From assembly GCF_947499265.1 (NCBI RefSeq), contig NZ_CANMNK010000003.1:248001-312000 (forward strand): a DNA stretch of 64,000 nucleotides, given 5' to 3'. This DNA is from an uncultured Roseobacter sp. (lineage in GTDB: Bacteria > Pseudomonadota > Alphaproteobacteria > Rhodobacterales > Rhodobacteraceae). This document shows positions 1 through 64,000 of the stretch, piece after piece. Each line of letters opens with the position of its first letter. The stretch's first letter is position 1. Below the pieces are notes generated by a model. It ran no database searches, had not been told where the DNA came from, and saw only the letters and a program-made list of their open reading frames with translations. The position numbers were made by a program, and so were the translations under genes.

Positions 1-1337
1 TGCTGGTGGGCACCTCCGCCATCGGGCTTGAGGATTTTCGCGCCACGCCTCTGGGAGTGGCGATGGCCGGGGTTGAGATCCACGCACAAGTCCTTGAAAA
101 CATTATGGCCAAAACGCTATTGCTGCGGCCCAATTACACGATTGCAATTGAGCTTGTGACCACGCTGGTGCTCTGCGGTCTGGTCATCCTCTTTGCACCC
201 AGGCTGTCCGCACGCTTGCTGATTTCATCTTCATTTGTGCTGCTGGCAGGATACGTCGGCACCTCCTACTACCTGTTCTACGACAAGCGCATCCTGCTCG
301 ACGCGTCATTTCCGGTGATCGCCACCGCGACAGCGGTAATGTTGATTTCCACGGTCAATTACCTGCGCGAAGAACGCCAGCGCCGTGAAATTCGCAGCGC
401 CTTTGGCCAGTATGTCTCGCGGGATCTTGTCGACCAGCTGAGCCGCAATCAGGGCAAGCTGACCTTGGGGGGCGAATCCCGGCAACTGACCCTGCTTTTC
501 AGCGACGTGCGTGGTTTTACCGCCATCGCCGAAGAGTTCCGCGACGACCCCGAGGCGCTGACGCTGCTGATGAATAAGTTTCTGACCATCCTGTCCCGCG
601 CGATCATGGAACAGAAGGGCACCATCGATAAGTTCATGGGCGACGCGGTGATGGCGTTCTGGAACGCACCGCTGGACAACGACGACCACGCGCGCGCGAC
701 CTGTCGCGCCGCCCTCAAGATGATTGCGGATGTGGACAAGTTCAACAAAGAGCGTTTGCGGGAACAGAAACGCAAACGCGTGGCGCAGCGGGGCGACAAG
801 CGCAAGCCCTGGACGAAGGTGCACAAAATCAACGTCGGCATCGGGATCAACACCGGTCAATGCGTTGTAGGGAACATGGGCAGTGACACACGGTTCGACT
901 ATACCGCATTGGGCGATCCGGTGAACGTTGCGTCCCGCCTTGAAGGACAGTCGCGGTATTATGGCCTGGCGATTATTCTCGGAAACGCCACCGCCCAGGA
1001 GGTTATGGGCGAGTTCGCAGTCATGGAGCTGGATCGTGTACGGGTGGTTGGCAAAGAGGTGCCCGAGACGATATTCGCGCTTTTGGGGGCCGAAGATCTG
1101 CGCCGAAAACCATCCTTCCAGAAGGTCTTGGTCACCAACGCTGGCATGCTCAGCGCCTACAGAGAGCAGGATTGGGATCGCGCGGAAGCCCTGCTAGAGC
1201 AGTTGACAGTTGATGTGCAGCCGCTTGATCTGCAGCTCAAGACCTATCTGGAGATGTATCGCAGCCGGATCGCGGATTTACGCGTTGGTCCTCCGGGCCC
1301 GGACTGGGATGGTGTCTTTGCCTCCACCAAGAAGTGA
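1..1337 (+). CDS. CHASE2-domain adenylate/guanylate cyclase, 5'-truncated by window edge
   Basis: The reading frame is open at the left edge (it enters as L-V-G-T-S before the GTG at 6), so the true start lies outside. The first about 35 residues resemble the end of a periplasmic CHASE2 sensor domain (GTSAIGL, RATPLGVAMAGVEIHA). Three hydrophobic segments follow at about residues 45-62, 68-90 and 98-118. A class III nucleotide cyclase domain then starts near residue 155, with the metal-binding Asp in LLFSDVRGF and a second Asp in MGDAVMAFW, followed by VGIGINTG and YTALGDPVNVASRLEG. It should make cAMP (or cGMP) at the inner membrane in response to an extracytoplasmic cue. The stop at 1335-1337 abuts the stop of the convergent HlyD gene. 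ATP versus GTP preference cannot be decided by eye. Confidence 0.93.
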   Translation, partial: LVGTSAIGLEDFRATPLGVAMAGVEIHAQVLENIMAKTLLLRPNYTIAIELVTTLVLCGLVILFAPRLSARLLISSSFVLLAGYVGTSYYLFYDKRILLDASFPVIATATAVMLISTVNYLREERQRREIRSAFGQYVSRDLVDQLSRNQGKLTLGGESRQLTLLFSDVRGFTAIAEEFRDDPEALTLLMNKFLTILSRAIMEQKGTIDKFMGDAVMAFWNAPLDNDDHARATCRAALKMIADVDKFNKERLREQKRKRVAQRGDKRKPWTKVHKINVGIGINTGQCVVGNMGSDTRFDYTALGDPVNVASRLEGQSRYYGLAIILGNATAQEVMGEFAVMELDRVRVVGKEVPETIFALLGAEDLRRKPSFQKVLVTNAGMLSAYREQDWDRAEALLEQLTVDVQPLDLQLKTYLEMYRSRIADLRVGPPGPDWDGVFASTKK

Positions 1338-2660
1338 TCAGCGCTCGCGCAACGCCTCGCCCTGGGCCCGCAGGATCGGTTTGGCCAGATAGGACAGCAC
1401 GGTTTTCTCGCCGGTCTGAATGTCCACCGAAGCGATCATGCCCGGGGTGATCGGCAGCGGTTTTTCCTCGGTACCGAGATATGATTTGTCGGTGCGCACG
1501 ATCACGCGGAAAAACTCGGTACCGTCCTCGGTGGCGATGGTGTCCGCGCCGATCCGCACCACCTCTCCTTCCAGCGCCCCATAGATCACGTAGTCATAGG
1601 CGGAGATTTTCACCGAAGCCGGTTCGCCGGTACTGACAAAGGCGATGTCCCGGGGGCCCAGATCCGCCTCGATCAGCAGGCTGTCGTCGATAGGCACAAT
1701 TTCGACCAGCGGCGCGCCCGGCTGCACCACCGCGCCGATGGTGGTGGCGTTGACCCGGTTGATGGTGCCACGTACCGGCGCGCGCAATTGCGCCCGCGTT
1801 ACCCGGTCATTGGCGCTGCGCAGGGTCTCCTGCACCACCGCCAATTCGAGCTGAAGCGTGGCCAGACGTTGCCGAGCGGTCAGCACATAAGCCGAGCGCG
1901 CAGCATCGATCTGGTTTTCCGCCTCGACAATCGCGGCCTGCAGCCTTGGTTCGCTGGCCTTGCTGACCGCGATGTCCCCGGTGAGTTCGGCAAAGCGCGA
2001 CTGCAGGCGCAGCAGTTCGATCTCAGGGACCAGACCGCGGTCAAACATGCCTTGCGTCAGCGCGATCTCGGCGCGAAGTGGTTCAAGGATTGCGTTGGTG
2101 CGGTCGCGCAGCGCCTTGATCTCATCCAACTCACTGCGGCGTTGCAACAACTGCGCCTCCAGCACCTGGATTTCGCGCCGCAACTGATCTTTGCGCGACA
2201 GGAAAACTTCCCGTTCCGCCGCCGTGGCCAGCGGGGTGCGGGCTTCCAAATCCTCTGAAAAACTCACGTCCTGTGCGAAACTTGCCTCCGCCCTCAGCCG
2301 CGCAGACTCCGCCAGGATCGCCGCTTCGCGTTCCAGCAACTGGCCCCGTTCCGCGTCAAACCGCGTGTCGTCGATCTGCATCAACACATCACCCGGCGCC
2401 ACAATGTCCCCTTCGCGCACGGTGATGTCGCGAATGATGCCGCCTTCCAGACTCTGCACCACCTGCACCTGCTGGGACGGGATCACGCGCCCGATGGCGC
2501 GCGCCGTTTCCTCGATCCGGTAGGTCGCGGCCCAGGCCAGAAACGCCGCCAACCCCAAGGCAATGGCCAGCAACAGCCGCCACGGGCCGCGATCACGCAC
2601 CGCCGCCTGCGCGCTGGAAATGCTATTGGCAAATTCATCTTCGATCCGGTTTCCGAACAT
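1338..2660 (-). CDS. HlyD-family type I secretion membrane fusion protein
   Basis: Periplasmic adaptor of 440 residues that bridges an inner-membrane ABC exporter to TolC. It has a short cytoplasmic N-terminus, one membrane segment at about residues 29-47, a biotinyl-lipoyl half-motif (SLEGGIIRDITVREGD), a long coiled-coil hairpin at about 100-290, the second lipoyl half (RAPVRGTINRV), and a beta-barrel C-terminus ending near a conserved TPGMIASVDI stretch. Length is typical for the HlyD/LapC family. It is the last gene of a leftward operon, 3 bp after the ABC gene. No RTX-type substrate gene is in the window, so the exported protein is unknown. Confidence 0.95.
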   Translation of the reverse strand: MFGNRIEDEFANSISSAQAAVRDRGPWRLLLAIALGLAAFLAWAATYRIEETARAIGRVIPSQQVQVVQSLEGGIIRDITVREGDIVAPGDVLMQIDDTRFDAERGQLLEREAAILAESARLRAEASFAQDVSFSEDLEARTPLATAAEREVFLSRKDQLRREIQVLEAQLLQRRSELDEIKALRDRTNAILEPLRAEIALTQGMFDRGLVPEIELLRLQSRFAELTGDIAVSKASEPRLQAAIVEAENQIDAARSAYVLTARQRLATLQLELAVVQETLRSANDRVTRAQLRAPVRGTINRVNATTIGAVVQPGAPLVEIVPIDDSLLIEADLGPRDIAFVSTGEPASVKISAYDYVIYGALEGEVVRIGADTIATEDGTEFFRVIVRTDKSYLGTEEKPLPITPGMIASVDIQTGEKTVLSYLAKPILRAQGEALRER

Positions 2661-2663
2661 GCC

Positions 2664-4853
2664 CTATCCCTTTGCGCGCGCCGCACCCATGGTGCGCAAT
2701 TTGGTCAGGACGTCATCGCGCGGCCCGTCGAGCGCGACACGCCCCTGATCCATCACGATCAGGCGTCGCGCCATCGCCGCCAGAGATTGCCGGTGTGTGC
2801 AGACAATGAGCCCGGTACCGGTGAGGTTCAGTTCCTCCAGACGCGCGATGATCTGGGTCTGCATGCGCTGATCCATCGCGTTGGTCGGCTCATCCAGAAA
2901 CAGAGTCTTGGGCTGCCGCAAAAGCAAGCGCGCCAAGGCCACGCCCTGCCGCTGCCCGCCTGACAACCGCCGTCCCTGCTCGCCAATGAACATATCAAGA
3001 CCCTCCGGCGCCTCGGCCAGAAACTCATCCATCGCCGCGAAATAAAGCGCACGCGCAATGTCCTCATCGCTGGCAGACGGGTTACCGATCATCAGGTTTT
3101 CGCGCAGCGTCCCGGTGAAAAGCTCTGGCGATTGCGGCAGATAGCCGATGCCCCGCCTGAGCTCCGCCGGTTCGTACTGCGTGAGTGCGATCCCATCGAT
3201 CAAGACCGAACCGCTGTCTGGTTGAATGAGCCCTGCCAACAGCTTGCCTGTCGTGGTTTTGCCGGAGCCCACACGCCCCAGAAGCGCCACAGCGTCCCCC
3301 GGCTTGACGTCGAAGCTCAGACGATCCAACGCGGGCTTTTGCGTCTCGGGATAGCTCAGCGTCACCGCATCCACGGTGATAGCGCCCGCACTGACCCGCG
3401 CGTCGCTTTTGACCGCGGGCCCCTGCTCGACCGGCAGCGCCATGAACCGGTTCAGCGCGCCGAGCGATTTGAACGCGTATTGCGCGCGGAAAATCGTCTG
3501 GGCGATGGTGCCCAGGGGCGCCAACACCCGCCCCGCAAGAATGTTGGCCGCGATCAGCCCACCGATGGTAATGACCCCGTCAGAGACCAGAAACACGCCC
3601 CAGACAATGATCAAGACGGACACCAACTGCTGCACCAGCATGGTGCCGTTGGTGGCCACATTCGACCAGAATTTCGTGCGCCCGTTGATCTGCGACGAGG
3701 CGGCCACGGCGGTTTCCCATTCACGTTGCATCAGTGGTTCGGCATTCAGGCTCTTGATTGTCTCGATCCCGGAAAGGGCTTCGACCAGCACCACATGCCG
3801 CTTGGTGGCCATTTGCTGCGCGCGCCCGGCGCTGCGCCCGATGGGCAGCTGTGCGGCGATGGCAATCACCAGCACCACCGGCACCGCAAAAAGCGGCACC
3901 AGCGCAATCGGCCCCACGATGAAAAAGAGCGCGGCCACAAAAATGCCGATAAACATCAGATCAATCAGGGCCACGAAGGTGGCGGAGGCAAAGAATTCGC
4001 GCACCACTTCGAAATCCCGGATGGTGCTGGCGATGCCTGCGGCCCCACCAGGCCGGTTCAGCAGGGTGGTGTCCATCGCCTGTCGGAAAAGCGTGGCAGC
4101 CACCTTGAGATCAACGCGCCGCCCGATGTTTTCCAGAATATTGGCACGCAGTGTCCGCATCACCAGATCCAGCAGCAGCGCAATGCCAACGCCGATGGCG
4201 AGGGTCCAGAGCGTGACATAGGCCAGGTTCGGGATCACCTTGTCATAGACGTTCATCACAAAGAGCGGCAGGGCAAGAGACATCAGGTTAAGCAGCAGCG
4301 CCGCGACCAGAACCTGCGCCCAGTTGCCCCAATTCGCGCGTACAGCGCCCCAGAACCAGTGGGGTTTCTGCGCGCTTTCCTTTGCGGTTGCGGGCGACAG
4401 CATGGCACCTGCCCGGTCATCGCTCCGGGTCACCAGCATGAGGTCAGGACGGATATCCTTGCGCAATTGGCGCAGGGTGATTTCCTGAGACAGCGGCCCT
4501 TCTACGGGGTCGACAATCTGCGCGACCTTGCCCTTGTTGCCAAAGCCCTGGATGACAATCGGGTCCCCCGATTTACGCCATGCGATGAACGGCAGGGCGA
4601 TGGCATCAACAGCCACCGGATCCCGCAGGACCACCCGCGATTTCAATCCGATCGTCTCCAAGGCGCGCGCCAGATGATGCGCGTCTGAAAGGGAGGCGTC
4701 CTGCGGGATGCGCGACCGCGTGGCGGCCTCCGAGAACGGCCTGTCAAAGGCTTCAGCCATCCACTTGATGAGCGCCAACGGGCCGGATGCCGCGTCAGAT
4801 CCCGCCTGCGTCAGCGACACCGCCTCGGAGGCTGTGCCGTCATGGATGCTCAT
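2664..4853 (-). CDS. Type I secretion ABC permease/ATPase with inactive C39-like domain
   Basis: Fused exporter of 729 residues. Residues about 25-150 form a peptidase-C39-like domain without a catalytic Cys, as in LapB/HlyB-type exporters that recognise a C-terminal uncleaved signal. The membrane domain (about 175-460) has six hydrophobic segments. The nucleotide-binding domain carries Walker A (GRVGSGKTTTGK, about 520), the signature LSGGQRQGVALAR, and Walker B TLFLDEPTNAMD. The start overlaps the stop of the TolC gene by ATGA at 4850-4853, implying translational coupling. With the adaptor and TolC it forms a complete tripartite type I secretion system. Confidence 0.95.
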   Translation of the reverse strand: MSIHDGTASEAVSLTQAGSDAASGPLALIKWMAEAFDRPFSEAATRSRIPQDASLSDAHHLARALETIGLKSRVVLRDPVAVDAIALPFIAWRKSGDPIVIQGFGNKGKVAQIVDPVEGPLSQEITLRQLRKDIRPDLMLVTRSDDRAGAMLSPATAKESAQKPHWFWGAVRANWGNWAQVLVAALLLNLMSLALPLFVMNVYDKVIPNLAYVTLWTLAIGVGIALLLDLVMRTLRANILENIGRRVDLKVAATLFRQAMDTTLLNRPGGAAGIASTIRDFEVVREFFASATFVALIDLMFIGIFVAALFFIVGPIALVPLFAVPVVLVIAIAAQLPIGRSAGRAQQMATKRHVVLVEALSGIETIKSLNAEPLMQREWETAVAASSQINGRTKFWSNVATNGTMLVQQLVSVLIIVWGVFLVSDGVITIGGLIAANILAGRVLAPLGTIAQTIFRAQYAFKSLGALNRFMALPVEQGPAVKSDARVSAGAITVDAVTLSYPETQKPALDRLSFDVKPGDAVALLGRVGSGKTTTGKLLAGLIQPDSGSVLIDGIALTQYEPAELRRGIGYLPQSPELFTGTLRENLMIGNPSASDEDIARALYFAAMDEFLAEAPEGLDMFIGEQGRRLSGGQRQGVALARLLLRQPKTLFLDEPTNAMDQRMQTQIIARLEELNLTGTGLIVCTHRQSLAAMARRLIVMDQGRVALDGPRDDVLTKLRTMGAARAKG

Positions 4854-6223
4854 TTCAAAGGCTCGATATTGACGTTGAAAACCGCGGTGGGGTTGTCCTT
4901 GACGCGATCCTGAAACCGCGGCTCCAAGGCCAGATCGCTTTTGGCGAGCCCAAAATGATTGGCCAGCAAACTCTGCGCCGCCAGTGCCCGATAGGTGCTG
5001 AATGCCAGCCCGGCCTGCGCCCCAACCGCCTCGAATTCCACGTTAAACCGCGCGCGTTCCACTTCCAGCAAATCCAGCAGCGAGCGTTTCGCTGCGAGGA
5101 ATTCATCCCCGTAGACCTCAACAATCAATCGATTGATCCGCAGCTGATCACTCAGCTGACGAAACCGGTCGACGTTGGTGCGATAGGTATTCCACGTGCG
5201 GGCCGCCAGCTCACGGACTTCGCGCACCGCAACCGCCAATTCTGACATCGCGCGGCTGTTGCGTTCAGCCAGTGCCTGCCGCTCCGCCTGCCGCCCGCCC
5301 TGATAGACCGTCCAGCGCAGGCCGACGCCAATGGATTCGTCTGTGCGGTTCCCGGACACACCGTTGCGGTTAATGTCGCGCACAACACCCGCGCCAAGTG
5401 TGAGCTGCGGATACCGGTCAGACAATGTGACCTCCGATTGAAAGCGGGTCTGGTCAATCTGCGTCCGGGCAAATTGAACGCGATAACTGTTTTGCTCGGC
5501 GGTGGCCGACAACTGATCCAGCGATTGCGGCGGCTTGGCCAGCGGGATGCTCATATCGCCTGTTGGCGGACGCCCGATTACCCTTTGATATCGGGCATTT
5601 GCATCGCGCAATGAACGTTCCACTTCAAGCTGCGCCAGCCTGGCAGATCTGATGCGATCGTCAATCGTCAGCTCGTCGCTATAGGGGAGCCTGCCGCCCT
5701 GAACCAGCTCTCGGACCCGCGCACCGATCTCTTCGTGCTTGGCCACGTTGCGCTTGGCGACCGCCAAAAGCTGACGGTGCCGGTAAACATCGACATAGGC
5801 TTCGGTCGCATTGAGCGCCATCGTTTCCGAGGCATCAAGCAGACGAAAGATGCTGCCATCGACCCGCGCGGCATTTGCATAGACCAGATTGGCGCGGCGA
5901 AAACCATCGAACAAGACAACCTCTGCCCGGACGCCCAACTGGTTCCGTGACTTGGTGCTGTCGTTGTCAATCACCGACAGTGAATTGGGATCATCAACAC
6001 GCTGATAGCCCGTTTCACCCGAGAGCGTCACACGCGGTTCAAATTCACCGCGGAGCTGAATGAGCTCAAATGCGGAAGCGCGCATTTCTGCTTGTGATGA
6101 TTTAATGACGGGGTTGGTGGTGACGGCAAAGCGCACGGCTTCGGTCAGAGATTCAGCCAATGCGGCATGTGCGAAACAGGCAAAGACCAGCTTGACACAA
6201 AACAGTCTGAACAACCGCTCCAT
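4850..6223 (-). CDS. TolC-family outer membrane protein of the type I secretion operon
   Basis: Outer-membrane efflux channel, about 457 residues. The start chosen is the ATG at 6223, preceded by a purine-rich GGGGAAAG; the reading frame is open 10 codons further, but that extension would precede the signal peptide (MERLFRLFCVKLVFACFAHAALAES, cleavage after ALA). The mature part shows two OEP-type repeats with long helices (LTEAVRFAVTTNPVIKSSQAE at its start, SLLDLLEVERARFNVEFEAV in the second repeat). It is the first gene of the leftward T1SS operon and overlaps the exporter gene by 4 bp. It could also serve other tripartite pumps such as the RND system at 41-45 kb, which has no channel gene of its own. 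Confidence 0.93.
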   Translation of the reverse strand: MERLFRLFCVKLVFACFAHAALAESLTEAVRFAVTTNPVIKSSQAEMRASAFELIQLRGEFEPRVTLSGETGYQRVDDPNSLSVIDNDSTKSRNQLGVRAEVVLFDGFRRANLVYANAARVDGSIFRLLDASETMALNATEAYVDVYRHRQLLAVAKRNVAKHEEIGARVRELVQGGRLPYSDELTIDDRIRSARLAQLEVERSLRDANARYQRVIGRPPTGDMSIPLAKPPQSLDQLSATAEQNSYRVQFARTQIDQTRFQSEVTLSDRYPQLTLGAGVVRDINRNGVSGNRTDESIGVGLRWTVYQGGRQAERQALAERNSRAMSELAVAVREVRELAARTWNTYRTNVDRFRQLSDQLRINRLIVEVYGDEFLAAKRSLLDLLEVERARFNVEFEAVGAQAGLAFSTYRALAAQSLLANHFGLAKSDLALEPRFQDRVKDNPTAVFNVNIEPLK

Positions 6224-6415
6224 ATGTCTTTCCCCCCACAAAAAACCATTCAAATTGATTAAAACCAGTGACCTAACGTTAACGAAGTCCTGTAAAAAGG
6301 CAATCTGTCAACGAAATTGAAGCGATCAAAAGTCGCAGGGCCTACACACTGCGATCCTCTTTCGGAGGCACAAGACCGACCATGAAACCGGCGGGGGCGT
6401 CCCCAGTAAGATCTG

Positions 6416-6811
6416 TCAGGCGCCGCTGCTCATGGAGAGCCAGAGCCAGAGCATACCCACATAGGTCAACTGATGCAGTGCCTGATCCACCCCTGACGCG
6501 CGCCAATAGGCTGCATCCTGCGGTGTCAGGTTGAGACCCGAAGTGTGGCGCCCTTTCCACCAGTCGATGTGGAAATGCACGACCCATTCCATCAATACAA
6601 CCGGGACGATGAACGCCAGCGAGGCGCCAACCACGAAGAAGGCAATCAACGATCCGGCGGCATGTACGCCTGCATGCAGAAAGCGCCCCAGGTGAAGGTA
6701 TTCATCACGCCCGTCGAGCATAATCTTTGTCTGAAGGAAGTAATCCGCCAGCATATGTTTAATCTGAAAAAGGCACAGCAGACCTAAAAGTGCGCCATAA
6801 CTCGTAACCAA
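6416..6811 (-). CDS. DUF3307 small membrane protein
   Basis: About 131 residues with three or four hydrophobic segments (GALLGLLCLFQIKHMLADYFLQT; AAGSLIAFFVVGASLAFIVPVVLMEWVVHFHIDWWKGR; ALHQLTYVGMLWLWL). The H-x-x-A-D-Y-x-L-Q-T and H-x-D-W-x-K signatures fit the DUF3307 family, whose function is unknown. The start is a TTG at 6811 preceded by AGGAAGAAG at good spacing; no upstream ATG is available. It stands alone between the T1SS operon and the agl operon, with a pair of palindromes about 100 bp upstream that may control it. Confidence 0.8.
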   Translation of the reverse strand: MVTSYGALLGLLCLFQIKHMLADYFLQTKIMLDGRDEYLHLGRFLHAGVHAAGSLIAFFVVGASLAFIVPVVLMEWVVHFHIDWWKGRHTSGLNLTPQDAAYWRASGVDQALHQLTYVGMLWLWLSMSSGA

Positions 6812-6907
6812 GACTTCTTCCTTTCACCCCGAACGACGCCAGACTAATGCCTCCCGGGTGGAGGTGTAAATCCAGCTATCCGCCAAAAATTGGCGTAAAA
6901 GGGGCTC

Positions 6908-6938
6908 GTTAACAATTAACGTCAAGTCAACAATTGAC
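6908..6938. promoter_or_regulatory. Paired 13-bp palindromes upstream of DUF3307 gene
   Basis: GTTAACAATTAAC (6908-6920) and GTCAACAATTGAC (6926-6938) are each built as a 5-bp inverted repeat around a CAA spacer and differ in only two positions. Their centres are 18 bp apart. They lie between the end of aglK and the TTG start of the DUF3307 gene, about 100 bp upstream of it on the minus strand. They look like a tandem operator. TTGAC elements inside could also be part of a promoter. No regulator for them is identifiable nearby. Confidence 0.5.
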
Positions 6939-6980
6939 CAACACCACTTCACGATGCGCCTATATTGCGCCCCCGCGTCC

Positions 6981-8081
6981 CTAATCGCGGTACAAAAGCG
7001 AATGCCCGTTGGCAAAGAGATGCAGCTTGGAAGCATCCGCCGTCATTTTCAGTTGGGTACCACGAACGCCGGTGTGAATACCGGGGAGTTTTGCGATAAT
7101 TGCCGCATTTTCGGGACCTGACTTGGCAAAATAAAGCTGGGTGACCTCTCCCAGCGCTTCAGTGATCTCAACCGTTCCGGCAAAAGCGTAGTTCTCGTCG
7201 TCGGTCGTCACCATGTCTTCGGGGCGGATGCCGACGTTTACCTTCATCCCCTTGTCGCTGTCGCGTGTCGGGATATTCGCGGCGATTGCCCCTGCGCCCT
7301 CATCCAGACGCACATGGGTGACCTCACCCGTCTCAACGATTTCGCCAGCCAGCAGGTTCATCGCAGGAGACCCGATGAATTGCGCGACGAATTCGTTTTC
7401 GGGGCGTTCATAAAGCTCCAGCGGCGAGCCCACCTGCGCAATCCCCTTATTGGCCAGCACCACGATGCGGCTGGCCAGGGTCATCGCCTCAACCTGGTCG
7501 TGGGTCACGTAGATCATGGTGGAATTGGGCATGCTTTCCTTCAGCTGCGCAATTTCGATCCGGGTGGCCACACGCAGGGAGGCGTCGAGGTTCGACAGCG
7601 GTTCGTCGAACAGATAAACTTTTGGGTCGCGCACAATCGAGCGGCCAATCGCAACCCGCTGTCGTTGCCCGCCCGAGAGCGCCTTGGGCAAGCGGTCGAG
7701 GTATTCATCCAGTTGCAGGACCTTGGCGGCGCGGCCCACCGCCTCGTCGATCTCCGATGGGGATTTCTTGGCCAGCTTCAAGGCAAAGGCCATGTTGTCG
7801 CGCACGGTCATATGCGGATAAAGCGCGTAGGACTGGAACACCATGGCGATCCCACGTTGCGCGGGCGGCACATCGTTCATCCGGTCGCCATCGATCAGCA
7901 ACTCACCGGCGGTGATCTTCTCCAGCCCCGCAATCATGCGCAGCAAGGTGGATTTGCCACAGCCGGACGGACCCACGAAAACGATCAATTCGCCTGTCGT
8001 GATATCCAAATCAATGTTTTTAAGCACTTCCACGCCGACACCGTAGGATTTCCCCACATCCGTCAATTTCAGATTGGCCAT
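6981..8081 (-). CDS. aglK: Alpha-glucoside ABC transporter ATP-binding protein AglK
   Basis: ATPase of a CUT1 sugar importer, 366 residues: Walker [11 protein letters not shown] (about 38-47), Q-loop FQSYALYPHMTV, signature [14 protein letters not shown], Walker [13 protein letters not shown], switch His in [10 protein letters not shown], and a C-terminal TOBE-type domain (INPEDM-like NVGIRPEDMV). It is the last gene of aglE-F-G-A-K, the same order as in Sinorhizobium meliloti. Similar MalK/UgpC proteins are hard to tell apart, so the name depends on the operon context. Confidence 0.92.
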   Translation of the reverse strand: MANLKLTDVGKSYGVGVEVLKNIDLDITTGELIVFVGPSGCGKSTLLRMIAGLEKITAGELLIDGDRMNDVPPAQRGIAMVFQSYALYPHMTVRDNMAFALKLAKKSPSEIDEAVGRAAKVLQLDEYLDRLPKALSGGQRQRVAIGRSIVRDPKVYLFDEPLSNLDASLRVATRIEIAQLKESMPNSTMIYVTHDQVEAMTLASRIVVLANKGIAQVGSPLELYERPENEFVAQFIGSPAMNLLAGEIVETGEVTHVRLDEGAGAIAANIPTRDSDKGMKVNVGIRPEDMVTTDDENYAFAGTVEITEALGEVTQLYFAKSGPENAAIIAKLPGIHTGVRGTQLKMTADASKLHLFANGHSLLYRD

Positions 8082-8106
8082 GTCCTTGTCCCTCCCAAGA
8101 CGCGGG

Positions 8107-9759
8107 TTAATCCTGTTTGATCGCCAGGCACGCTTGCCATGGCCCCAGGTGCAGTTTGAAATCAGGGGACGGGGTCGCCCCGCCCAATTCGTGCCCGACG
8201 GTCATCCAATCGCCCGGCGGCATGCCGTGCAGCGATGGCGTATCCGACAGGTTGAAGGCGCAAAAGAGTGTCTGGCCTTCATGTTCGCGCGTGAATTGCA
8301 GCACATCGCCATAGGCAAAGACGCCACCGTGGTCCCCCTTGACCAGCGCCGGGTGTTCCTTGCGAAAGGCGATGGCGCGGCGATAGTGGTGCAGGATCGC
8401 GCCGGGCTCTTCTTCCTGCGCCGTCACGCAGCGGTTGAGATGATCGTGGCTGACCGGCAACCACGGGAACCCATCGGAAAAACCGCCGTTCTGGTTGGAA
8501 TGCTCCCAGACCATCGGGGTGCGGCAGCCATCGCGGCCTTTGAACTCGGGCCAGAATTGCTTGCCATAGGGGTCCTGTAGATCCTCAAAGGCGACATCTG
8601 CCTCCGGCAGGCCAAGCTCTTCGCCCTGATAGAGGCACACCGATCCGCGCAGGCACATGATCAAGGTTGCAAACATGCGCTGTGCGGCGGGCGGCAGATC
8701 CCAGCGCGAGGCATGGCGCTCCACGTCGTGGTTGGAGAATGCCCAGCACGGCCAGCCATTGCGCGCCACACGGCCCAATTCATCGAACACCGTCGCAACG
8801 CGGGTCGCGTCCAGTTTGGTCTTGGCCAGGAACTCGAAGGCATAACACATATGCACCATTTCCGGCCCGCTGGTGTATTCGCCCAGCAATTCCAGCCCCC
8901 GCTGAGCGTCGCCCACCTCGCCCACACAAGCGGCTGCCGGGTATTCATCCAGCAACGCGCGGAATCGCTTCAGGAACGCCAGGTTCTCCGGCTGGTTCTT
9001 GGAGTAGATGTGTTCCTGATGATTATAGGGGTTCACCGAAGGTGCGATGTTGGCGTTGCGCCGTTCAGGCGGCAGCGCGGGATTGTCGCGCAACTCCTTA
9101 TCCGCGTAGTAGAAGTTGATCGTATCGAGCCGGAAGCCATCCACGCCCCGGTCCAGCCAGAAGCGCGTGGTGGCGAGGATCGCGTTCTGTACATCGTCAT
9201 TGTGGAAATTCAGATCGGGCTGCTCCACAAGGAAGTTGTGCAGGTAGTATTGCTCCCGCCCCGGGTCCCACTGCCAGGCCGGACCGCCAAAGATCGACAG
9301 CCAGTTGTTGGGCGGCGTGCCATCGGGCTTGGGGTCGGCCCAGACATACCAGTCTGACTTGGAATTGGTGCGGTTCAACTGGCTTTCCTGGAACCAGGGG
9401 TGCTGATCCGACGTATGGCTCAGCACCAGGTCGATCATCACCTTCAGCCCGTGCTGATGCGCGGCTTCTACCACCACGTCAAAATCCGCCAGCGTGCCGA
9501 ACATCGGATCGACGTCGCAATAATCACTCACATCATAGCCGAAATCCTTCATCGGCGAGGTGAAGAACGGCGAAATCCAAATGGCATCCACGCCCAGCGA
9601 GGCGATATAGCTCATCCGCTGCGAGATGCCGATCAAATCGCCGATCCCATCGCCGTTGCTGTCCTGAAAGCTGCGCGGGTAGATCTGGTAGATCACCGCG
9701 CCACGCCACCAATCCTTGTCAATGACGGGAAGGTGGAGATGGTGTTCCATCTTTGTCAT
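8107..9759 (-). CDS. aglA: GH13 alpha-glucosidase AglA
   Basis: Cytoplasmic exo-alpha-glucosidase of 550 residues that would cleave imported sucrose, maltose, trehalose or related alpha-glucosides to glucose. The GH13 regions are intact: the N-terminal YQIYPRSFQDSNGDGIGD, nucleophile D212 in GVDGFRLDTINFY, acid/base E281 in CVGEVGD, and D345 in FSNHDVERH. No signal peptide is visible, matching a role after uptake. It sits between the permease and ATPase genes, 14 bp after aglG. The start at 9759 has only a weak ribosome site; an ATG three codons later is possible. Confidence 0.93.
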   Translation of the reverse strand: MTKMEHHLHLPVIDKDWWRGAVIYQIYPRSFQDSNGDGIGDLIGISQRMSYIASLGVDAIWISPFFTSPMKDFGYDVSDYCDVDPMFGTLADFDVVVEAAHQHGLKVMIDLVLSHTSDQHPWFQESQLNRTNSKSDWYVWADPKPDGTPPNNWLSIFGGPAWQWDPGREQYYLHNFLVEQPDLNFHNDDVQNAILATTRFWLDRGVDGFRLDTINFYYADKELRDNPALPPERRNANIAPSVNPYNHQEHIYSKNQPENLAFLKRFRALLDEYPAAACVGEVGDAQRGLELLGEYTSGPEMVHMCYAFEFLAKTKLDATRVATVFDELGRVARNGWPCWAFSNHDVERHASRWDLPPAAQRMFATLIMCLRGSVCLYQGEELGLPEADVAFEDLQDPYGKQFWPEFKGRDGCRTPMVWEHSNQNGGFSDGFPWLPVSHDHLNRCVTAQEEEPGAILHHYRRAIAFRKEHPALVKGDHGGVFAYGDVLQFTREHEGQTLFCAFNLSDTPSLHGMPPGDWMTVGHELGGATPSPDFKLHLGPWQACLAIKQD

Positions 9760-9773
9760 TCTTGTTTGACTTT

Positions 9774-10898
9774 CTATTTCACGGAGCCGGCCAGCAGACC
9801 GCGCACCAGATAACGTTGCATTGTAAAGAAGACGATGAGCGGTACCGCGATGGAGATGAAGGCCGCCGAGGCCAGAATGCCCCAGTCCCCGCCGCGCGAG
9901 CCCAGCAGGTCATCGGCGATTTTCACGGTCATGACCCAGCTCTCCGAATTCGATGGTAGGAAGACCTTGGCCACCAGCAGATCGTTCCAGGTCCAGAGGA
10001 ATTGGAAGATCGCAAATGACGCCAGTGCGGGAAAGCTCAGCGGCAGCACGATCTTGGTGAAGACCTGGAAATCCGTGGCCCCGTCGACCTTGGCGCTTTC
10101 GATGATGTCGCGCGGCAGGCCGACCATGTAGTTGCGTAAGAGATAGATCGCCAGCGGCAGCCCGAAGCCGGTATGCGCCATCCATATTCCTAAAAAGCTC
10201 TGCCCGATGCCGATCTTGTTGTGGAATTGCAAAAGCGGCACCAACGCCAATTGTAAGGGCACGACCAGCAAGCCGACCACCACGGCGATCAGAACCCCCC
10301 TGCCCGCAAAATCCATCCAGGCCAGCGCATAGGCCGCAAAGGCTGCGATCAGAATGGGGATGATTGTCGCCGGGATGGTCACCGTCAGCGTATTGATGAA
10401 GGCGATGTCCATATTGTTGGAAAACAGGATGTTCTGATAGTTCGACAGCGAGAAATCCGGCGGCGTCGCGGTTGAATAATAGACGCTCGGGTCGCGTTTG
10501 ATTTCGTTGGGGGAGAAATAGGTGAAATCACCGTTTTCCTGCACCGTCAGCGACCGGTCCCGCGTCAGCTCTGCCGTTTCCCCCGCCGCTGCAATCGTGG
10601 GGTTGGAGCGCGCGCCACCAAAGCGGATGATCTCCGTGTCTGCATCACCAAAGATGTTGCCTTCGATGACAAAGCCCCCATCGGCGGGCCGGGCCTCTTC
10701 GGCGGGAATTTTGGCCTGAAAGTTCTGCTCCACCGCGAAGGGCGACAGCCACCAGCCCGAGGCCGATATCTGATCCCGGTCGCGGAAGGAGGAGACGAGC
10801 AAGCCAACCGTGGGAATGAGCCAGATGACCACCAGAAAGATGACCGACAGATTGACGGCCCAGCTGAGCGAAGATTTAGTCCCTGCGATATTGTCCAT
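9774..10898 (-). CDS. aglG: Alpha-glucoside ABC transporter permease AglG
   Basis: Inner-membrane permease (374 residues) of the CUT1 family. It has a transmembrane segment near residues 15-35, then an unusually large periplasmic insertion of about 110 residues (about 45-160) before the five-helix core; this insertion is characteristic of AglG-type permeases. The EAA loop is seen as DIIESAKVDGATDFQVFTKIVLPLS. The start overlaps the aglF stop at 10898. Works with AglF and AglK. Confidence 0.93.
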   Translation of the reverse strand: MDNIAGTKSSLSWAVNLSVIFLVVIWLIPTVGLLVSSFRDRDQISASGWWLSPFAVEQNFQAKIPAEEARPADGGFVIEGNIFGDADTEIIRFGGARSNPTIAAAGETAELTRDRSLTVQENGDFTYFSPNEIKRDPSVYYSTATPPDFSLSNYQNILFSNNMDIAFINTLTVTIPATIIPILIAAFAAYALAWMDFAGRGVLIAVVVGLLVVPLQLALVPLLQFHNKIGIGQSFLGIWMAHTGFGLPLAIYLLRNYMVGLPRDIIESAKVDGATDFQVFTKIVLPLSFPALASFAIFQFLWTWNDLLVAKVFLPSNSESWVMTVKIADDLLGSRGGDWGILASAAFISIAVPLIVFFTMQRYLVRGLLAGSVK

Positions 10899-11878
10899 TA
10901 TCTCATCTCCGCTCTGGCTTGCCGGATGTTCCAGATCATCACCGGCAGCACGATGATCATGATGACAAAGGCCACCGCCGTGGCGCGCCCATCATCGCGG
11001 AACATGTAGGACATCATGTAACTGGGCAGGATTTCAGTGCCGAAATTGCCCCCCGTCATGGTGTAGACGATGTCGAAAACCTTGAGCACGAGGATCGTGA
11101 TCGTGGTCCAGACCACCACAATGGTGCCCATGATCTGCGGCACCTTGATCTTGAAAAAGACCTGAAACGGGTTGGCGCCGTCGATGATCGCGGCCTCGAT
11201 GGTTTCCTCCGGAATACCGCGTAGGGCGGCGGAGAGGATCACCATGGCAAAGCCGGTCTGGATCCAGACCAGAATGAACATCAGAAAGAAGTTGTTCCAG
11301 AAGCGCACCTGCAACACGTCGAGCGGCTCCGACGCGCCGAAAAAGTCGCGGATCGCGTTGATCAACCCGATATCGGCGTTGTTAGCATAGACAAATTTCC
11401 AGATCAGAGAGGCACCTACAAAGGAGATCGCCATCGGCATGAAGATCAGCGACTTAGCGATGTTGCCCCATTTGAGCCGGTCGGTCAGCTGTGCCACCAG
11501 CAGGCCAAAGAAAGTGGCCGACGCAGGCACCACCAGCACCCAGAGAAAATTGTTGAAGAGCGCCGTTTGAAATCCGGCGTCCGAGAACATGACGGAATAG
11601 TTGCCAAACCCGATGAATTCATCGCCCGACCGGTTATAGAGTGAGCGCCAGAAAGAACCCACGACCGGGTAGACCAGATAGAGCCCAAGCGCGCCCATGG
11701 CCGGAAACAGGAACAGCCAGGGGCGTACCAGATTGGCCCGATTGATGTTCTGACCGGGATTATCCGCGCGCGGCGGAAAGATCACTTTGTCGAGGATGAG
11801 GTTGGACAGAAAGAAGTATCCGACGCATCCGCCGACCCCGATAACAACTGTCACGATCCCCTGTAGCAGCGGTGACAT
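10898..11878 (-). CDS. aglF: Alpha-glucoside ABC transporter permease AglF
   Basis: Second inner-membrane permease, about 326 residues, with six or more membrane segments and the EAA motif EETIEAAIIDGANPFQVFFKIKVPQI. The start chosen is the ATG at 11878, preceded by GGGAGGGA at good spacing; the frame is open five codons further upstream. It follows aglE after a gap of about 80 bp that holds a strong stem-loop, as often seen between a highly expressed binding-protein gene and its permease gene. Confidence 0.93.
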   Translation of the reverse strand: MSPLLQGIVTVVIGVGGCVGYFFLSNLILDKVIFPPRADNPGQNINRANLVRPWLFLFPAMGALGLYLVYPVVGSFWRSLYNRSGDEFIGFGNYSVMFSDAGFQTALFNNFLWVLVVPASATFFGLLVAQLTDRLKWGNIAKSLIFMPMAISFVGASLIWKFVYANNADIGLINAIRDFFGASEPLDVLQVRFWNNFFLMFILVWIQTGFAMVILSAALRGIPEETIEAAIIDGANPFQVFFKIKVPQIMGTIVVVWTTITILVLKVFDIVYTMTGGNFGTEILPSYMMSYMFRDDGRATAVAFVIMIIVLPVMIWNIRQARAEMR

Positions 11879-11912
11879 TGCAGTCCCTCCCAAAGCGCGA
11901 AATCAATTTATG

Positions 11913-11958
11913 CTGGTCCGGCAACCCACCGCTGCCGAACCACAATTTGCCGGACCAG
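11913..11958 (-). other. Stem-loop between aglE and aglF
   Basis: Perfect 12-bp inverted repeat: CTGGTCCGGCAA at 11913-11924 and its complement TTGCCGGACCAG at 11947-11958, with a 22-nt loop. It begins immediately after the aglE stop codon and ends about 35 bp before the aglF start. There is no U-tract, so it is more likely an mRNA-stabilising or partial-termination structure that raises AglE over the permeases than a full terminator. This is inferred from analogy to malE-malF type intergenic structures. Confidence 0.75.
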
Positions 11959-13314
11959 TTACTGAATGGTGTCCCAGCGGTCCTGAATGCCCTTGGCCAC
12001 GTCTTCGGCGCTTGCCCCGGTGGTGTAATCCACCATACCGGTCCAGAAAGCCCCCGCGCCGATCTCACCCGGCATCAGATCTGACGCGTCAAACCGGAAG
12101 GTCGTCGCATTCAGCAGAATATCACCCTGCGCTTTGAGACTTTCTTCGGCATAGGTTTCCGTATTCACGCCAGAATGCGGCGTCAGGAACCCGCCCTGCG
12201 CCATCCACAATTCATGCGCAATCGGCGTCTTCAGGAATTCGACAAAAGCGTTGGTTGCGTCCGATGGGTTGGTGATCGCAAAAAGCGTGCCCGCCCCCAG
12301 CACCGGTTTGCCAAGGTCTTTGCTCTCATAGGCCGGGAAATAGAAGAAATCCACGTCATCGCCCACGGTGGTGCCTTCGGGGAAAAACGCCGGGATGAAA
12401 GAGGCCTGGCGGTGCATGTAGCACTTTGGCGGGATCGAGAAGAGGCCCGCCGGGCTGTCGCGGAAATCCGTGTTGGCCACGGCAGAGGCGCCACCATCCA
12501 CATAGTCATCGTTGCGGGCAAAGGCCCCGAATTCCTCGATGGCTTCGATCACCTTGGGGTCGTCAAACTTCATCTCATTGGCGACCCAGGCGTCGTAATC
12601 CGCAGGCGATTGCGTGCGCAGCATCATTTCCTCGACCCAGTCGGTGGCGGGCCAGCCGGTCGCGGCCCCGGATCCCAGACCGATGCACCAGGGTGTACCG
12701 CCCTCTTCCACGATGACATCGGTCAGTTCTTTCAGCTCTTCCATGGTCTCGGGAATGTCATAGCCGGCCTCGTCAAAGGCCTCGGGAGAATACCAGACCA
12801 GCGATTTCACATCGACGCGGTAGAAAATGCCGTACATCTGGTCCGCACCATCCGCATCCGTATAGGTGCCCAGATCAACCCAGGACTGACCGGCGGCATA
12901 GTTGTTTTTCACCCAATCGGAGGTCCCCTCCGGCAGCGGTGTCAGCAAACCCTGGCTGGCCATGTCGGCGGCAAGACCCGGCTGCGGGAAAACGGCCAGG
13001 TTGGGGGCAGAGCCGGAGCGCGCGGAAATCACGATGTCCTGCTCAAAGCTGTCGGAGCCGGAATAGTTGACCGTCGCACCGGTCGCACTGGTGAAGTAGG
13101 AAAACGCCTTGTCCACCTTTTCCTTTTCATTGCCGGTCCAGGGCCCGGTGATCTCCACCGTCTGACCGGATAGATCATACTTATCCGCAAATTCCGTATA
13201 GCTGTCCCAGCTGAAGTCGCCCTCGCCCACGGCAAAGGGCTGGTGCCCATCTGCCTGGACAGTACCAGCCGACAATGCCAGCGCCGCAGCGCCCGCGTAA
13301 AAACGTGCCTTCAT
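11959..13314 (-). CDS. aglE: Alpha-glucoside ABC transporter substrate-binding protein AglE
   Basis: Periplasmic extracellular solute-binding protein family 1 member, 451 residues, with a Sec signal peptide (MKARFYAGAAALALSAGTVQADG, cleavage after VQA). The family-1 start is seen as TVEITGPWTGNEKEKVDKAFSYF, and the W/G-rich C-terminal half includes SDWVKNNYAAG and GSGAATGWPATDWVEEM. First gene of the aglEFGAK operon, divergent from a LacI regulator; two palindromes in the 253-bp gap upstream suggest sugar-inducible control. The S. meliloti counterpart takes sucrose, maltose and trehalose; the exact specificity here is inferred. Confidence 0.93.
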   Translation of the reverse strand: MKARFYAGAAALALSAGTVQADGHQPFAVGEGDFSWDSYTEFADKYDLSGQTVEITGPWTGNEKEKVDKAFSYFTSATGATVNYSGSDSFEQDIVISARSGSAPNLAVFPQPGLAADMASQGLLTPLPEGTSDWVKNNYAAGQSWVDLGTYTDADGADQMYGIFYRVDVKSLVWYSPEAFDEAGYDIPETMEELKELTDVIVEEGGTPWCIGLGSGAATGWPATDWVEEMMLRTQSPADYDAWVANEMKFDDPKVIEAIEEFGAFARNDDYVDGGASAVANTDFRDSPAGLFSIPPKCYMHRQASFIPAFFPEGTTVGDDVDFFYFPAYESKDLGKPVLGAGTLFAITNPSDATNAFVEFLKTPIAHELWMAQGGFLTPHSGVNTETYAEESLKAQGDILLNATTFRFDASDLMPGEIGAGAFWTGMVDYTTGASAEDVAKGIQDRWDTIQ

Positions 13315-13362
13315 GATTTCCTCCCGTTGCGGTGCCTATTTTGACACCAGAATGCCCATTAT

Positions 13363-13396
13363 TTTTGCGCAAAAGAATCACCCCAAAGCGCTTTGG
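13363..13396. promoter_or_regulatory. Two CpG-centred palindromes in the agl/LacI divergent promoter
   Basis: TTTTGCGCAAAA (13363-13374) and CCAAAGCGCTTTGG (13383-13396) are perfect palindromes with a central CG, the hallmark of LacI/GalR-family operators. Their centres are 21 bp apart, two helical turns. They lie 49-82 bp upstream of aglE and about 170 bp upstream of the lacI-type gene. Binding by the adjacent regulator is inferred. Confidence 0.72.
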
Positions 13397-13567
13397 ATTG
13401 CCAAAACGTGGCTTACGGTTGTAATTCTGTCAACTCGTGGTTGGGTTTCACGCAGGTTTTCAAAGCAATAGTTTGCGACCTGTGCGAAATACCGGTTTCG
13501 GCTTTGACGCAGGCGGTGGCGGTGCCTAGGCTGGCAAGGCTGTTACCATCAAAAACGACCGGACTTT

Positions 13568-14602
13568 ATGAACTTACGTGAGCTTTCCGAACGGCTTAAC
13601 CTGTCGCAGACAACCGTAAGCCGCGCGCTGAACGGATATCCAGAGGTCAATGAGGCGACGCGCAAACGTGTCGCGGATGCCGCCGCTCTGTACAATTACC
13701 GGCCGAACATCCGCGCCCAGACACTGGCCACGGGCCGGTCCATGTCCATCGGGCACATCATCCCCTTCTCCAAGCAGAACGAGATGGTGAACATCGTTTT
13801 TGCCGATTTCATCGCCGGTGCGGGCGAGGTTTATTCCCGCCATGGCTACAACATGACCCTCTCCGTTGTGCGAGACGAAGACGAGATGAGCGCCTATCGC
13901 GGCGTCGCCGAAAAGGGTGCTGTGGACGGTATTATCGTGCATTCCCCCACCCGCAATGATCCGCGGATCGCCTTTCTGGCGGAACTGGACATCCCCTTTC
14001 TGGTGCATGGTCGCGCATCGGAAGTCACAACGCCCTATTCCTGGATGGATGTGAACAACACCCGCGCCCTTGAGCAGGGTACGCAATATTTGCTGGAGCT
14101 GGGCCACCGTCGCATCGCATTGATCAACGGGCAGGAAAAGATGGATTTTGCACAGCGCCGTCGCGATGGCTATGTCTCTGCCCTGCAATCTTGGGGGATT
14201 GCTGCAGATGAAACCATCATGCGGTCGGGCGAGATGAGCGAGCCCTTCGGGCATGCCTCGACGCTGGAACTGCTCGACGGTCCGGCACCGCCCACGGCGA
14301 TCGTGACCTCCTCCATCGTGCTTGCCTTGGGCATTCGCCGCGCCATCGAAGAGCGCGGTTTGCGCATGGGCCGGGATGTGTCGATCCTGTGCTTTGACGA
14401 CGAAATCTCATATCTTCCCAATGGGTTGGATGCCCCCGTCTTTACCGCCATGCGATCCTCGGTGCGGGCGGCGGGGCGCCGATGTGCAGAGATGTTGATC
14501 GAACAGATCACCACCCCGGCACATGACATCAGAACGGAACTTTGGGACGCGGAGCTTGTCATCGGTGGCTCCACCGCGCCCGGCCCGGCAAAGGACACGT
14601 GA
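13568..14602 (+). CDS. aglR: LacI-family transcriptional regulator (AglR-like)
   Basis: 344 residues. Helix-turn-helix at the very N-terminus (MNLRELSERLNLSQTTVSRALNG) with the LacI hinge helix region (RPNIRAQTLATGRS), followed by a periplasmic-binding-protein-like effector domain (about 60-340; HRRIALINGQ, PTAIVTSSIVLALG). It is divergent from aglE and immediately upstream of a beta-glucosidase gene with which it overlaps (TGATG), so it probably controls both units. Effector unknown; an alpha- or beta-glucoside is likely. Confidence 0.9.
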   Translation: MNLRELSERLNLSQTTVSRALNGYPEVNEATRKRVADAAALYNYRPNIRAQTLATGRSMSIGHIIPFSKQNEMVNIVFADFIAGAGEVYSRHGYNMTLSVVRDEDEMSAYRGVAEKGAVDGIIVHSPTRNDPRIAFLAELDIPFLVHGRASEVTTPYSWMDVNNTRALEQGTQYLLELGHRRIALINGQEKMDFAQRRRDGYVSALQSWGIAADETIMRSGEMSEPFGHASTLELLDGPAPPTAIVTSSIVLALGIRRAIEERGLRMGRDVSILCFDDEISYLPNGLDAPVFTAMRSSVRAAGRRCAEMLIEQITTPAHDIRTELWDAELVIGGSTAPGPAKDT

Positions 14603-15915
14603 TGGACTTTCGCAGATCAGATTTCCCCGAGGGCTTCCAGTTTGCCGCAGCAACCTCCAGCTATCAGATCGAAGGGCACAGTTTCGGCGGTGCTGGCAAA
14701 ACCCATTGGGATACCTTTGCCGCCACCCCCGGCAATGTGGTGCGGGCCGAAAACGGCGATATCGCCTGTGACCACTATCACCGGATGGACGAAGACCTCG
14801 ACCTGATGCAGGCGCTAGGGCTGGACGCCTACCGGTTTTCGACCAGCTGGGCGCGGGTGATGCCCGAGGGACGCGGCGCGCCCAATCCGGAAGGCCTCGA
14901 TTTCTATGACCGGTTGGTCGATGGGTTGCTGGCGCGGGGGCTCAACCCGATGGCCACGCTTTACCATTGGGAACTGCCGGTGCCATTGGCCGACCTGGGG
15001 GGATGGCGCAATCCCGACATTTCCCATTGGTTTGCCGATTTCGCCACGGTCATCATGGGACGGATCGGGGATCGCGTGTTCAGCGCAGCCCCCATCAACG
15101 AACCCTGGTGTGTCGGCTGGCTGTCGCATTTCATGGGCCATCATGCGCCCGGTCTGCGCGACATTCGCGCCACCGCACACGCGATGCACCACGTGCTGAC
15201 CGGTCATGGCCGCGCCATTCAGGCGATGCGCGCTCTGGGCGTGAAAAACCTCGGCGCTGTGTGCAACTTTGAGTACGCGCACCCGGTGGATGACACGCCG
15301 GAAGCTGCAAAGGCCGCGCAGCTTTACGATGGCTATTACAACCGCTTCTTTCTGGGTGGGCTCTTCAAAGGCGCCTATCCTGCGGATGTGATGGAAGGCC
15401 TGGCCCCCCATATGCCGAAAGGCTGGCAGGATGATTTTGACCTCATCGGTCAGCCGCTCGACTGGTGCGGTTTGAACTACTACACCTGCAAACGCATCGC
15501 GCCAGTGGATGGCCCTTGGCCCGCGCATGAAGAGGTCAACGGCCCGCTGCCGAAGACCCAGATGGGCTGGGAGATTTATCCCGAGGGGCTGCACCACTTC
15601 CTGACATGGGTGCATGAGACCTACACCAAGGGGCTGCCGCTCTATGTTACGGAAAACGGGATGGCAAATGCGGACCAGATCGATGTGCCGGATCAGGCGC
15701 GGATTGACTACCTGAACGCGCATATCAAGGCCGCACGGCGAGCCATGGCGGAAGGCGTACCGCTGGCGGGCTACACGTTCTGGTCGCTGATGGACAATTA
15801 CGAATGGGCGCTGGGGTATGAAAAACGCTTTGGCTTGATCCACGTGGATTTCGAGACGTTGGCGCGCAGGCCGAAAGCCTCCTATCACGCGCTGGCCAAA
15901 GCGCTCAGGGCTTGA
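14602..15915 (+). CDS. GH1 beta-glucosidase
   Basis: 437 residues, typical GH1 length. The start is the ATG at 14602 overlapping the lacI stop (TGATG); the frame extends 20 codons further inside the regulator gene. N-terminal GH1 signature FAAATSSYQIEG, acid/base E167 in INEPW (the normally preceding T is I), nucleophile E351 in VTENG, and the C-terminal WSLMDNYEWALGYEKRFGL block. No signal peptide, so it hydrolyses imported beta-glucosides in the cytoplasm. Its pairing with an alpha-glucoside importer suggests the system also takes beta-linked glucosides. Confidence 0.93.
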   Translation: MDFRRSDFPEGFQFAAATSSYQIEGHSFGGAGKTHWDTFAATPGNVVRAENGDIACDHYHRMDEDLDLMQALGLDAYRFSTSWARVMPEGRGAPNPEGLDFYDRLVDGLLARGLNPMATLYHWELPVPLADLGGWRNPDISHWFADFATVIMGRIGDRVFSAAPINEPWCVGWLSHFMGHHAPGLRDIRATAHAMHHVLTGHGRAIQAMRALGVKNLGAVCNFEYAHPVDDTPEAAKAAQLYDGYYNRFFLGGLFKGAYPADVMEGLAPHMPKGWQDDFDLIGQPLDWCGLNYYTCKRIAPVDGPWPAHEEVNGPLPKTQMGWEIYPEGLHHFLTWVHETYTKGLPLYVTENGMANADQIDVPDQARIDYLNAHIKAARRAMAEGVPLAGYTFWSLMDNYEWALGYEKRFGLIHVDFETLARRPKASYHALAKALRA

Positions 15916-17183
15916 ACCAGGCGGGCACGCCAAAGGGGGGCTGATCCACGCTCGTCCCGGTGAGGCTGCCCAGAAAAGCAACGATCTGCGCGATTTCGGC
16001 CGCCTCCAGCGCTGGACCGCCGGGCGGGACAAACCGTGCCTGACGCGCCATTTCCCGCCTGTCGGATCGGATGATGAAATCGGTGCCCGCGAGCCAGGCA
16101 ACCTCCGGCAGCTGCGCGTCCCTCGGGCGCCATGCCGCGCGCGCCGCAGCCGGATCAAGGTGGTGCCGTACCATCGCCTCCAGCGTCGGATAGGCCCCGT
16201 TGTGACCATAAGGAGCTGTAAGTGCCACATTGCGCAGCATCGGCGTGCGGAAGGCATAGGCGTCCTCCAACCGATTGCTCTCGGACATCCGGCCGACATC
16301 ACGCGCATAGGGATCAAAGAGACGCGTGCGCCCGGGACCAAAGGCAGGCAACCCAAGCGCGTGGAATTTCTGATCTGTCATCAACGGTCCGGCATGACAG
16401 CTGTCACATGCGGCCTTGCCATAGAAAAGTTCCATGCCCTTTTGCTGCTCATCCGTCAGGGCAGATGTGTCTCCGGCAAGATAGCGATCAAAGGGGCTGT
16501 CGATGCTGGTCCACTCCACGGCCATGAACGCCGCCAGCGTATTGGCAACCTCCACAATCGTGACCTCTTCCGCGGTCTTGATGTGGTCGAAAGCCTGAAC
16601 AAACTGCGGCCCGTAACGCGCATCTGTGCGGACGCGTTTCGCAAGGATCGGCCAGGCATTGTCGATCCGATCATGCACTGCGCCGATGACCTCATTCTCG
16701 CCGGGATTTCCCGCCATCTCGAACTGCGCCACCAACGGAAAGAGCGCCTGTGCCGCCAAAAGCGAATTCAACCCTTTGGGCAGCCATTCCTCCGCCGGGG
16801 AATTGAAGCCGTTGCCAAAAAGATCCGACGTGCTCAGCCGCCCATCATGAAACATAACGTGCACGTCGCGCGCCGAGGTTCCACAGGCCCGGCGCGTTGC
16901 GTGGAATGCGCTTGGCGATGCGCGAGAGGCCTGCGCCCGGCGTCCGGTCCGGCCCCAGCCCCTGCCCGCCTTCGCCGATGCCGAGCGACAGCCCGTCACC
17001 CGTGCCAAAATCCGGGTGATGACAATGCGCGCATGAGATATTCCGGTTGCCGGACAGGATGGTATCGTAGAACAAGGAGTGGCCCAAAGCCGCCTGATCC
17101 CGGTCGAATTGCAGAAAATCGGCAGCGGTCAGGGCGGGTGGCAAATCCCCTGCCCCGGCGGCAGTGGCCAAACAGGAGAACAC
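15905..17183 (-). pseudogene. Frameshifted diheme cytochrome c peroxidase / MauG-like protein
   Basis: Two halves of one protein lie in different frames. The upstream half (to about 16868) gives ATAAGAGDLPPALTAADFL, heme site 1 (ISCAHCHHPDFGTGDG) and RNAPGLWNLGAR, then runs out of frame to a stop near 16845. The rest continues in another frame as DVHVMFHDGRLSTSDLFG, heme site 2 (ACDSCHAG), and GHNGAYPTLEAM, to a stop at 15905. The break is in a CGCGCG tract at 16867-16872 and is repaired by adding two bases or removing one. The family has an uninterrupted N-L-G-A-R-D-x-x-V-M-F-H-D-G run here. The 5' end is also odd: no ATG or good ribosome site; the best start is a GTG at 17183, giving a shortened signal peptide. 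Either a genuine pseudogene or a sequence error. Confidence 0.8.
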
Positions 17184-17189
17184 GACACC

Positions 17190-17660
17190 ATGCGCGCGAT
17201 ACTTCTTGCCTTTACGCTGCTGGCAGGCCCCGCCTGGGCCGAAATCGAAGAGGCGCGCGACATGATGGAAGACGGCCGATTTGAGGAAGCCTATCAGGCG
17301 CTTTGGCCCGCTGCGCGGTCCGGCAATGCGGATGCCGAGGAGCTGATCGGCGTCATGTATGCCATGGGCCTTGGCGTGCCGCGCGACGATACCCGTGCGT
17401 TCGAATGGTACCTGCGCTCGGCGATGAAGGGGCATCCGGGCGCGCAATCGGGCGTTGGCTGGTACTATGAGGTCGGGCGCGGCCTGCCGAGCGTCGATCT
17501 GGTGCGCGCCTATATGTGGTACACCCTGTCGGCCATCGGCGGCGATCCGGACGCGGCGATCAGCCTTGAGGAAGTCGTCAAGAAAATGACCGCGGAAGAG
17601 ATCGAGAAGGCGCATATCCTGGTGGCTGACTACAAGGTCTGGATGTATCCGTTTCGGTGA
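17190..17660 (+). CDS. Sel1-repeat (TPR-like) periplasmic protein
   Basis: 156 residues. The ATG at 17190 follows AGGAGA and opens a clear signal peptide (MRAILLAFTLLAGPAWAE). The mature part has Sel1-like repeats (DAEELIGVMYAMGLGVPRDDTRAFEWYLRSA; AQSGVGWYYEVGRGLPSVDLVRAYMWYTLSA). Such proteins are protein-protein interaction scaffolds, often in envelope stress or secretion; no specific role can be assigned. Its start is only 6 bp from the putative start of the divergent, broken peroxidase gene, so the two 5' ends and promoters overlap, which is unusual. Confidence 0.82.
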   Translation: MRAILLAFTLLAGPAWAEIEEARDMMEDGRFEEAYQALWPAARSGNADAEELIGVMYAMGLGVPRDDTRAFEWYLRSAMKGHPGAQSGVGWYYEVGRGLPSVDLVRAYMWYTLSAIGGDPDAAISLEEVVKKMTAEEIEKAHILVADYKVWMYPFR

Positions 17661-17661
17661 C

Positions 17662-17691
17662 GGCGGGGCGACCGTTCGGGGCCGCCCCGCC
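17662..17691. terminator. Stem-loop between convergent Sel1 and TRAP operons
   Basis: GGCGGGGCG (17662-17670) pairs with CGCCCCGCC (17683-17691) across a 12-nt loop, between two convergent stop codons (17660 and 17697). A GC-rich 9-bp stem without a long U-tract on either side; a plausible bidirectional terminator. Confidence 0.6.
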
Positions 17692-17696
17692 CGATT

Positions 17697-18755
17697 TCAG
17701 TTCAGGTCTGCCGCGCGGGCGTCGCCCACTTCGGCTTCGGCTTCGGCAACGGCAGTTGCGAGCGCGTCAAAGATTTCCTCACCCCGGCCCACATTGCTTT
17801 TGAACCAGTCAAACACCGGTGCAGCGCCTTCTTTGAACGCCACTTTTTGCTCGGGCGTCGGGACATAGAGATCCCCGCCCTCAGCCACGAACTGCTCATA
17901 GGCTTCGATGGATTTGCGCTTGGGTGAGGCGAATGTCGCCTGCTGCAAGGCATAGAAACCATCGACCACAACACGGCGCATGTCTTCCGGCATCTCCAGG
18001 AAGCGCGCGTTGTTCATCCACCACAGCGCGCCCATATAGGCATGGCCGTCCAGGGTGACGTATTTCAGGCCGGCATCGGGGAATTTCATGCCCATGATAT
18101 CGGTGATGCCGTTCTTGGAGCCTTCGACAACGCCGGTCTGGAACGACGTGAAAAGTTCCGGCCATGGGATCGGCGTCGGGGCAGCCCCCAGCGCCTTGAC
18201 CAATTCCTGCGGCAGGTCGGCGACAACCGTGCGGATTTTCAGACCTTCCATATCACTGGGCTCGGCCACGCGGCGCTTGGTATTGGCAAAGTTGCGCCAG
18301 CCGCCCGTGTTGCCAATGGTCATCAACCGGATGGTCCCACCGGAATCTTCCAGCGCCATGTCGCGCATCTTGCGGGTGAAATCACCTGACAACACGGTTT
18401 CCGCGATGCGGTCGTCCGCCATCAAATACGGCAGGTCGAGCACCTGAACGTAAGGGAAAATGCCGGACGCTCCGCCCGAGGTGGAAACGTAGACGTCAAT
18501 TGTGCCATCGGCCACGCCCTGCAGGCATTCCGCACCATTGCCGCAAAGCTGCGTGCCGATGAAAAGCTCAACCTCGATGGCCCCGTTAGAGGCCGCTTCG
18601 ACGTAGTTCTTGAAAACAACCAGACCGTCATAGTCCTCGTCGTTTTCATTGGAGTTGGCCGTGGCCCGGATCGTGTAATCCGCAGCGGACGCAGCCAGCG
18701 CCGTGCCCGCGAGCATCGCCGCCACGGTCAAGGTTTTCAGTGTTTTTTTAAGCAT
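17697..18755 (-). CDS. dctP: TRAP transporter substrate-binding protein (DctP family)
   Basis: Periplasmic receptor of 352 residues with signal peptide MLKKTLKTLTVAAMLAGTALAASA. DctP-family features include the conserved ligand-binding Arg in MEGLKIRTVVADL, the PIPWPELFTSFQTGVVEG block and the GALWWMNNARF stretch. In DctP proteins that Arg salt-bridges an anionic group, usually a carboxylate. Last gene of a six-gene leftward operon with the matching permeases and an FMNH2-dependent monooxygenase set, so the cargo is probably the anionic substrate of that pathway (a sulfonate is the leading guess). Confidence 0.92.
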   Translation of the reverse strand: MLKKTLKTLTVAAMLAGTALAASAADYTIRATANSNENDEDYDGLVVFKNYVEAASNGAIEVELFIGTQLCGNGAECLQGVADGTIDVYVSTSGGASGIFPYVQVLDLPYLMADDRIAETVLSGDFTRKMRDMALEDSGGTIRLMTIGNTGGWRNFANTKRRVAEPSDMEGLKIRTVVADLPQELVKALGAAPTPIPWPELFTSFQTGVVEGSKNGITDIMGMKFPDAGLKYVTLDGHAYMGALWWMNNARFLEMPEDMRRVVVDGFYALQQATFASPKRKSIEAYEQFVAEGGDLYVPTPEQKVAFKEGAAPVFDWFKSNVGRGEEIFDALATAVAEAEAEVGDARAADLN

Positions 18756-18778
18756 TTAGCTTTCTCCCTGTGAATTGG

Positions 18779-20068
18779 TTAATTCGCAAAACCCGTCAGA
18801 CGCGGGACTGTCATAGATATGGCCGGTATGTAGGTGATCAGAAAAATCACCACGATTTCCACCGCCAGAAACGGCAGGATTGCCTTGGAAATGGTCTCCA
18901 CCCGTTCGCCGGAGACCGACGAGGCGACAAAGAGCACCAGCCCCATGGGCGGCGTCGCCAGCCCTACGGTCAGGTTCACGCTCATGATGATCGCGAAGTG
19001 GATCGGATCGACGCCAAGACTGACGAAGATGGGTCCAAGGATCGGACCCAGAATGATGATCGCGGGCCCTGCATCCAGGAACATGCCGACGATGAAGAGC
19101 AGCAGGTTGATCAGGAACAGCAGGATCAGCGGATCGCTGGTCAGACCCAGCACAAACTCAGCCATGGCTTCGGGCGCGTGGCTGAGGCTGACCACGGTCT
19201 TGAAGGCCATCGCCGCCCCCACCAGCAGCAGCACCACGGCCGAGGTGATCCCCGCGCGGTTCAGCACATCCGGCAGGTCGCCGATCTTCAGCGTGCGCAT
19301 GACAAAAAGCCCGATGAAGAGCGCATAGGCCACGGCAATGGCGGCGGCCTCGGTCGGGGTGAAGACCCCCGCCAGAATGCCGCCCAGAATGATCACGGGG
19401 GTCATCAGCGGGAAAAACGCCTTGAGGCTGGCCTGCCCCCGCTCGCCCCAGGAGTGCTTCTTGGTGGCGACGGGGAAGTCGTATTTATCAGCTTGAAACT
19501 TGACCATCAACATCAAGCCAAGGCCCACCATCACCCCCGGCACGATGCCCGCGAGAAAGAGCGCCGCGACACTTTCTCCCATCACATAGGCATAGATGAT
19601 CATGATGCCCGAGGGCGGGATGATCGGGCCAATCACCGAACTGGCGGCGGTGATGGCGGCGGCAAACCGGCGGGTATAGCCCTGCTTTTCCATTGCCGGG
19701 ATCAGCATCGACCCCAGTGCCGAGGTATCGGCCACCGCCGAGCCCGACAGCCCGGCAAAGAGCATCGAGGACAGGATGTTCACATGCGCCAGACCGCCAC
19801 GAAAATGGCCCATCATCGCCTGGCTGAATTCCACCAGACGCATGGTGATGCCACCCCGGTTCATCAGCTCACCCGCGAGCATGAAGAAAGGGATCGCCAT
19901 GAGAGGAAAGCTGTCCATCCCATTGTAAAGATTGCGATAAAGCAATGTGATATCACGTTCCTGCCCGTTCAGCCACAACAGGATGCCCGGAGCGGCCAGC
20001 AGGCCAAAAAAGACCGGCAGACCGATCATCAGGAAGAGCAGGAACAGTGGGAGGAACCAGACCAGCAT
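18779..20068 (-). CDS. dctM: TRAP transporter large permease (DctM family)
   Basis: 429 residues, about 12 hydrophobic segments, typical DctM length. Characteristic stretches are NGMDSFPLMAIPFFMLAGELMNRGGIT, SSVIGPIIPPSGIMIIYAYV and FTPTEAAAIAVAYALFIG. It is the sodium-dependent translocating subunit. Its start coincides with the dctQ stop at 20068; dctP follows after 23 bp. Confidence 0.95.
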   Translation of the reverse strand: MLVWFLPLFLLFLMIGLPVFFGLLAAPGILLWLNGQERDITLLYRNLYNGMDSFPLMAIPFFMLAGELMNRGGITMRLVEFSQAMMGHFRGGLAHVNILSSMLFAGLSGSAVADTSALGSMLIPAMEKQGYTRRFAAAITAASSVIGPIIPPSGIMIIYAYVMGESVAALFLAGIVPGVMVGLGLMLMVKFQADKYDFPVATKKHSWGERGQASLKAFFPLMTPVIILGGILAGVFTPTEAAAIAVAYALFIGLFVMRTLKIGDLPDVLNRAGITSAVVLLLVGAAMAFKTVVSLSHAPEAMAEFVLGLTSDPLILLFLINLLLFIVGMFLDAGPAIIILGPILGPIFVSLGVDPIHFAIIMSVNLTVGLATPPMGLVLFVASSVSGERVETISKAILPFLAVEIVVIFLITYIPAISMTVPRLTGFAN

Positions 20069-20658
20069 TATTCAGCTCCCACTTGTTCTTCGAGGGTGAT
20101 GGCAGGCAAGCGGTCCTCACCTCCCATCATTTTGACAATAGCGCGCAGGATCAGTTCCACGTTCACCGAAATCAGCAGGGTCACCCCCACCAGCAACGAG
20201 GCCATCATCCAGCTGCGCGGCACGCGCAACCAGGTCTCGAACGCAATGTCAGTGGGAACGTAGAGCGATGCGGTGGCAAATTTCCCAGCGAAGCCCGTCA
20301 CTTCCGACCATCCGATCTGAACCGCCACAATCAGGACGCCAAGGCTCAGAAACAGCAATACCAGCGTGATCAGCGCGCCAATGCGCGCGGGCAGCAACCG
20401 CACCAGCGTGTCGATTGCAACGAAGCCGCCGCGCCGGAACGCGGTGGGCGCCATCAGCCCGGTCATCCACAGCATGCAGAACCGCGCCGCCTCGTCCGGC
20501 CAGGGCAGCGCGCTGTTCAAAACATATCGGTAAAACACCTGAATGAGGATCGCCACGACCATCGCGGCCACAGCAAACACACCAATGGCCCGGCCCAGCG
20601 TCAGCAAAGCCTCGTTGACCAGCCGGAGCGGTGTCATCACCGCCAGCAATGCCCCCAT
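20068..20658 (-). CDS. dctQ: TRAP transporter small permease (DctQ family)
   Basis: About 196 residues with four membrane segments (AVAAMVVAILIQVFYRYVL; LITLVLLFLSLGVLIVAVQI and others) and the DctQ signature YVLNSALPWPDEAARFCMLWM. The start at 20658 (MGALLAVMTPL) is chosen because GGGAGGAGG precedes it by 8 bp; the frame is open 21 codons further. It stands 81 bp after the flavin reductase stop and is translationally coupled to dctM. Confidence 0.92.
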   Translation of the reverse strand: MGALLAVMTPLRLVNEALLTLGRAIGVFAVAAMVVAILIQVFYRYVLNSALPWPDEAARFCMLWMTGLMAPTAFRRGGFVAIDTLVRLLPARIGALITLVLLFLSLGVLIVAVQIGWSEVTGFAGKFATASLYVPTDIAFETWLRVPRSWMMASLLVGVTLLISVNVELILRAIVKMMGGEDRLPAITLEEQVGAE

Positions 20659-20739
20659 GTGCGGAGCCTCCTCCCTTGCGCCCGGGTATTCCGGATCGCG
20701 ACGCGCAGGTTTTCCCTGCACGCTTCATTCGTTGGCCTT

Positions 20740-21264
20740 TTAGGCCTCTTTGTCAAACGCTCTGAACCGGCCCTGGCAAAAAATCAGCGCATCCCCCTCC
20801 CGGGACGCGGCGGACAGGACACGGCCCAGGACAATCGCATGATCGCCGGCGTCGTGGATTTCATGTGTGCTGCATTCAAAACGCGCCAGACAGTCATTCA
20901 ACAGCGGCACGCCCTGTGCGTTGATCTCCACCGCCAGCCCGTCAAAGGCCTGGCCGGAGCGGGCAAAGCCCAAGGCGATGTCTTCCTGCTCCGCGGCCAT
21001 GACGTGGATCGCAAAATGCTGCGCTTGGGTAAAATATGCATAGCGGCTGGACGATTTGGCCGGGCTCCACATCACCAGCGGCGGGTCCATGGAAATGCTG
21101 GAAAACGAATTGGCCGTCATACCAATGGGGCCTTGCGCGGTTTGCGCCGTCACCACAGTCACCCCGGTCGAGAATTGCCCAAGCGCATCGCGAAACTGTC
21201 GCTGCGTCTCAGGCCCGGGCATGAAGGACCGCATTTGCGCCATATGTGCTGTTCCATCTGCCAT
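20740..21264 (-). CDS. Flavin reductase of a two-component monooxygenase (SmoA-like)
   Basis: About 174 residues of the HpaC/flavin-reductase-like FMN-binding family: REFRDALGQFSTGVTVVT-type opening (RQFRDALGQFSTGVTVVTAQ), MTANSFSSISMDPPLVM for flavin binding, and FAIHVMAAEQEDIALGFA. It supplies reduced FMN to a partner oxygenase; the SsuD-like gene two places upstream is the obvious partner. The ATG at 21264 overlaps the aldo/keto reductase stop (TGATG) and has GGAGGT 6 bp upstream. Gene content with its neighbours matches smoA of the sulfoquinovose monooxygenase pathway; that match is inferred from family and synteny. Confidence 0.88.
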   Translation of the reverse strand: MADGTAHMAQMRSFMPGPETQRQFRDALGQFSTGVTVVTAQTAQGPIGMTANSFSSISMDPPLVMWSPAKSSSRYAYFTQAQHFAIHVMAAEQEDIALGFARSGQAFDGLAVEINAQGVPLLNDCLARFECSTHEIHDAGDHAIVLGRVLSAASREGDALIFCQGRFRAFDKEA

Positions 21265-22154
21265 CACGCGACCTCCTGTCCGTTGGCGGCCTCGTAGAGT
21301 TCAAACCACGTCTGGCGGTCCATCTCTACCTTCAGGGCGTCACTGAATGTTGCAATCCGCGACAGCGTATTGGTGCCCATCACAGGCAGGATACCGGCGG
21401 GATGCGCCAGCAACCACGCGACCGCCACCGCCGCCCGGTCCACGCCTTGTGCGGCGGCAACCTCATCCATCTTGCCGGTCACTGCGCTGTTTTCTGTCAT
21501 CAGGCTGCCCCCGCCGAGCGGCGACCATGCCATCGGGCTGATCCGGTGTTGCTGCAGATGCGCCAGGTCGCCGTTGGTGAAACTGTCGCGCGCCGCCAGC
21601 GACAGTTCAATCTGATTGGTCACCAATCGGTTGCTCATCGCTGATTGCAGCAGGTCCCAGTCCCACGGGCGGAAGTTCGACACACCCGCAGCGCGGATTT
21701 TACCGCTCTGGATTAATGCGTCCAGCGCGCCGCCGGTCTCCGCAGCATTCATCAGCGGGTCGGGGCGATGGATGAGCAGCAGATCAATGTGGTCGATGCC
21801 CATATAGGTCAATGAGGCGTCAACCGAGGCCTGAATATGCGCCGCAGAGGTGTCATAGTATTTCACCCGCCGGTCGCTGTATTTGCCAATGGGTGCTACG
21901 ATATCGCATTTCGTCACGATCTCGAGCTGATCACGCAGACCGGGGCTTTGTTTGAGACAGGTGCCCAGGACTTCTTCGGCGACGTAGCCGCCATAGATAT
22001 CGGCCTGATCCATCGTGGTGATGCCCTGAGACAGGCAGGCGTCAATCTTTGCGTGCACATGCCCGGGCGACGTGTCCGCATCATCCGCCAGACGCCACAT
22101 GCCATAGACAATGCGGCTGAAGTTCAGTGTTTCGGAAAGATAGGCGCGGTCCAT
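21264..22154 (-). CDS. Aldo/keto reductase (SmoB-like)
   Basis: 296 residues, a YdhF-type aldo/keto reductase. TIM-barrel landmarks: GITTMDQADIYGGY with the catalytic Asp and Tyr, IVTKCDIV with the Lys, IDLLLIHRPDPL with the His, GVSNFRPWDWDLLQSAM, and the cofactor region PVMGTNTLSRI. The ATG at 22154 overlaps the stop of the monooxygenase gene (TGATG); the frame is open 26 codons further into that gene. In the sulfoquinovose monooxygenase pathway an enzyme of this type (SmoB) reduces 6-oxo-glucose to glucose after desulfonation. That role is inferred here from its place between a flavin reductase and an SsuD-like oxygenase. Confidence 0.88.
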   Translation of the reverse strand: MDRAYLSETLNFSRIVYGMWRLADDADTSPGHVHAKIDACLSQGITTMDQADIYGGYVAEEVLGTCLKQSPGLRDQLEIVTKCDIVAPIGKYSDRRVKYYDTSAAHIQASVDASLTYMGIDHIDLLLIHRPDPLMNAAETGGALDALIQSGKIRAAGVSNFRPWDWDLLQSAMSNRLVTNQIELSLAARDSFTNGDLAHLQQHRISPMAWSPLGGGSLMTENSAVTGKMDEVAAAQGVDRAAVAVAWLLAHPAGILPVMGTNTLSRIATFSDALKVEMDRQTWFELYEAANGQEVA

Positions 22155-23308
22155 CAGCGACGGTCTCCTGCGGCGAGCGGTGTGTTCGGGGCGGCGGCGG
22201 GCACGCGCCCGTAGGCTTCCGGCAAGGAGCATGTCTTGAGGTGCGGCATGACCAGGCGGCCAAAGTGCTCTGCCTCGTCGATATGCGGGTAGCCAGAGAA
22301 AATGAACGCCCGGATGCCCATTTTCTGGTAAGCTTCGATCTCGGAGAGCACCTGATCAGCGGAGCCCACAAGTGCTGCGCCACAGCCCGAGCGCGCGCGC
22401 CCAACGCCAGTCCAGAGGTGTGGCTCCACATAGCCGAATTCATCCGCGATATCGCGGTTCTTGGTCTGATGCGACACGCCCAGCGAGGTTGCATCCAGCG
22501 CCCGTTCGCGGATTTTGCGGCCATAGTCGTCATCCAGCTTAGAGACAATGTAATCGGCGTATTCCTTGGCCTCCGCTTCGGTGTCCCGCACGATCATGTG
22601 GACGCGCAGCCCATAGTCCAGCGTCCGGCCCTTTTCAGCCGCCCGTGCATGGACGGCCTGCATCCGACCTGCGATGGCGTCTTTGGGTTCGGGCCACATC
22701 AGATAAACGTCACAATGCTCTGCACAGAGATCAAGGGCAGCGGGCGAATACCCCCCGAAATAGAGCAAGGGTCCGCCGGTCTGATAGGGCCGCGCCGGGT
22801 CCGACGTGACTTTGTCTAGCTGATAGACCTCGCCCTGATGATCGATTTCATCCCGCGTCCAGGCCTGTTTCAGGATCTCGACAACTTCGCGGGATCGCTG
22901 ATAGCGGTAGCTGCTCTCCGCCTTCTCCCCCGGGAAGTCCGAGCTGATGATGTTCACGGTCAAGCGGCCTTCGAGCATGTGATCCAGCGTCGCAATGGTG
23001 CGGGCCAGCATGATCGGTTGCATCTCGCCGCAGCGCACCGCCGCCAGCAGATTGATCTTTTCCGTGATCGGGGCACAGCCCGCGACAAAGCTCAGTGTGT
23101 CCTGCCCGACCTGATAGGAAGAAGGGCACAGGATGTTGCGAAAGCCCTGCGCTTCGGCAGTTTTCACAATGTCCGAGCAGTGCTTCCAGGAGGAGCGCAG
23201 ATCGCCATCCGGCACCCCGAGAAACTGGTAGTCATCCGAGCAAAGCGCCGAAAACCAAGATACTTCTGCCGCATCCAAATCGGCTGAGGTCACGGGCACG
23301 ATCGTCAT
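22154..23308 (-). CDS. FMNH2-dependent alkanesulfonate monooxygenase-like protein (SmoC/SsuD family, LLM class)
   Basis: 384 residues, bacterial luciferase-like fold. Compared from memory with E. coli SsuD, several active-site residues are kept: R235 and H237 in GLRVHMIV (SsuD R226/H228), R306 in GVGRARSG (SsuD R297), and Y340 in FSGYPH (SsuD Y331). SsuD Cys54 aligns with G68 (SSYQVGQD), suggesting another substrate. It would cleave a C-S bond of a sulfonate with O2 and FMNH2, releasing sulfite and an aldehyde. First gene of a six-gene operon with an aldo/keto reductase, a flavin reductase and a TRAP transporter; divergent from a GntR regulator with a tandem repeat between. An amine- or other carbon-oxidising LLM enzyme is not excluded. 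Confidence 0.87.
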   Translation of the reverse strand: MTIVPVTSADLDAAEVSWFSALCSDDYQFLGVPDGDLRSSWKHCSDIVKTAEAQGFRNILCPSSYQVGQDTLSFVAGCAPITEKINLLAAVRCGEMQPIMLARTIATLDHMLEGRLTVNIISSDFPGEKAESSYRYQRSREVVEILKQAWTRDEIDHQGEVYQLDKVTSDPARPYQTGGPLLYFGGYSPAALDLCAEHCDVYLMWPEPKDAIAGRMQAVHARAAEKGRTLDYGLRVHMIVRDTEAEAKEYADYIVSKLDDDYGRKIRERALDATSLGVSHQTKNRDIADEFGYVEPHLWTGVGRARSGCGAALVGSADQVLSEIEAYQKMGIRAFIFSGYPHIDEAEHFGRLVMPHLKTCSLPEAYGRVPAAAPNTPLAAGDRR

Positions 23309-23363
23309 ATATTTCCCTTTGCACGAACTGTGGTGATTTCCTCTTGAATAGCATTCACAAACT

Positions 23364-23385
23364 GGTAGATCAATGGTGTATCAAT
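23364..23385. promoter_or_regulatory. Tandem 11-bp repeat in divergent monooxygenase/GntR promoter
   Basis: GGTAGATCAAT (23364-23374) is followed directly by GGTGTATCAAT (23375-23385), 9 of 11 bases identical, and then by TTACC, which forms an imperfect inverted repeat with the first GGTA. The unit is one helical turn long and lies between the monooxygenase start (23308) and the GntR start (23410). It is a good candidate operator for the HutC-type regulator; binding is inferred. Confidence 0.5.
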
Positions 23386-23409
23386 TTACCAACCCGGCCG
23401 ATCCCACCC

Positions 23410-24117
23410 ATGGTCCTGCCCCCGCAACACAGCAACGCGCTGCCCAAATACATCCAGCTGAGCGAACTGCTGGCCCGGGATATCGATGCCGGCCGGCTGA
23501 TGGACGGCGAACGCCTGCCGCCCGAGCGGGAGATGGCGGTGTCGCTGGGCACCTCCATCGGCACGCTGCGCAAAGCGCTGGCCAATCTGGAAAGCAAGGG
23601 CCTGCTGCGCCGGGTGCAGGGATCGGGCAATTACATTCAGAAGTCGGCGAAGGCCGCCAGTTTCTATGCCATGTTCCGGCTTGAACTGCTGTCGGGCGGT
23701 GGCCTGCCGTCAGCGCAGGTACTGGCGGTTGACGTGATGGACAAGCCCGATGATTTGCCCGCCTTTGGCAGTGCCGCGCGCGCCACCCGGATGCGCCGCA
23801 GAAGATACCTGAATGATGTAGCAATTGCCGTTGAAGAGATTTGGCTCGACGCCAGCGTGGGCGAACTGAGCGCCGACAGGCTGTCCGATTCCCTCTACCA
23901 GACCTATCTGAAACAACTGCATTTCTGGATCACCCGCGCCGAAGACCGCGTCAGCATTGGCGCCCTGCCCCCTTGGACCCCTGAGGATTTCGGCATAGGA
24001 GGCGCGGCCTGCGGTTACATCGAAAGGTTCAGCTGGGCTGACCAGCCCTTGGCAATTGAGTTTTCGCGCACCTGGTTTGACACGACAAAAGCCGTCTATG
24101 TGCAGCGCTTGAAGTAA
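23410..24117 (+). CDS. GntR-family regulator, HutC/UTRA type
   Basis: About 235 residues. Winged helix at about 10-80 (LPKYIQLSELLARDIDAGRL, LPPEREMAVSLGTSIGTLRKALANLESKGLLRRVQGSGNYI) followed by a UTRA-type effector domain (RRRRYLNDVAIAVEEIWLD, GYIERFSWADQPLAIEFSRTWFD). The start at 23410 (MVLPPQHSN) fits the family; the open frame further upstream overlaps the divergent gene and is not plausible. Likely a repressor of the divergent monooxygenase/TRAP operon and of its own unit, released by the substrate or an intermediate. The next gene follows after 13 bp. Confidence 0.9.
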   Translation: MVLPPQHSNALPKYIQLSELLARDIDAGRLMDGERLPPEREMAVSLGTSIGTLRKALANLESKGLLRRVQGSGNYIQKSAKAASFYAMFRLELLSGGGLPSAQVLAVDVMDKPDDLPAFGSAARATRMRRRRYLNDVAIAVEEIWLDASVGELSADRLSDSLYQTYLKQLHFWITRAEDRVSIGALPPWTPEDFGIGGAACGYIERFSWADQPLAIEFSRTWFDTTKAVYVQRLK

Positions 24118-24130
24118 GGACAGAATAAGA

Positions 24131-25237
24131 ATGAGCAAAGTCACACGCTACGGCATGATCGGGTGCGGTATGATGGGCCAGGAGCACCTGAAGAATATCG
24201 CACTGCTGCCGGACACGGCCGTCACTGCGGTCTTCGAGCCGGACGCGGGCATGTGCGACATCGCGCGGGGACTGGCGCCGCAAGCGCGGTTTGTTCCCTC
24301 CTTGGAGGCGCTGCTCGCCGAGGAGGCGCTGGATTGTCTTGTCATCACCAGCCCCAATTTCCGCCACGCCGAGCAGATCATCGAGATCGCCGCAAATCGC
24401 CCCCTGCCCCTGCTCGTTGAAAAACCGCTGTTGACGGATCCGATGGACATTCCGCGCGTCACAGCAGCAGTGGCCGCCTATCCCGCCCCCATCTGGGTCG
24501 CGATGGAGTATCGTTACATGCCGCCCATCGCCGCCCTGCTTGATGAGGTCGAGACGGTCACCGGTGGGGTCAAGATGCTCTCGATCCGCGAGCACCGCTT
24601 CCCCTTCTTGCACAAAGTCGGCAACTGGAACCGGTTCAACCATCAGACCGGCGGCACATTCGTTGAAAAATGCTGCCACTTCTTTGATCTGATGCGCTTG
24701 ATGGTTGGCGAAAATCCGACCCGGGTGATGGCAAGTGCCGCGCAATCCGTGAACCATTTGGATGAGAGCTACGCCGGTGCCGTGCCCGATATCCTCGACA
24801 ATGGCTACGTCATCGTGGATTTTGAGGGCGGCGCGCGCGCGATGCTGGAATTGTGCATGTTTGCCGAAGGCGCGCGCTATCAGGAAACAATCGCCGCTGT
24901 CGGACCTGCAGGCAAGATCGAGGCCTTTGTCCCCGGGCCCACGCGCTTCTGGCCCGACGATCTGGGCCCGGCGCCGACACCGATTCTGGAAACCAGCCCA
25001 CGCAGCCCGAAACGCCCTGTGACGCGCCCCATTCCGGTCGATCCGAAACTATTGGCCGCCGGAGATCACAACGGCTCCACCTTCTACCAGCATCAGGGGT
25101 TTCTGGAATTGCTGCGCGGTGAGCGTGCGCGCCCCGAGGTGACTTTCGAAGATGGCCTTTGGGCCGTGCGCATGGGCATGGCGGCACAGCAATCCGCGCT
25201 GACGGGACAGGCGGTGCCCCTTGGTGCCATGTCGTGA
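24131..25237 (+). CDS. Gfo/Idh/MocA-family oxidoreductase
   Basis: 368 residues. N-terminal Rossmann fold (YGMIGCGMMGQEHLKNIALLP), the family EKP motif in LVEKPLLT, and the GGTFVEKCCHFFDLMRLM block with the catalytic-region His. These NAD(P)-dependent enzymes oxidise or reduce sugars, inositols and sugar acids, or act as hydrolases via transient oxidation. It is co-transcribed with the GntR gene (13 bp gap) and probably with the Fe/2OG oxygenase downstream. Substrate unknown; a sugar or sugar sulfonate would fit the neighbours. Confidence 0.88.
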   Translation: MSKVTRYGMIGCGMMGQEHLKNIALLPDTAVTAVFEPDAGMCDIARGLAPQARFVPSLEALLAEEALDCLVITSPNFRHAEQIIEIAANRPLPLLVEKPLLTDPMDIPRVTAAVAAYPAPIWVAMEYRYMPPIAALLDEVETVTGGVKMLSIREHRFPFLHKVGNWNRFNHQTGGTFVEKCCHFFDLMRLMVGENPTRVMASAAQSVNHLDESYAGAVPDILDNGYVIVDFEGGARAMLELCMFAEGARYQETIAAVGPAGKIEAFVPGPTRFWPDDLGPAPTPILETSPRSPKRPVTRPIPVDPKLLAAGDHNGSTFYQHQGFLELLRGERARPEVTFEDGLWAVRMGMAAQQSALTGQAVPLGAMS

Positions 25238-25320
25238 TGAAGCCATTTGGATGACGCATTTCACGTTGACGGGGGTGGTGCATTGATCATTGTGCTGGTC
25301 AAGATGTGAAAGGATCCGCC

Positions 25321-26109
25321 ATGCTGCCGCCGATTGATCTTGAACGCTACCCGCTGCACGCCCCGGAAACAGCGGGTTATGAGGCCCTTATCGACCGCTG
25401 CAAGGCCGAGCTGGCGCGTGACGGCATGTTCAACCTCGAAGGTTTCATGCGTCCGGATGCGATTGCCGAAGCCGTCGCACAGGCGGCCCCCCGGCTGACC
25501 CCCGAGGAAGCCTTCGTGCATGCGCGTCGGCACAACATCTACTTCAAACAGATGCCGGAATTGCCCGCGGACCACCCCGCCTTGCAGGAAGTGGAGACGC
25601 GCAATCTGACCCTCTGTGCCGACCAGTGCGAAGGCTCGCCCGTTGACACCATCTATTCCTGGCAGCCCTTTGCCGACTTTCTGGCCCGCACGATGGATCT
25701 TGATGCGCTCTTTCAAATGGACGACCCCTTGGCCCGTTTCAACGTGATGGGATATCCCGAAGGCTGGGGGTTGAACTGGCACTTCGACCGATCGCATTTC
25801 ACCACGACGCTCTTGCTGCAGGCGCCCTTGGAGGGCGGCGAATTTGTCTATCGGTCTGATCTGCGCAGCGACGATGACCCGAATTTCGACGGGGTGGCTG
25901 CGCTGCTGCGTGGGGATGATCCTGAGGTTAAAACGCTTACGTCTGCCGCAGGAACACTCAATGTTTTCAAGGGCAAGAATACGGCGCACCGCGTCGCACC
26001 CGTCGTGGGGGACGTCCCGCGTATTATTGCCGTGCTTGGGTATTATGACAGGCCGGGCGTTGCCTTTTCGAAAGAAGAGCTGCTCGGTTTTTACGGCAGA
26101 GCAAGCTGA
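25321..26109 (+). CDS. Fe(II)/2-oxoglutarate oxygenase, HalD/BesD-like but with an HxD triad
   Basis: 262 residues, cupin/DSBH fold. Iron ligands H154 and D156 in NWHFDRSHF and H223 in NTAHRVAPV, with R234 in VPRIIAVLGYYD as the 2-oxoglutarate anchor. Overall shape (FNVMGYPEGWGLNWHFD, LEGGEFVYRSDLR, GTLNVFKGKNTAHRV) resembles the HalD/BesD family of amino-acid radical halogenases, but those have Gly in place of the Asp; the intact carboxylate points to hydroxylation or C-X cleavage rather than halogenation. The start at 25321 follows AAAGGAT; five codons upstream are also open. It lies 83 bp after the MocA-type gene. Confidence 0.8.
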   Translation: MLPPIDLERYPLHAPETAGYEALIDRCKAELARDGMFNLEGFMRPDAIAEAVAQAAPRLTPEEAFVHARRHNIYFKQMPELPADHPALQEVETRNLTLCADQCEGSPVDTIYSWQPFADFLARTMDLDALFQMDDPLARFNVMGYPEGWGLNWHFDRSHFTTTLLLQAPLEGGEFVYRSDLRSDDDPNFDGVAALLRGDDPEVKTLTSAAGTLNVFKGKNTAHRVAPVVGDVPRIIAVLGYYDRPGVAFSKEELLGFYGRAS

Positions 26110-26985
26110 TCAGGGCGCAATGAGCTGCACCCCTGGAATGCGGGCGATGGCAAAGACATCCTCCTCATAGGTCTGCGTCATCTCTTCGACCAATTCTTCG
26201 GTCCAGCCCGGCATATCCAGCTCTTCTTCGATCGCGTCTTCGATGGCAAATTTGTCGAGAAACGCCATCATCACCCGTCGCTGTTGTATTTCGTTGATAT
26301 TGGGGTGTTTCCCGAGGTAAGCCAGAAACCTTTGCATGCCGTCTTTGCGCATGATGTCGCGCAACAGATCGAACCCGCCTACCACCTTCTCTCCGTGCTC
26401 CAGCCCCACGATTTCGCGAATGATCTGCGCCCAGATCAGGGGGGCATCCTCGTTGCACCACACAGTAATGCTGATCTGGGGAACCGCCTCGCGTATCCGC
26501 AAAAGCGTATCCGACCAGCGCACCGCGCGCGGATCAACACCTCCCATGAAATCGGCAAGTTCCGAGGCTGGGGATTTTTCGAAAACCGCTGGCAAAAACG
26601 TCGCCGGATTGCGCAGGGCCATGAAAAGCTCAATCTCGTCATGCTGAAAAATCTGCGACATGTAGACGAGCCGTTCGGGCGCCTTGGGATACAACAACCC
26701 TTGCCGAACCACGGTTCTCGGAGCGCCAAATAAATGTGCATCAGACAGTAGGACACGATCGGCTTGTTCGTTGTCGAGGATCGCGTCCAGCAAAACTTCT
26801 CGTGCGTTTTCAGCAGCTTCCGAGGATGCCAGCGCAGACATTATTGCCCGCAAAAGCCTGCGGTATTTTCCCGGTCCGGGCACCGAAACGCCGCGCTCGG
26901 CGAAGGCCTCGTTGTTACGCAAGAGGCATTTCATCAGACGCTCTTCTTCGGTGAAATGAGCGCCCGTGTGGAAAACCAGTTGCAT
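26110..26985 (-). CDS. Hypothetical protein with degenerate sulfotransferase-like N-terminus
   Basis: 291 residues, no signal peptide or membrane segment. The opening (VFHTGAHFTEEERLMKCLLRNNEAFAERGV) matches in shape the start of sulfotransferase-family proteins (H-x-G-x-H-K-T-x-T-T-x-x-Q-x-x-L-x-x-N), but the phosphate-binding K-T-x-T-T is replaced by F-T-E-E-E. Further matches are the LSDAHLFG and FMALRNPATFLPAVFE stretches, reminiscent of the 3'-phosphate-binding R and S region. Its stop abuts that of the BesD-like gene (convergent). Probably a non-enzymatic or divergent relative; function unknown. Confidence 0.7.
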   Translation of the reverse strand: MQLVFHTGAHFTEEERLMKCLLRNNEAFAERGVSVPGPGKYRRLLRAIMSALASSEAAENAREVLLDAILDNEQADRVLLSDAHLFGAPRTVVRQGLLYPKAPERLVYMSQIFQHDEIELFMALRNPATFLPAVFEKSPASELADFMGGVDPRAVRWSDTLLRIREAVPQISITVWCNEDAPLIWAQIIREIVGLEHGEKVVGGFDLLRDIMRKDGMQRFLAYLGKHPNINEIQQRRVMMAFLDKFAIEDAIEEELDMPGWTEELVEEMTQTYEEDVFAIARIPGVQLIAP

Positions 26986-27112
26986 AATGCTCCACGGGTC
27001 CAGAAATTCGTCAGGCCAAACTAGCTTGGGAATGCCCAGTGTTCAAACGCATTCGTTTTGATCATTTCCCCTCTTGCGCGACGCGTTCAAACTGACTAAA
27101 CGACCGCCCAGT

Positions 27113-27188
27113 GCCCCTATAGCTCAGCTGGTAGAGCAACTGATTTGTAATCAGTAGGTCCGCGGTTCGAGTCCGTGTGGGGGCACCA
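27113..27188 (+). tRNA. tRNA-Thr (TGT)
   Basis: Full cloverleaf: acceptor GCCCCTA with TGGGGGC (one G-U pair), D arm GCTC-AGCTGGTAGA-GAGC type, anticodon stem CTGAT/ATCAG around loop TTTGTAA with anticodon TGT, T arm GCGGTTCGAGTCCGT region, and an encoded CCA at 27186-27188. The anticodon reads ACA and related Thr codons. AT-richer DNA follows it. Confidence 0.97.
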
Positions 27189-27590
27189 AAACAGGCTCAC
27201 TAGATCGAAACGCCACCTAAAGCCTTGAACGATATGGCGATGTCTGGGGGTCTATGTCCCTGACTTCGGTATTGCATAAAGCAGCCTGCAAACGCCGGTT
27301 AGCAATCATCCTTACTTTTTGGACTTTGTCGTTGGTGATTTCTCCGCGAATAAGTCTATAAGCGAATAGAGGCCATGCAGATCCAAGCGCGCGTATCAGC
27401 CCTTCCTAAATGACGGCGATATCTGCGCAGTATTGGCTAGGCTCGCTTTGCATCTGCGGTGTGACAAGCAATCCTGAACCTTGATTGATCAAACATATAG
27501 CTATCACAAAAAAACATCCCAGCGCTGTACCGGTTCACATCAAAACTGAATAGGACAAAATCGCGCCGAACTCGTCAGCAAGAAGAGCAG
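27189..27590. other. 402-bp gap without a recognisable gene
   Basis: No open frame with protein-like composition, no tRNA or repeat is visible. The stretch is clearly richer in A+T than its surroundings and follows the 3' end of tRNA-Thr, a common integration point; no integrase or repeated tRNA 3' end was found. Confidence 0.5.
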
Positions 27591-28418
27591 CTAGAGGCGG
27601 CGTTCAGAGTACTGTTCGTTCAGCCGATCAACATCCAGCGAGTCCAAGAGCTCCTCTTCGGAATAGCCAAGACGCACTCCAAGCTTGACGGCCGCATCTA
27701 CCAATCGAGGGCTTGGTTCAGCGATTTCCAGTGGCAACTTCCTTTGAACTTTATCCAGCGGAGCGGACTTCAAATCGTATTCCGCCTCTCCAATAAGGCC
27801 ATTCAATAGGCTTGGAAGTGCCGGAGTGCTGCCTTGGTATAGGTCTTCAAAGTGAAAGACACCTGTGAAACCATTTCGGGTGTGCTGTTCGGTCATGAAT
27901 TGGTTAAGTTCGAGCCAATGGAACAGATTGCGCTCAAACGGGCTGAATTTATCACCGCTTGCCGCAATCTCAGTGTAATACACGCGTGGGTCATTCGGAT
28001 GAATCATGGCAATGCGCTCAAAACGTCGCCCGTTTCGAACTTGAGGGACAAATAGGCCGTGCGTTGTAAGCGACGTAGCGACATGAAACGGATTTCTCAC
28101 CAGATGCGCAAACCTAAAATTCTCGGCAAAGCGATCAGCTAAGTAAGGCAGCCACGCGAAGGCAGGCCAACCGACTTCAAGGTAAGATTGCCCAGCGGCG
28201 ATAGCATCCTCAATATCTATCAATTTACGTTGCAAAGGAATGTTTGCACCCAGCACTGCGGTGAATTTCCTTGGTTGCCTAAACACTCTCCTTGAAAAGT
28301 AATTTGGACCAAGTGCTTCATGTTCGATGATAGCATCAGGATGCGCGCGCGCGGCGATTGCTGTGATGTTCTGGGTTGAGGTACGACCGGTTGACAGAAC
28401 GAAACCAACAGTCGCCAT
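27591..28418 (-). CDS. Sulfotransferase-like P-loop protein
   Basis: 275 residues. An N-terminal STGRTSTQNI loop after a hydrophobic beta strand (VGFVL) resembles the PAPS 5'-phosphosulfate loop of sulfotransferases; FAHLVRNPFHVATSLTTHG fits the R-x-x-x-x-x-x-x-S 3'-phosphate site. It may transfer sulfate to a glycan or other envelope component, or be a non-catalytic relative. Composition is more A+T-rich than flanking genes, and it lies alone between tRNA-Thr and the mutasome operon, consistent with acquisition. Confidence 0.72.
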   Translation of the reverse strand: MATVGFVLSTGRTSTQNITAIAARAHPDAIIEHEALGPNYFSRRVFRQPRKFTAVLGANIPLQRKLIDIEDAIAAGQSYLEVGWPAFAWLPYLADRFAENFRFAHLVRNPFHVATSLTTHGLFVPQVRNGRRFERIAMIHPNDPRVYYTEIAASGDKFSPFERNLFHWLELNQFMTEQHTRNGFTGVFHFEDLYQGSTPALPSLLNGLIGEAEYDLKSAPLDKVQRKLPLEIAEPSPRLVDAAVKLGVRLGYSEEELLDSLDVDRLNEQYSERRL

Positions 28419-28714
28419 TGAAAACTAATTCCCCGAAAATCACGATTTGTCATTGAGTTGTGCGCCGCCAAAATGAGGCAATTAAATGTGCGGCACAAGC
28501 GCAATTGTCCTGGCGCGGCAAATGTGTCTGACGTCAGCGCTTAGGGGTCCAACTTGCCGTATTTGATAAGAGATTGGGACGCGGGCTCCTGACCGACATC
28601 TAACGTTGTTTTCGATCTCTAGTCCTGCGCTCAAACCGTAGCTGTCGGCAAGCGGACAAAGGTTACCTCCTTACCCTGCCCCAAGATCACACCCCATTAT
28701 TTGGCGCAAATACC

Positions 28715-31700
28715 TCAATGGAAATCGCGGCTTGGGAACAGTCGTTTTGCTTGCTCGCGCGGGTGCATGGCGCGGGGAGGGTATTTCCGGGGGCGTGGTG
28801 TATCATCGGCTTGGGGAAGGGTTTCGCCAATGACGTCACTCATCGGGTGGCCCAGATCAGAGAGTTTGTCTGACATATCCTCAATCTGTTGCGCAATCAG
28901 GTGCACAACGGCGCCTTCGCGCTGCAGATGACCGCTGACACGCAAAAGCCGAGCGCCCATGACGATACGCCGGAAACGCTCGTAGACCTTGTTCCACACC
29001 ACAACATTGGACACCCCGGTTTCATCTTCGAGCGTCAGGAAAATCACACCCGAGGCCGTGCCGGGACGTTGGCGGGTGATGACCAGACCGCACACGCTGA
29101 CGCGCCCAATCGGGGTATCTTTCAGCTCGTTATGGGGGGTGATATCGGGAAATGTGGGGCGGAGCAATTCCATCGGATGGGCCCGCAGGGACAGGCGTGT
29201 GGCGACGTAATCTTCGACCACTTCCTCGCCCAGATGCATGGTCGGCAAGACGACCTTGGGTTCAGAAATATGTTCGCCGTCAATCGGATCGGAGAACAGC
29301 GGCAGAGGGATCTGACTGCGGATGGATTTCACCTGCCATAAAGCCTCGCGCCGCGTCAGAGCGGTATTCGAAAACGCATCCGCCTCTGCCAGTCGCTCCA
29401 TCACTGCAGGCTTGATCCCTGCGCGCAGCCAAAGGCTTTGCGGGTCGGGATAGCCATTGCCGCGCGCAGCAGCGATCCAGACCGCATCTTCTTGCTTGAA
29501 CCCCTTGATCTGCCGGAACCCAAGCCGCAATGCCAGAGCGCCATCGGCACGGCGTTCCAGTGTATTGTCCCATACGCTGCTATTGACACAGATCGGCCGC
29601 ACCTCGACCTGATGTTCGCGCGCATCACGCACGATCTGGGCCGGGGCATAAAACCCCATGGGTTGCGCGTTCAGCAACGCGCAGGCAAAGATCGCCGGGT
29701 AATGGCATTTCAGCCAGGACGATACATAGGTGAGCATGGCAAAAGCCGCCGCGTGGCTTTCGGGAAACCCGTAATCGGCAAAACCTTCGATCTGGCCAAA
29801 ACAACGCTCCGCCACCTCCTGACTATAGCCATTGGCCAGCATGCCGGCGGTAAATTTATCTCTGAACTTGCCGATCGTCCCCATACGCCGGAACGACGCA
29901 ATGGAGCGGCGCAGGTGGTCCGCTTCTTCGGGCGTAAAGCCCGCACCGACGATGGCGATTTGCATCGCCTGTTCCTGAAAGAGTGGCACACCGAGGGTCC
30001 GCGCTGTCACCGCCTCCAGGGCGGGGCCAAAAGGTTCAGGCGCCTCCAGCCCTTGCCGCCGTTTGATGTAGGGTTGCACCATGCCGCCCTGAATCGGGCC
30101 GGGTCGGACAATGGCAACCTCGATGACCAGATCATAGAAGGTACGCGGCTGCATCCGGGGCAGAAAATTCATCTGCGCCCGGCTTTCGACCTGAAACACA
30201 CCGATAGCATCGGCCATGCACAGCATGTCATAGGTGGCGCTGTCTTCCTGGGGGACCTTTTCCAGCGAAAGTGTCTGCTGCTCATATGTCTGCATCAGAT
30301 CAAAAGCTTTGCGGATGCAACTGAGCATGCCGAGCCCCAGCACATCGACCTTGAGGATCCCCAGGGCATCGATATCGTCCTTGTCCCACTCGATCACGGT
30401 ACGGTCTTCCATCGCAGCGTTTTCGATCGGGCACAGCTCATCCAGGCGCCCCTTGGTGATCACAAAACCTCCGACATGCTGGGACAGATGCCGCGGAAAC
30501 CCGATGAGCTCTCCGATCAGGCGGATCGTTTGAGAGAGGCGTTGATCGTCTGGATCCAGACCCAGCTCTTTGATCCTCTCGGGATCCGCGCCGCCATTGG
30601 ACATGCCCCAGATCTGCCCGGACAGACTTGCCGTGACATCGTCACTCAGCCCCATCACCTTGCCGACCTCGCGAATGGCCGCCCGCGAACGGAAATGGAT
30701 CACCGTCGCACATAGCCCTGCCCGTTCCCGGCGGTATTTCTTGTAAATCCACTGGATCACTTCTTCGCGGCGTTCATGTTCGAAATCCACGTCGATGTCC
30801 GGCGGCTCGCCCCGGTGTTTTGAGATAAACCGCTCAAACACCATCGAGATCATATCCGGGCTGACATCGGTGATGCCCAGCAGGTAGCACAGGATGGAAT
30901 TGGCCGCTGATCCCCGCCCCTGACACAGAATGCCAACGGATCGGGCATAATGAACAATGTCATGCACTGTCAGAAAATAGGCCGGGAATTCCAGCTCAGC
31001 GACGAGTTGGAGTTCCTTTGCCATCAAGTCATGTACCCGCTGCGGCGCACCGTCAGGGTAGCGTCGCTTCAACCCTTCGTGGACCAGCCGCTCCAACCTC
31101 TGCTGCGGCAGCTCTCCCTCGGCGACCTCATCGGGGTATTGGTAGCTCAATTCGCTGAGGCAAAAGCTGCATCTGGCGGCAATCTCCATGGTCCGCCGGA
31201 GCGCAGCAGGGTGATTGCGGAACAACCGCGCCATGTCTGGGTGGGCTTTCAGGCGCCGCTCGGCATTTGGCAAAGCCCGCGTGCCGATCTGATCAATGGT
31301 GATATGTTCGCGAATGCAGGTCAGCACATCGGCCAATTGCTTGCGGTTGGCCCGATGCATCAGCACGTCGCCCACAGCAACCATCGGGGCCGAACAGCGT
31401 TGTGCGAGCACTGCGCAGGCGTTGAAATACGCCTGATCCGTGCCGTCGTAGCGCGGGGCCGCGCCCAGAAAGACGTGACCGGGAAAGCGGGACTGGACCT
31501 GTCTAATTGCATCCATGCTGGCGTTCAGCCGTCCCTGCGGCAGGGCAATCAGGATCATACCCGTTGCGCCCTCCAGCAGATCGCGCAGAGAGAGGTCGCA
31601 CTGCCCTTTCTCCGCCCGCCGTTTCCCCAGCGTCAAAAGGCGGGACAGCCGTTGATACGCCGCTCGGTCGCGGGGCAGCGCAATCCAGTCTGCGGGGCTA

Positions 31701-32032
31701 TCGCGCAAGACCAGCCGGCAGCCCACGATGAGTTTGGGCAGATGTGATGTTGCGGGGCGTTCGATCTGCTCAGGACTGCCGTTCTCTTGCCGTGAGCTGC
31801 TGTCTGTCGTGTGACGCGACCGCACCTTGATCGCCCCGTCACGCTCTTCTTTCAGGTGCTTCAGGGCCGTATAGGCCCGCACCACCCCTGCCAGAGAATT
31901 ATGATCCGTGATCGCGACCGCCCGCAGGCCCAGTTCCGCTGCCCGCGTGACCATTTCCTCGGGATGGGACGCCCCGGTGAGAAAGGTGAAATTGGTGGTT
32001 ACGCAGAGTTCGGCATACTCAGGGGATCTCAT
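28715..32032 (-). CDS. dnaE2: Error-prone DNA polymerase DnaE2 (ImuC)
   Basis: 1105 residues, alpha-subunit type C-family polymerase. N-terminal PHP domain (YAELCVTTNFTFLTGASHPEE, AITDHNSLAGV), the catalytic DIDVDFEHERR motif with polymerase Asp residues, CQGRGSAANSILCYLLGIT, the tandem HhH region, and a C-terminal OB domain (FLTLEDETGVSNVVVW). The ATG at 32032 overlaps the imuB stop (ATGA); 18 more codons are open upstream inside imuB. It carries out translesion synthesis with ImuA and ImuB in SOS mutagenesis. Confidence 0.97.
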   Translation of the reverse strand: MRSPEYAELCVTTNFTFLTGASHPEEMVTRAAELGLRAVAITDHNSLAGVVRAYTALKHLKEERDGAIKVRSRHTTDSSSRQENGSPEQIERPATSHLPKLIVGCRLVLRDSPADWIALPRDRAAYQRLSRLLTLGKRRAEKGQCDLSLRDLLEGATGMILIALPQGRLNASMDAIRQVQSRFPGHVFLGAAPRYDGTDQAYFNACAVLAQRCSAPMVAVGDVLMHRANRKQLADVLTCIREHITIDQIGTRALPNAERRLKAHPDMARLFRNHPAALRRTMEIAARCSFCLSELSYQYPDEVAEGELPQQRLERLVHEGLKRRYPDGAPQRVHDLMAKELQLVAELEFPAYFLTVHDIVHYARSVGILCQGRGSAANSILCYLLGITDVSPDMISMVFERFISKHRGEPPDIDVDFEHERREEVIQWIYKKYRRERAGLCATVIHFRSRAAIREVGKVMGLSDDVTASLSGQIWGMSNGGADPERIKELGLDPDDQRLSQTIRLIGELIGFPRHLSQHVGGFVITKGRLDELCPIENAAMEDRTVIEWDKDDIDALGILKVDVLGLGMLSCIRKAFDLMQTYEQQTLSLEKVPQEDSATYDMLCMADAIGVFQVESRAQMNFLPRMQPRTFYDLVIEVAIVRPGPIQGGMVQPYIKRRQGLEAPEPFGPALEAVTARTLGVPLFQEQAMQIAIVGAGFTPEEADHLRRSIASFRRMGTIGKFRDKFTAGMLANGYSQEVAERCFGQIEGFADYGFPESHAAAFAMLTYVSSWLKCHYPAIFACALLNAQPMGFYAPAQIVRDAREHQVEVRPICVNSSVWDNTLERRADGALALRLGFRQIKGFKQEDAVWIAAARGNGYPDPQSLWLRAGIKPAVMERLAEADAFSNTALTRREALWQVKSIRSQIPLPLFSDPIDGEHISEPKVVLPTMHLGEEVVEDYVATRLSLRAHPMELLRPTFPDITPHNELKDTPIGRVSVCGLVITRQRPGTASGVIFLTLEDETGVSNVVVWNKVYERFRRIVMGARLLRVSGHLQREGAVVHLIAQQIEDMSDKLSDLGHPMSDVIGETLPQADDTPRPRKYPPRAMHPREQAKRLFPSRDFH

Positions 32033-33510
32033 GCGAATTCCCCCTGTACGAACCAGCCGGGGTTTTGGGGCGTGTAGAACAGCCAAAGCCGTCGCCCCTG
32101 TTTTGTCTCCACCTTCCAGTAATCGCGCACGCCGGAGCGCCAGTTGTCATCGGAGAACCACCATTCAGGCGCGATCCGCTCCGGCCCGGTGGCCCGACCC
32201 GTTGCAAGAGACATGCGCCGCCAGCGAAAGAAATCCGGCGGTTGCGCGCCCTGCCCTGCGATGGGCTCAGGGGGGAAGAGCATCACGGGGCGTGGCCTCG
32301 CAGAGTTCCATACGCCCCCCGGTTCCGAATAGGCCGCGGGAGAGATGATAAAACTGCGCTCGGGGATGTGACTGTCCGCAGGCAGAAACCGCTGGATATT
32401 CTCGATGCCAATCCGCGTGCCAAGACGCGTGACCAAATCTTCCAGCTTGTCCTTGTGTGATCCGTTACGGGCATGGCTCACCTGTTGCGGCGGCAGAGGT
32501 TCCACCCGCACAGCCTCCAACCGCATCTGATCAATGCCATAGCCTGCATCAACCTCGGCCACGCCGCGTTCAAACAAAGGGAGAATCCGCGCAGCATCCC
32601 GCAGCGGACGGGCCAGCCGCAATTCAATATGCTGGCTCTCCTGATCCACCCGGCGCAGTGACAAGTTCAACACCCTTGCGCCGACCTGCCCGGCATTCAA
32701 CGACAGGCACAAACGCTGCAGCAACCGCTCTGTCCCCGCCATCACATCGCTCACCAGGCCAATCGGCTCCGGCAGGGACATCCGCACGCCGTAATGAGGC
32801 GGTGTCTTGAGCGGCGAGATATCCTCCGGCTGATTGCCTAACGCCTGATCCAGCCGCATCAGCAGATCACGCCCAAACCGCCGGGCCAGCGGCGCCCGGG
32901 CTGCCGTGGCCAAATCCCCCACGCTGCGCAAGCCAAGACGCTGCAAGGCCTGATCCGTTTGTTCCGTCAGTCGCAAAGCGGCAACGGGCAAGGTCTCAAG
33001 CGCGCCGAGCATGTCCCCGGCAGAGGCAACACCCTCCCGGTACCGCGCCAGAGCCCAGGCCGCGCCACGCGTATCCCCGACCCCGATGCGCACCGTTATC
33101 CCTGCCCGGCCCAGCCGCTGCCGGATATCGTTGAGCAGCCCGCACTCTCCGCCAAAAAGATGTGCCGCCCCTGTGACATCCAGCACCAGACCATCATTGC
33201 CTTCCAGCCCGACCCAGGGGCAATAGCGTGTGGCCCAGCGGGAAAGCACATGTTGAAATCGTTGCACCCCATGCAGATCGACCGGGACACTCACCAGGTC
33301 AGGGCAAAATGCCCGCGCATCCGAATAGGACATGCCGCGGTGAAGCCCATGGCGCTCCGCGCGCGAATTCAGGCAATAAAGCCGGTTGGCATTGCTCTGC
33401 AGGATGGTCAGGGCAAAGGGGGCCTCAACGGGTCGCACCCGCAGAACCCGCTCAGAAGCGAGCTTCGGAAACCACAGCGATACGACGCGTCGATTGAGAC
33501 CATCGAACAT
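32029..33510 (-). CDS. imuB: ImuB, inactive Y-family polymerase of the mutasome
   Basis: 493 residues from the ATG at 33510 (MFDGLNRRVVSLWFPKLASERVLR), the usual ImuB opening; the longer open frame would run into imuA. Y-family palm and finger features without the catalytic acidic residues: where active polymerases have DxD and SxDE, it reads VSLWFP and GLVLDVTGAAHLF. ImuB is the hub that binds the beta clamp and bridges ImuA and DnaE2. It overlaps imuA by about 59 bp upstream and dnaE2 by 4 bp downstream. Confidence 0.93.
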   Translation of the reverse strand: MFDGLNRRVVSLWFPKLASERVLRVRPVEAPFALTILQSNANRLYCLNSRAERHGLHRGMSYSDARAFCPDLVSVPVDLHGVQRFQHVLSRWATRYCPWVGLEGNDGLVLDVTGAAHLFGGECGLLNDIRQRLGRAGITVRIGVGDTRGAAWALARYREGVASAGDMLGALETLPVAALRLTEQTDQALQRLGLRSVGDLATAARAPLARRFGRDLLMRLDQALGNQPEDISPLKTPPHYGVRMSLPEPIGLVSDVMAGTERLLQRLCLSLNAGQVGARVLNLSLRRVDQESQHIELRLARPLRDAARILPLFERGVAEVDAGYGIDQMRLEAVRVEPLPPQQVSHARNGSHKDKLEDLVTRLGTRIGIENIQRFLPADSHIPERSFIISPAAYSEPGGVWNSARPRPVMLFPPEPIAGQGAQPPDFFRWRRMSLATGRATGPERIAPEWWFSDDNWRSGVRDYWKVETKQGRRLWLFYTPQNPGWFVQGEFA

Positions 33511-34006
33511 TCCAGACACCCAATGTTCCTGATTTGTTCTTAATAAGCTTCCAGCGCTGAAGTGTCGAGTCGTTTTGGTCAAACACCGGGGCGCACCACC
33601 ACCGCGTTTCGGCCGCATTGCTCCCCATGCCATCGGGAATAATCGCCAAAGCAGTGGTTTTTCCCGCCTTTGCCGCCAATTGCAACCGCCGACCGGAGGT
33701 AAGGTCGAGCGGTCCGCTCAACTCCATGATGACAAGAGGGAAAACACCGGAGCGCAGGCTTTCCTCTGCAGTGGCAAGGACCTCGATCTGATTCCCGGCG
33801 GTGGCGACCAGCAGATTTTCGGGTGGGAAAAAATCCATGAATCCCACAGGGTTGAGCTGTTCTGAGCGCCAGCTCTCTCTGATCCACAAGAATACCGACC
33901 CGGCATGCGCCGCACAGATCACCGCAAAAGACTGCGCCCCCGGGCCGCCAACCTCGTGCATCCGGTCAGGTCTAAGGGGGAATGATGTTGAAATATCGCA
34001 GGTCAC
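33452..34006 (-). CDS. imuA: ImuA, RecA-like mutasome accessory protein
   Basis: 184 residues with the ImuA-type opening (LRPDRMHEVGGPGAQSFA), LVIMELSGPLDLTSGRRLQLAA, ALIPDGMGSNAAETRWWCAPVFD and the C-terminal NKSGTLGVWNVRW. It is distantly RecA-like but short and lacks a clear Walker A. The start is a GTG at 34006 with poor ribosome-site spacing; an ATG at 33961 falls inside the conserved opening and would truncate it. First gene of imuA-imuB-dnaE2, overlapping imuB by 59 bp. Confidence 0.85.
   Translation of the reverse strand: MTCDISTSFPLRPDRMHEVGGPGAQSFAVICAAHAGSVFLWIRESWRSEQLNPVGFMDFFPPENLLVATAGNQIEVLATAEESLRSGVFPLVIMELSGPLDLTSGRRLQLAAKAGKTTALAIIPDGMGSNAAETRWWCAPVFDQNDSTLQRWKLIKNKSGTLGVWNVRWSQSTRRIAVVSEARF
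33525..33539 (-). promoter_or_regulatory. GTTC-N7-GTTC match (LexA-box form) before imuB
   Basis: GTTCCTGATTTGTTC on the plus strand (GAAC-N7-GAAC on the coding strand) has the alphaproteobacterial LexA-box form, 15 bp upstream of the imuB ATG. It lies inside imuA codons for the conserved K-N-K-S-G-T stretch, so it may be a coding coincidence; about two such matches are expected by chance in a window this size. No matching box was found upstream of imuA, where one is expected. Confidence 0.35.
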
Positions 34007-34211
34007 CCTTTGAAGTCAGCACAAAGATATGCGCGGTTCAAGGCCAAAGCCTGCATTGGTCCTGAACGCCGCGAATGTCGAACTTTTGCCCCCTATCATA
34101 GGGTTACCAAAACACCGCAAGAAAACGCGGTTACGACCCCTGCGGCTAAACACATAATTAGTGTATTCGATTGTATTCCGATCTCCAAAGGCACTCATGC
34201 AGGAGATCTCA

Positions 34212-36632
34212 ATGCTACTCGAATCGCTTCAAAAGACCTCTCTCCAACGACTGTCCCGCCTGATTGTCATCGCGCTGACGTCCATGGGCCTGATTCTGAC
34301 CGCCTGTGCCATCGTGATCGTAGCCCTTCTGGCAGAATCCGAGCGGGATGCGGGCGTGTTGTCGCATTCCGCGGACCCTGTGGGCATCGAATTGGGCGAG
34401 ATTGTCACGTCCCTCGGGTATGGCGGTCTCATTCATTCGTTCAAGAACTATGTTCTGAGAGGTACGGAGCAGCATTACGAAGCGGTATTCGATGAAGCGC
34501 ATTCGGCCAAAACATCCCTGGAACGGCTGGCCAGAACGAATTCTGAAAACAAGGTTCACGCCGAAAACATTGCCGACGTGGTCCGCCAATATGAAGCAAA
34601 AACAGAAGACGTCAAAGCCTTGCTCAAGGCTGGTGCGACATCTGAGGAAATTGATCGCGCGGTTAAAATTGACGACACACCAGCCCTCGCGGCTATTCAG
34701 AAAATCTCAGAGCACCAGCAGATCGCATTCGCCGAGGCGACAGGCCTCAAACCGGGGTCGGCAAATCAAAGCAAGTCCGGATTGCTCAACGACCTGCGCG
34801 CGGCGCTTGGATATGGTGGCATGGTCCATCAGTTCAAAAACTATGTTTTGCGCAAAGATGCCCCGCGGATTGAAAAAATTTCGAAGGCAATTGAACGCGC
34901 AGAAAAAGACATCGAAAACTACCGCAATCAATTGAACAGCGACATCGAAATCACTGCACTGAATGCGCTGTCCCAAACCATTTCGGAATACAAAAATGCG
35001 CTCGGTCAGGCGCAGGAGGCTGTCGCCAAAGGATTGACAGCCGCAGAGATCGACGCGCTTGTCAAAGTGTCCGACGGTCCCGCTCTGGAGGCCTTGGCAA
35101 AACTGGCCTCGAAAATCGACGTGGACCTCTATGAACAGACGCGTGATCTTGACGACGACATCAGATGGTCAAAACTGATCGGGGTCGCCATTGCGGTTGC
35201 CACCGCGACAATCTGCGCCACGATGGCCGTTGGCATTGGGTTTGTATTATACCGGTCAGCCGTTGGTCCGGCACAGGATCTCTCCGACCGCATATCCAGC
35301 CTCGCGGGCGGCGATACTTCGATTACATTTGATGATTTGGCCAGCAAAACAGAAATCGGGTCCATTGCAACGGCAGCCGGTTCGTTCCGCCAGTCTTTGA
35401 TGAACAACATCGAATTGACACAGGCCGCTGAAAAAGCCGCCGAAGAACATCGCGCGATGGCGGAAGAACAAACCAGAATGCTGGCGGAACAAAAGGCCTT
35501 GCAAGAAGAACAGGCCCGCACCGCCGCAGAGACCGCCAAACGTCAGAAAGAGCAGGATGCGCTTCAGGAAAAGATTGGCATGGTTTCCCAAGCCGCTGGT
35601 AACGGCGATTTTTCCACCCGGGTTTCCATGGAGACAACCCATGAAGACCTGGCACTTGTTGGGCGTCATGTGGACGAATTGCTTGAATCCATCGAAACCG
35701 GTGTCGATGCAATCTTTGCAGTCATCGGCAAAATGCATGATGGTGACCTGAGCGCGCGCATGGAAGGCGAGTTCAAGGGCGCCTTCCTCGCGTTGCAGGA
35801 TTCGTTCAACGCATCTCTAATGCAGATCGCCAAATTGGTGGATGCGGTTCTTGAGAACGCCAACGCCATCGATTTGGATACAAACTCGATTGCAGGTGCA
35901 ACACAATCGCTTGCCAAGCGCACGGAATCACAAGCCATGTCGCTTCAGGAATCCTCCAGCGCGGTCACCGAATTGTCTGCATCCGTAAGGTCCGTCGCGA
36001 CGCAGGCCGGTGAAGCCAGAGACCTCACCGGTCAAGCCATGCAGATTGCGCATCAATCCGGAGAAATCGTCAAAAAAGCGGTCGATTCCATGAAGTCCAT
36101 TGTCCATGCGTCTCGGGAAATCTCCAAGGTTACCTCCCTGATCGATGATATCTCCTTTCAGACCAATTTGCTGGCTCTGAATGCAGGTGTCGAAGCTGCA
36201 CGGGCTGGCGATAGCGGTCGGGGTTTCAGCGTGGTTGCCTCCGAGGTCCGGGCGCTGGCCCAGAGGGCCGCGACCGCAGCCAGTGAAATCAACGACTTGA
36301 TCACGGCAAGCGAAGCTCAGGTGGTCAATGGCGCCGATCAGGTAGATCAAACCGGTCATGCAATTTCTCAGATTTCGGAGTTCATTGAAGGGCTGAATGA
36401 CGCAATGAATACTGTAGCCGCGGCCACAACTGAGCAGACCGAAGCGCTTTCCCAAGTCAGCAAGACAATGAACCAGCTTGACGAAGTGACGCAGCAGAAT
36501 GTCGCAATGTTTGAAGAGACGGCGGCATCAACCGCAGCGCTCAAGCTCAGAACAGATTCGTTGATGGATACGGGGAACCAATTTGTTACGTCAAATTCCA
36601 TCGGGCGTGACCAGCAGACGGTTGCGGGATGA
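34212..36632 (+). CDS. Methyl-accepting chemotaxis protein with duplicated sensor motif
   Basis: 806 residues from the ATG at 34212, chosen for AGGAG 6 bp upstream. Transmembrane segment 1 at about 18-42, a periplasmic region of about 280 residues, transmembrane segment 2 at about 320-345, then HAMP, a long Glu/Gln-rich coiled coil ([23 protein letters not shown]), a second HAMP-like unit, and a signalling domain with hairpin tip [23 protein letters not shown]. The periplasmic part carries two copies of a 16-residue motif, [16 protein letters not shown] (68-83) and [16 protein letters not shown] (199-214), 131 residues apart. Ligand unknown. No che genes are adjacent; the neighbour on the right is the ugp operon. 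Confidence 0.93.
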
Positions 36633-36821
36633 CAAACGCCAACGCGTTTTCTGACCGCTGTCTTTGCGGCAACCGAAAGGGCGCGGGCGCAAGAAACCAA
36701 AGGACGCGGGCGGGCGCGGCGTGGTTTTTACTCAAAGCCTAGGGTTGAGCATGAGCGCCCGGCAGCGACGGTGTCAGCTATCGAGACTTCGTAGCGATAC
36801 GGCCTAGCCCCCTAGGAGAAG

Positions 36822-37832
36822 CTAATCGCAGCGCCGACCCGATTCATCAAAAACCATCTCATCCAAATCGGACCAGCTGAGCCCGGCAGACGCCCCCTCC
36901 TGCGGCAAGTCATGCGTGGCTGGCTGCCGCACGGTGACGATGCTGCCATCCGGCAATTGCACATGCACCAGCGTTTCCGCGCCAAGCGCTTCGGTGTAAA
37001 GCACCGTGCCTGATACGCGCGGATTGATCGTGGCGATATTCATATGCTCCGGGCGTACCCCTAGCCTAACCGCGTTGGGCTTGTTGCTTTCAGCCAGATC
37101 CGTGGTCATGAAATTCGTCGGCGGCGAGCCAATGAACCCGGCCACGAATTCGGTTGCAGGGTTTGCATAGACATCCAATGGTGCGCCGATCTGGTCCGCG
37201 ACACCGCCATTCATCACAATCATCCGATCGGCCAGCGTCATCGCCTCCACCTGATCATGCGTCACGTAAAGCGAGGTCACCCCCAACCGGCGCTGCAACT
37301 GCTTGATCTCCAGCCGCATTTGCACCCGCAGCTTGGCATCAAGGTTGGAGAGAGGCTCATCAAACAAAAACACCGACGGTTTGCGCACAATCGCGCGCCC
37401 CATGGCAACACGCTGGCGCTGACCACCCGACAACTCACGCGGACGACGCTTGAGATAAGGTTCCAGCTGCAACAATTTCGCTGCCGTCTCCACCCGTTGG
37501 GCAATTTCGGCCTTGCTGGTTCCTGCAATTTTCAGCCCGTAGGCCATATTGTCGAAGACGGACATATGCGGATAGAGCGCGTAGTTCTGGAACACCATCG
37601 CGATATCACGGTCCATCGGCTCCCGATCATTGACCCGCGCGCCGCCGATGCGCACTTCGCCCGAGGTCACGGTTTCAAGCCCGGCAACCATCCGCAGCAG
37701 TGTGGATTTACCGCAACCTGACGGGCCCACGATCACGATGAATTCGCCATCTTCAATATCGATATCAATACCGTGGATGACATCTGTCTTGCTGAAGGAT
37801 TTCTTGACCTGGGAAAGGCTGACGGTCGCCAT
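36822..37832 (-). CDS. ugpC: Glycerol-3-phosphate ABC transporter ATP-binding protein UgpC
   Basis: 336 residues, CUT1-type ATPase: Walker [11 protein letters not shown], signature [14 protein letters not shown], Walker [13 protein letters not shown], switch [10 protein letters not shown], and a short C-terminal regulatory domain ([10 protein letters not shown]). Fourth gene of ugpBAEC, 2 bp after ugpE. The name depends on the operon. Glycerol-3-phosphate or glycerophosphodiesters would provide phosphate and carbon. Confidence 0.9.
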
Positions 37833-37834
37833 GG

Positions 37835-38689
37835 TTATTTCTCGCTATCAACAAGGCCGCGCACAAAGAGCCGCTGCATGGAAATCACGACAATCACGGG
37901 TGGGATCATCGCAAGAATGGAGGTGGCCATGATCACCGGCCAATCGGCGATGTCGTCGCCTGAGGGGAACATCTGCTTGATGCCCATGACGATGGTATTC
38001 ATCGACGGATCCGTGGTGATCAGCAACGGCCAGAGATATTGATTCCAGCCATAGATGAACAGGATCACGAAAAGGGCCGCGATATTCGTGCGGCTCATGG
38101 GCAGCAGAATGTCCCAGAAAAACCGCATCGGTTTGGCACCGTCCACGCGGGCGGCCTCAGCCAGTTCATCCGGCACGGTCATGAAAAACTGGCGGAACAG
38201 AAACGTCGCCGTGGCAGAGGCAATCAGCGGAAAGATCAGACCGGAATAGCTATTGAGCATTCCGAAACCCGCCACCACTTCATAGGTTGGCACGATCCGG
38301 ACTTCGACGGGCAGCATCAGAGTCAGAAAGATCAGCCAGAAGAAGGTCTTGCGCCCAGGAAACTTGAAATAGACAATTGCAAAGGCCGAGAGCAGCGAGA
38401 TGATGATCTTGCCGATGGCAATCCCCATCGCCATGATCAGCGAATTCAACATCATCCAGGCAACCGGCGCATTGACCCCTGCAAAGAGCGCACGCGTATA
38501 ATTGTCGAGGAATTTGTCGCCCGGCAGCAATGGCATCGGCGGGCGCACGATATCCTGCTGGTCCACGGTGGAGGCGACAAAGGCCAGCCAGATCGGGAAA
38601 AACACAAACAGCAGACCGATGATCAGACCCAGATGGGTGAAAACCAACCCAAGCCCGCGTTTTTCCACCATGCCTGTGCGCTCCGCCAT
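37835..38689 (-). CDS. ugpE: Glycerol-3-phosphate ABC transporter permease UgpE
   Basis: 284 residues, six membrane segments, CUT1 MalG-like. EAA motif as [26 protein letters not shown] and the family-typical [16 protein letters not shown] block. The start overlaps the ugpA stop at 38689, indicating coupling. Confidence 0.92.
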
Positions 38690-39570
38690 CAGTAATGCAC
38701 CCGTCGTTCGATGAATTTGAATTGCACGATGGTGAGCAGCCCGACAATCACCAGCAGCACCACGGATTGCGCCGCGGAAGAGCCAAGATCCTGTCCCACA
38801 AAACCGTCCGAATAGACTTTATAAACCAGAATAGTGGTCGATTGCTGCGGACCGCCCGCGGTGATCGTATGGATCACACCGAATGTTTCAAAGAAGGCGT
38901 AGACGATGTTCACCACCAGCAAAAAGAAGGTGGTCGGTGACAGCAAGGGAAAGACAATGGTGCGGAACCGTGTCCAGAAGCGCGCGCCGTCAATGGCCGC
39001 GGCCTCGATCACCGATTTCGGGATCGCCTGCAGCCCGGCGAGGAAAAAGAGAAAGTTATAGCTGATGCGCCCCCAGGCGGAGGCGATGACCACGAGGCCC
39101 ATCGCCTCTTCGCCGTTCAGCACGTGGTTCCAGTCATACCCCAACAAGCCCAGATACCAGGTCACCACGCCCACACGGGTGTTGAACATGAAGAGCCAGA
39201 GCACACCCGCGACCGCCGGGGCCACGGCATAGGGCCAGATCAGCAGCGTGCGGTAGGTCCCTGACCCCTTGATCAGGCGGTCCGCGAGCACCGCGAGGTA
39301 AAGCGCGACGCCCATGGAAACGACGGTCACAAGGATCGAAAACACCGCAGTGGTAACAAAGGAGGCCCGATAGAATGGATCGCCGAACAGGAATTCAAAA
39401 TTGCCCAGGCCCACGTATTGCATCGACAGGCCGAAAGGATCGGGAATGAACAGCGATTGCCAGATCGCCTGCCCCGCCGGGTAAAAGAAGAAAACGGCGG
39501 TAATGACGATCTGCGGCAGGACCAACAGAAGCGGCAACCAGATGCCTTTAAAGGTGACGCGCTTTTCCAT
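38689..39570 (-). CDS. ugpA: Glycerol-3-phosphate ABC transporter permease UgpA
   Basis: 293 residues, six membrane segments, CUT1 MalF-like. The opening [31 protein letters not shown] and EAA motif [26 protein letters not shown] fit UgpA. It follows ugpB after about 43 bp and overlaps ugpE. Confidence 0.92.
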
Positions 39571-39613
39571 TCAAGTAAGGCGCGCCCCGGTTATCGCGGG
39601 GCGCGCGCTGTTC

Positions 39614-40918
39614 TCAGCGGTTGGCTTGCTCAAAGCGACGCAGCAGCGCATTGCCGCGTTCTGCGGCACTGTCGAGCGCGGTTTGCGCATCCTTGTCACC
39701 GGACCAGACCGCTTCCAGCTCTTCGTCGATGATGCCGCGGATCTGGTCGAAGGACCCCAGGCGCAGGCCCTTGGAATTGTCGGTTGGTGCCTTGGCCGTC
39801 ATCTGGATCACGGCCACGTCGGTGCCCGGATTGGCCTCATAGAAACCCTGCTCCCGGGTCAGTTTGGCGGCATCGTTCGTGATCGGCAGATAGCCGGTGT
39901 CCTGATGCCATTTGGCCTGGATCTCCGATGAGCTGAGGAAGTTCAGAAACGCCGCAACACCAGCGTATTCCTCATCCGTCTGGCCTTCCATGACCCAGAG
40001 CGATGCGCCCCCGATGATGGTGTTCTGCGGCTCCGCCTTCACCGCTTCCCAATAGGGCAAGGGGCGCACGTCGAACTCAAACTCGGCCTCGGACTTGATG
40101 CCCGCATAACCTGCGGAGCTTTCGGTAAAGAGCGCACATTCGCCTGCCCGGAAGTTTGCACCGCCTTCATTGCGGCGACCGGCATAGATGAATTTGCCGT
40201 CCTGCGCCCATTCTCCCATCGCGCTGATATGCGCCACCTGTGCCGGGCCGTTCAGCGCCAGTTCTGTGTCTACGCCGCCGAACCCATTGGCTTTGGTCGC
40301 AAATGGCGCATCATGATAGGCGGAGAAATTCTCCAGGTGAATCCAGCTTTGCCAGGCCGTTGTCAGCGGGCAGGAACTGCCAGCATCTTTCAACTGGGTC
40401 AGCACATCACCAACCTGTTCCCATGTCGACAAATCGACATCCGGGTCAATGCCGGCATCCGACAGCGCATCGCGGTTGACCCACAGAACCGGTGTCGAGG
40501 AGTTGAACGGCAGCGACAGCATCTTGCCATCGCTGGATGTGTAATATCCTTTGACCGAGCCGATATAGGCCTCGCCGTCAAAATCGGCGCCAGCATCCGC
40601 CATCACTTCATAGACGGGTTTCACAGCGCCCGAGGCCGCCATCATCGTGGCGGTGCCAACTTCGAAGACCATCAGGATGTCGGGCTGTTCACCCGCACGG
40701 AAAGCGGCGATACCAGCGTTCAGCGTCTCGGAATAGTTCCCTTTGTGCGTCGCGGTGACCACATAGTCCGATTGTGATGCATTGAAGGTGCTGACCTGTT
40801 CGGCCACCAACTCTCCCAGACGTCCGGTGAACGCATGCCAGAATTCGATTTCGGTTTGCGCCAGTGCTGGCCCTGCGAGCACAAGGGCGCATGTCGATGC
40901 TAAAAACGTGTGTTTCAT
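39614..40918 (-). CDS. ugpB: Glycerol-3-phosphate ABC transporter substrate-binding protein UgpB
   Basis: 434 residues with signal peptide MKHTFLASTCALVLAGPALAQ. The start at 40918 has AGGAGG 11 bp upstream; the frame is open 10 codons further. UgpB landmarks are IEFWHAFTGRLGELV, YVVTATHKGNYSETL, LPFNSSTPVLWVNRDAL and GASLWVM. First gene of ugpBAEC. A PhoB site was looked for in the 267-bp gap upstream but none is convincing. Confidence 0.92.
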   Translation of the reverse strand: MKHTFLASTCALVLAGPALAQTEIEFWHAFTGRLGELVAEQVSTFNASQSDYVVTATHKGNYSETLNAGIAAFRAGEQPDILMVFEVGTATMMAASGAVKPVYEVMADAGADFDGEAYIGSVKGYYTSSDGKMLSLPFNSSTPVLWVNRDALSDAGIDPDVDLSTWEQVGDVLTQLKDAGSSCPLTTAWQSWIHLENFSAYHDAPFATKANGFGGVDTELALNGPAQVAHISAMGEWAQDGKFIYAGRRNEGGANFRAGECALFTESSAGYAGIKSEAEFEFDVRPLPYWEAVKAEPQNTIIGGASLWVMEGQTDEEYAGVAAFLNFLSSSEIQAKWHQDTGYLPITNDAAKLTREQGFYEANPGTDVAVIQMTAKAPTDNSKGLRLGSFDQIRGIIDEELEAVWSGDKDAQTALDSAAERGNALLRRFEQANR

Positions 40919-41185
40919 GATTTTCTTGACCTCCTGAGTGTCGGACATTGCCTAAAAGCGGCAATCTTCATTTTTGTGACACTCAAACGATCATGACGGA
41001 AGATTTCAACCAAACATAGAAAAAAATCACCCTCGCCGTGATCGCGTTCTCCCGACCGGTCAGATCAACTGCGCGCGGCGGGCGTTGCGACGCAGAGATC
41101 GATCCGCGAAACTTTCCGTCGTTTACAATCAATGATTTTGCCTGCAACCCTGACACAAATTGAGACGAATCCGGAGACCACCAGC

Positions 41186-42436
41186 ATGAAGATCAGTTTG
41201 GCAGCGTTGTTGGGGACTTGTATTTTCTGCGCAGCGACGAGCGCTTTGGCACAAACCGATGAGCCGCCCGTGCGCCCCGCCAAGGTGTTTACGGTGGTCA
41301 CCCAATCCAGCAATGTCGAGCGCACCTATCCCGCGATCGTGCTGCCCTCCCGCGAGGTGCAATTGACGTTCCGCGTCAGTGGGCGCGTGATCGACCTGCC
41401 GGTCAGGGCCGCAATGACCGTGCAGGAAGGCGATGTGATTGCCCGGCTGGACCCTTCGGATTTCGAGACGAATGTCGCGCAACTGGAAAGCCAGCGCGAT
41501 CAGGCAAACGCGGAGTTGCGCGCCTTGCGCGCCGGGGCACGGGCCGAGGAAATCGTTGCGCTGGAAGCAGCCGTCGAATCGGCGCAGGCGCAATTGGATC
41601 AGGCTCTGGATCAGGTCCAGCGGACCCGCGAACTCGCGGAGCGGGGTGTGGTGGCGACCGCCGCGCTTGAGCAAGACGAAGCCAGCCTGCGTGTCGCCGA
41701 AGCCAATTTGCAAACCCAGATCGAACAATTGGCCATCGGCCAGGCGGGCGGCCGACCCGAGGATATCGAGGCCTCCGAAGCCGCACTCCGAGGGCTGGAG
41801 GCTCAATTGCAAGTCGCGCGCAACAACCTGGACTACGCAACCCTGCGCGCGCCCTTCGAGGGGATCATCGCCCGACGGGACATCGACAATTTCATGAATG
41901 TGCAGGCGGGGCAAAACATCGTGCTGCTGCAGACCCTCTCAACGGTCCATGTGGCCTTTGATGTGCCGGGTCCGGACGTGACATCACTGTCGGCCAACGG
42001 TCAGGAAAACATCACCAACAAGGTCGTCTTTGACGCCCTGCCAAATCAGGAATTTGACGCCGAAGTCGTTGAATTCTCTGTGCAAGCGGACACCGCCACT
42101 CAAACCTACCGGGGCCGCGTGTCCGTCGAGGTGCCGCAGACCCCATTGATATTGCCGGGCATGGTGGGGCGGGTTTTTTCCACTGCGCCGGGGGAGCAAA
42201 AAAACCTGATGGTTCCGGTGACCGCGATTGCGGCGAATTCGAATGGTGCGCCGTTTGTCTGGCTGCTTGACGAGGACAACCGCGCGACCAAGCGGGAGGT
42301 GAGACTGGGCGATATGTCAGCGAATGCGGTGGCGGTTCTGGAAGGTCTCAGCGCTGGTGAGCGGATCATCTCCGCCGGGGTGGGAAAGGTCATTGAAGGG
42401 ATGCAGGTGCGCCCGGTCACCCGGATCGGGGGCTAA
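41186..42436 (+). CDS. RND efflux periplasmic adaptor subunit
   Basis: 416 residues with signal peptide MKISLAALLGTCIFCAATSALAQ; the start at 41186 follows GGAGA. HlyD/AcrA-like: lipoyl halves around RVIDLPVRAAMTVQEGDVIARLD and YATLRAPFEGIIARRDIDNFMNVQAGQ, a coiled-coil hairpin at about 100-210, then beta-barrel and membrane-proximal domains. It stands 3 bp before the RND pump gene. Drug or metabolite specificity cannot be read. Confidence 0.92.
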   Translation: MKISLAALLGTCIFCAATSALAQTDEPPVRPAKVFTVVTQSSNVERTYPAIVLPSREVQLTFRVSGRVIDLPVRAAMTVQEGDVIARLDPSDFETNVAQLESQRDQANAELRALRAGARAEEIVALEAAVESAQAQLDQALDQVQRTRELAERGVVATAALEQDEASLRVAEANLQTQIEQLAIGQAGGRPEDIEASEAALRGLEAQLQVARNNLDYATLRAPFEGIIARRDIDNFMNVQAGQNIVLLQTLSTVHVAFDVPGPDVTSLSANGQENITNKVVFDALPNQEFDAEVVEFSVQADTATQTYRGRVSVEVPQTPLILPGMVGRVFSTAPGEQKNLMVPVTAIAANSNGAPFVWLLDEDNRATKREVRLGDMSANAVAVLEGLSAGERIISAGVGKVIEGMQVRPVTRIGG

Positions 42437-42439
42437 GTC

Positions 42440-45400
42440 ATGGATCTGGCCCGGTTCGCCATTGAAAAACGTCTGATTTCAGCCGTTGCCACCCTGCTCA
42501 TTCTGATTGCCGGGTATTATTCCTACACCAAGCTGCCACGCTTTGAGGACCCCGAATTCATCATTCGGCAGGCGCAGATCATCACCCCCTACCCCGGTGC
42601 CAGCGCCGACGAGGTGGCCGAAGAGGTTACCGAGGTGATCGAGAATGCGCTGCAGCAGTTGCAGGGCGTGGATGAGGTGCGCTCGGTCTCCTCTCCGGGG
42701 CGCAGCACGGTGACCGTGGAATTCACCATCCAATCGACCAAAACCTACCCCACGCTCTATGAACGTTTTGCCCAGATGCGCGCCAAAATAGACGACGCAC
42801 AGGCCGATCTGCCGCCCAATGCGCTCTCTAGTTTGGTTTTTGACGACTTTGGCGACGTCTACGCGGTCTATTTCGCAGTTGTCGGCGACGGCTATACGCT
42901 GACGGAATTGCATGAATACGCCAAGGATTTGCAGCGCGAACTGGTGACCGTCGAAGGTGTGTCAAAGGTGGTTCTGAACGGAGTGCAGGACGAGGTCATC
43001 TATGTTGAATACTCCCCCGCCCGTCTGATTGAGCTTGGTCTTGCGCCGCAGCAGATCAGCGACATCCTGGAAGGCCAGAACCTTGTGCTGCCCGCAGGTT
43101 CCTTGAAGGCCGGTCAGACCCGTCTGGAACTGCGCCCGGATGCCGCCATCAGCTCCACCGAAGCCATCGGCAATCTGCTGATCACCAACCCGCAGAACGG
43201 CGCGTCCTTCCGCCTGTCGGACATCGCCACCGTGACGCGCGGGTTGCAAGATCCGCCCACCGAATTGATTTACCGCGATGGCCAGCCCGCCATCGGGATC
43301 GGGATTTCCAATGAAATCGGCGGCAATGTGGTCAACATGGGCGAAGCCGCAAAACAACGTCTGGCGGAACTGATCTCCGAACGGCCCATTGGCATCGACG
43401 TCCTGCCGATCTCGGACCAATCGGACACGGTCAAGGTTTCGGTCAATGACTTCGTGATGAATGTCGTGGTGGCGCTGGTGATCGTGGTCGGCACCCTGCT
43501 CATCTTCATGGGCCTGCGCTCCGGGATTTTGATGGGAGGCATCCTGCTGGTGACGGTGGCGGGCACGCTCTTTGGCATGTTCCTTTACGGTCTCGACATG
43601 CAGCGGATTTCGCTGGGCGCCCTGATCATTGCGCTGGGGATGCTGGTCGACAATGCCATCGTGGTGGTCGAGGGCACGCTGGTGCGGGTGCAAAAGGGTG
43701 AAAACGCCGCAGAGGCCGCCCAGAAGATTGTCGCGCAAACGAAATGGCCGCTTTTGGGCGGCACCGTTGTCGGGTTTCTCGCCTTCTCACCGGTCGGATT
43801 TTCCCCGGACAACACCGGCGAATACGCAGGCAGCCTGTTTTGGACCATTGCCATCGCCCTGCTCTTTTCCTGGCTGGTGGCCATCTGGCTGACGCCCTAT
43901 TTCTGCACCCTGCTGCTGAAACCGGGCAAGGCCGAGGAAAAGCCGGAGAACGGCCTGATGCGCGGCTATCGCGGTATTTTGGCCAAGGCGATCCGCCTGC
44001 GCTATGCCACCATTGCCGTTGTTGTGGCACTTTTCGCGTCCGCCATCGCCAGCTTCAGCCTGGTGCCGCCGGGGTTCTTCCCCTCCTCGACACGCGCGCA
44101 ATTCGTGATCGATTATTTCTTGCCGCAGGGCACGGATATCGCGCAAACCGAGGCGGATCTGCTGGAGATCGACGCTCATGTGCGCGGGCTGGAAAACGTC
44201 ACCGGCACCAATATGGCCGTAGGCAGCGGGCATTTGCGGTTCATGCTGATCTACGAGAGCGAAGATCAGAACGCCGCCTACGGGCAAATCCTGGTGGATG
44301 TCGCGGATTTCCGACACATCGACGCGCTGCAAAGCGAGTTGCAGAGCTATATCGACGAGGCCTATCCCGAGGCCACGGCCAAGGTGTGGAAATTCGTGCT
44401 CGGGCCCGGCGGCGGCTCAAAGATCGAGGCGCAGTTTTCCGGCCCTGATCCGGTGGTGCTGCGCGATCTGGCCACCCAGGCCAAGGCGATCATGGCAGAC
44501 AAGGGCGCGGTGGCCATCAAGGATGACTGGAAAGAACAGGTCCCGGTCATTCGCCCGGTCATCAACACCGAAAACGCGCGCCGTCTGGGCCTCACGCAAA
44601 GCGAGATTGCCTTTGCCCTCAACGCGCATCTCAGCGGCACAACTCTGGGGGTTTACCGGGATGGCGACGAGCTGCGCGACATCGTCATGCGGCCCTTTGA
44701 AAACAACCGAAACGACGCGGCAAACCTGCGAGACATCCACGTCTACAGCCAGGTCACCGGCGGATATATCCCCATTTCGCAAGTCGTGGACCGGTTCGAT
44801 CTGGGATTTGAGGCTGGCAACCTGCGGCGGGTGGATCGCAAGCTGACCATCACCGCGCAGTCGGACAATGCACCCGGCGTGCTTTCGGGTGATTTGTTTG
44901 AAATCGTGCGCCCCGATATCGACGCCATCGACCTGCCCCCCGGCTATGCGCTGGAGTGGAAGGGGGAGTTTGGCAACTCGAAGGAAGCCAACGAGGGCCT
45001 TGCCTCAACCATGCCCTTGGGCTTTGGGGCGATGGTGCTGGTGGTGATCTTCCTCTTCAACGCGGTGCGCCAACCGCTGATCATCTGGCTGACCGTGCCG
45101 CTGGCCCTGATCGGGGTGTTCTGGGGTCTGGCGGCGACCAACACGCCGCTGGAATTCATGGCGATCCTCGGCATCCTGTCGCTGACCGGCATGCTGATCA
45201 AAAATGCCATCGTGCTGATCGACGAAACTGACAGTCAGATTGCGGATGGCAAGGCGCGCATGTCCGCAGTGGTGGACTCCGCCGTCAGCCGCGTGCGGCC
45301 TGTCTCGCTGGGCGTCGTCACAACCGTTTTGGGGGTGGTGCCCCTGCTGCTGGATCCCTTCTTCAAATCGCTCGCGGTGGTGATCATCTGCGGTCTGAGC

Positions 45401-45505
45401 TTTGCCACCATTCTGACGCTGATCATCGTACCCACGCTCTACGCGGTTTTCTTTCGGATCTCCGCTGAAGAGGTCGACCAGGCGCCAGAGACGGCCGGGG
45501 GTTAG
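42440..45505 (+). CDS. RND efflux transporter permease (HAE-1/AcrB-like)
   Basis: 1021 residues with the two-fold RND layout: TM1 at about 10-30, a large periplasmic domain (about 40-330), TM2-6, TM7 near 525, a second periplasmic domain and TM8-12. The proton-relay Asp is in LGMLVDNAIVVVEG in TM4; the second-half counterpart reads LTGMLIKNAIVLIDE. The family opening (FAIEKRLISAV, FEDPEF) places it in the group of proton-driven pumps with single-gene trimers. No outer-membrane channel gene follows. Its stop overlaps by 4 bp that of the convergent regulator. Confidence 0.94.
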   Translation: MDLARFAIEKRLISAVATLLILIAGYYSYTKLPRFEDPEFIIRQAQIITPYPGASADEVAEEVTEVIENALQQLQGVDEVRSVSSPGRSTVTVEFTIQSTKTYPTLYERFAQMRAKIDDAQADLPPNALSSLVFDDFGDVYAVYFAVVGDGYTLTELHEYAKDLQRELVTVEGVSKVVLNGVQDEVIYVEYSPARLIELGLAPQQISDILEGQNLVLPAGSLKAGQTRLELRPDAAISSTEAIGNLLITNPQNGASFRLSDIATVTRGLQDPPTELIYRDGQPAIGIGISNEIGGNVVNMGEAAKQRLAELISERPIGIDVLPISDQSDTVKVSVNDFVMNVVVALVIVVGTLLIFMGLRSGILMGGILLVTVAGTLFGMFLYGLDMQRISLGALIIALGMLVDNAIVVVEGTLVRVQKGENAAEAAQKIVAQTKWPLLGGTVVGFLAFSPVGFSPDNTGEYAGSLFWTIAIALLFSWLVAIWLTPYFCTLLLKPGKAEEKPENGLMRGYRGILAKAIRLRYATIAVVVALFASAIASFSLVPPGFFPSSTRAQFVIDYFLPQGTDIAQTEADLLEIDAHVRGLENVTGTNMAVGSGHLRFMLIYESEDQNAAYGQILVDVADFRHIDALQSELQSYIDEAYPEATAKVWKFVLGPGGGSKIEAQFSGPDPVVLRDLATQAKAIMADKGAVAIKDDWKEQVPVIRPVINTENARRLGLTQSEIAFALNAHLSGTTLGVYRDGDELRDIVMRPFENNRNDAANLRDIHVYSQVTGGYIPISQVVDRFDLGFEAGNLRRVDRKLTITAQSDNAPGVLSGDLFEIVRPDIDAIDLPPGYALEWKGEFGNSKEANEGLASTMPLGFGAMVLVVIFLFNAVRQPLIIWLTVPLALIGVFWGLAATNTPLEFMAILGILSLTGMLIKNAIVLIDETDSQIADGKARMSAVVDSAVSRVRPVSLGVVTTVLGVVPLLLDPFFKSLAVVIICGLSFATILTLIIVPTLYAVFFRISAEEVDQAPETAGG

Positions 45506-46905
45506 CTGCTATAGCGCGTGGCGCCCCTGCGCTTTTCATCCACCGGATCAGACCGGACAACCGCGTGGTGCGCCCGCTGATCGCAATTCACCCGCGGACA
45601 GACCCGGCAGTTGATCCCGATGGGCGTCATGGTGGCCTCTGACAGGCTGTGCCCTTCGGCATACCCGATGGCCCCGACGTGTTCCGTGCTGCAGCCCACA
45701 GCAACGGCCAGACGGACATCCTGCGCAAACCGGGTGAAGCTGGGCCGATCCACCGTCCGGGCAAAGACAAAGAACTGGCTGCCGTCGGGCATTTCCACGA
45801 ATTGCGGCACGATCCGACCGGGCGTGCGAAACGATGTGTGAATGTCCAGCCGTGGGCAGGCGCCGCCATATTCGGCCAGTTGGAAATCGGTCGCGTTAAA
45901 GCGTTTGGAGACATTCCCGGCCTTGTCGATCCGCAGGAAAAAGAAAGGCACGCCCTTGGCGCCCCGCCGCTGCAGGGTCGTGGCACGGTGACAGGCCTGC
46001 TCGAAACTCACGCCAAAACGCGTGGCCACATGGTCAAAATCGTATTTGCTCTCCAGTATTTCTGCCAGAAACGGCCCGTAGGGCATCAGCACGGCCGCCG
46101 CAAAATAATTGGCCAGTTCCACCCGGCAGCGCGCCCGCCCCATGGCATCCGTCAGCCCGGATTTGGTCAGCAGATCCTCCAACACCGCTTCCTGCTCAAT
46201 CAGGCCGGAGACATGCACCAGCTGAAATACCCGGTTGGGATGGTCCATCGCTTCCGACAGCAGGACCTCGCGCGTCTCCTCATTATAGGCGCGCAACGTC
46301 CCCGGCATTTCAGAAACGGGGACAACCCGCACCCGCAGCCCCAGTTTGTCACGCAGCCGCGCCTTGAGTTCGGCATAGATGTCGTCCGTGGCAATCCGCT
46401 TGCCTGCCCAGAACGCATCCGCCGCCGTCTCCAGACTGTGAAAGTAGTTGCTATGCCGGCGAAAGAAGTTGTGCACTGTCGCCTCGGGCGCTTTCGGCAG
46501 GGTGGCCTGCGCGCTCTCATCGGCACTCGCGATGCTCATCAGCTGATCGGAGGCCGCCAGATAGGCCCGGTGCAGCCGCAAGAAACATGTCGCCAGATCC
46601 GGGCTGTGGGTCAGCGCCCCGCGCAATTGCGTCAGGTCCGGGCGCTCCGCCTCAAATAGCGGGTCCTGCAGCACGCCGCGCAAATCAGCCAGCTTGGCGG
46701 TATCGTCATCGTCGACCAGATCGCGCCAGTCGACCCCGTAGACTTCGAGCAACCGCAGCAAAACCGGCACCGAGACGCTGCGCTCGTTCTTTTCCAGCAG
46801 GTTCACATAGGACGTGCTGATCCCCAGCGCCTTGGCCATCTGCCCCTGCGTCTGGTTCTGATCCCCACGCAAGCGCCGCAATTTCGGTCCGATGAATGTT
46901 TTCAT
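45502..46905 (-). CDS. ScfR/RamB-type XRE regulator with degenerate ImmA/IrrE domain
   Basis: 467 residues. N-terminal Cro/CI helix-turn-helix (KLRRLRGDQNQTQGQMAKALGISTSYVNLLEKNERSVS), a central IrrE/ImmA peptidase-like domain (ARCRVELANYFAAAVLMPYGPF) in which the zinc HExxH is not seen, and a C-terminal DUF2083-type domain with Cys residues (GINCRVCPRVNC). This is the architecture of short-chain acyl-CoA responsive regulators such as RamB and PccR. It is divergent from the serine-cycle operon across a 137-bp gap with a 10-bp-arm inverted repeat. It probably senses an acyl-CoA and controls that operon and itself. Confidence 0.88.
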   Translation of the reverse strand: MKTFIGPKLRRLRGDQNQTQGQMAKALGISTSYVNLLEKNERSVSVPVLLRLLEVYGVDWRDLVDDDDTAKLADLRGVLQDPLFEAERPDLTQLRGALTHSPDLATCFLRLHRAYLAASDQLMSIASADESAQATLPKAPEATVHNFFRRHSNYFHSLETAADAFWAGKRIATDDIYAELKARLRDKLGLRVRVVPVSEMPGTLRAYNEETREVLLSEAMDHPNRVFQLVHVSGLIEQEAVLEDLLTKSGLTDAMGRARCRVELANYFAAAVLMPYGPFLAEILESKYDFDHVATRFGVSFEQACHRATTLQRRGAKGVPFFFLRIDKAGNVSKRFNATDFQLAEYGGACPRLDIHTSFRTPGRIVPQFVEMPDGSQFFVFARTVDRPSFTRFAQDVRLAVAVGCSTEHVGAIGYAEGHSLSEATMTPIGINCRVCPRVNCDQRAHHAVVRSDPVDEKRRGATRYSS

Positions 46906-46930
46906 TTTTATCTATTACTGAAAATTTTAC

Positions 46931-46960
46931 AAATTTACAATTCTTCGTATTTGTAAATTT
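46931..46960. promoter_or_regulatory. 10-bp-arm inverted repeat between ScfR gene and serine-cycle operon
   Basis: AAATTTACAA (46931-46940) and TTGTAAATTT (46951-46960) are perfect complements around a 10-nt spacer; a further TTTTACAAATTT overlaps the left arm. Both arms resemble the AAATTTGCAAA-type sites of RamB-like regulators. It begins 25 bp upstream of the regulator start and ends 82 bp before the aminotransferase start, so it can act on both promoters. Binding is inferred. Confidence 0.7.
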
Positions 46961-47042
46961 TTGCATCCACAGCAGGACGCGGTTCCCTTTTACCTAGAAG
47001 GCCGCCTGCGGCATGGTCCCGTCAAATCAATGGAGGAAAGTG

Positions 47043-48245
47043 ATGCGTACCGGACAGACCCACCTGTTTATTCCAGGCCCCACCAACGTGCCAGAGACTG
47101 TGCGTCAGGCGATGAATGTACCTATGCAGGACATGCGCGCGCCCGATTTCGGCGATGTGACGTTGAGCCTTTTTGCGGATCTCAAAAAGGTGTTCCGGAC
47201 CAATGATGCAACGGTCATGATGTTCCCCGGCTCCGGCACCGCCGCCTGGGAAGCCGCCATCACCAACACCCTGAACCCCGGTGATCGCGTGCTGATGTCG
47301 CGCCACGGTCAATTCTCGACGCTCTGGGCGGAGATGGCGGAGCGGCTTGGACTGGACGTGCAGATCATCGATGTGCCCTGGGGCGCCGGCGCACCGGTGC
47401 GCGAGTTTGAACGCCAACTGGCCGCTGATACCAATGACGAGATAAAGGCGGTATTTGTCACGCACAACGAAACCGCCACCGGCGTGACATCGGATGTGGC
47501 TGGTGTGCGCCGGGCGCTGGACGAGAATTTCCACGACGCTTTGCTGTTTGTGGATGGTGTCTCCTCCATTGCCTCCATCGACTTCCGTATGGATGACTGG
47601 CGCGTCGATCTGGCGATCACCGGCAGCCAGAAGGGCCTGATGATGCCCGCGGGCCTGGGTATTCTGGCGGTCAGCGAAAAGGCGATGGAGATGTCCAAGA
47701 CGTCCCAGATGCGCCGCGCCTATTTCGAATTCTCCGATATGGTGAACCTGAACAGCGGCGGCTATTTCCCCTACACGCCCCCAACGCAGCTCCTGCACGG
47801 GCTGCGCAAATCACTGGATCGCATCGAAGCAGAAGGCCTCGACAACGTGATCGCGCGCCACAACCGACTGGCAACAGCCGTGCGGCGGGGCGTGGAAGCC
47901 TGGGGGCTGGAACTGGTCGCAGAACATCCGTCGTTCTATTCCGACACGGTCTCCGCCATCCGCACCCCCGAAAACGTCGATGCGCGAGAGGTGATCCGCA
48001 TCGCCTATGAGGACTTCAACACATCGCTGGGCAGCGGGCTTGCCCGCCTCACCGGGAAAGTCTTCCGCATCGGGCATATCGGCGATCTGAATGAGGGCAT
48101 GTGCCTGACCGCGCTTTCCGTTGCCGAAATGGCCCTCGTCCGCGCGGGCGCACAGATCGAGTTCGGCTCCGGCGTTGCTGCGGCCCAGAACTGGTTTGCC
48201 ACCGAAAACGCCCCGCACCAACAGCTTGCCGTCGCTGCTGAGTAA
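47043..48245 (+). CDS. sgaA: Serine-glyoxylate aminotransferase (serine cycle)
   Basis: 400 residues, class V PLP aminotransferase. Landmarks are the opening FIPGPTNVPETVRQAM, FPGSGTAAWEAAITNTL, VTHNETATGV, the PLP Lys in TGSQKGLMMPAG, and FRIGHIGDLNE near the end. The ATG at 47043 has GGAGGAAAG upstream. In the serine cycle it converts serine plus glyoxylate to hydroxypyruvate plus glycine. Followed by malyl-CoA lyase and malate-CoA ligase genes, which supports this over the related aspartate-glyoxylate aminotransferase (BhcA), whose usual bhc partners are absent. Confidence 0.9.
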   Translation: MRTGQTHLFIPGPTNVPETVRQAMNVPMQDMRAPDFGDVTLSLFADLKKVFRTNDATVMMFPGSGTAAWEAAITNTLNPGDRVLMSRHGQFSTLWAEMAERLGLDVQIIDVPWGAGAPVREFERQLAADTNDEIKAVFVTHNETATGVTSDVAGVRRALDENFHDALLFVDGVSSIASIDFRMDDWRVDLAITGSQKGLMMPAGLGILAVSEKAMEMSKTSQMRRAYFEFSDMVNLNSGGYFPYTPPTQLLHGLRKSLDRIEAEGLDNVIARHNRLATAVRRGVEAWGLELVAEHPSFYSDTVSAIRTPENVDAREVIRIAYEDFNTSLGSGLARLTGKVFRIGHIGDLNEGMCLTALSVAEMALVRAGAQIEFGSGVAAAQNWFATENAPHQQLAVAAE

Positions 48246-48269
48246 CCGATTGCCAGAAGGAACACCCCC

Positions 48270-49211
48270 TTGTCTCACACTCTTTTCCCCCTGAACAAGC
48301 AACGGCTGCAACGCTCCGAACTAGCCGTCCCTGCTTCCAACACCACGATGATCGACAAGGCGGCGACCGGCGCTGCGGACTATGTCTTTCTCGATCTCGA
48401 GGACGCGGTGGCGCCACCGGAAAAGGAACAGGCCCGGCGCAACGCCATTCAGGCGCTCAACGACATCGACTGGGCGGCGAAGGGCAAAACCGTTTCTGTG
48501 CGGATCAACGGGCTCGACACCCATTACATGTACCGCGACGTGGTCGATGTGATGGAGCAGGCCGGTGACCGGGTGCATACGCTGTTGGTGCCAAAGGTCG
48601 GCGTCACCTCGGACCTCTATATGGTCGATGCCATGGTCAACCAGATCGAACAGGGCCGCGGGCTGAAGACACGCGTGGGCCTCGAGGCGCTGATCGAAAC
48701 GGCGCTTGGCATGGCCAATGTCGAGGCGATTGCGCAGTTTGGCGGGCGGCTGGAGGCCCTGCATTTCGGCGTTGCGGATTATGCCGCATCCATGCGCGCC
48801 CGCACCACCAACATCGGCGGTTTGAACCCCGAATACCCCGGCGACCAATGGCACGCCTCGATCACACGCATGGTCATTGCCTGTCGCGCCTATGGGTTGC
48901 GGGCCATCGATGGGCCCTTTGGCGATTTCTCCGACCCTGATGGGTATCTGGACGGCGCGCGCCGGGCTGCGGCCCTGGGATGCGAGGGCAAATGGGCCAT
49001 CCACCCCAGCCAGGTCGCGCTGGCAAACGAGGTGTTCAGCCCGCCGGAAACCGAAGTGACCAAGGCCGAGCGTATCATTGATGAACTCAGGAAAGCGGAG
49101 AACGAGGGCCGTGGTGCCGCCTCGCTGGATGGCAAGATGATCGATGCGGCATCGGAGAAAATGGCACGCAATATCATCGATGTCGCGAAGGCAATTGCTG
49201 AGAAAGTCTGA
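48270..49211 (+). CDS. mcl: L-malyl-CoA lyase (HpcH/HpaI-CitE family)
   Basis: 313 residues. CitE-like TIM barrel with [24 protein letters not shown] (Mg-binding and CoA region), [33 protein letters not shown], and the C-terminal KWAIHPSQV. It begins with a TTG at 48270, preceded by AGAAGGAAC. It cleaves malyl-CoA to acetyl-CoA and glyoxylate (and may act on beta-methylmalyl-CoA). It lies between the aminotransferase (24 bp upstream) and mtkA (17 bp downstream). Confidence 0.92.
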
Positions 49212-49228
49212 CCCAGGAGGAAGACGAG

Positions 49229-50404
49229 ATGGACATTCACGAACATCAAGCCAAGGAAATTCTTGCAGGATTTGGCGTGCCTGTGCCGCGCGGCGGGGTT
49301 GCCTACTCTCCTGAGCAGGCCGGATACCGCGCCCGCGAACTGGGCGGCGATGCCTGGGTCGTCAAGGCACAGATCCACTCCGGCGGACGCGGTGAAGCGG
49401 GCGGCGTGAAGCTCTGCAAAACCGAGGAAGAGGTGCGCGACTATTCCGCCACGCTTTTTGGCAAACAGTTGGTGACCAAGCAAACCGGGGATGCGGGCAA
49501 AGGGGTTTACCGCCTTTGGGTCGAAGAGGCTTCCGATATCGAACAAGAGCTCTATCTTGGTTTTGTGCTTGACCGGAAATCGGAACGGATCATGAACGTG
49601 GCGTCCGCCCATGGCGGGATGGAGATCGAGGATCTTGCCGAAGAGGACCCCGACAGCCTGCGCCGCATGATCGTGGATCCTGCCGTGGGTCTGGCAGAAT
49701 TTCAGGCGCGTGAGCTTGCCTTCTCCCTCGGGCTCACCGGCGGGCAGGTCGCGCAGATGGTCAACGTGTTGCGCGCCTGTTACCGCGCGTACCGCGACCT
49801 TGATGCGATGATGGTGGAAATCAACCCGCTGGTCATTCGCGGCACCGGTGATCTTGTGGCGCTTGACGCCAAGATGAGTTTCGACACCAACGCGCTCTAC
49901 CGGCGTCCGGAAATTGCCGCGCTGCGCGACCCCAGCCAAGAGGACCCGCGCGAGGCCACGGCGGCCAATAACGGTCTTGCCTATGTGGGGCTCGACGGGG
50001 ATATCGGTTGCATCATCAACGGCGCCGGTCTGGCGATGGCGACGATGGACATGATCAAGCTGGCCGGGGGCGAGCCTGCAAATTTCCTTGACATCGGCGG
50101 CGGTGCCAGCCCCGAACGTGTGTGCAAAGCGTTCCGCACCGTGCTGTCCGATCCGAATGTCAGCGTGATCCTGGTGAACATCTTCGCGGGCATCAACCGC
50201 TGCGACTGGATCGCAAATGGCGTGGTGCAGGCCTATCGCGAGGTGGGTTTGACGCTGCCCGTGGTGGTCCGACTGGCAGGCACAAACGTCGCTGAGGGAC
50301 AGGACATTCTGAAAGAATCGGGCCTGCCCCTGATCACCGCCGACACGCTGGCCGAAGCGGCGGAAGCCGCCGTCTCCATGCGCCGTCAACCGCAAGCCGC
50401 CTGA
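49229..50404 (+). CDS. mtkA: Malate-CoA ligase beta subunit
   Basis: 391 residues, SucC-like ATP-grasp subunit: [25 protein letters not shown] opening, [20 protein letters not shown] for nucleotide binding, [12 protein letters not shown] and [31 protein letters not shown]. With MtkB it activates malate to malyl-CoA at the expense of ATP. Succinyl-CoA synthetase is the alternative, but the position next to mcl and the aminotransferase favours malate. mtkB follows after 12 bp. Confidence 0.92.
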
Positions 50405-50416
50405 ACGGAGGGTGCC

Positions 50417-51313
50417 ATGGCTATTCTAATTGATGAAAAAACCCCCGTTGTCGTGCAGGGCATGTCGGGCCGTATTGGCCAGTTTCATGCCGCCGAGATG
50501 ATCCAGACCGGTACCAATGTGGTGGCGGGTGTCACCCCCGGCAAAGGCGGCACGGAAGTTCTGGGACGACCCATTTTCGACACAGTGCGGGAAGCGGTTG
50601 CCGCCACCGGCGCCGAGGCCAGCCTGATGTTCGTGCCACCCCCCTTCGCGGCTGACGCGATGATGGAGGCCGCAGACGCTGGCATCCGAACCGCCGTTTG
50701 TGTGGCAGACGGTATTCCGGCGCAGGATATGATGCGGGTCAAAAGGTTTCTCCGGCGCTATCCCAAGAGCCGCAAAATGCGCCTGATCGGACCGAATTGC
50801 GCAGGCGTGATTTCACCGGGGCGCGGGTTCATGGGCATCATGCCGCCGCACATTTACACGCCGGGCCGCGTCGGGATCGTGGGGCGCTCCGGCACTCTGG
50901 GGTACGAAGCGGCGAGCCAGATGCAGGCCCTGGGCATCGGCGTGTCCACTTCCGTGGGCATTGGCGGCGATCCGATCAACGGGTCATCCTTCCGCGACAT
51001 TCTGGAGCTTTTCGAAGCGGATCCGGAGACCGACGCGGTGATGATGATCGGCGAGATCGGTGGGCCGCAAGAGGCCGAAGCCGCCGCTTTCGTGCGTGAT
51101 CACATGACCAAACCGGTCGTTGCCTATGTGGCCGGGTTGTCCGCCCCCAAAGGCCGACAGATGGGCCACGCAGGCGCAATCATTTCTGCCTTTGGCGAAA
51201 GCGCGCAGGAAAAGGTGGAGATGCTGAGCGCTGTTGGCATCACCGTGGCCCCCAACCCGTCGGCGATGGGTGCAACGATGGCGCAGGTTCTCGATACTAA
51301 AGAGGCCGCTTAA
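50417..51313 (+). CDS. mtkB: Malate-CoA ligase alpha subunit
   Basis: 298 residues, SucD-like: CoA-binding Rossmann domain ([34 protein letters not shown]), [11 protein letters not shown], and the phosphorylated His in [13 protein letters not shown]. Last gene of sgaA-mcl-mtkA-mtkB; a stem-loop follows its stop. Confidence 0.93.
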
Positions 51314-51325
51314 CCCGAACGATGG

Positions 51326-51351
51326 GCGCCGCTCCGATCCCCGAGCGGCGC
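51326..51351. terminator. Stem-loop after the serine-cycle operon
   Basis: GCGCCGCTC (51326-51334) and GAGCGGCGC (51343-51351) form a perfect 9-bp stem with an 8-nt loop, 12 bp after the mtkB stop and 16 bp beyond the convergent oxidoreductase stop. No U-tract; probable bidirectional terminator. Confidence 0.65.
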
Positions 51352-51367
51352 GCATATTCAGCTTAAC

Positions 51368-52699
51368 TCAGAGTTCCTTGCCAGCGCGGGCTTCCCCCCA
51401 CCGCAACCGAAGAGAGGCCCCGATCCGGGCCAGCGGTGTAGGTGGCAAACGCTTTGGCAGAGGTGCCGACATCGCGCGCCGCAACGCATCGGATGCCACG
51501 CCATTGGCGGCCTCCGCGGCCAGTACCCCGGCCAATGTCCCCTTCGCAGTGCCCAGACCATTCTGGCAACAGGCCGACCAGAGGCCCGGCTCCAATTCAC
51601 CGATTACCTGCACATTGTTCAGGCTCAGGCAAAGCCGCCCGCCCCAACGATAGGCCATTCTGACCCCACCCAGCATGGGAAACCGCGCGACAAAGGCGCG
51701 GTCGTGGTCACGGCCCACCTGTTCAATGCGCCTGTCGTCGACCTCCATCGATGGATCGAAGGTGAACCGGTTGCGGATCACGATCCGGTCCCCGCCGGTG
51801 CCCGAAATCCGCCGCACCGTCGTCCCCAACGGATCCGCAGGTGTCAGGCCCCACTCAGGCGCGCCGCCCAATCTGGTGCATTCCTCTGCGCTCAGCGCCT
51901 CGGTCATTGAGGCGTAGGTGAAGACGTGCATCAGGCGGCCCGTCATTTGACCAAAGCTCTCCAGATGACCGTTCACCGCGAGGATGACATTTGACGCCGT
52001 GACCTTACCTTTGGGCGTCTCCGCGACCCAATCGCCTCTGCGCTTTAGAGATGTCACCGGGCTCATTTCGTGCAATGTCACCCGGTTGGAACGCAAACCA
52101 TCTGCGACTGACTGCACATAAAGCGCAGGCTGGATCATTGCCGTGCCGGGCGTGAAAAGCCCCCCTTGGTAATAGGAAGACCCGGTCAGCCCCTGCATGT
52201 GCTCAGCATCCAACAGTTCATGATCTTCGCCCAGGGCCGTCAGGTGCCTGGCATAGTCGCTGTTGTGAGTTTGCCCCTTCGTCGTGGCGGCGGCATTGAT
52301 TTTACCGCTGCGTGAAAAGGCTTCTTTTGGCAAATCAAAATCTGCCGCCATCTCAGCAGCGAATTCAATGGCCCGCCTGTTGTCCGCGGTTTGCGCCGCA
52401 TCTGCGCTCAGGGTCCCGCCGTAGTTTTCAGACGCAAGGTCATGGGGCAGATCAATCATGAAACCGGAATTTCGCCCCGCAGGCCCCTCGCCCACACGCG
52501 CCGCCTCCAGGATCACAACACGATCCCCCGGACAAAGCTGCGACAACCGTCGCGCGGCCGAGAGCCCGGCAAAGCCTGCGCCGATGACCAACCAATCCGC
52601 CGTTGTTGTTTCCTCAAGCGGTGTCGGGAGGGGCGCATCCGGCAGCAGGCAATGCCACCCCGCAGGACCGGGATCGCGTGGCAGGCGGGTGACCTTCAT
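51368..52699 (-). CDS. FAD-dependent oxidoreductase, DAO family
   Basis: 443 residues. FAD-binding GAGFAGLSAARRLS near residue 38 with EAARVGEGPAGRNSGFM, a DAO-fold middle, and the C-terminal flavin contact (WSACCQNGLGTAKGTLAG). It resembles OrdL/PuuB-type amine and N-substituted amino acid oxidases. It is the last gene of a leftward operon with an MttB-family methyltransferase, a ProC-like reductase, an aldehyde dehydrogenase and a DapA-like lyase, and so should oxidise the C-N bond of an amine or amino acid intermediate. Substrate unknown. Confidence 0.88.
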   Translation of the reverse strand: MKVTRLPRDPGPAGWHCLLPDAPLPTPLEETTTADWLVIGAGFAGLSAARRLSQLCPGDRVVILEAARVGEGPAGRNSGFMIDLPHDLASENYGGTLSADAAQTADNRRAIEFAAEMAADFDLPKEAFSRSGKINAAATTKGQTHNSDYARHLTALGEDHELLDAEHMQGLTGSSYYQGGLFTPGTAMIQPALYVQSVADGLRSNRVTLHEMSPVTSLKRRGDWVAETPKGKVTASNVILAVNGHLESFGQMTGRLMHVFTYASMTEALSAEECTRLGGAPEWGLTPADPLGTTVRRISGTGGDRIVIRNRFTFDPSMEVDDRRIEQVGRDHDRAFVARFPMLGGVRMAYRWGGRLCLSLNNVQVIGELEPGLWSACCQNGLGTAKGTLAGVLAAEAANGVASDALRRAMSAPLPKRLPPTPLARIGASLRLRWGEARAGKEL

Positions 52700-52706
52700 G
52701 CGCGCC

Positions 52707-54257
52707 TCAATACGTCTGGTTCAGCGCATCGGCTGCCGGGATCTCGCGTTCCCGCCGCGCAATGTAGTCGCGCAGCGCCTCGTCGGTGGCCACATCCAGT
52801 TTGGGCTCCTCGTAGCTCTGCAACAGCGCGCGGGCGCGGATCAGGGCGCGTTCGGTGATTTCAAAGCTGCCCTCGGCCTGCCATTGTTCAATCGAATTGT
52901 TGTCGAACATCTCGGGCATGAAAAAAGCGCGCTGGAAATTTTCCAGCGTATGCGGATGCCCCAGATAGTGACCGCCCGGACCGACATCGCCCACCGCCTT
53001 CAGGGCTGCATCGAAGTCATCCCAGTTGATCCCCTGCGCCATGCGGTAGCCCATCGCGCACATCTCCGCGTCGACCACGAATTTGGCCATGGAGCAATGC
53101 ATCCCTGCCTCGTTCCAACCCGCCGAATGCCAGATGTAATTCGCACCGGCCATCAGCACCGCATTCAACGTCATCGCACTCTCATACCCCGCCTGTGCGT
53201 CAAAGGTTTTAGCACCGCCCAGAGTGTTGGATGTCCGCCAAGGCACGCCATAAAACCGCGCCATCTGGCCGATCATGAAATTCATCAGGCTGATCTCGGG
53301 CGTGCCCGCCATCGGTGCACCGGATTTCATGCTGACCGTGCTGAGGTAGTGCCCATAGATCGCTGGCGCGCCCTTGCGGATCACCTGCGTGTAGGCCAGC
53401 GCGCTGAGCGCCTCGGCGTTCAGTTGCGCGACGGTGGGAGCGACTGAGGCGGGCGTGTTCGCCCCGCCCAGCACGAAAGGCGAGCAGAGCACCGGTTGAT
53501 TGCGCCTGCAAAAGGCCCGCATCGCGCCCAGCATGGTTTCATCCCAGACCAGCGGCGAATTGCCGTTGCAATTGCCCGTCACCACCGGGTGGCTGTCGAT
53601 GAAATCCGCGCCAAAGAGGATTGCCGCCATCTCGATCACATCCTCGGCGTTCTTCGGGCTCGTGGTCATGCCCATGAAGGTCTTGTCGGAGTGCTTCATT
53701 GACGAGTAGGTGATCCGCAGATGCCGCTGGCTGATCGGATGATCATAGGGTTCCACGATATGATGCGCCGAGGAATGAATGGCGGGCAGCATATGGCTGA
53801 GTTTGTGAAAATTCGCCAGATCATCGAGCGTGGGATTGCGCCGCACATCGTCGAGATCGCGCAGATAAGGTGCCCCCGTCATCGGCACGAAGATCGAGTG
53901 ATCCTTGCCAAACGGCAGGGTATTGGCCGGGTTACGTGCGTGGTAGGTGAATGTCTCGGGGATCGTGGCAATCAGCTCCCGCACTAGTCCACGGTCCAGA
54001 TGCACGGTTTCCCCGCGCACATCCGCCCCTGCCCGTTTCCAATCGGCGAGCGCGATTGCGTCGCGAAAGACCACGCCGACGTTTTCCAGAATATCCATGG
54101 AGGCGGCGTCGATACGCGCCACCTGATCCGCATCCATCGGCTCGGTCAGCGGCAATCGCCGCTTGAGCGCAGGCAGCATGGTGACATCCCGCGTCTGGCG
54201 CAGCGCTTTGCGCGCGCCACGGCCCCTGCGGGCGGTGCCAACGGCCTCCACGCTCAT
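52707..54257 (-). CDS. MttB-family (trimethylamine methyltransferase-like) protein, no pyrrolysine
   Basis: 516 residues with MttB landmarks: VGVVFRDAIALADWKRAGADV, GAPYLRDLDDVRRNPTLDDLANFHKLSH, VTGNCNGNSPLVWDETM, GGANTPASVAPTVAQLNAE and a C-terminal NQTY. It reads through without an in-frame TAG, so it belongs to the large non-pyrrolysine branch, whose known members demethylate quaternary amines (glycine betaine, proline betaine) using a corrinoid protein. No corrinoid protein gene is in the window. It is coupled to the ProC-like gene upstream (ATGA overlap at 54254). Confidence 0.9.
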   Translation of the reverse strand: MSVEAVGTARRGRGARKALRQTRDVTMLPALKRRLPLTEPMDADQVARIDAASMDILENVGVVFRDAIALADWKRAGADVRGETVHLDRGLVRELIATIPETFTYHARNPANTLPFGKDHSIFVPMTGAPYLRDLDDVRRNPTLDDLANFHKLSHMLPAIHSSAHHIVEPYDHPISQRHLRITYSSMKHSDKTFMGMTTSPKNAEDVIEMAAILFGADFIDSHPVVTGNCNGNSPLVWDETMLGAMRAFCRRNQPVLCSPFVLGGANTPASVAPTVAQLNAEALSALAYTQVIRKGAPAIYGHYLSTVSMKSGAPMAGTPEISLMNFMIGQMARFYGVPWRTSNTLGGAKTFDAQAGYESAMTLNAVLMAGANYIWHSAGWNEAGMHCSMAKFVVDAEMCAMGYRMAQGINWDDFDAALKAVGDVGPGGHYLGHPHTLENFQRAFFMPEMFDNNSIEQWQAEGSFEITERALIRARALLQSYEEPKLDVATDEALRDYIARREREIPAADALNQTY

Positions 54258-55012
54258 GATTTTCCCTCCAGCCGCTCGCCGATGGCCGCCATCGCATTGC
54301 GCAACGCCACATGTGCGCCGCCGCCGCGCAACGCGCGCGTCATCTGAATGCTGATGGTGCCCTCCGTCGCCAGCCCGTCGCGCTCATTTGCGAGCGCGCC
54401 CGCCTCCTTTGTCATCGCGGTCAGATATCCCGCGATCAGCTGCGCCGCGTAAAAATCCGCCTGTGCGGCATCGCCCGTCTGATCGGTCAGCCATTCCGCG
54501 CCCGTGGCCATGAGATCCAGAATGCCGGGCAGCATCGCGCAGACCGCAAAATGCATGTTCAATGCGCGCTCATCCGCCACGGCGAACACAGGGTTCTCAG
54601 GCGCAAAAAATGTGCGCAGCAGGTGATCATCAGGCCAGACCGGCAAGGGGCACCCGCCCTGCTCCAGATACCCCAGTGGGATCGTCACCGAAATGTCATC
54701 AGCGGGCGCGCAAAGGGATGTTAGCCGCGCATGTGAGACACCCGCCATGACCGACACGATCTGCTGATCGGCGCGAAAGGCCAGCGGCGCCAGCACCTCC
54801 TCGGCAATCTGAGGGCGCACCGACAGGAACACGACGTCACTTGCATCAATCACCGCCTGATTTACCGAAACGGTCACACCGTGCGACCGTGCCAAGGCCG
54901 CAGCCACCCCGGCATTGCGCTCCGACACCGTGACCTGATGGCCTTTGCCAACCAGAAAACGCACCATGGGTGCCGCGATATGACCTGTGCCGATAAATCC
55001 GATGCGGCTCAT
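54254..55012 (-). CDS. Pyrroline-5-carboxylate reductase-like NAD(P)-binding protein
   Basis: 252 residues. N-terminal Rossmann motif (IGFIGTGHIAAPMVRFLVGKG) and SVMAGVSHARLTSLC as in ProC, but the C-terminal dimerisation helix is shorter and the usual T-P-x-x-x-T-x-x-A-L-x-x-S-G-P region is changed to FFAPENPVFAVADE. It might reduce or oxidise a cyclic imine from the operon substrate rather than make proline. ATGA overlaps on both sides (with the methyltransferase and aldehyde dehydrogenase genes). Confidence 0.82.
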   Translation of the reverse strand: MSRIGFIGTGHIAAPMVRFLVGKGHQVTVSERNAGVAAALARSHGVTVSVNQAVIDASDVVFLSVRPQIAEEVLAPLAFRADQQIVSVMAGVSHARLTSLCAPADDISVTIPLGYLEQGGCPLPVWPDDHLLRTFFAPENPVFAVADERALNMHFAVCAMLPGILDLMATGAEWLTDQTGDAAQADFYAAQLIAGYLTAMTKEAGALANERDGLATEGTISIQMTRALRGGGAHVALRNAMAAIGERLEGKS

Positions 55013-56502
55013 CCGATGTTGTCTCCCTCAGCAGGATCGGTGAGATCAATCCAGATGGTTTTCAGCTCGGTGTATTGGTCGTGGGCGTGCAGCCCATTGT
55101 CCCGCCCCCCGAAACCGGAGTGTTTGTAGCCCCCAAAGGGCGTCGCGATGTCGCCTTCGCCGTAGCAATTCACCGTCACGGTCCCGGCGCGGATGTCGCG
55201 CGCCGCCCGAATGGCCTGGCGCGTATTTGCGGTGAAGACGCAAGCCGCCAGCCCATAGTCTGTATCATTGGCCACGGCGATGGCCTCTTCGGTGGAGGCC
55301 ACTTCAATCACACTCAGAATAGGGCCAAAAATCTCTTCGCGCGCCTTGGCATCCGCCTTGGCGACCTCATAGATCGTGGGCGCTACGAAAGGCCCATCCG
55401 CCGTGCCGCCCGCCAGCGCCTTGCCGGTGAGATAGGCACCAACCTTGGCGCAATGATCTGCATCGATGAGCGCGCCCAGATGGTTGGCCGGATCAAGCGG
55501 ATCACCGGTTTTCCACTCCCGCAAACGCGCAAGCATGCGCTCCAGCAAAGGTGCTTTGACATCCCGGTGCACGATCAGGCGCGACGCGGCAGAGCAGTTT
55601 TCACCCATGTTCCAAAAGGCGGCGTTGACCACATGCGCCGCCACATGGTCAAGATTTTCGGCATCCGCCAACACCACGGCCGGGTTCTTGCCACCACATT
55701 CAAGCACCACCTTCTTCAGGTTGCTGTCGGCGGCATAGTGCAGGAACCGACGGCCCGTTTCGGTGGATCCGGTAAAGCTCACCATATCCACATCCATATG
55801 ACGCCCCAGCGGCTCGCCAACCGATGGCCCATCCCCCGGCAGCACCTGCAGGACACCCCGTGGCACGCCAGCCATATGCGCCAGTTCCGCGACGCGCAGC
55901 GCCGTCATGGAGGTTTGCTCCGCCGGCTTCACGATCACGGAACAGCCCGCCGCCAGCGCCGGACCGATCTTCCACGCCAGCATCAGCAAGGGGAAGTTCC
56001 ACGGCAGAATCGCGGCGACAACCCCCACCGGTTCGCGCACGATCACCGACATCGCATCCTCCCACGCGGGCGTCGTCTGGTCATAGATCTTATCCGCCGT
56101 TTCCGCATGCCATTTGATGCAGTGGATGGTCTCGGGGATGTCGATCTCTTCGCAATCACGGATGGGTTTGCCGGACTCCAGGCTTTCCAGAACGGCCAGT
56201 TCGCGTTTGCGCCGCGTGATGTATTTGCACAGCTTGATCAGCACATCCTTGCGGGCCGCGGGGTGCATCCGCGCCCAATGCCCCTGTTCAAATGCCTCGC
56301 GCGCCTTGGTGACCGCCAGATCCACATCCTGAGATGCAGCCGTGGAAATCTTTGCAATCTCCGCGCCGGTCGCCGGGTTCAACGTGGCCATCATCGGCCC
56401 CGCGCCCTTGCGAAACTTCCCGTCGATGAAAGGCGCGCTCGGAAAATCCAGATCACCGGCAATCGCCGCATATTCTGCATGTGTCAGCAGGTCCGTCATC
56501 AC
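55009..56502 (-). CDS. Aldehyde dehydrogenase (PuuC-like)
   Basis: 497 residues. NAD-binding VAAILPWNFPLLMLAWK, the GSTETGRR block, catalytic Glu in LECGGKNPAVV, catalytic Cys in WNMGENCSAASR, and the C-terminal GGYKHSGFGGRDNG. Closest in feel to gamma-glutamyl-aminobutyraldehyde and betaine-aldehyde type enzymes. It would oxidise the aldehyde released after amine oxidation or lyase action in this operon. Overlaps the genes on both sides by 4 bp. Confidence 0.93.
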   Translation of the reverse strand: MMTDLLTHAEYAAIAGDLDFPSAPFIDGKFRKGAGPMMATLNPATGAEIAKISTAASQDVDLAVTKAREAFEQGHWARMHPAARKDVLIKLCKYITRRKRELAVLESLESGKPIRDCEEIDIPETIHCIKWHAETADKIYDQTTPAWEDAMSVIVREPVGVVAAILPWNFPLLMLAWKIGPALAAGCSVIVKPAEQTSMTALRVAELAHMAGVPRGVLQVLPGDGPSVGEPLGRHMDVDMVSFTGSTETGRRFLHYAADSNLKKVVLECGGKNPAVVLADAENLDHVAAHVVNAAFWNMGENCSAASRLIVHRDVKAPLLERMLARLREWKTGDPLDPANHLGALIDADHCAKVGAYLTGKALAGGTADGPFVAPTIYEVAKADAKAREEIFGPILSVIEVASTEEAIAVANDTDYGLAACVFTANTRQAIRAARDIRAGTVTVNCYGEGDIATPFGGYKHSGFGGRDNGLHAHDQYTELKTIWIDLTDPAEGDNIG

Positions 56503-57404
56503 AGGGCTCCCGGTATGGCGGCGATGGTGGTATTCATCGTGCGAATGACCTCCTCCAACGCGCGCTTGTCGTCTTTATTCAAGGGCTGCAGGGGTTTGCG
56601 CGGGGGTCCTGCATCAATACCGCGCAGAGTCACGCCGTGTTTGATGCACTGAATGAACTTGCCGCCCTGCTCCAGCACCCGCATTAAGGGCAGCATCGCG
56701 GACATGATGGCGCGCCCGCGCGTGAAATCCCCATCGATGGCACAGGCCCGGTAGAGCGCGATATGCGCTTCGGGCGCAAAATTTGACCCCGCACAGACCC
56801 AGGAGCGCGCGCCCCAGGCAAAAAATTCCAGCGCCTGATCGTCCATGCCGCAGCTCAGCGCAATATGTGGATAATCCCGTGCCAGCATGTGCAGGCGGTT
56901 CGGGTCGCCGGAGCTTTCCTTTATCGCACAGAAGTTCAGGCTGCGGCCCAGACGGTCGAGGCACTCCTCGTCCATATTCACGCTCATCCGCCCCGGGTAA
57001 TTGTAAAGCATCACCGGCAGGTTGGCGGCGCGGTCCACCGCCAGCGCATGCAGGGCAATTTCGCGCCCCGTTGGGTAGGCATAGGGTGGCGTCGCAATCA
57101 GCAGCGCATCCGCGCCCACCTCTTTTGCCGCCTGCGCGAACAGAATGCTGTCTTCGGTGCGAATGGCACCGGTGCCCACAATCATCGGCACGCGGTCACC
57201 GATAAGGGACCTGCACCGCCGCATCATATCGATGCGTTCCTCCGTCGATTGCGCGTAATATTCGCCCGTGGTGCCCGCCACGATGATGCCGTGCACACCT
57301 GCCGCAACCAAATGATCCACGGTTTCAGCCAGCGCCGCCTCATTCAACGTGAAATCGGTGTAATACGGCGTGATCAGAGGCGTGTAGATCCCTTCAAATT
57401 GCAT
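56499..57404 (-). CDS. Dihydrodipicolinate synthase/N-acetylneuraminate lyase family protein
   Basis: 301 residues from the ATG at 57404 (MQFEGIYTPLITPY); the longer open frame runs into the GntR gene. Class I lyase landmarks are IVAGTTGEYYAQSTEER, the catalytic Tyr in MLYNYPGR and the Schiff-base Lys in FCAIKESSGD. Housekeeping DapA is unlikely in this catabolic operon; retro-aldol or deaminating members, such as the pyrroline-hydroxycarboxylate deaminase of hydroxyproline breakdown, are better models. Overlaps the GntR stop by 11 bp. Confidence 0.88.
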   Translation of the reverse strand: MQFEGIYTPLITPYYTDFTLNEAALAETVDHLVAAGVHGIIVAGTTGEYYAQSTEERIDMMRRCRSLIGDRVPMIVGTGAIRTEDSILFAQAAKEVGADALLIATPPYAYPTGREIALHALAVDRAANLPVMLYNYPGRMSVNMDEECLDRLGRSLNFCAIKESSGDPNRLHMLARDYPHIALSCGMDDQALEFFAWGARSWVCAGSNFAPEAHIALYRACAIDGDFTRGRAIMSAMLPLMRVLEQGGKFIQCIKHGVTLRGIDAGPPRKPLQPLNKDDKRALEEVIRTMNTTIAAIPGAL

Positions 57405-58098
57405 TTCGGCGATCCTTGAGCGACACAACGTCGACGGGCAGCGGATCGGGGCGCACATAGCGCTCCATCCGGTCGCGCGACAAATCCCAATGCTGCAGCG
57501 ACAGATCGATCGCCAGCGCGCTCTCATGCGCTTCGATGGCCGTGATCAGCGCGTCATGCTGGTCGCTGGCCTTTACGATCCGCTGCTTTTCATCCGCATT
57601 CGATGGGCGGTAGAACCGCTGGCTCAGACGTGTGTGATCGATGAGCAGACGGTCCAGCGATGCCACCAGATAGGGGTTATGCGCCATCTCGCCGACCACC
57701 GCGTGAAAGCGATGATTGGCAAGGGCCGCCGCTTGTGCATCCTGTGCACCCGTGGCTTTGACAAAAGCCAGCTGCGCATCCTTCAGCGCATCAAGCTGCG
57801 GTGCCGTGCGCGCCTCCGCCGCCAGGCTGGCGATATTGGCATAGACCATCGGGGCGGTCTGGAAAAAGGTGCGCATGGTGCCAATGTCCATCGAGGCCAC
57901 CTTGGCGCCGCGGTTTTCAGCCGTGGTGATATAGCCCGCCCCCGCCAGCCGGTGCAGCACCTCGCGCATCGGTGTGCGCGATATCTCATAATGTTCAGCC
58001 AGCGAGGTTTCATCCAGATCGCTGCCGGGCGACAGATCCGTGGAAAGGATCCGCAACTTCAGATCATCGAGACACTGATCCTTGGTAATTCTGGCCAT
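57394..58098 (-). CDS. GntR-family regulator, FCD type
   Basis: 234 residues from the ATG at 58098. Winged helix at about 10-75 (ETSLAEHYEISRTPMREVLHRLAGAGYI) followed by an all-helical FCD effector domain with metal-ligand-like residues (D/N-x-x-x-H in NHRFHAVVGEMAHN, QHDALITAI). First gene of the leftward amine-catabolism operon and divergent from the desulfhydrase-like gene; an operator-like TTGTATACAA lies in between. The open frame further upstream has no coding character. Confidence 0.9.
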   Translation of the reverse strand: MARITKDQCLDDLKLRILSTDLSPGSDLDETSLAEHYEISRTPMREVLHRLAGAGYITTAENRGAKVASMDIGTMRTFFQTAPMVYANIASLAAEARTAPQLDALKDAQLAFVKATGAQDAQAAALANHRFHAVVGEMAHNPYLVASLDRLLIDHTRLSQRFYRPSNADEKQRIVKASDQHDALITAIEAHESALAIDLSLQHWDLSRDRMERYVRPDPLPVDVVSLKDRRNAI

Positions 58099-58120
58099 CT
58101 GCGATCCTTTGCTTACATAA

Positions 58121-58140
58121 TGTATACTTCTTGTATACAA
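58121..58140. promoter_or_regulatory. GntR/FCD operator candidate with repeated TGTATAC
   Basis: TTGTATACAA (58131-58140) is a perfect palindrome, and a second TGTATAC lies at 58121-58127, 11 bp to the left. Position is 23-42 bp upstream of the GntR ATG and about 130 bp upstream of the divergent gene. The T-G-T-A-T-A-C-A core is of the form bound by FCD-type GntR proteins; binding here is inferred. Confidence 0.65.
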
Positions 58141-58270
58141 ATCTGAGTCGGTCAAGCGTAAATCGAATTGCCCCCAAGGCCCCGGCGCTTGGTCGTGGCC
58201 CAGCTTTTGTGCAACACTGATTTGGGACGCATTGATCCAGTGCCGGATCGGAACGGGAGGACCAAAGATC

Positions 58271-59272
58271 ATGGAATTTGCGCGCGCCGAGTTGGTAAGT
58301 GCGGTCACGCCCATCGAACCATTGCCGAACCTCTCGGCGCTGCTGGGCATCGATCTGCACATCAAGCGGGACGATCTGGCGGGCACCACCATGGGCGGCA
58401 ACAAATCGCGACAGCTGGAATACTATCTGGGGGCGGCGCAGGCCGCCCAGGCAGATACGGTTCTGATCACCGGTGCCGTGCAGTCGAATTTCGTGCGCAC
58501 CTCCGCCGCCTCCGCCGCAAAACTGGGCATGAAAACGATTGTCCAGCTTGAAGACCGGGTGCCGGATGTCGATGCGCTCTATGGATCGAATGGCAATGTG
58601 CTCCTCTCCCGCCTGCTCGGGGCGGAGGTCATGTATTACCCGTCCGGCGAGGATGAAGCTGGCGCAGATGCCGCGCTGCGAGAGCGCGCGGCACAGGAAC
58701 GGCAAGCGGGCCGCACGCCCTATGTGATCCCCCTGGCCCTTGGAAATCCACCCCTCGGGGCACTGGGGTACATGCGCGCCGCCGAGGAGATCTTGCAGCA
58801 GGACAGCGCATTTGACGTGGTTGTCATCGCCTCCGGCAGCGGCCTGACACATGCGGGCATGTTGGCAGGGTTGCGGGCGTCGGGGCACAACGCCCGCGTG
58901 ATCGGCAGTTGCGTCAGGCGCGACGCTCAGCAACAACGCAGGCGCATCCGCGCCGTTCTTGACGCATTGGCAGAATTGACTGCGCACGCATCACAGGTGG
59001 GCGATGACGACATCATGATATGGGATGGGGCGCTGACGCCGGGCTACGGCCAGTTGGGCCCGCCCGCCGCCGAAGCCATGGCGATGATGGCCCGCACCGA
59101 AGGTCTCGTGTTGGACCCGGTCTATACAGCCAAGGTCTTTGCCGCCGTGCCGGCCCTTGTTGAAAGCGGTGAAATTACCAAAGGCAGCCGCGTGCTGTTC
59201 GTGCATACCGGCGGATTGGCATCGCTGTTTGCCTACCAATCCGCCCTGGAGAACGCATTCCCACACGGCTGA
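58271..59272 (+). CDS. D-cysteine desulfhydrase / L-cysteate sulfo-lyase family PLP enzyme
   Basis: 333 residues, tryptophan-synthase-beta fold PLP enzyme of the DcyD/ACC-deaminase group. PLP Lys in TMGGNKSRQLEY, GAVQSNFVRTSAASAAKLG, phosphate loop SGSGLTHAG, and VLFVHTGGLASLFAY at the end. The ATG at 58271 is preceded by GGGAGGACC. D-cysteine desulfhydrase is the default name; in Roseobacters the closely related CuyA cleaves L-cysteate to pyruvate, sulfite and ammonium, so that is a real alternative. Divergent from the amine operon. Confidence 0.88.
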   Translation: MEFARAELVSAVTPIEPLPNLSALLGIDLHIKRDDLAGTTMGGNKSRQLEYYLGAAQAAQADTVLITGAVQSNFVRTSAASAAKLGMKTIVQLEDRVPDVDALYGSNGNVLLSRLLGAEVMYYPSGEDEAGADAALRERAAQERQAGRTPYVIPLALGNPPLGALGYMRAAEEILQQDSAFDVVVIASGSGLTHAGMLAGLRASGHNARVIGSCVRRDAQQQRRRIRAVLDALAELTAHASQVGDDDIMIWDGALTPGYGQLGPPAAEAMAMMARTEGLVLDPVYTAKVFAAVPALVESGEITKGSRVLFVHTGGLASLFAYQSALENAFPHG

Positions 59273-59290
59273 AAACCGGCCTGACCCGGC

Positions 59291-59920
59291 TTAATTGGAC
59301 AGGCTGACGGCGCGATGAAGATATGCCAGATCACTCAGTTGTCGGGTCAAAAACCCTGCCACATCGGCGCGTGTGATTTTTAACGTCAGATCGCGCTCCT
59401 GAGCTCCAAAACCTTCTTTGTACGCGCCCGTGGCAGGACCATCTGTGAACGCACCCGGGCGCACCAGCGTCCAGTCCAGACCGCTGGCCTGCACGAGCTT
59501 CTCTTGCAGTTCATGGTCTTTGAAAACCGGCTTGAGCAGCGCCCCGAACATGATGCGCTTCCAGAAGAAATTCAGATTGCTCCAGCTTTCATGCGCCCCC
59601 AGCGTCGATTGGCAGATCAGCCGGGAAACGCCGTGTTCTTGCATGCCCCGGATCACATTCATCGTGCCCTGCGAGCGGATCAGGCTGCGCCGCGACATTC
59701 CGGCGCCCAGAGTGACAACCACAGCATCATGACCGGCGATGGCGTCACAAACGTCTTTGGGATGTGTCGCGTCGCCCGCCACAAGACGCAGCTGCGGTGC
59801 TTTCAGTTTCAACCGATCAGGGGTGCGCGCAAAAGCGGTGACGCTGTGCCCTTCGGCGAGCAGGCTTTGCACGGTCAGGCGGCCGACTGTTCCGGTCGCT
59901 CCAAATACGATGACTTTCAT
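59291..59920 (-). CDS. NAD(P)-binding SDR/NmrA-like protein
   Basis: 209 residues, atypical SDR: VIVFGATGTVGRLTVQSLLAEGHSVTAFAR at the start, VVTLGAGMSR, SRLICQSTLGAHES and WTLVRPGAFTDGP. Such proteins are flavin or quinone reductase-like or regulatory. It stands alone; two copies of a TTTACNTGATGTNAA operator lie just upstream, so it is probably induced by a regulator encoded elsewhere. Confidence 0.85.
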   Translation of the reverse strand: MKVIVFGATGTVGRLTVQSLLAEGHSVTAFARTPDRLKLKAPQLRLVAGDATHPKDVCDAIAGHDAVVVTLGAGMSRRSLIRSQGTMNVIRGMQEHGVSRLICQSTLGAHESWSNLNFFWKRIMFGALLKPVFKDHELQEKLVQASGLDWTLVRPGAFTDGPATGAYKEGFGAQERDLTLKITRADVAGFLTRQLSDLAYLHRAVSLSN

Positions 59921-59941
59921 AGTGGAACTCCATAGCTGATC

Positions 59942-60001
59942 AAACTTTACCTGATGTAAAGTTTACATGGCGCCAATATCCTTCTCTTTACATGATGTCA
60001 A
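59942..60001. promoter_or_regulatory. Double operator TTTACNTGATGTNAA
   Basis: Site 1 is AAACTTTAC-CTGAT-GTAAAGTTT (59942-59964), a perfect 9-bp-arm inverted repeat; its core TTTACCTGATGTAAA (59946-59960) recurs as TTTACATGATGTCAA (59987-60001), 41 bp away. Both are within 81 bp of the start of the SDR-like gene (59920). The form suits a TetR/MarR-type dimer. No regulator gene is adjacent. Confidence 0.72.
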
Positions 60002-60422
60002 TATTCTTTTCAGTGTCTTTTTCGCCTGCACTCAGAACCTGAAATCTTCGTTATTTTCTTGGGCAAACAGGGCTGTTTGATCGGACGGTTCTCATTCAAA
60101 CCCAGATACCGCTCCTAAGAAGGGGCAGCCGGGAAAGCGGGAACCAAAGATATTAAAATCGCGGCACGGATACCCGCGCGCGGTTTCAGAAGTCATTTAT
60201 CACTTATGTGGTGACGATGATGCAGCCACGGAGCGGCGCGCAAAATTCTGCCCCTTTTGATAGAAAATGATGCTTTCGGCCTCAATTTCGCGCGCGCAGC
60301 CTTAAGCGCAGCACTCATACCTCAACCAAAACGCCACTCAATTATGCGAACAGCGTTTTGCCCGTCGGGTGAATGCACCGCACCGACATTGGCGGAAACT
60401 GCCCGTCACATGAGGCCTAAGC
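60002..60422. other. About 420-bp gap without a recognisable gene
   Basis: Between the double operator and the GapR stop no open frame with coding character, RNA or repeat is visible. It may hold the 3' untranslated part of the gapR transcript. Confidence 0.5.
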
Positions 60423-60716
60423 TCACATGCCGAGCGCTTCTTTATACATCTCCAGAACCGCCTCTTCTTCGGCGATGTCATCCGCATCCCGTTTGCGCAG
60501 CGCAATCACCTTGCGCATCACTTTGGTGTCATAGCCCCGCGCCTTGGCCTCCGCCATGACCTCTTTTTGCTGTTCCGCAAGATCCTTTTTCTCCGCATCC
60601 AGCCGTTCGATACGCTCCACAAACTGGCGCAACTCATTGGCTGTGACGCGATAGGTCGCGTCGCCGGGTGCTTCAGCGGTTTCAACAACAGAAGGATCGG
60701 TCGCGGTATCGGTCAT
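60423..60716 (-). CDS. gapR: GapR-family DNA-binding protein (DUF2312)
   Basis: 97 residues from the ATG at 60716 (MTDTATDPSVVET), preceded by GAGG; six more codons are open upstream. Long coiled coil (YRVTANELRQFVERIERLDAEKKDLAEQQKEVMAEAKARG) followed by YDTKVMRKVIALRK and an acidic tail (DDIAEEEAVLEMYKEAL). Caulobacter GapR is a nucleoid protein that holds overtwisted DNA ahead of polymerases and stimulates gyrase and topoisomerase IV. Two TCACGATACGT copies lie upstream. Confidence 0.93.
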   Translation of the reverse strand: MTDTATDPSVVETAEAPGDATYRVTANELRQFVERIERLDAEKKDLAEQQKEVMAEAKARGYDTKVMRKVIALRKRDADDIAEEEAVLEMYKEALGM

Positions 60717-60815
60717 CGGGAATTCCTCAAGCATCAGGTCAATCAGATCGCCCTTGCCTAGCGATCTGAATCAATACCTGCAAGCGGCTTTAGCAAGCGA
60801 TTTCGCCAATGACAG

Positions 60816-60879
60816 TCACGATACGTCGATTGCCCCTCATGGTCAGCTTTTTTGCGTGAAATCACCGATCACGATACGT
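60816..60879. repeat. Direct repeat TCACGATACGT upstream of gapR
   Basis: TCACGATACGT occurs at 60816-60826 and again at 60869-60879, 53 bp apart, in the 243-bp gap between the divergent starts of gapR (60716) and the small membrane protein gene (60960). Possible regulatory sites; only two copies, so weak evidence. Confidence 0.35.
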
Positions 60880-60959
60880 GGGTTCGTTAAACGAGACCAC
60901 ACCCCATCCGACCGTCTAACACGCTTGCGCTTGAAGTGTGGATTGGATAGCTCAACCTC

Positions 60960-61202
60960 ATGGAACAAACCGATACATCCGCAGCCTTTGACCTTCTGAT
61001 ATGGGGCGGCGCCTCTCTCTCGCTGATTGGTCTGGTTGGTCTGATCTGGTGCATTATCTACGTGGCTCGCGCCCGACGCGCCAAGCTCTCTGATGAAGAC
61101 ATGCGCGCGAAACTGCAAAAGGCGCTGCCCATGAATCTAGGCGCGCTGTTTCTATCCGTCATTGGGTTGATGCTGGTCATTCTGGGGATCTTTCTGGCGT
61201 AA
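60960..61202 (+). CDS. Small two-helix membrane protein, unknown function
   Basis: 80 residues with two membrane segments (DLLIWGGASLSLIGLVGLIWCIIYVARA at about 11-38; NLGALFLSVIGLMLVILGIFLA at about 59-80) and a positively charged connector (RARRAKLSDEDMRAKLQKAL). The protein-like amphipathic layout supports a real gene although the ribosome site is weak. No known family recognised; 63 bp before the MBL-fold gene. Confidence 0.7.
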   Translation: MEQTDTSAAFDLLIWGGASLSLIGLVGLIWCIIYVARARRAKLSDEDMRAKLQKALPMNLGALFLSVIGLMLVILGIFLA

Positions 61203-61265
61203 CGCGCCACTTGCATGGCGCGCGCGCAACACCATATAATTATCGAAGATCAGGGAGTTTCGCAC

Positions 61266-62129
61266 ATGTCGCCAGATGTAAAAGCCTTCTTCGACACCAC
61301 AACAAATACCGTTAGCTATGTCGTTAAGGACCCGCAGGGCACCGCCTGCGCAATCATCGATTCAGTGCTGGATTTCGATCACGCGTCCGGGCGGACCGAT
61401 ACGGCCTCCGCCGACGCGATCATCGACCATGTGCAATCCCACGGCCTGCAACTCCAGTGGGTTCTGGAATCGCATGTGCATGCAGATCATCTTTCTGCGG
61501 CACCCTATCTTCAGGAAAAACTTGGCGGTCAGATCGGTATTGGCGACCGGATCACGACGGTTCAGGATACCTTTGGCAAAGTCTTCAACGAAGGCACGAA
61601 ATTTCAGCGGGACGGCAGCCAATTTGATCGCCTGTTCAGCGATGGCGACAGTTTTCACATCGGGCAGATGCGCGCGGATGTGATGCATACGCCCGGACAC
61701 ACCCCTGCCTGCATGACCTATGTCATCGGTGATGCGGCGTTCGTCGGCGACACGTTATTCATGCCTGATTTCGGCACCGCGCGGTGTGATTTTCCGGGTG
61801 GATCGGCGCATGACCTTTACCAATCCATTCAGCGCATTTTGAGCCTTCCAGACGACACGCGCATCTTTGTCGGTCATGATTACAAGGCGCCGGGGCGCGA
61901 AGAATTCGCCTGGGAAACCACGGTTGGCGCTCAGAAAGCGCGCAATGTGCACATCGGACAAGATCGCGCCGAGGAACAATTTGTGCAGATGCGCGAAGCA
62001 CGTGACGCCACTCTGGGGATGCCCAAGCTGATCCTGCCGTCGCTGCAAGTGAACATGCGCGCGGGGAACATGCCGGAACCCGACGAACAGGGTGACGTCA
62101 TGCTGAAGCTACCGGTGAACAAGATCTAG
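61266..62129 (+). CDS. MBL-fold metallohydrolase, persulfide dioxygenase-like
   Basis: 287 residues from the ATG at 61266 (AGGGAG upstream; an open GTG/ATG further left lacks a site). Metal-binding ESHVHADHLSAAPY, MHTPGHTPACMTYV, VGDTLFMPDFGTARCDFPGGS and FVGHDYKAPGR. These match the ETHE1/Blh group, which oxidises glutathione persulfide or acts in H2S detoxification. It is followed at 190 bp by a DUF442 sulfur-transferase gene, which in other alphaproteobacteria is fused or linked with this enzyme in the bigR operon. Confidence 0.9.
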   Translation: MSPDVKAFFDTTTNTVSYVVKDPQGTACAIIDSVLDFDHASGRTDTASADAIIDHVQSHGLQLQWVLESHVHADHLSAAPYLQEKLGGQIGIGDRITTVQDTFGKVFNEGTKFQRDGSQFDRLFSDGDSFHIGQMRADVMHTPGHTPACMTYVIGDAAFVGDTLFMPDFGTARCDFPGGSAHDLYQSIQRILSLPDDTRIFVGHDYKAPGREEFAWETTVGAQKARNVHIGQDRAEEQFVQMREARDATLGMPKLILPSLQVNMRAGNMPEPDEQGDVMLKLPVNKI

Positions 62130-62164
62130 CATTGGCGACCCTGCGTTTTGGGCGGTGTGGCATT

Positions 62165-62180
62165 TCCATCTTGAGATGGA
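62165..62180. repeat. 16-bp palindrome between MBL and DUF442 genes
   Basis: TCCATCT (62165-62171) and AGATGGA (62174-62180) form a palindrome with a 2-nt spacer, in the 191-bp gap. It may be an operator for the DUF442 gene or a weak processing hairpin. Confidence 0.4.
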
Positions 62181-62320
62181 GACCTCGTTTGAAGAGCATC
62201 ACCTGACCATCGCTCGTTTTGGGCAGCAGACACCCGCCCTGCAGTTTTCTTGAGCAAATGTGACCGCTTTGCTACATCGCTGGCTGGACAGTCCCACCGC
62301 CGTTTCGTAACAGGTTTCTC

Positions 62321-62752
62321 ATGGACATGCGCCAGATCACACCCCGTTTTTTCGCGGCTCCGCAAATCTCTGCGGAGGATATGCCCGCGATTGCGTCGGC
62401 TGGCATAAAACGGGTCCTGTGCAACCGACCTGATATGGAGGTGCCGCCCAGCCATAATTGCGCTGTGCTGGCGGAAGCCGCAGAGGCCGCCGGGTTGGAG
62501 TTCGTGATCCAGCCTTTGACGCATCAGTCGATGACACCAGATGTGATCGCAACCAACCACGCCTTGATGACAGACTGCGACGGACCGGTCCTCGCCTACT
62601 GCGCATCCGGCACCCGCTCGACCATCGCCTGGGCGCTGGCCGCCGCAAATGAAATGCCCGCGGATCAGGTCATTCAGGCTGCTAGATCTGGCGGCTATGA
62701 TCTGGAGAATTTGCGCCCGACCCTTGAAGCAATCCACGCTTCGGCAAGGTAG
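62321..62752 (+). CDS. TIGR01244/DUF442 sulfur transferase-phosphatase domain protein
   Basis: 143 residues. DUF442 opening (RQITPRFFAAPQISAEDMPAIASAGIKRVLCNRPD) and a C-x5-R active-site loop in AYCASGTRSTIAWALA, the form shared by rhodanese-like and dual-specificity-phosphatase-like folds. Equivalent to the N-terminal half of Blh, here a separate gene downstream of the MBL-fold gene. Probably acts in sulfide or persulfide metabolism; no adjacent BigR-like regulator was seen. Confidence 0.85.
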   Translation: MDMRQITPRFFAAPQISAEDMPAIASAGIKRVLCNRPDMEVPPSHNCAVLAEAAEAAGLEFVIQPLTHQSMTPDVIATNHALMTDCDGPVLAYCASGTRSTIAWALAAANEMPADQVIQAARSGGYDLENLRPTLEAIHASAR

Positions 62753-62862
62753 CATCGCGACTAAGCGTTTTTGCCTAAACCGCTTTCGTTTAGCGCTGTC
62801 CTAGGTCAGATATGTCAACCTGCTATGGGATAGATCACATCTCAGGCCAGGGACGAAACGCT

Positions 62863-64000
62863 CTAGGCGATCTTGAAATCAGGCATATCTTCTAAGGATG
62901 GCAGCTCGTCCTCATCGCTCAGACCGGGTAGGTCGGACAAATCAGGCAAAGCCGCCATTTCGGTATCCTCGGACAGTCCTGGCAAATCTGACAGATCCGG
63001 CAGACCATCCTCACCTTCAAGCGCAGGTAGATCTGGCAAGTCCGGCAAACCTTCTGGTTCATGCTCAATCGCGCCGATGTCGATATCCGGCAGACCCCCA
63101 AAATCATTTCCGCCGGGCGCCTCTTTCAAAGGGTCGACCTGGGGCAAGTCCAGCCCTTCGCGATCTTCGGCGCGCCGTGCCGGATGATCCGGCCGCGCCA
63201 CAGCATTATCCAGTTGAATGGCGCGTTGGCCTTCAATCTGCCCCATTGCGCCACGGCTGACCACCCGCCGGTCACAAGTCATGATCTCCACAGTATCAAA
63301 TGCATCAGGTTTCAGTGTCAGGACATCGCCCGGCACCAATTGGCTGAGTTTGTCCAAAGGTAATTTCAACCGGCCCAATACGGCGGTGAGGTCGGCCCGA
63401 AGGCTCATCACGGATTTTTCGAGCGTTTGGGCGGGTGCAGCGACCCCTGTCTCTTCCGAGGCGATGTGTTCGGGGGCTCTTTCAAAGACAGGCAAGATCA
63501 GCGTCAGATTTGATTGAAAGGCACCACCCGCGACATCAATCGTCAACTTCACGATATGGTATTCATTGGCATCAAGCGCCAAACCGAACAACCGGGCATT
63601 TTCAACGCGGGCGCCAAACTTGTAGGGGCATAGAATGTCGCGGTCCGCATCCTCTTCCAACAGGCCATGTGATCGCTGAAACAGGGCATCCAGCAAAGGG
63701 GCGCACAAGGCAGCATCCGTGGAGGTCAGCGGGCGTGCGGCGGGGGCTTCTTTGGCGACTTTGCCCGTTGTCTGTTGCTGGATCATCGCCGCGACCAGTT
63801 CCGCGCCAATCACCGCGCCGCCAACATTCCCCCTGGGGCCGTCCAGCACCACAAGCAGCGATGCATCATCCATCTTGTCGCTCAGCGCGTCACCCCCGCA
63901 CCGCTCTTGCGTCGCCCCGATCACAGCCAAGGCCATGTCGAACATCTGATCAGCGATTTTTGCGAGGCTGACGCGCAGGGCTTTGGGCACGGTCATAGCC
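62863..64000 (-). CDS. FliM/FliN-like protein with acidic LPDL-repeat tail, 5'-truncated by window edge
   Basis: The frame runs off the right edge (start codon at 63996 possible, but the protein probably extends further). The visible 377 residues show a FliM-like middle (ALRVSLAKIADQMFDMALAVI, KMDDASLLVVLDGPRGNVGG) and a SPOA/FliN-like C-terminal domain (ADLTAVLGRLKLPLDKLSQLVPGDVLTLKPDAFDTVEI). This is followed by about 90 acidic residues with repeats of LPDLxDLPxL (63 kb region on the minus strand). The role may be a flagellar switch component or a secretion-associated SPOA protein. Function of the tail is unknown. Confidence 0.8.
   Translation of the reverse strand, partial: AMTVPKALRVSLAKIADQMFDMALAVIGATQERCGGDALSDKMDDASLLVVLDGPRGNVGGAVIGAELVAAMIQQQTTGKVAKEAPAARPLTSTDAALCAPLLDALFQRSHGLLEEDADRDILCPYKFGARVENARLFGLALDANEYHIVKLTIDVAGGAFQSNLTLILPVFERAPEHIASEETGVAAPAQTLEKSVMSLRADLTAVLGRLKLPLDKLSQLVPGDVLTLKPDAFDTVEIMTCDRRVVSRGAMGQIEGQRAIQLDNAVARPDHPARRAEDREGLDLPQVDPLKEAPGGNDFGGLPDIDIGAIEHEPEGLPDLPDLPALEGEDGLPDLSDLPGLSEDTEMAALPDLSDLPGLSDEDELPSLEDMPDFKIA

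Follow-up and report, generated by a model that had tools for sequence, protein, structure and literature searches.

A predicted sulfoquinovose monooxygenase locus with a TRAP importer and a GH188 sulfoquinovosidase in an uncultured Roseobacter

The 64,000-nucleotide stretch of Roseobacter DNA analysed here (the window) carries a gene block whose sequence marks it as a locus for the sulfoquinovose (SQ) monooxygenase (sulfo-SMO) pathway. In the reading that we favour, with a probability of about 0.8, SQ and SQ glycosides would be taken up by a TRAP transporter, the glycosides cleaved by a GH188 sulfoquinovosidase (SQase) and SQ desulfonated by SmoABC. All nine genes between 17697 and 26109 are open, and a profile search assigned them to nine families: DctP, DctM, DctQ, flavin reductase, aldo/keto reductase (AKR), LLM monooxygenase, GntR-UTRA, Gfo/Idh/MocA and HalD-like Fe/2OG. 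The evidence for the predicted enzyme identities is strong. The block, its TGATG overlaps and its families are as an earlier sequence-only reading had described them. Its central proposal, an oxygenolytic desulfonation of SQ served by a TRAP importer, is likewise supported, but the supposed lack of an SQase and the inclusion of the Fe/2OG oxygenase in the locus did not hold. The block and two neighbouring genes comprise:

15905..17105, minus strand: MauG-like di-haem protein gene whose reading frame is interrupted in the assembly (one match in each of two frames, meeting at 16851-16861)
17190..17660, plus strand: Sel1-repeat protein with a signal peptide recognised by eye (PF08238 on 17178-17657)
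17697..18755, minus strand: dctP, TRAP receptor, proposed to bind SQ or SQ glycosides (PF03480, 171 bits; signal peptide recognised by eye)
18779..20068, minus strand: dctM, TRAP large permease (PF06808, 405 bits)
20068..20721, minus strand: dctQ, TRAP small permease (PF04290, 78 bits)
20740..21264, minus strand: smoA-type flavin reductase (Flavin_Reduct, 131 bits)
21264..22154, minus strand: smoB-type aldo/keto reductase (454 bits to 7bbz/7bby, 218 to the next chain)
22154..23308, minus strand: smoC-type FMNH2-dependent SQ monooxygenase (77% identity over 383 aa to PDB 7olf and 7oh2)
23398..24117, plus strand: GntR-UTRA regulator (PF00392 and PF07702), divergent from smoC
24131..25237, plus strand: GH188 NAD-dependent sulfoquinovosidase of the sqgA type (619 bits to 8zn9, 374/373 bits to 8qc2/8qc3)
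25321..26109, plus strand: HalD/BesD-fold Fe(II)/2-oxoglutarate oxygenase, a neighbour (PF23169, 33 bits)

The monooxygenase shares 33% identity with E. coli SsuD and 34% with 7jv3, which we take to be MsuD. In a tree, both are separated by a branch with an SH-aLRT of 100 from the window protein and from 7olf and 7oh2, presumably characterised SmoC proteins. TGATG overlaps occur at both the SmoC/SmoB and SmoB/SmoA junctions and, with an AKR and a flavin reductase that fit SmoB and SmoA, the proposed equivalence of the coupled trio to SmoC, SmoB and SmoA is borne out. The joint encoding of SmoC and SmoB identifies sulfo-SMO in the available text of PMC13372026; here the two genes are adjacent and overlapping, and the flavin reductase partner is also present. 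As had been noticed earlier, the equivalents of SsuD Arg226, His228, Arg297 and Tyr331 (mature numbering) are kept, as Arg235, His237, Arg306 and Tyr340 of the window SmoC. Cys54 of SsuD is indeed lost, but its reported replacement by Gly depends on the alignment, which gives Val67 in one case and Gly68 when made through 7jv3, the gap being movable. Since the two SmoC-like PDB chains carry the same letters as the window protein at these sites, the lost cysteine is a mark of SmoC rather than a departure from it.

The gene first described as a Gfo/Idh/MocA dehydrogenase is a GH188 sulfoquinovosidase, predicted to perform the NAD-dependent cleavage of SQ glycosides. The match to 8qc2/8qc3 (Fl/ArSqgA) is full-length, from residues 3/4 to 364/366 of 368. 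All eight mapped catalytic and sulfonate-binding residues of ArSqgA (K107, Y136, R166, L170, K172, E189, H193 and H321) are kept, as K98, Y127, R156, L160, K162, E179, H183 and H313; a further Glu, numbered 163 in the ArSqgA paper, maps one place off a nearby conserved Glu (E154). With these eight residues retained by a protein encoded in the locus, SQase function is probably present, which goes against a missing SQase and with it the earlier suggestion that a free sulfonated sugar is taken up. The absence of GH31 was correctly noted: PF01055 had no match in the whole window genome, while 6 of 14 control genomes were matched. No signal peptide was seen by eye in the GH188 protein, and glycosides would therefore need to be imported into the cell. 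The combination of SMO and GH188 in roseobacters has already been published, GH188 being near-universal in their sulfo-SMO clusters according to the available part of PMC10755693.

Among the 80 SmoC loci examined, the usual arrangement is GntR-GH188 divergent from smoCBA-dctQMP, with GntR in 79, GH188 in 75 and DctP in 59. The earlier remark that the divergent unit holds genes not found in the known smo cluster is therefore only partly right; conservation in relatives extends to the GntR-GH188/smoCBA-dctQMP layout and not to the Fe/2OG gene. All three TRAP subunits were matched by profile on the same strand beside the trio, as had been proposed. A TRAP transporter is not unusual in this position, given its receptor in 59 of 80 related loci, nor is it obligatory: 21 of the 80 show no DctP, or 17 once four short contigs that still show DctQ are removed.

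The TRAP transporter probably brings in SQ or SQ glycosides, as judged by its genomic neighbours in related genomes. In a family sample (one genome per genus of one family, the counted genomes sharing ancestry), DctP lies within 10 kb of 37 of 61 SmoC genes. Of the 54 genomes that carry DctP, 48 have it no more than 10 kb from SmoC or GH188. The same receptor, at 72-86% identity, is found with GH188 in another type of SQ cluster with different chemistry as well. This sulfo-EMP2-like cluster holds SQ-isomerase-like, kinase and aldolase genes; its isomerase scores below the family cut-off (279 vs 700 bits). In the 88 genomes without SmoC, DctP and GH188 are both present in 13, one of them in 2 and neither in 73. 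This pairing and these counts give good genomic support for SQ or SQ glycosides as the cargo of the TRAP. The DctP structure model (mean pLDDT 73.9) is too poor to inform on the pocket or the fold. The occurrence of one DctP orthologue group with GH188 in both SMO and sulfo-EMP2-like clusters is what the present analysis adds.

Quick trees were used to ask whether the TRAP of the sulfo-EMP2-like clusters had been exchanged repeatedly. The nine sulfo-EMP2-like DctPs fall in several places in them, with 3 changes when five unclassed sequences are in the tree but uncounted and 5 in a tree without them, but constraining these DctPs to a single clade gives a tree that the data do not reject (p-AU 0.322). 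The ten EMP-type sequences of the GH188 tree all lie on one side of a branch with a support of 100.

Two other views of the substrate have to be weighed. The TRAP might import free SQ only, leaving GH188 to serve glycosides that enter by another route; its link with GH188 could then reflect joint regulation alone, and this DctP is indeed lacking from 22 of 74 GH188 genomes. However, when a SmoC-less genome has either gene it has both in 13 of 15 cases, and the text available from PMC10755693 describes free SQ as a very minor species, which makes this view unlikely. That the locus serves some other C2-C6 sulfonate is the least probable of the alternatives. DctP is only distantly related to solved TRAP receptors (best 122 bits), which leaves room for another ligand, but the GH188 sulfonate-binding residues are kept, the identity to SmoC chains reaches 77%, and 56 of the 61 genomes with SmoC in the family sample have an SQase gene within 10 kb of it. 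Uptake of SQ and its glycosides followed by GH188 and SmoABC action thus remains the preferred reading.

The earlier reading counted the Fe/2OG oxygenase among the genes of its variant. In such a pathway it might act as a second desulfonating oxygenase, like that of sulfo-SDO, or tailor SQ. Its gene lies on the same strand as GH188 after a gap of 83 bases and occupies the same position in R. insulae and another uncultured Roseobacter. Moreover, its iron and 2-oxoglutarate ligands His154, Asp156, His223 and Arg234 are kept in 32/32 aligned sequences. However, among the genomes examined it adjoins the locus only in the window and these two Roseobacters. A search of 19 genomes of the genus failed to find it in 15, although 17 of the 19 have SmoC, and none of its 17 relatives in the family sample (54-63% identity) was seen beside SmoC, one of them lying on a 4 kb contig that cannot be judged. 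Frequent neighbours of these relatives are genes for a LysR regulator and for an M24 protein; the single M24 example tested is DddP-like. The structure model (pLDDT 96) has HalB 7u6i as its top PDB match and HalB, HalD and BesD as its nearest folds. In BesD/HalD radical halogenases, Gly or Ala replaces the metal-binding Asp; Asp156 is present and invariant here, which suggests a hydroxylase-type site. SqoD of sulfo-SDO belongs to the TauD-type family, while the window protein matched PF23169 only. A pathway step for this enzyme was rejected on its absence from most genomes of the genus and the location of its relatives away from SmoC, and any such role is very unlikely; the gene is a lineage-specific neighbour outside the conserved locus.

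Agrobacterium sulfo-SMO has a canonical ABC importer and a GH31 SQase. The window shares the operon-coupled SmoC/SmoB/SmoA trio, and the same chemistry is expected, but it has a TRAP instead of an ABC importer and GH188 instead of GH31. Agrobacterium and Novosphingobium are the organisms given for the SmoABC-based sulfo-SMO (sulfo-ASMO) pathway in the accessible part of a review (PMC12890257). The Roseobacter-clade clusters of PMC10755693, as far as its text goes, resemble the window in clade, in SMO with GH188 and in having no GH31; the sulfo-EMP clusters in the same source share GH188, and the same TRAP within the family studied, but employ isomerase, kinase and aldolase in place of the monooxygenase trio. 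TRAP importers for sulfonates are known from the same clade, namely HpsKLM for DHPS and IseKLM for isethionate (PMC4334477, in part), with C2-C3 cargo as opposed to the sulfo-sugar or glycoside proposed here. The SQ importers named in the portion of PMC12421959 at hand are of the ABC type, and the literature found with sulfoquinovose and TRAP, to the extent accessible, names no TRAP importer for SQ, a sulfo-sugar or a glycoside. No word beginning with TRAP occurs in the available main text of PMC12890257 or PMC13372026, and the available text of PMC10755693 does not discuss the importer, though its figures or supplement may draw a TRAP. SQ production amounts to some 10 billion tons a year, according to the same source. 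Roseobacters are among its marine consumers, and the question is how SQ and its glycosides enter their cells; one TRAP receptor paired with GH188 across two pathways makes this question directly testable in laboratory roseobacters such as Roseobacter litoralis, which has the same block.

Beyond dctP, below 17.66 kb, lie the Sel1 and MauG-like genes, which the sequence-only reading did not mention. Sel1 is near DctP in 45 and the MauG-like gene in 42 of the 59 DctP-bearing SMO loci, and neither is found in any of the 21 DctP-less loci. One subgroup of MauG-like di-haem proteins occurs together with this DctP in 37/37 genomes above a cut that was set afterwards. We tentatively consider, as a possible but rather doubtful extension, that roseobacters possess an interchangeable sulfoquinovoside uptake module (TRAP and GH188, often with secreted Sel1 and MauG-like proteins) plugged into the chemically unrelated SMO (oxygenolytic) and sulfo-EMP2-like pathways. 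If so, its TRAP would be the importer for the sulfo-sugar or its glycoside, and the MauG-like enzyme would carry out a periplasmic step for it. DctP itself offers no obvious target: no Trp, Tyr or Cys is kept only in the DctPs with a MauG-like enzyme (60 with, 16 without; 4 unclear sequences left out, the status of 11 set from whole-genome results), and those without it have the conserved Trp and Cys in 16/16 and Tyr42 in 94%. Literature on sulfoquinovose and MauG gave nothing relevant as judged by title.

In the pathway as we picture it, the GntR protein probably controls the locus, and the TRAP receptor and permease would import SQ together with glycosides of the SQ-glycerol kind, a cargo suggested by genome context. 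Cytoplasmic GH188 would cut the glycoside using NAD+, SmoA would supply FMNH2, SmoC would split the C-S bond to yield sulfite and 6-oxo-glucose, and SmoB is expected to reduce the latter to glucose. No gene for the fate of sulfite was seen in the locus, and the candidate sulfite exporter family PF03601 is absent from the window genome. PF00174, a sulfite-oxidase-type family, has four matches in this genome.

The locus at 17697-26109 encodes on its minus strand, in this order, an LLM monooxygenase, an aldo/keto reductase (AKR), a flavin reductase and the TRAP importer subunits DctQ, DctM and DctP, and on its plus strand a GntR-UTRA, a Gfo/Idh/MocA and an Fe/2OG protein. All nine genes are present as the sequence-only reading had described them, including the TGATG overlaps that link the monooxygenase, AKR and flavin reductase. 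They make up a sulfoquinovose monooxygenase (sulfo-SMO) locus, a type previously reported from this clade. Against the PDB, where 7olf/7oh2, 7bbz/7bby and 7jv3 are listed under generic names, the monooxygenase scores 696 bits to 7olf and 695 to 7oh2 (77% identity to each), which we take to be SmoC, versus 206 to 7jv3 (34%), presumably MsuD, and 190 to 1nqk/1m41, presumably E. coli SsuD (33% to the sequence of the MG1655 record). Identity to three other LLM proteins found in the same genome is 25-26%. In the proposed tree with SmoC and SsuD (small and quick, 20 rows), 7jv3 and SsuD are separated from the monooxygenase at an SH-aLRT of 100; the other three LLM proteins sit on branches too long for them to be placed. 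The Arg, His, Arg and Tyr of SsuD are retained and the Cys is not, as had been claimed, but 7olf/7oh2 share the same stretch, so that the pattern is not peculiar to the window protein. For the AKR, the match to 7bbz/7bby, which we assume to be SmoB, reaches 454 bits, versus 218 for the next chain.

Two corrections to the earlier picture are needed, one concerning the Fe/2OG gene, which is a bystander, the other the Gfo/Idh/MocA gene, which had been taken for an extra dehydrogenase foreign to known smo clusters. By sequence, its product is a predicted GH188 sulfoquinovosidase (619 bits to 8zn9; 374/373 bits to 8qc2/8qc3, given as FlSqgA and ArSqgA in PMC10755693). It retains all eight ArSqgA residues mapped from that paper, a ninth, Glu163, carrying a numbering doubt of one place. 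The paper places GH188 in nearly all Roseobacter sulfo-SMO clusters and states that these bacteria had been reported to lack GH31 (PMC10755693), an arrangement matched by this genome. The sequence-only reading was thus right that GH31 is missing (none in a whole-genome search), but not that the sulfoquinovosidase function is, since GH188 is in the locus. No signal peptide was seen on GH188 by eye, so the enzyme should act in the cytoplasm on a glycoside that must be imported.

SmoC (E <= 1e-90) occurs in 61 of 149 genomes sampled one per genus of the family and in 17/19 genomes of Roseobacter, the genus with which the host groups. Conservation of the block holds in relatives: among the best 80 named SmoC loci of at least 585 relatives in a collection scan, SmoC and SmoB are found in 80, GntR in 79, GH188 in 75, SmoA in 72, DctQ in 63, DctM in 62 and DctP in 59, some loci being truncated where a contig stops (of the 21 lacking DctP, 4 lie on short contigs still showing DctQ). 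Annotated copies of the block also appear in plasmid records from Ruegeria sp. TM1040, Rhizobium sp. SL42 and Roseivivax sp. THAF197b; in the first two, a putative sulfate exporter gene follows downstream. Two family genomes (L215, L225) retain GntR, GH188 and TRAP with no SmoC seen, one still having SmoA and SmoB and the other neither. A Spirosoma oryzicola plasmid (Bacteroidota; L209) carries a SmoC-like gene, 51% identical, adjoining SusC/SusD, amidohydrolase, amino acid permease and sulfite dehydrogenase genes.

The useful addition concerns the importer. DctP orthologues (at least 68% identity; one further match at 37% left out) are present in 54 of the 149 genomes, less than 10 kb from SmoC in 37, from GH188 in 46 and from either in 48; five of the remaining six have GH188 on another contig (three of these also SmoC) and one has neither at the thresholds used. 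Among the 88 SmoC-less genomes, 13 have both DctP and GH188, one DctP only, one GH188 only and 73 neither, although association test values overstate independence because genomes taken one per genus share ancestry. A second cluster type was found in 10 of 20 regions fetched. Named by a Pfam scan of one example per family, its genes comprise a PfkB kinase, a Fucose_iso_C protein and a GH188 with 44-54% identity to the one in the window (each 10/10), DctP (72-86% identity; 9/10, the tenth region meeting a contig end), a DeoC/LacD aldolase (9/10), a 2-hydroxyacid dehydrogenase (9/10) and an aldehyde dehydrogenase (4/10). In NCBIfam the isomerase example matches a single family, sulfoquinovose isomerase, at 279 bits, below the cut-off of 700. 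We read this as a sulfo-EMP2-like set, among other reasons because GH188 is also reported from sulfo-EMP clusters (PMC10755693). Since the two cluster types share importer and sulfoquinovosidase, the importer appears tied to the substrate rather than to the pathway, and we infer that it is likely an importer of sulfoquinovose or its glycosides.

Beyond dctP lie two further genes:
17190-17660, convergent with dctP, Sel1-repeat protein, signal peptide by eye
15905-17105, MauG-like di-haem protein, frame broken near 16851-16861

Among the surveyed SMO loci with DctP, the Sel1 protein is found near it in 45/59 and the MauG-like protein in 42/59; neither occurs in the 21 without DctP, 4 of which are on contigs ending early. 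The Sel1 protein recurs beside TRAP in both the SMO and the sulfo-EMP2-like loci inspected. A MauG-like subgroup, delimited at 54% identity or more after the list was seen, is present in 37 family-sample genomes, all with the same DctP, within 10 kb in 30 and farther away or on another contig in 7 (some of them broken assemblies); a further 17 DctP genomes lack it. An interchangeable sulfoquinovoside uptake module of TRAP and GH188, often joined by a secreted Sel1 protein and a MauG-like enzyme that would carry out a periplasmic step, and serving two chemically unrelated pathways, is a tentative reading to which we give about one chance in four, lowered because of two genomes without such a DctP just under the cut, G097 (50%, 446 bits) and G025 (52%, 440 bits; its copy starts less than 3 kb from SmoC). 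Relatives at 43-52% are widespread in the family sample. No DctP residue was found to track MauG-like presence, as a modification site would. The protein may be dispensable in the genus, as the window copy is frame-broken and the R. insulae copy (L181) has an internal stop; those of L180, L184 and L185 were checked and contain no such stop.

The Fe/2OG gene had been counted as a locus member. It occurs in 2 of the best 80 named SmoC loci and, among the genomes examined, adjoins the locus in three: that of the window, R. insulae and one uncultured Roseobacter. Relatives 54-63% identical occur in 17 other family-sample genomes, none seen beside SmoC by position (one is on a 4-kb contig), and we do not count the gene as part of the conserved locus. 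With an AlphaFold model (pLDDT 96) nearest to HalB, HalD and BesD in the PDB and its metal-binding Asp present, the protein is a predicted hydroxylase-type neighbour. The 16 regions around its relatives show a LysR-type cluster in 9 genomes and an M24-type cluster in 9, one example of each having been identified; that of the M24 type reaches 376 bits against DddP, short of the family cut-off of 600. Relatives of this HalD-like gene are often accompanied by a LysR gene of GcvA type and an M24 gene resembling DddP, a recurring trio (L164-L179). The window strain itself encodes a DddP DMSP lyase on contig 3 (L204, 77656-78984; 889 bits, above the cut-off of 600). Just past the locus, 26110-26985 encodes a protein without Pfam match that recurs next to GH188 or Fe/2OG in several Roseobacter genomes.
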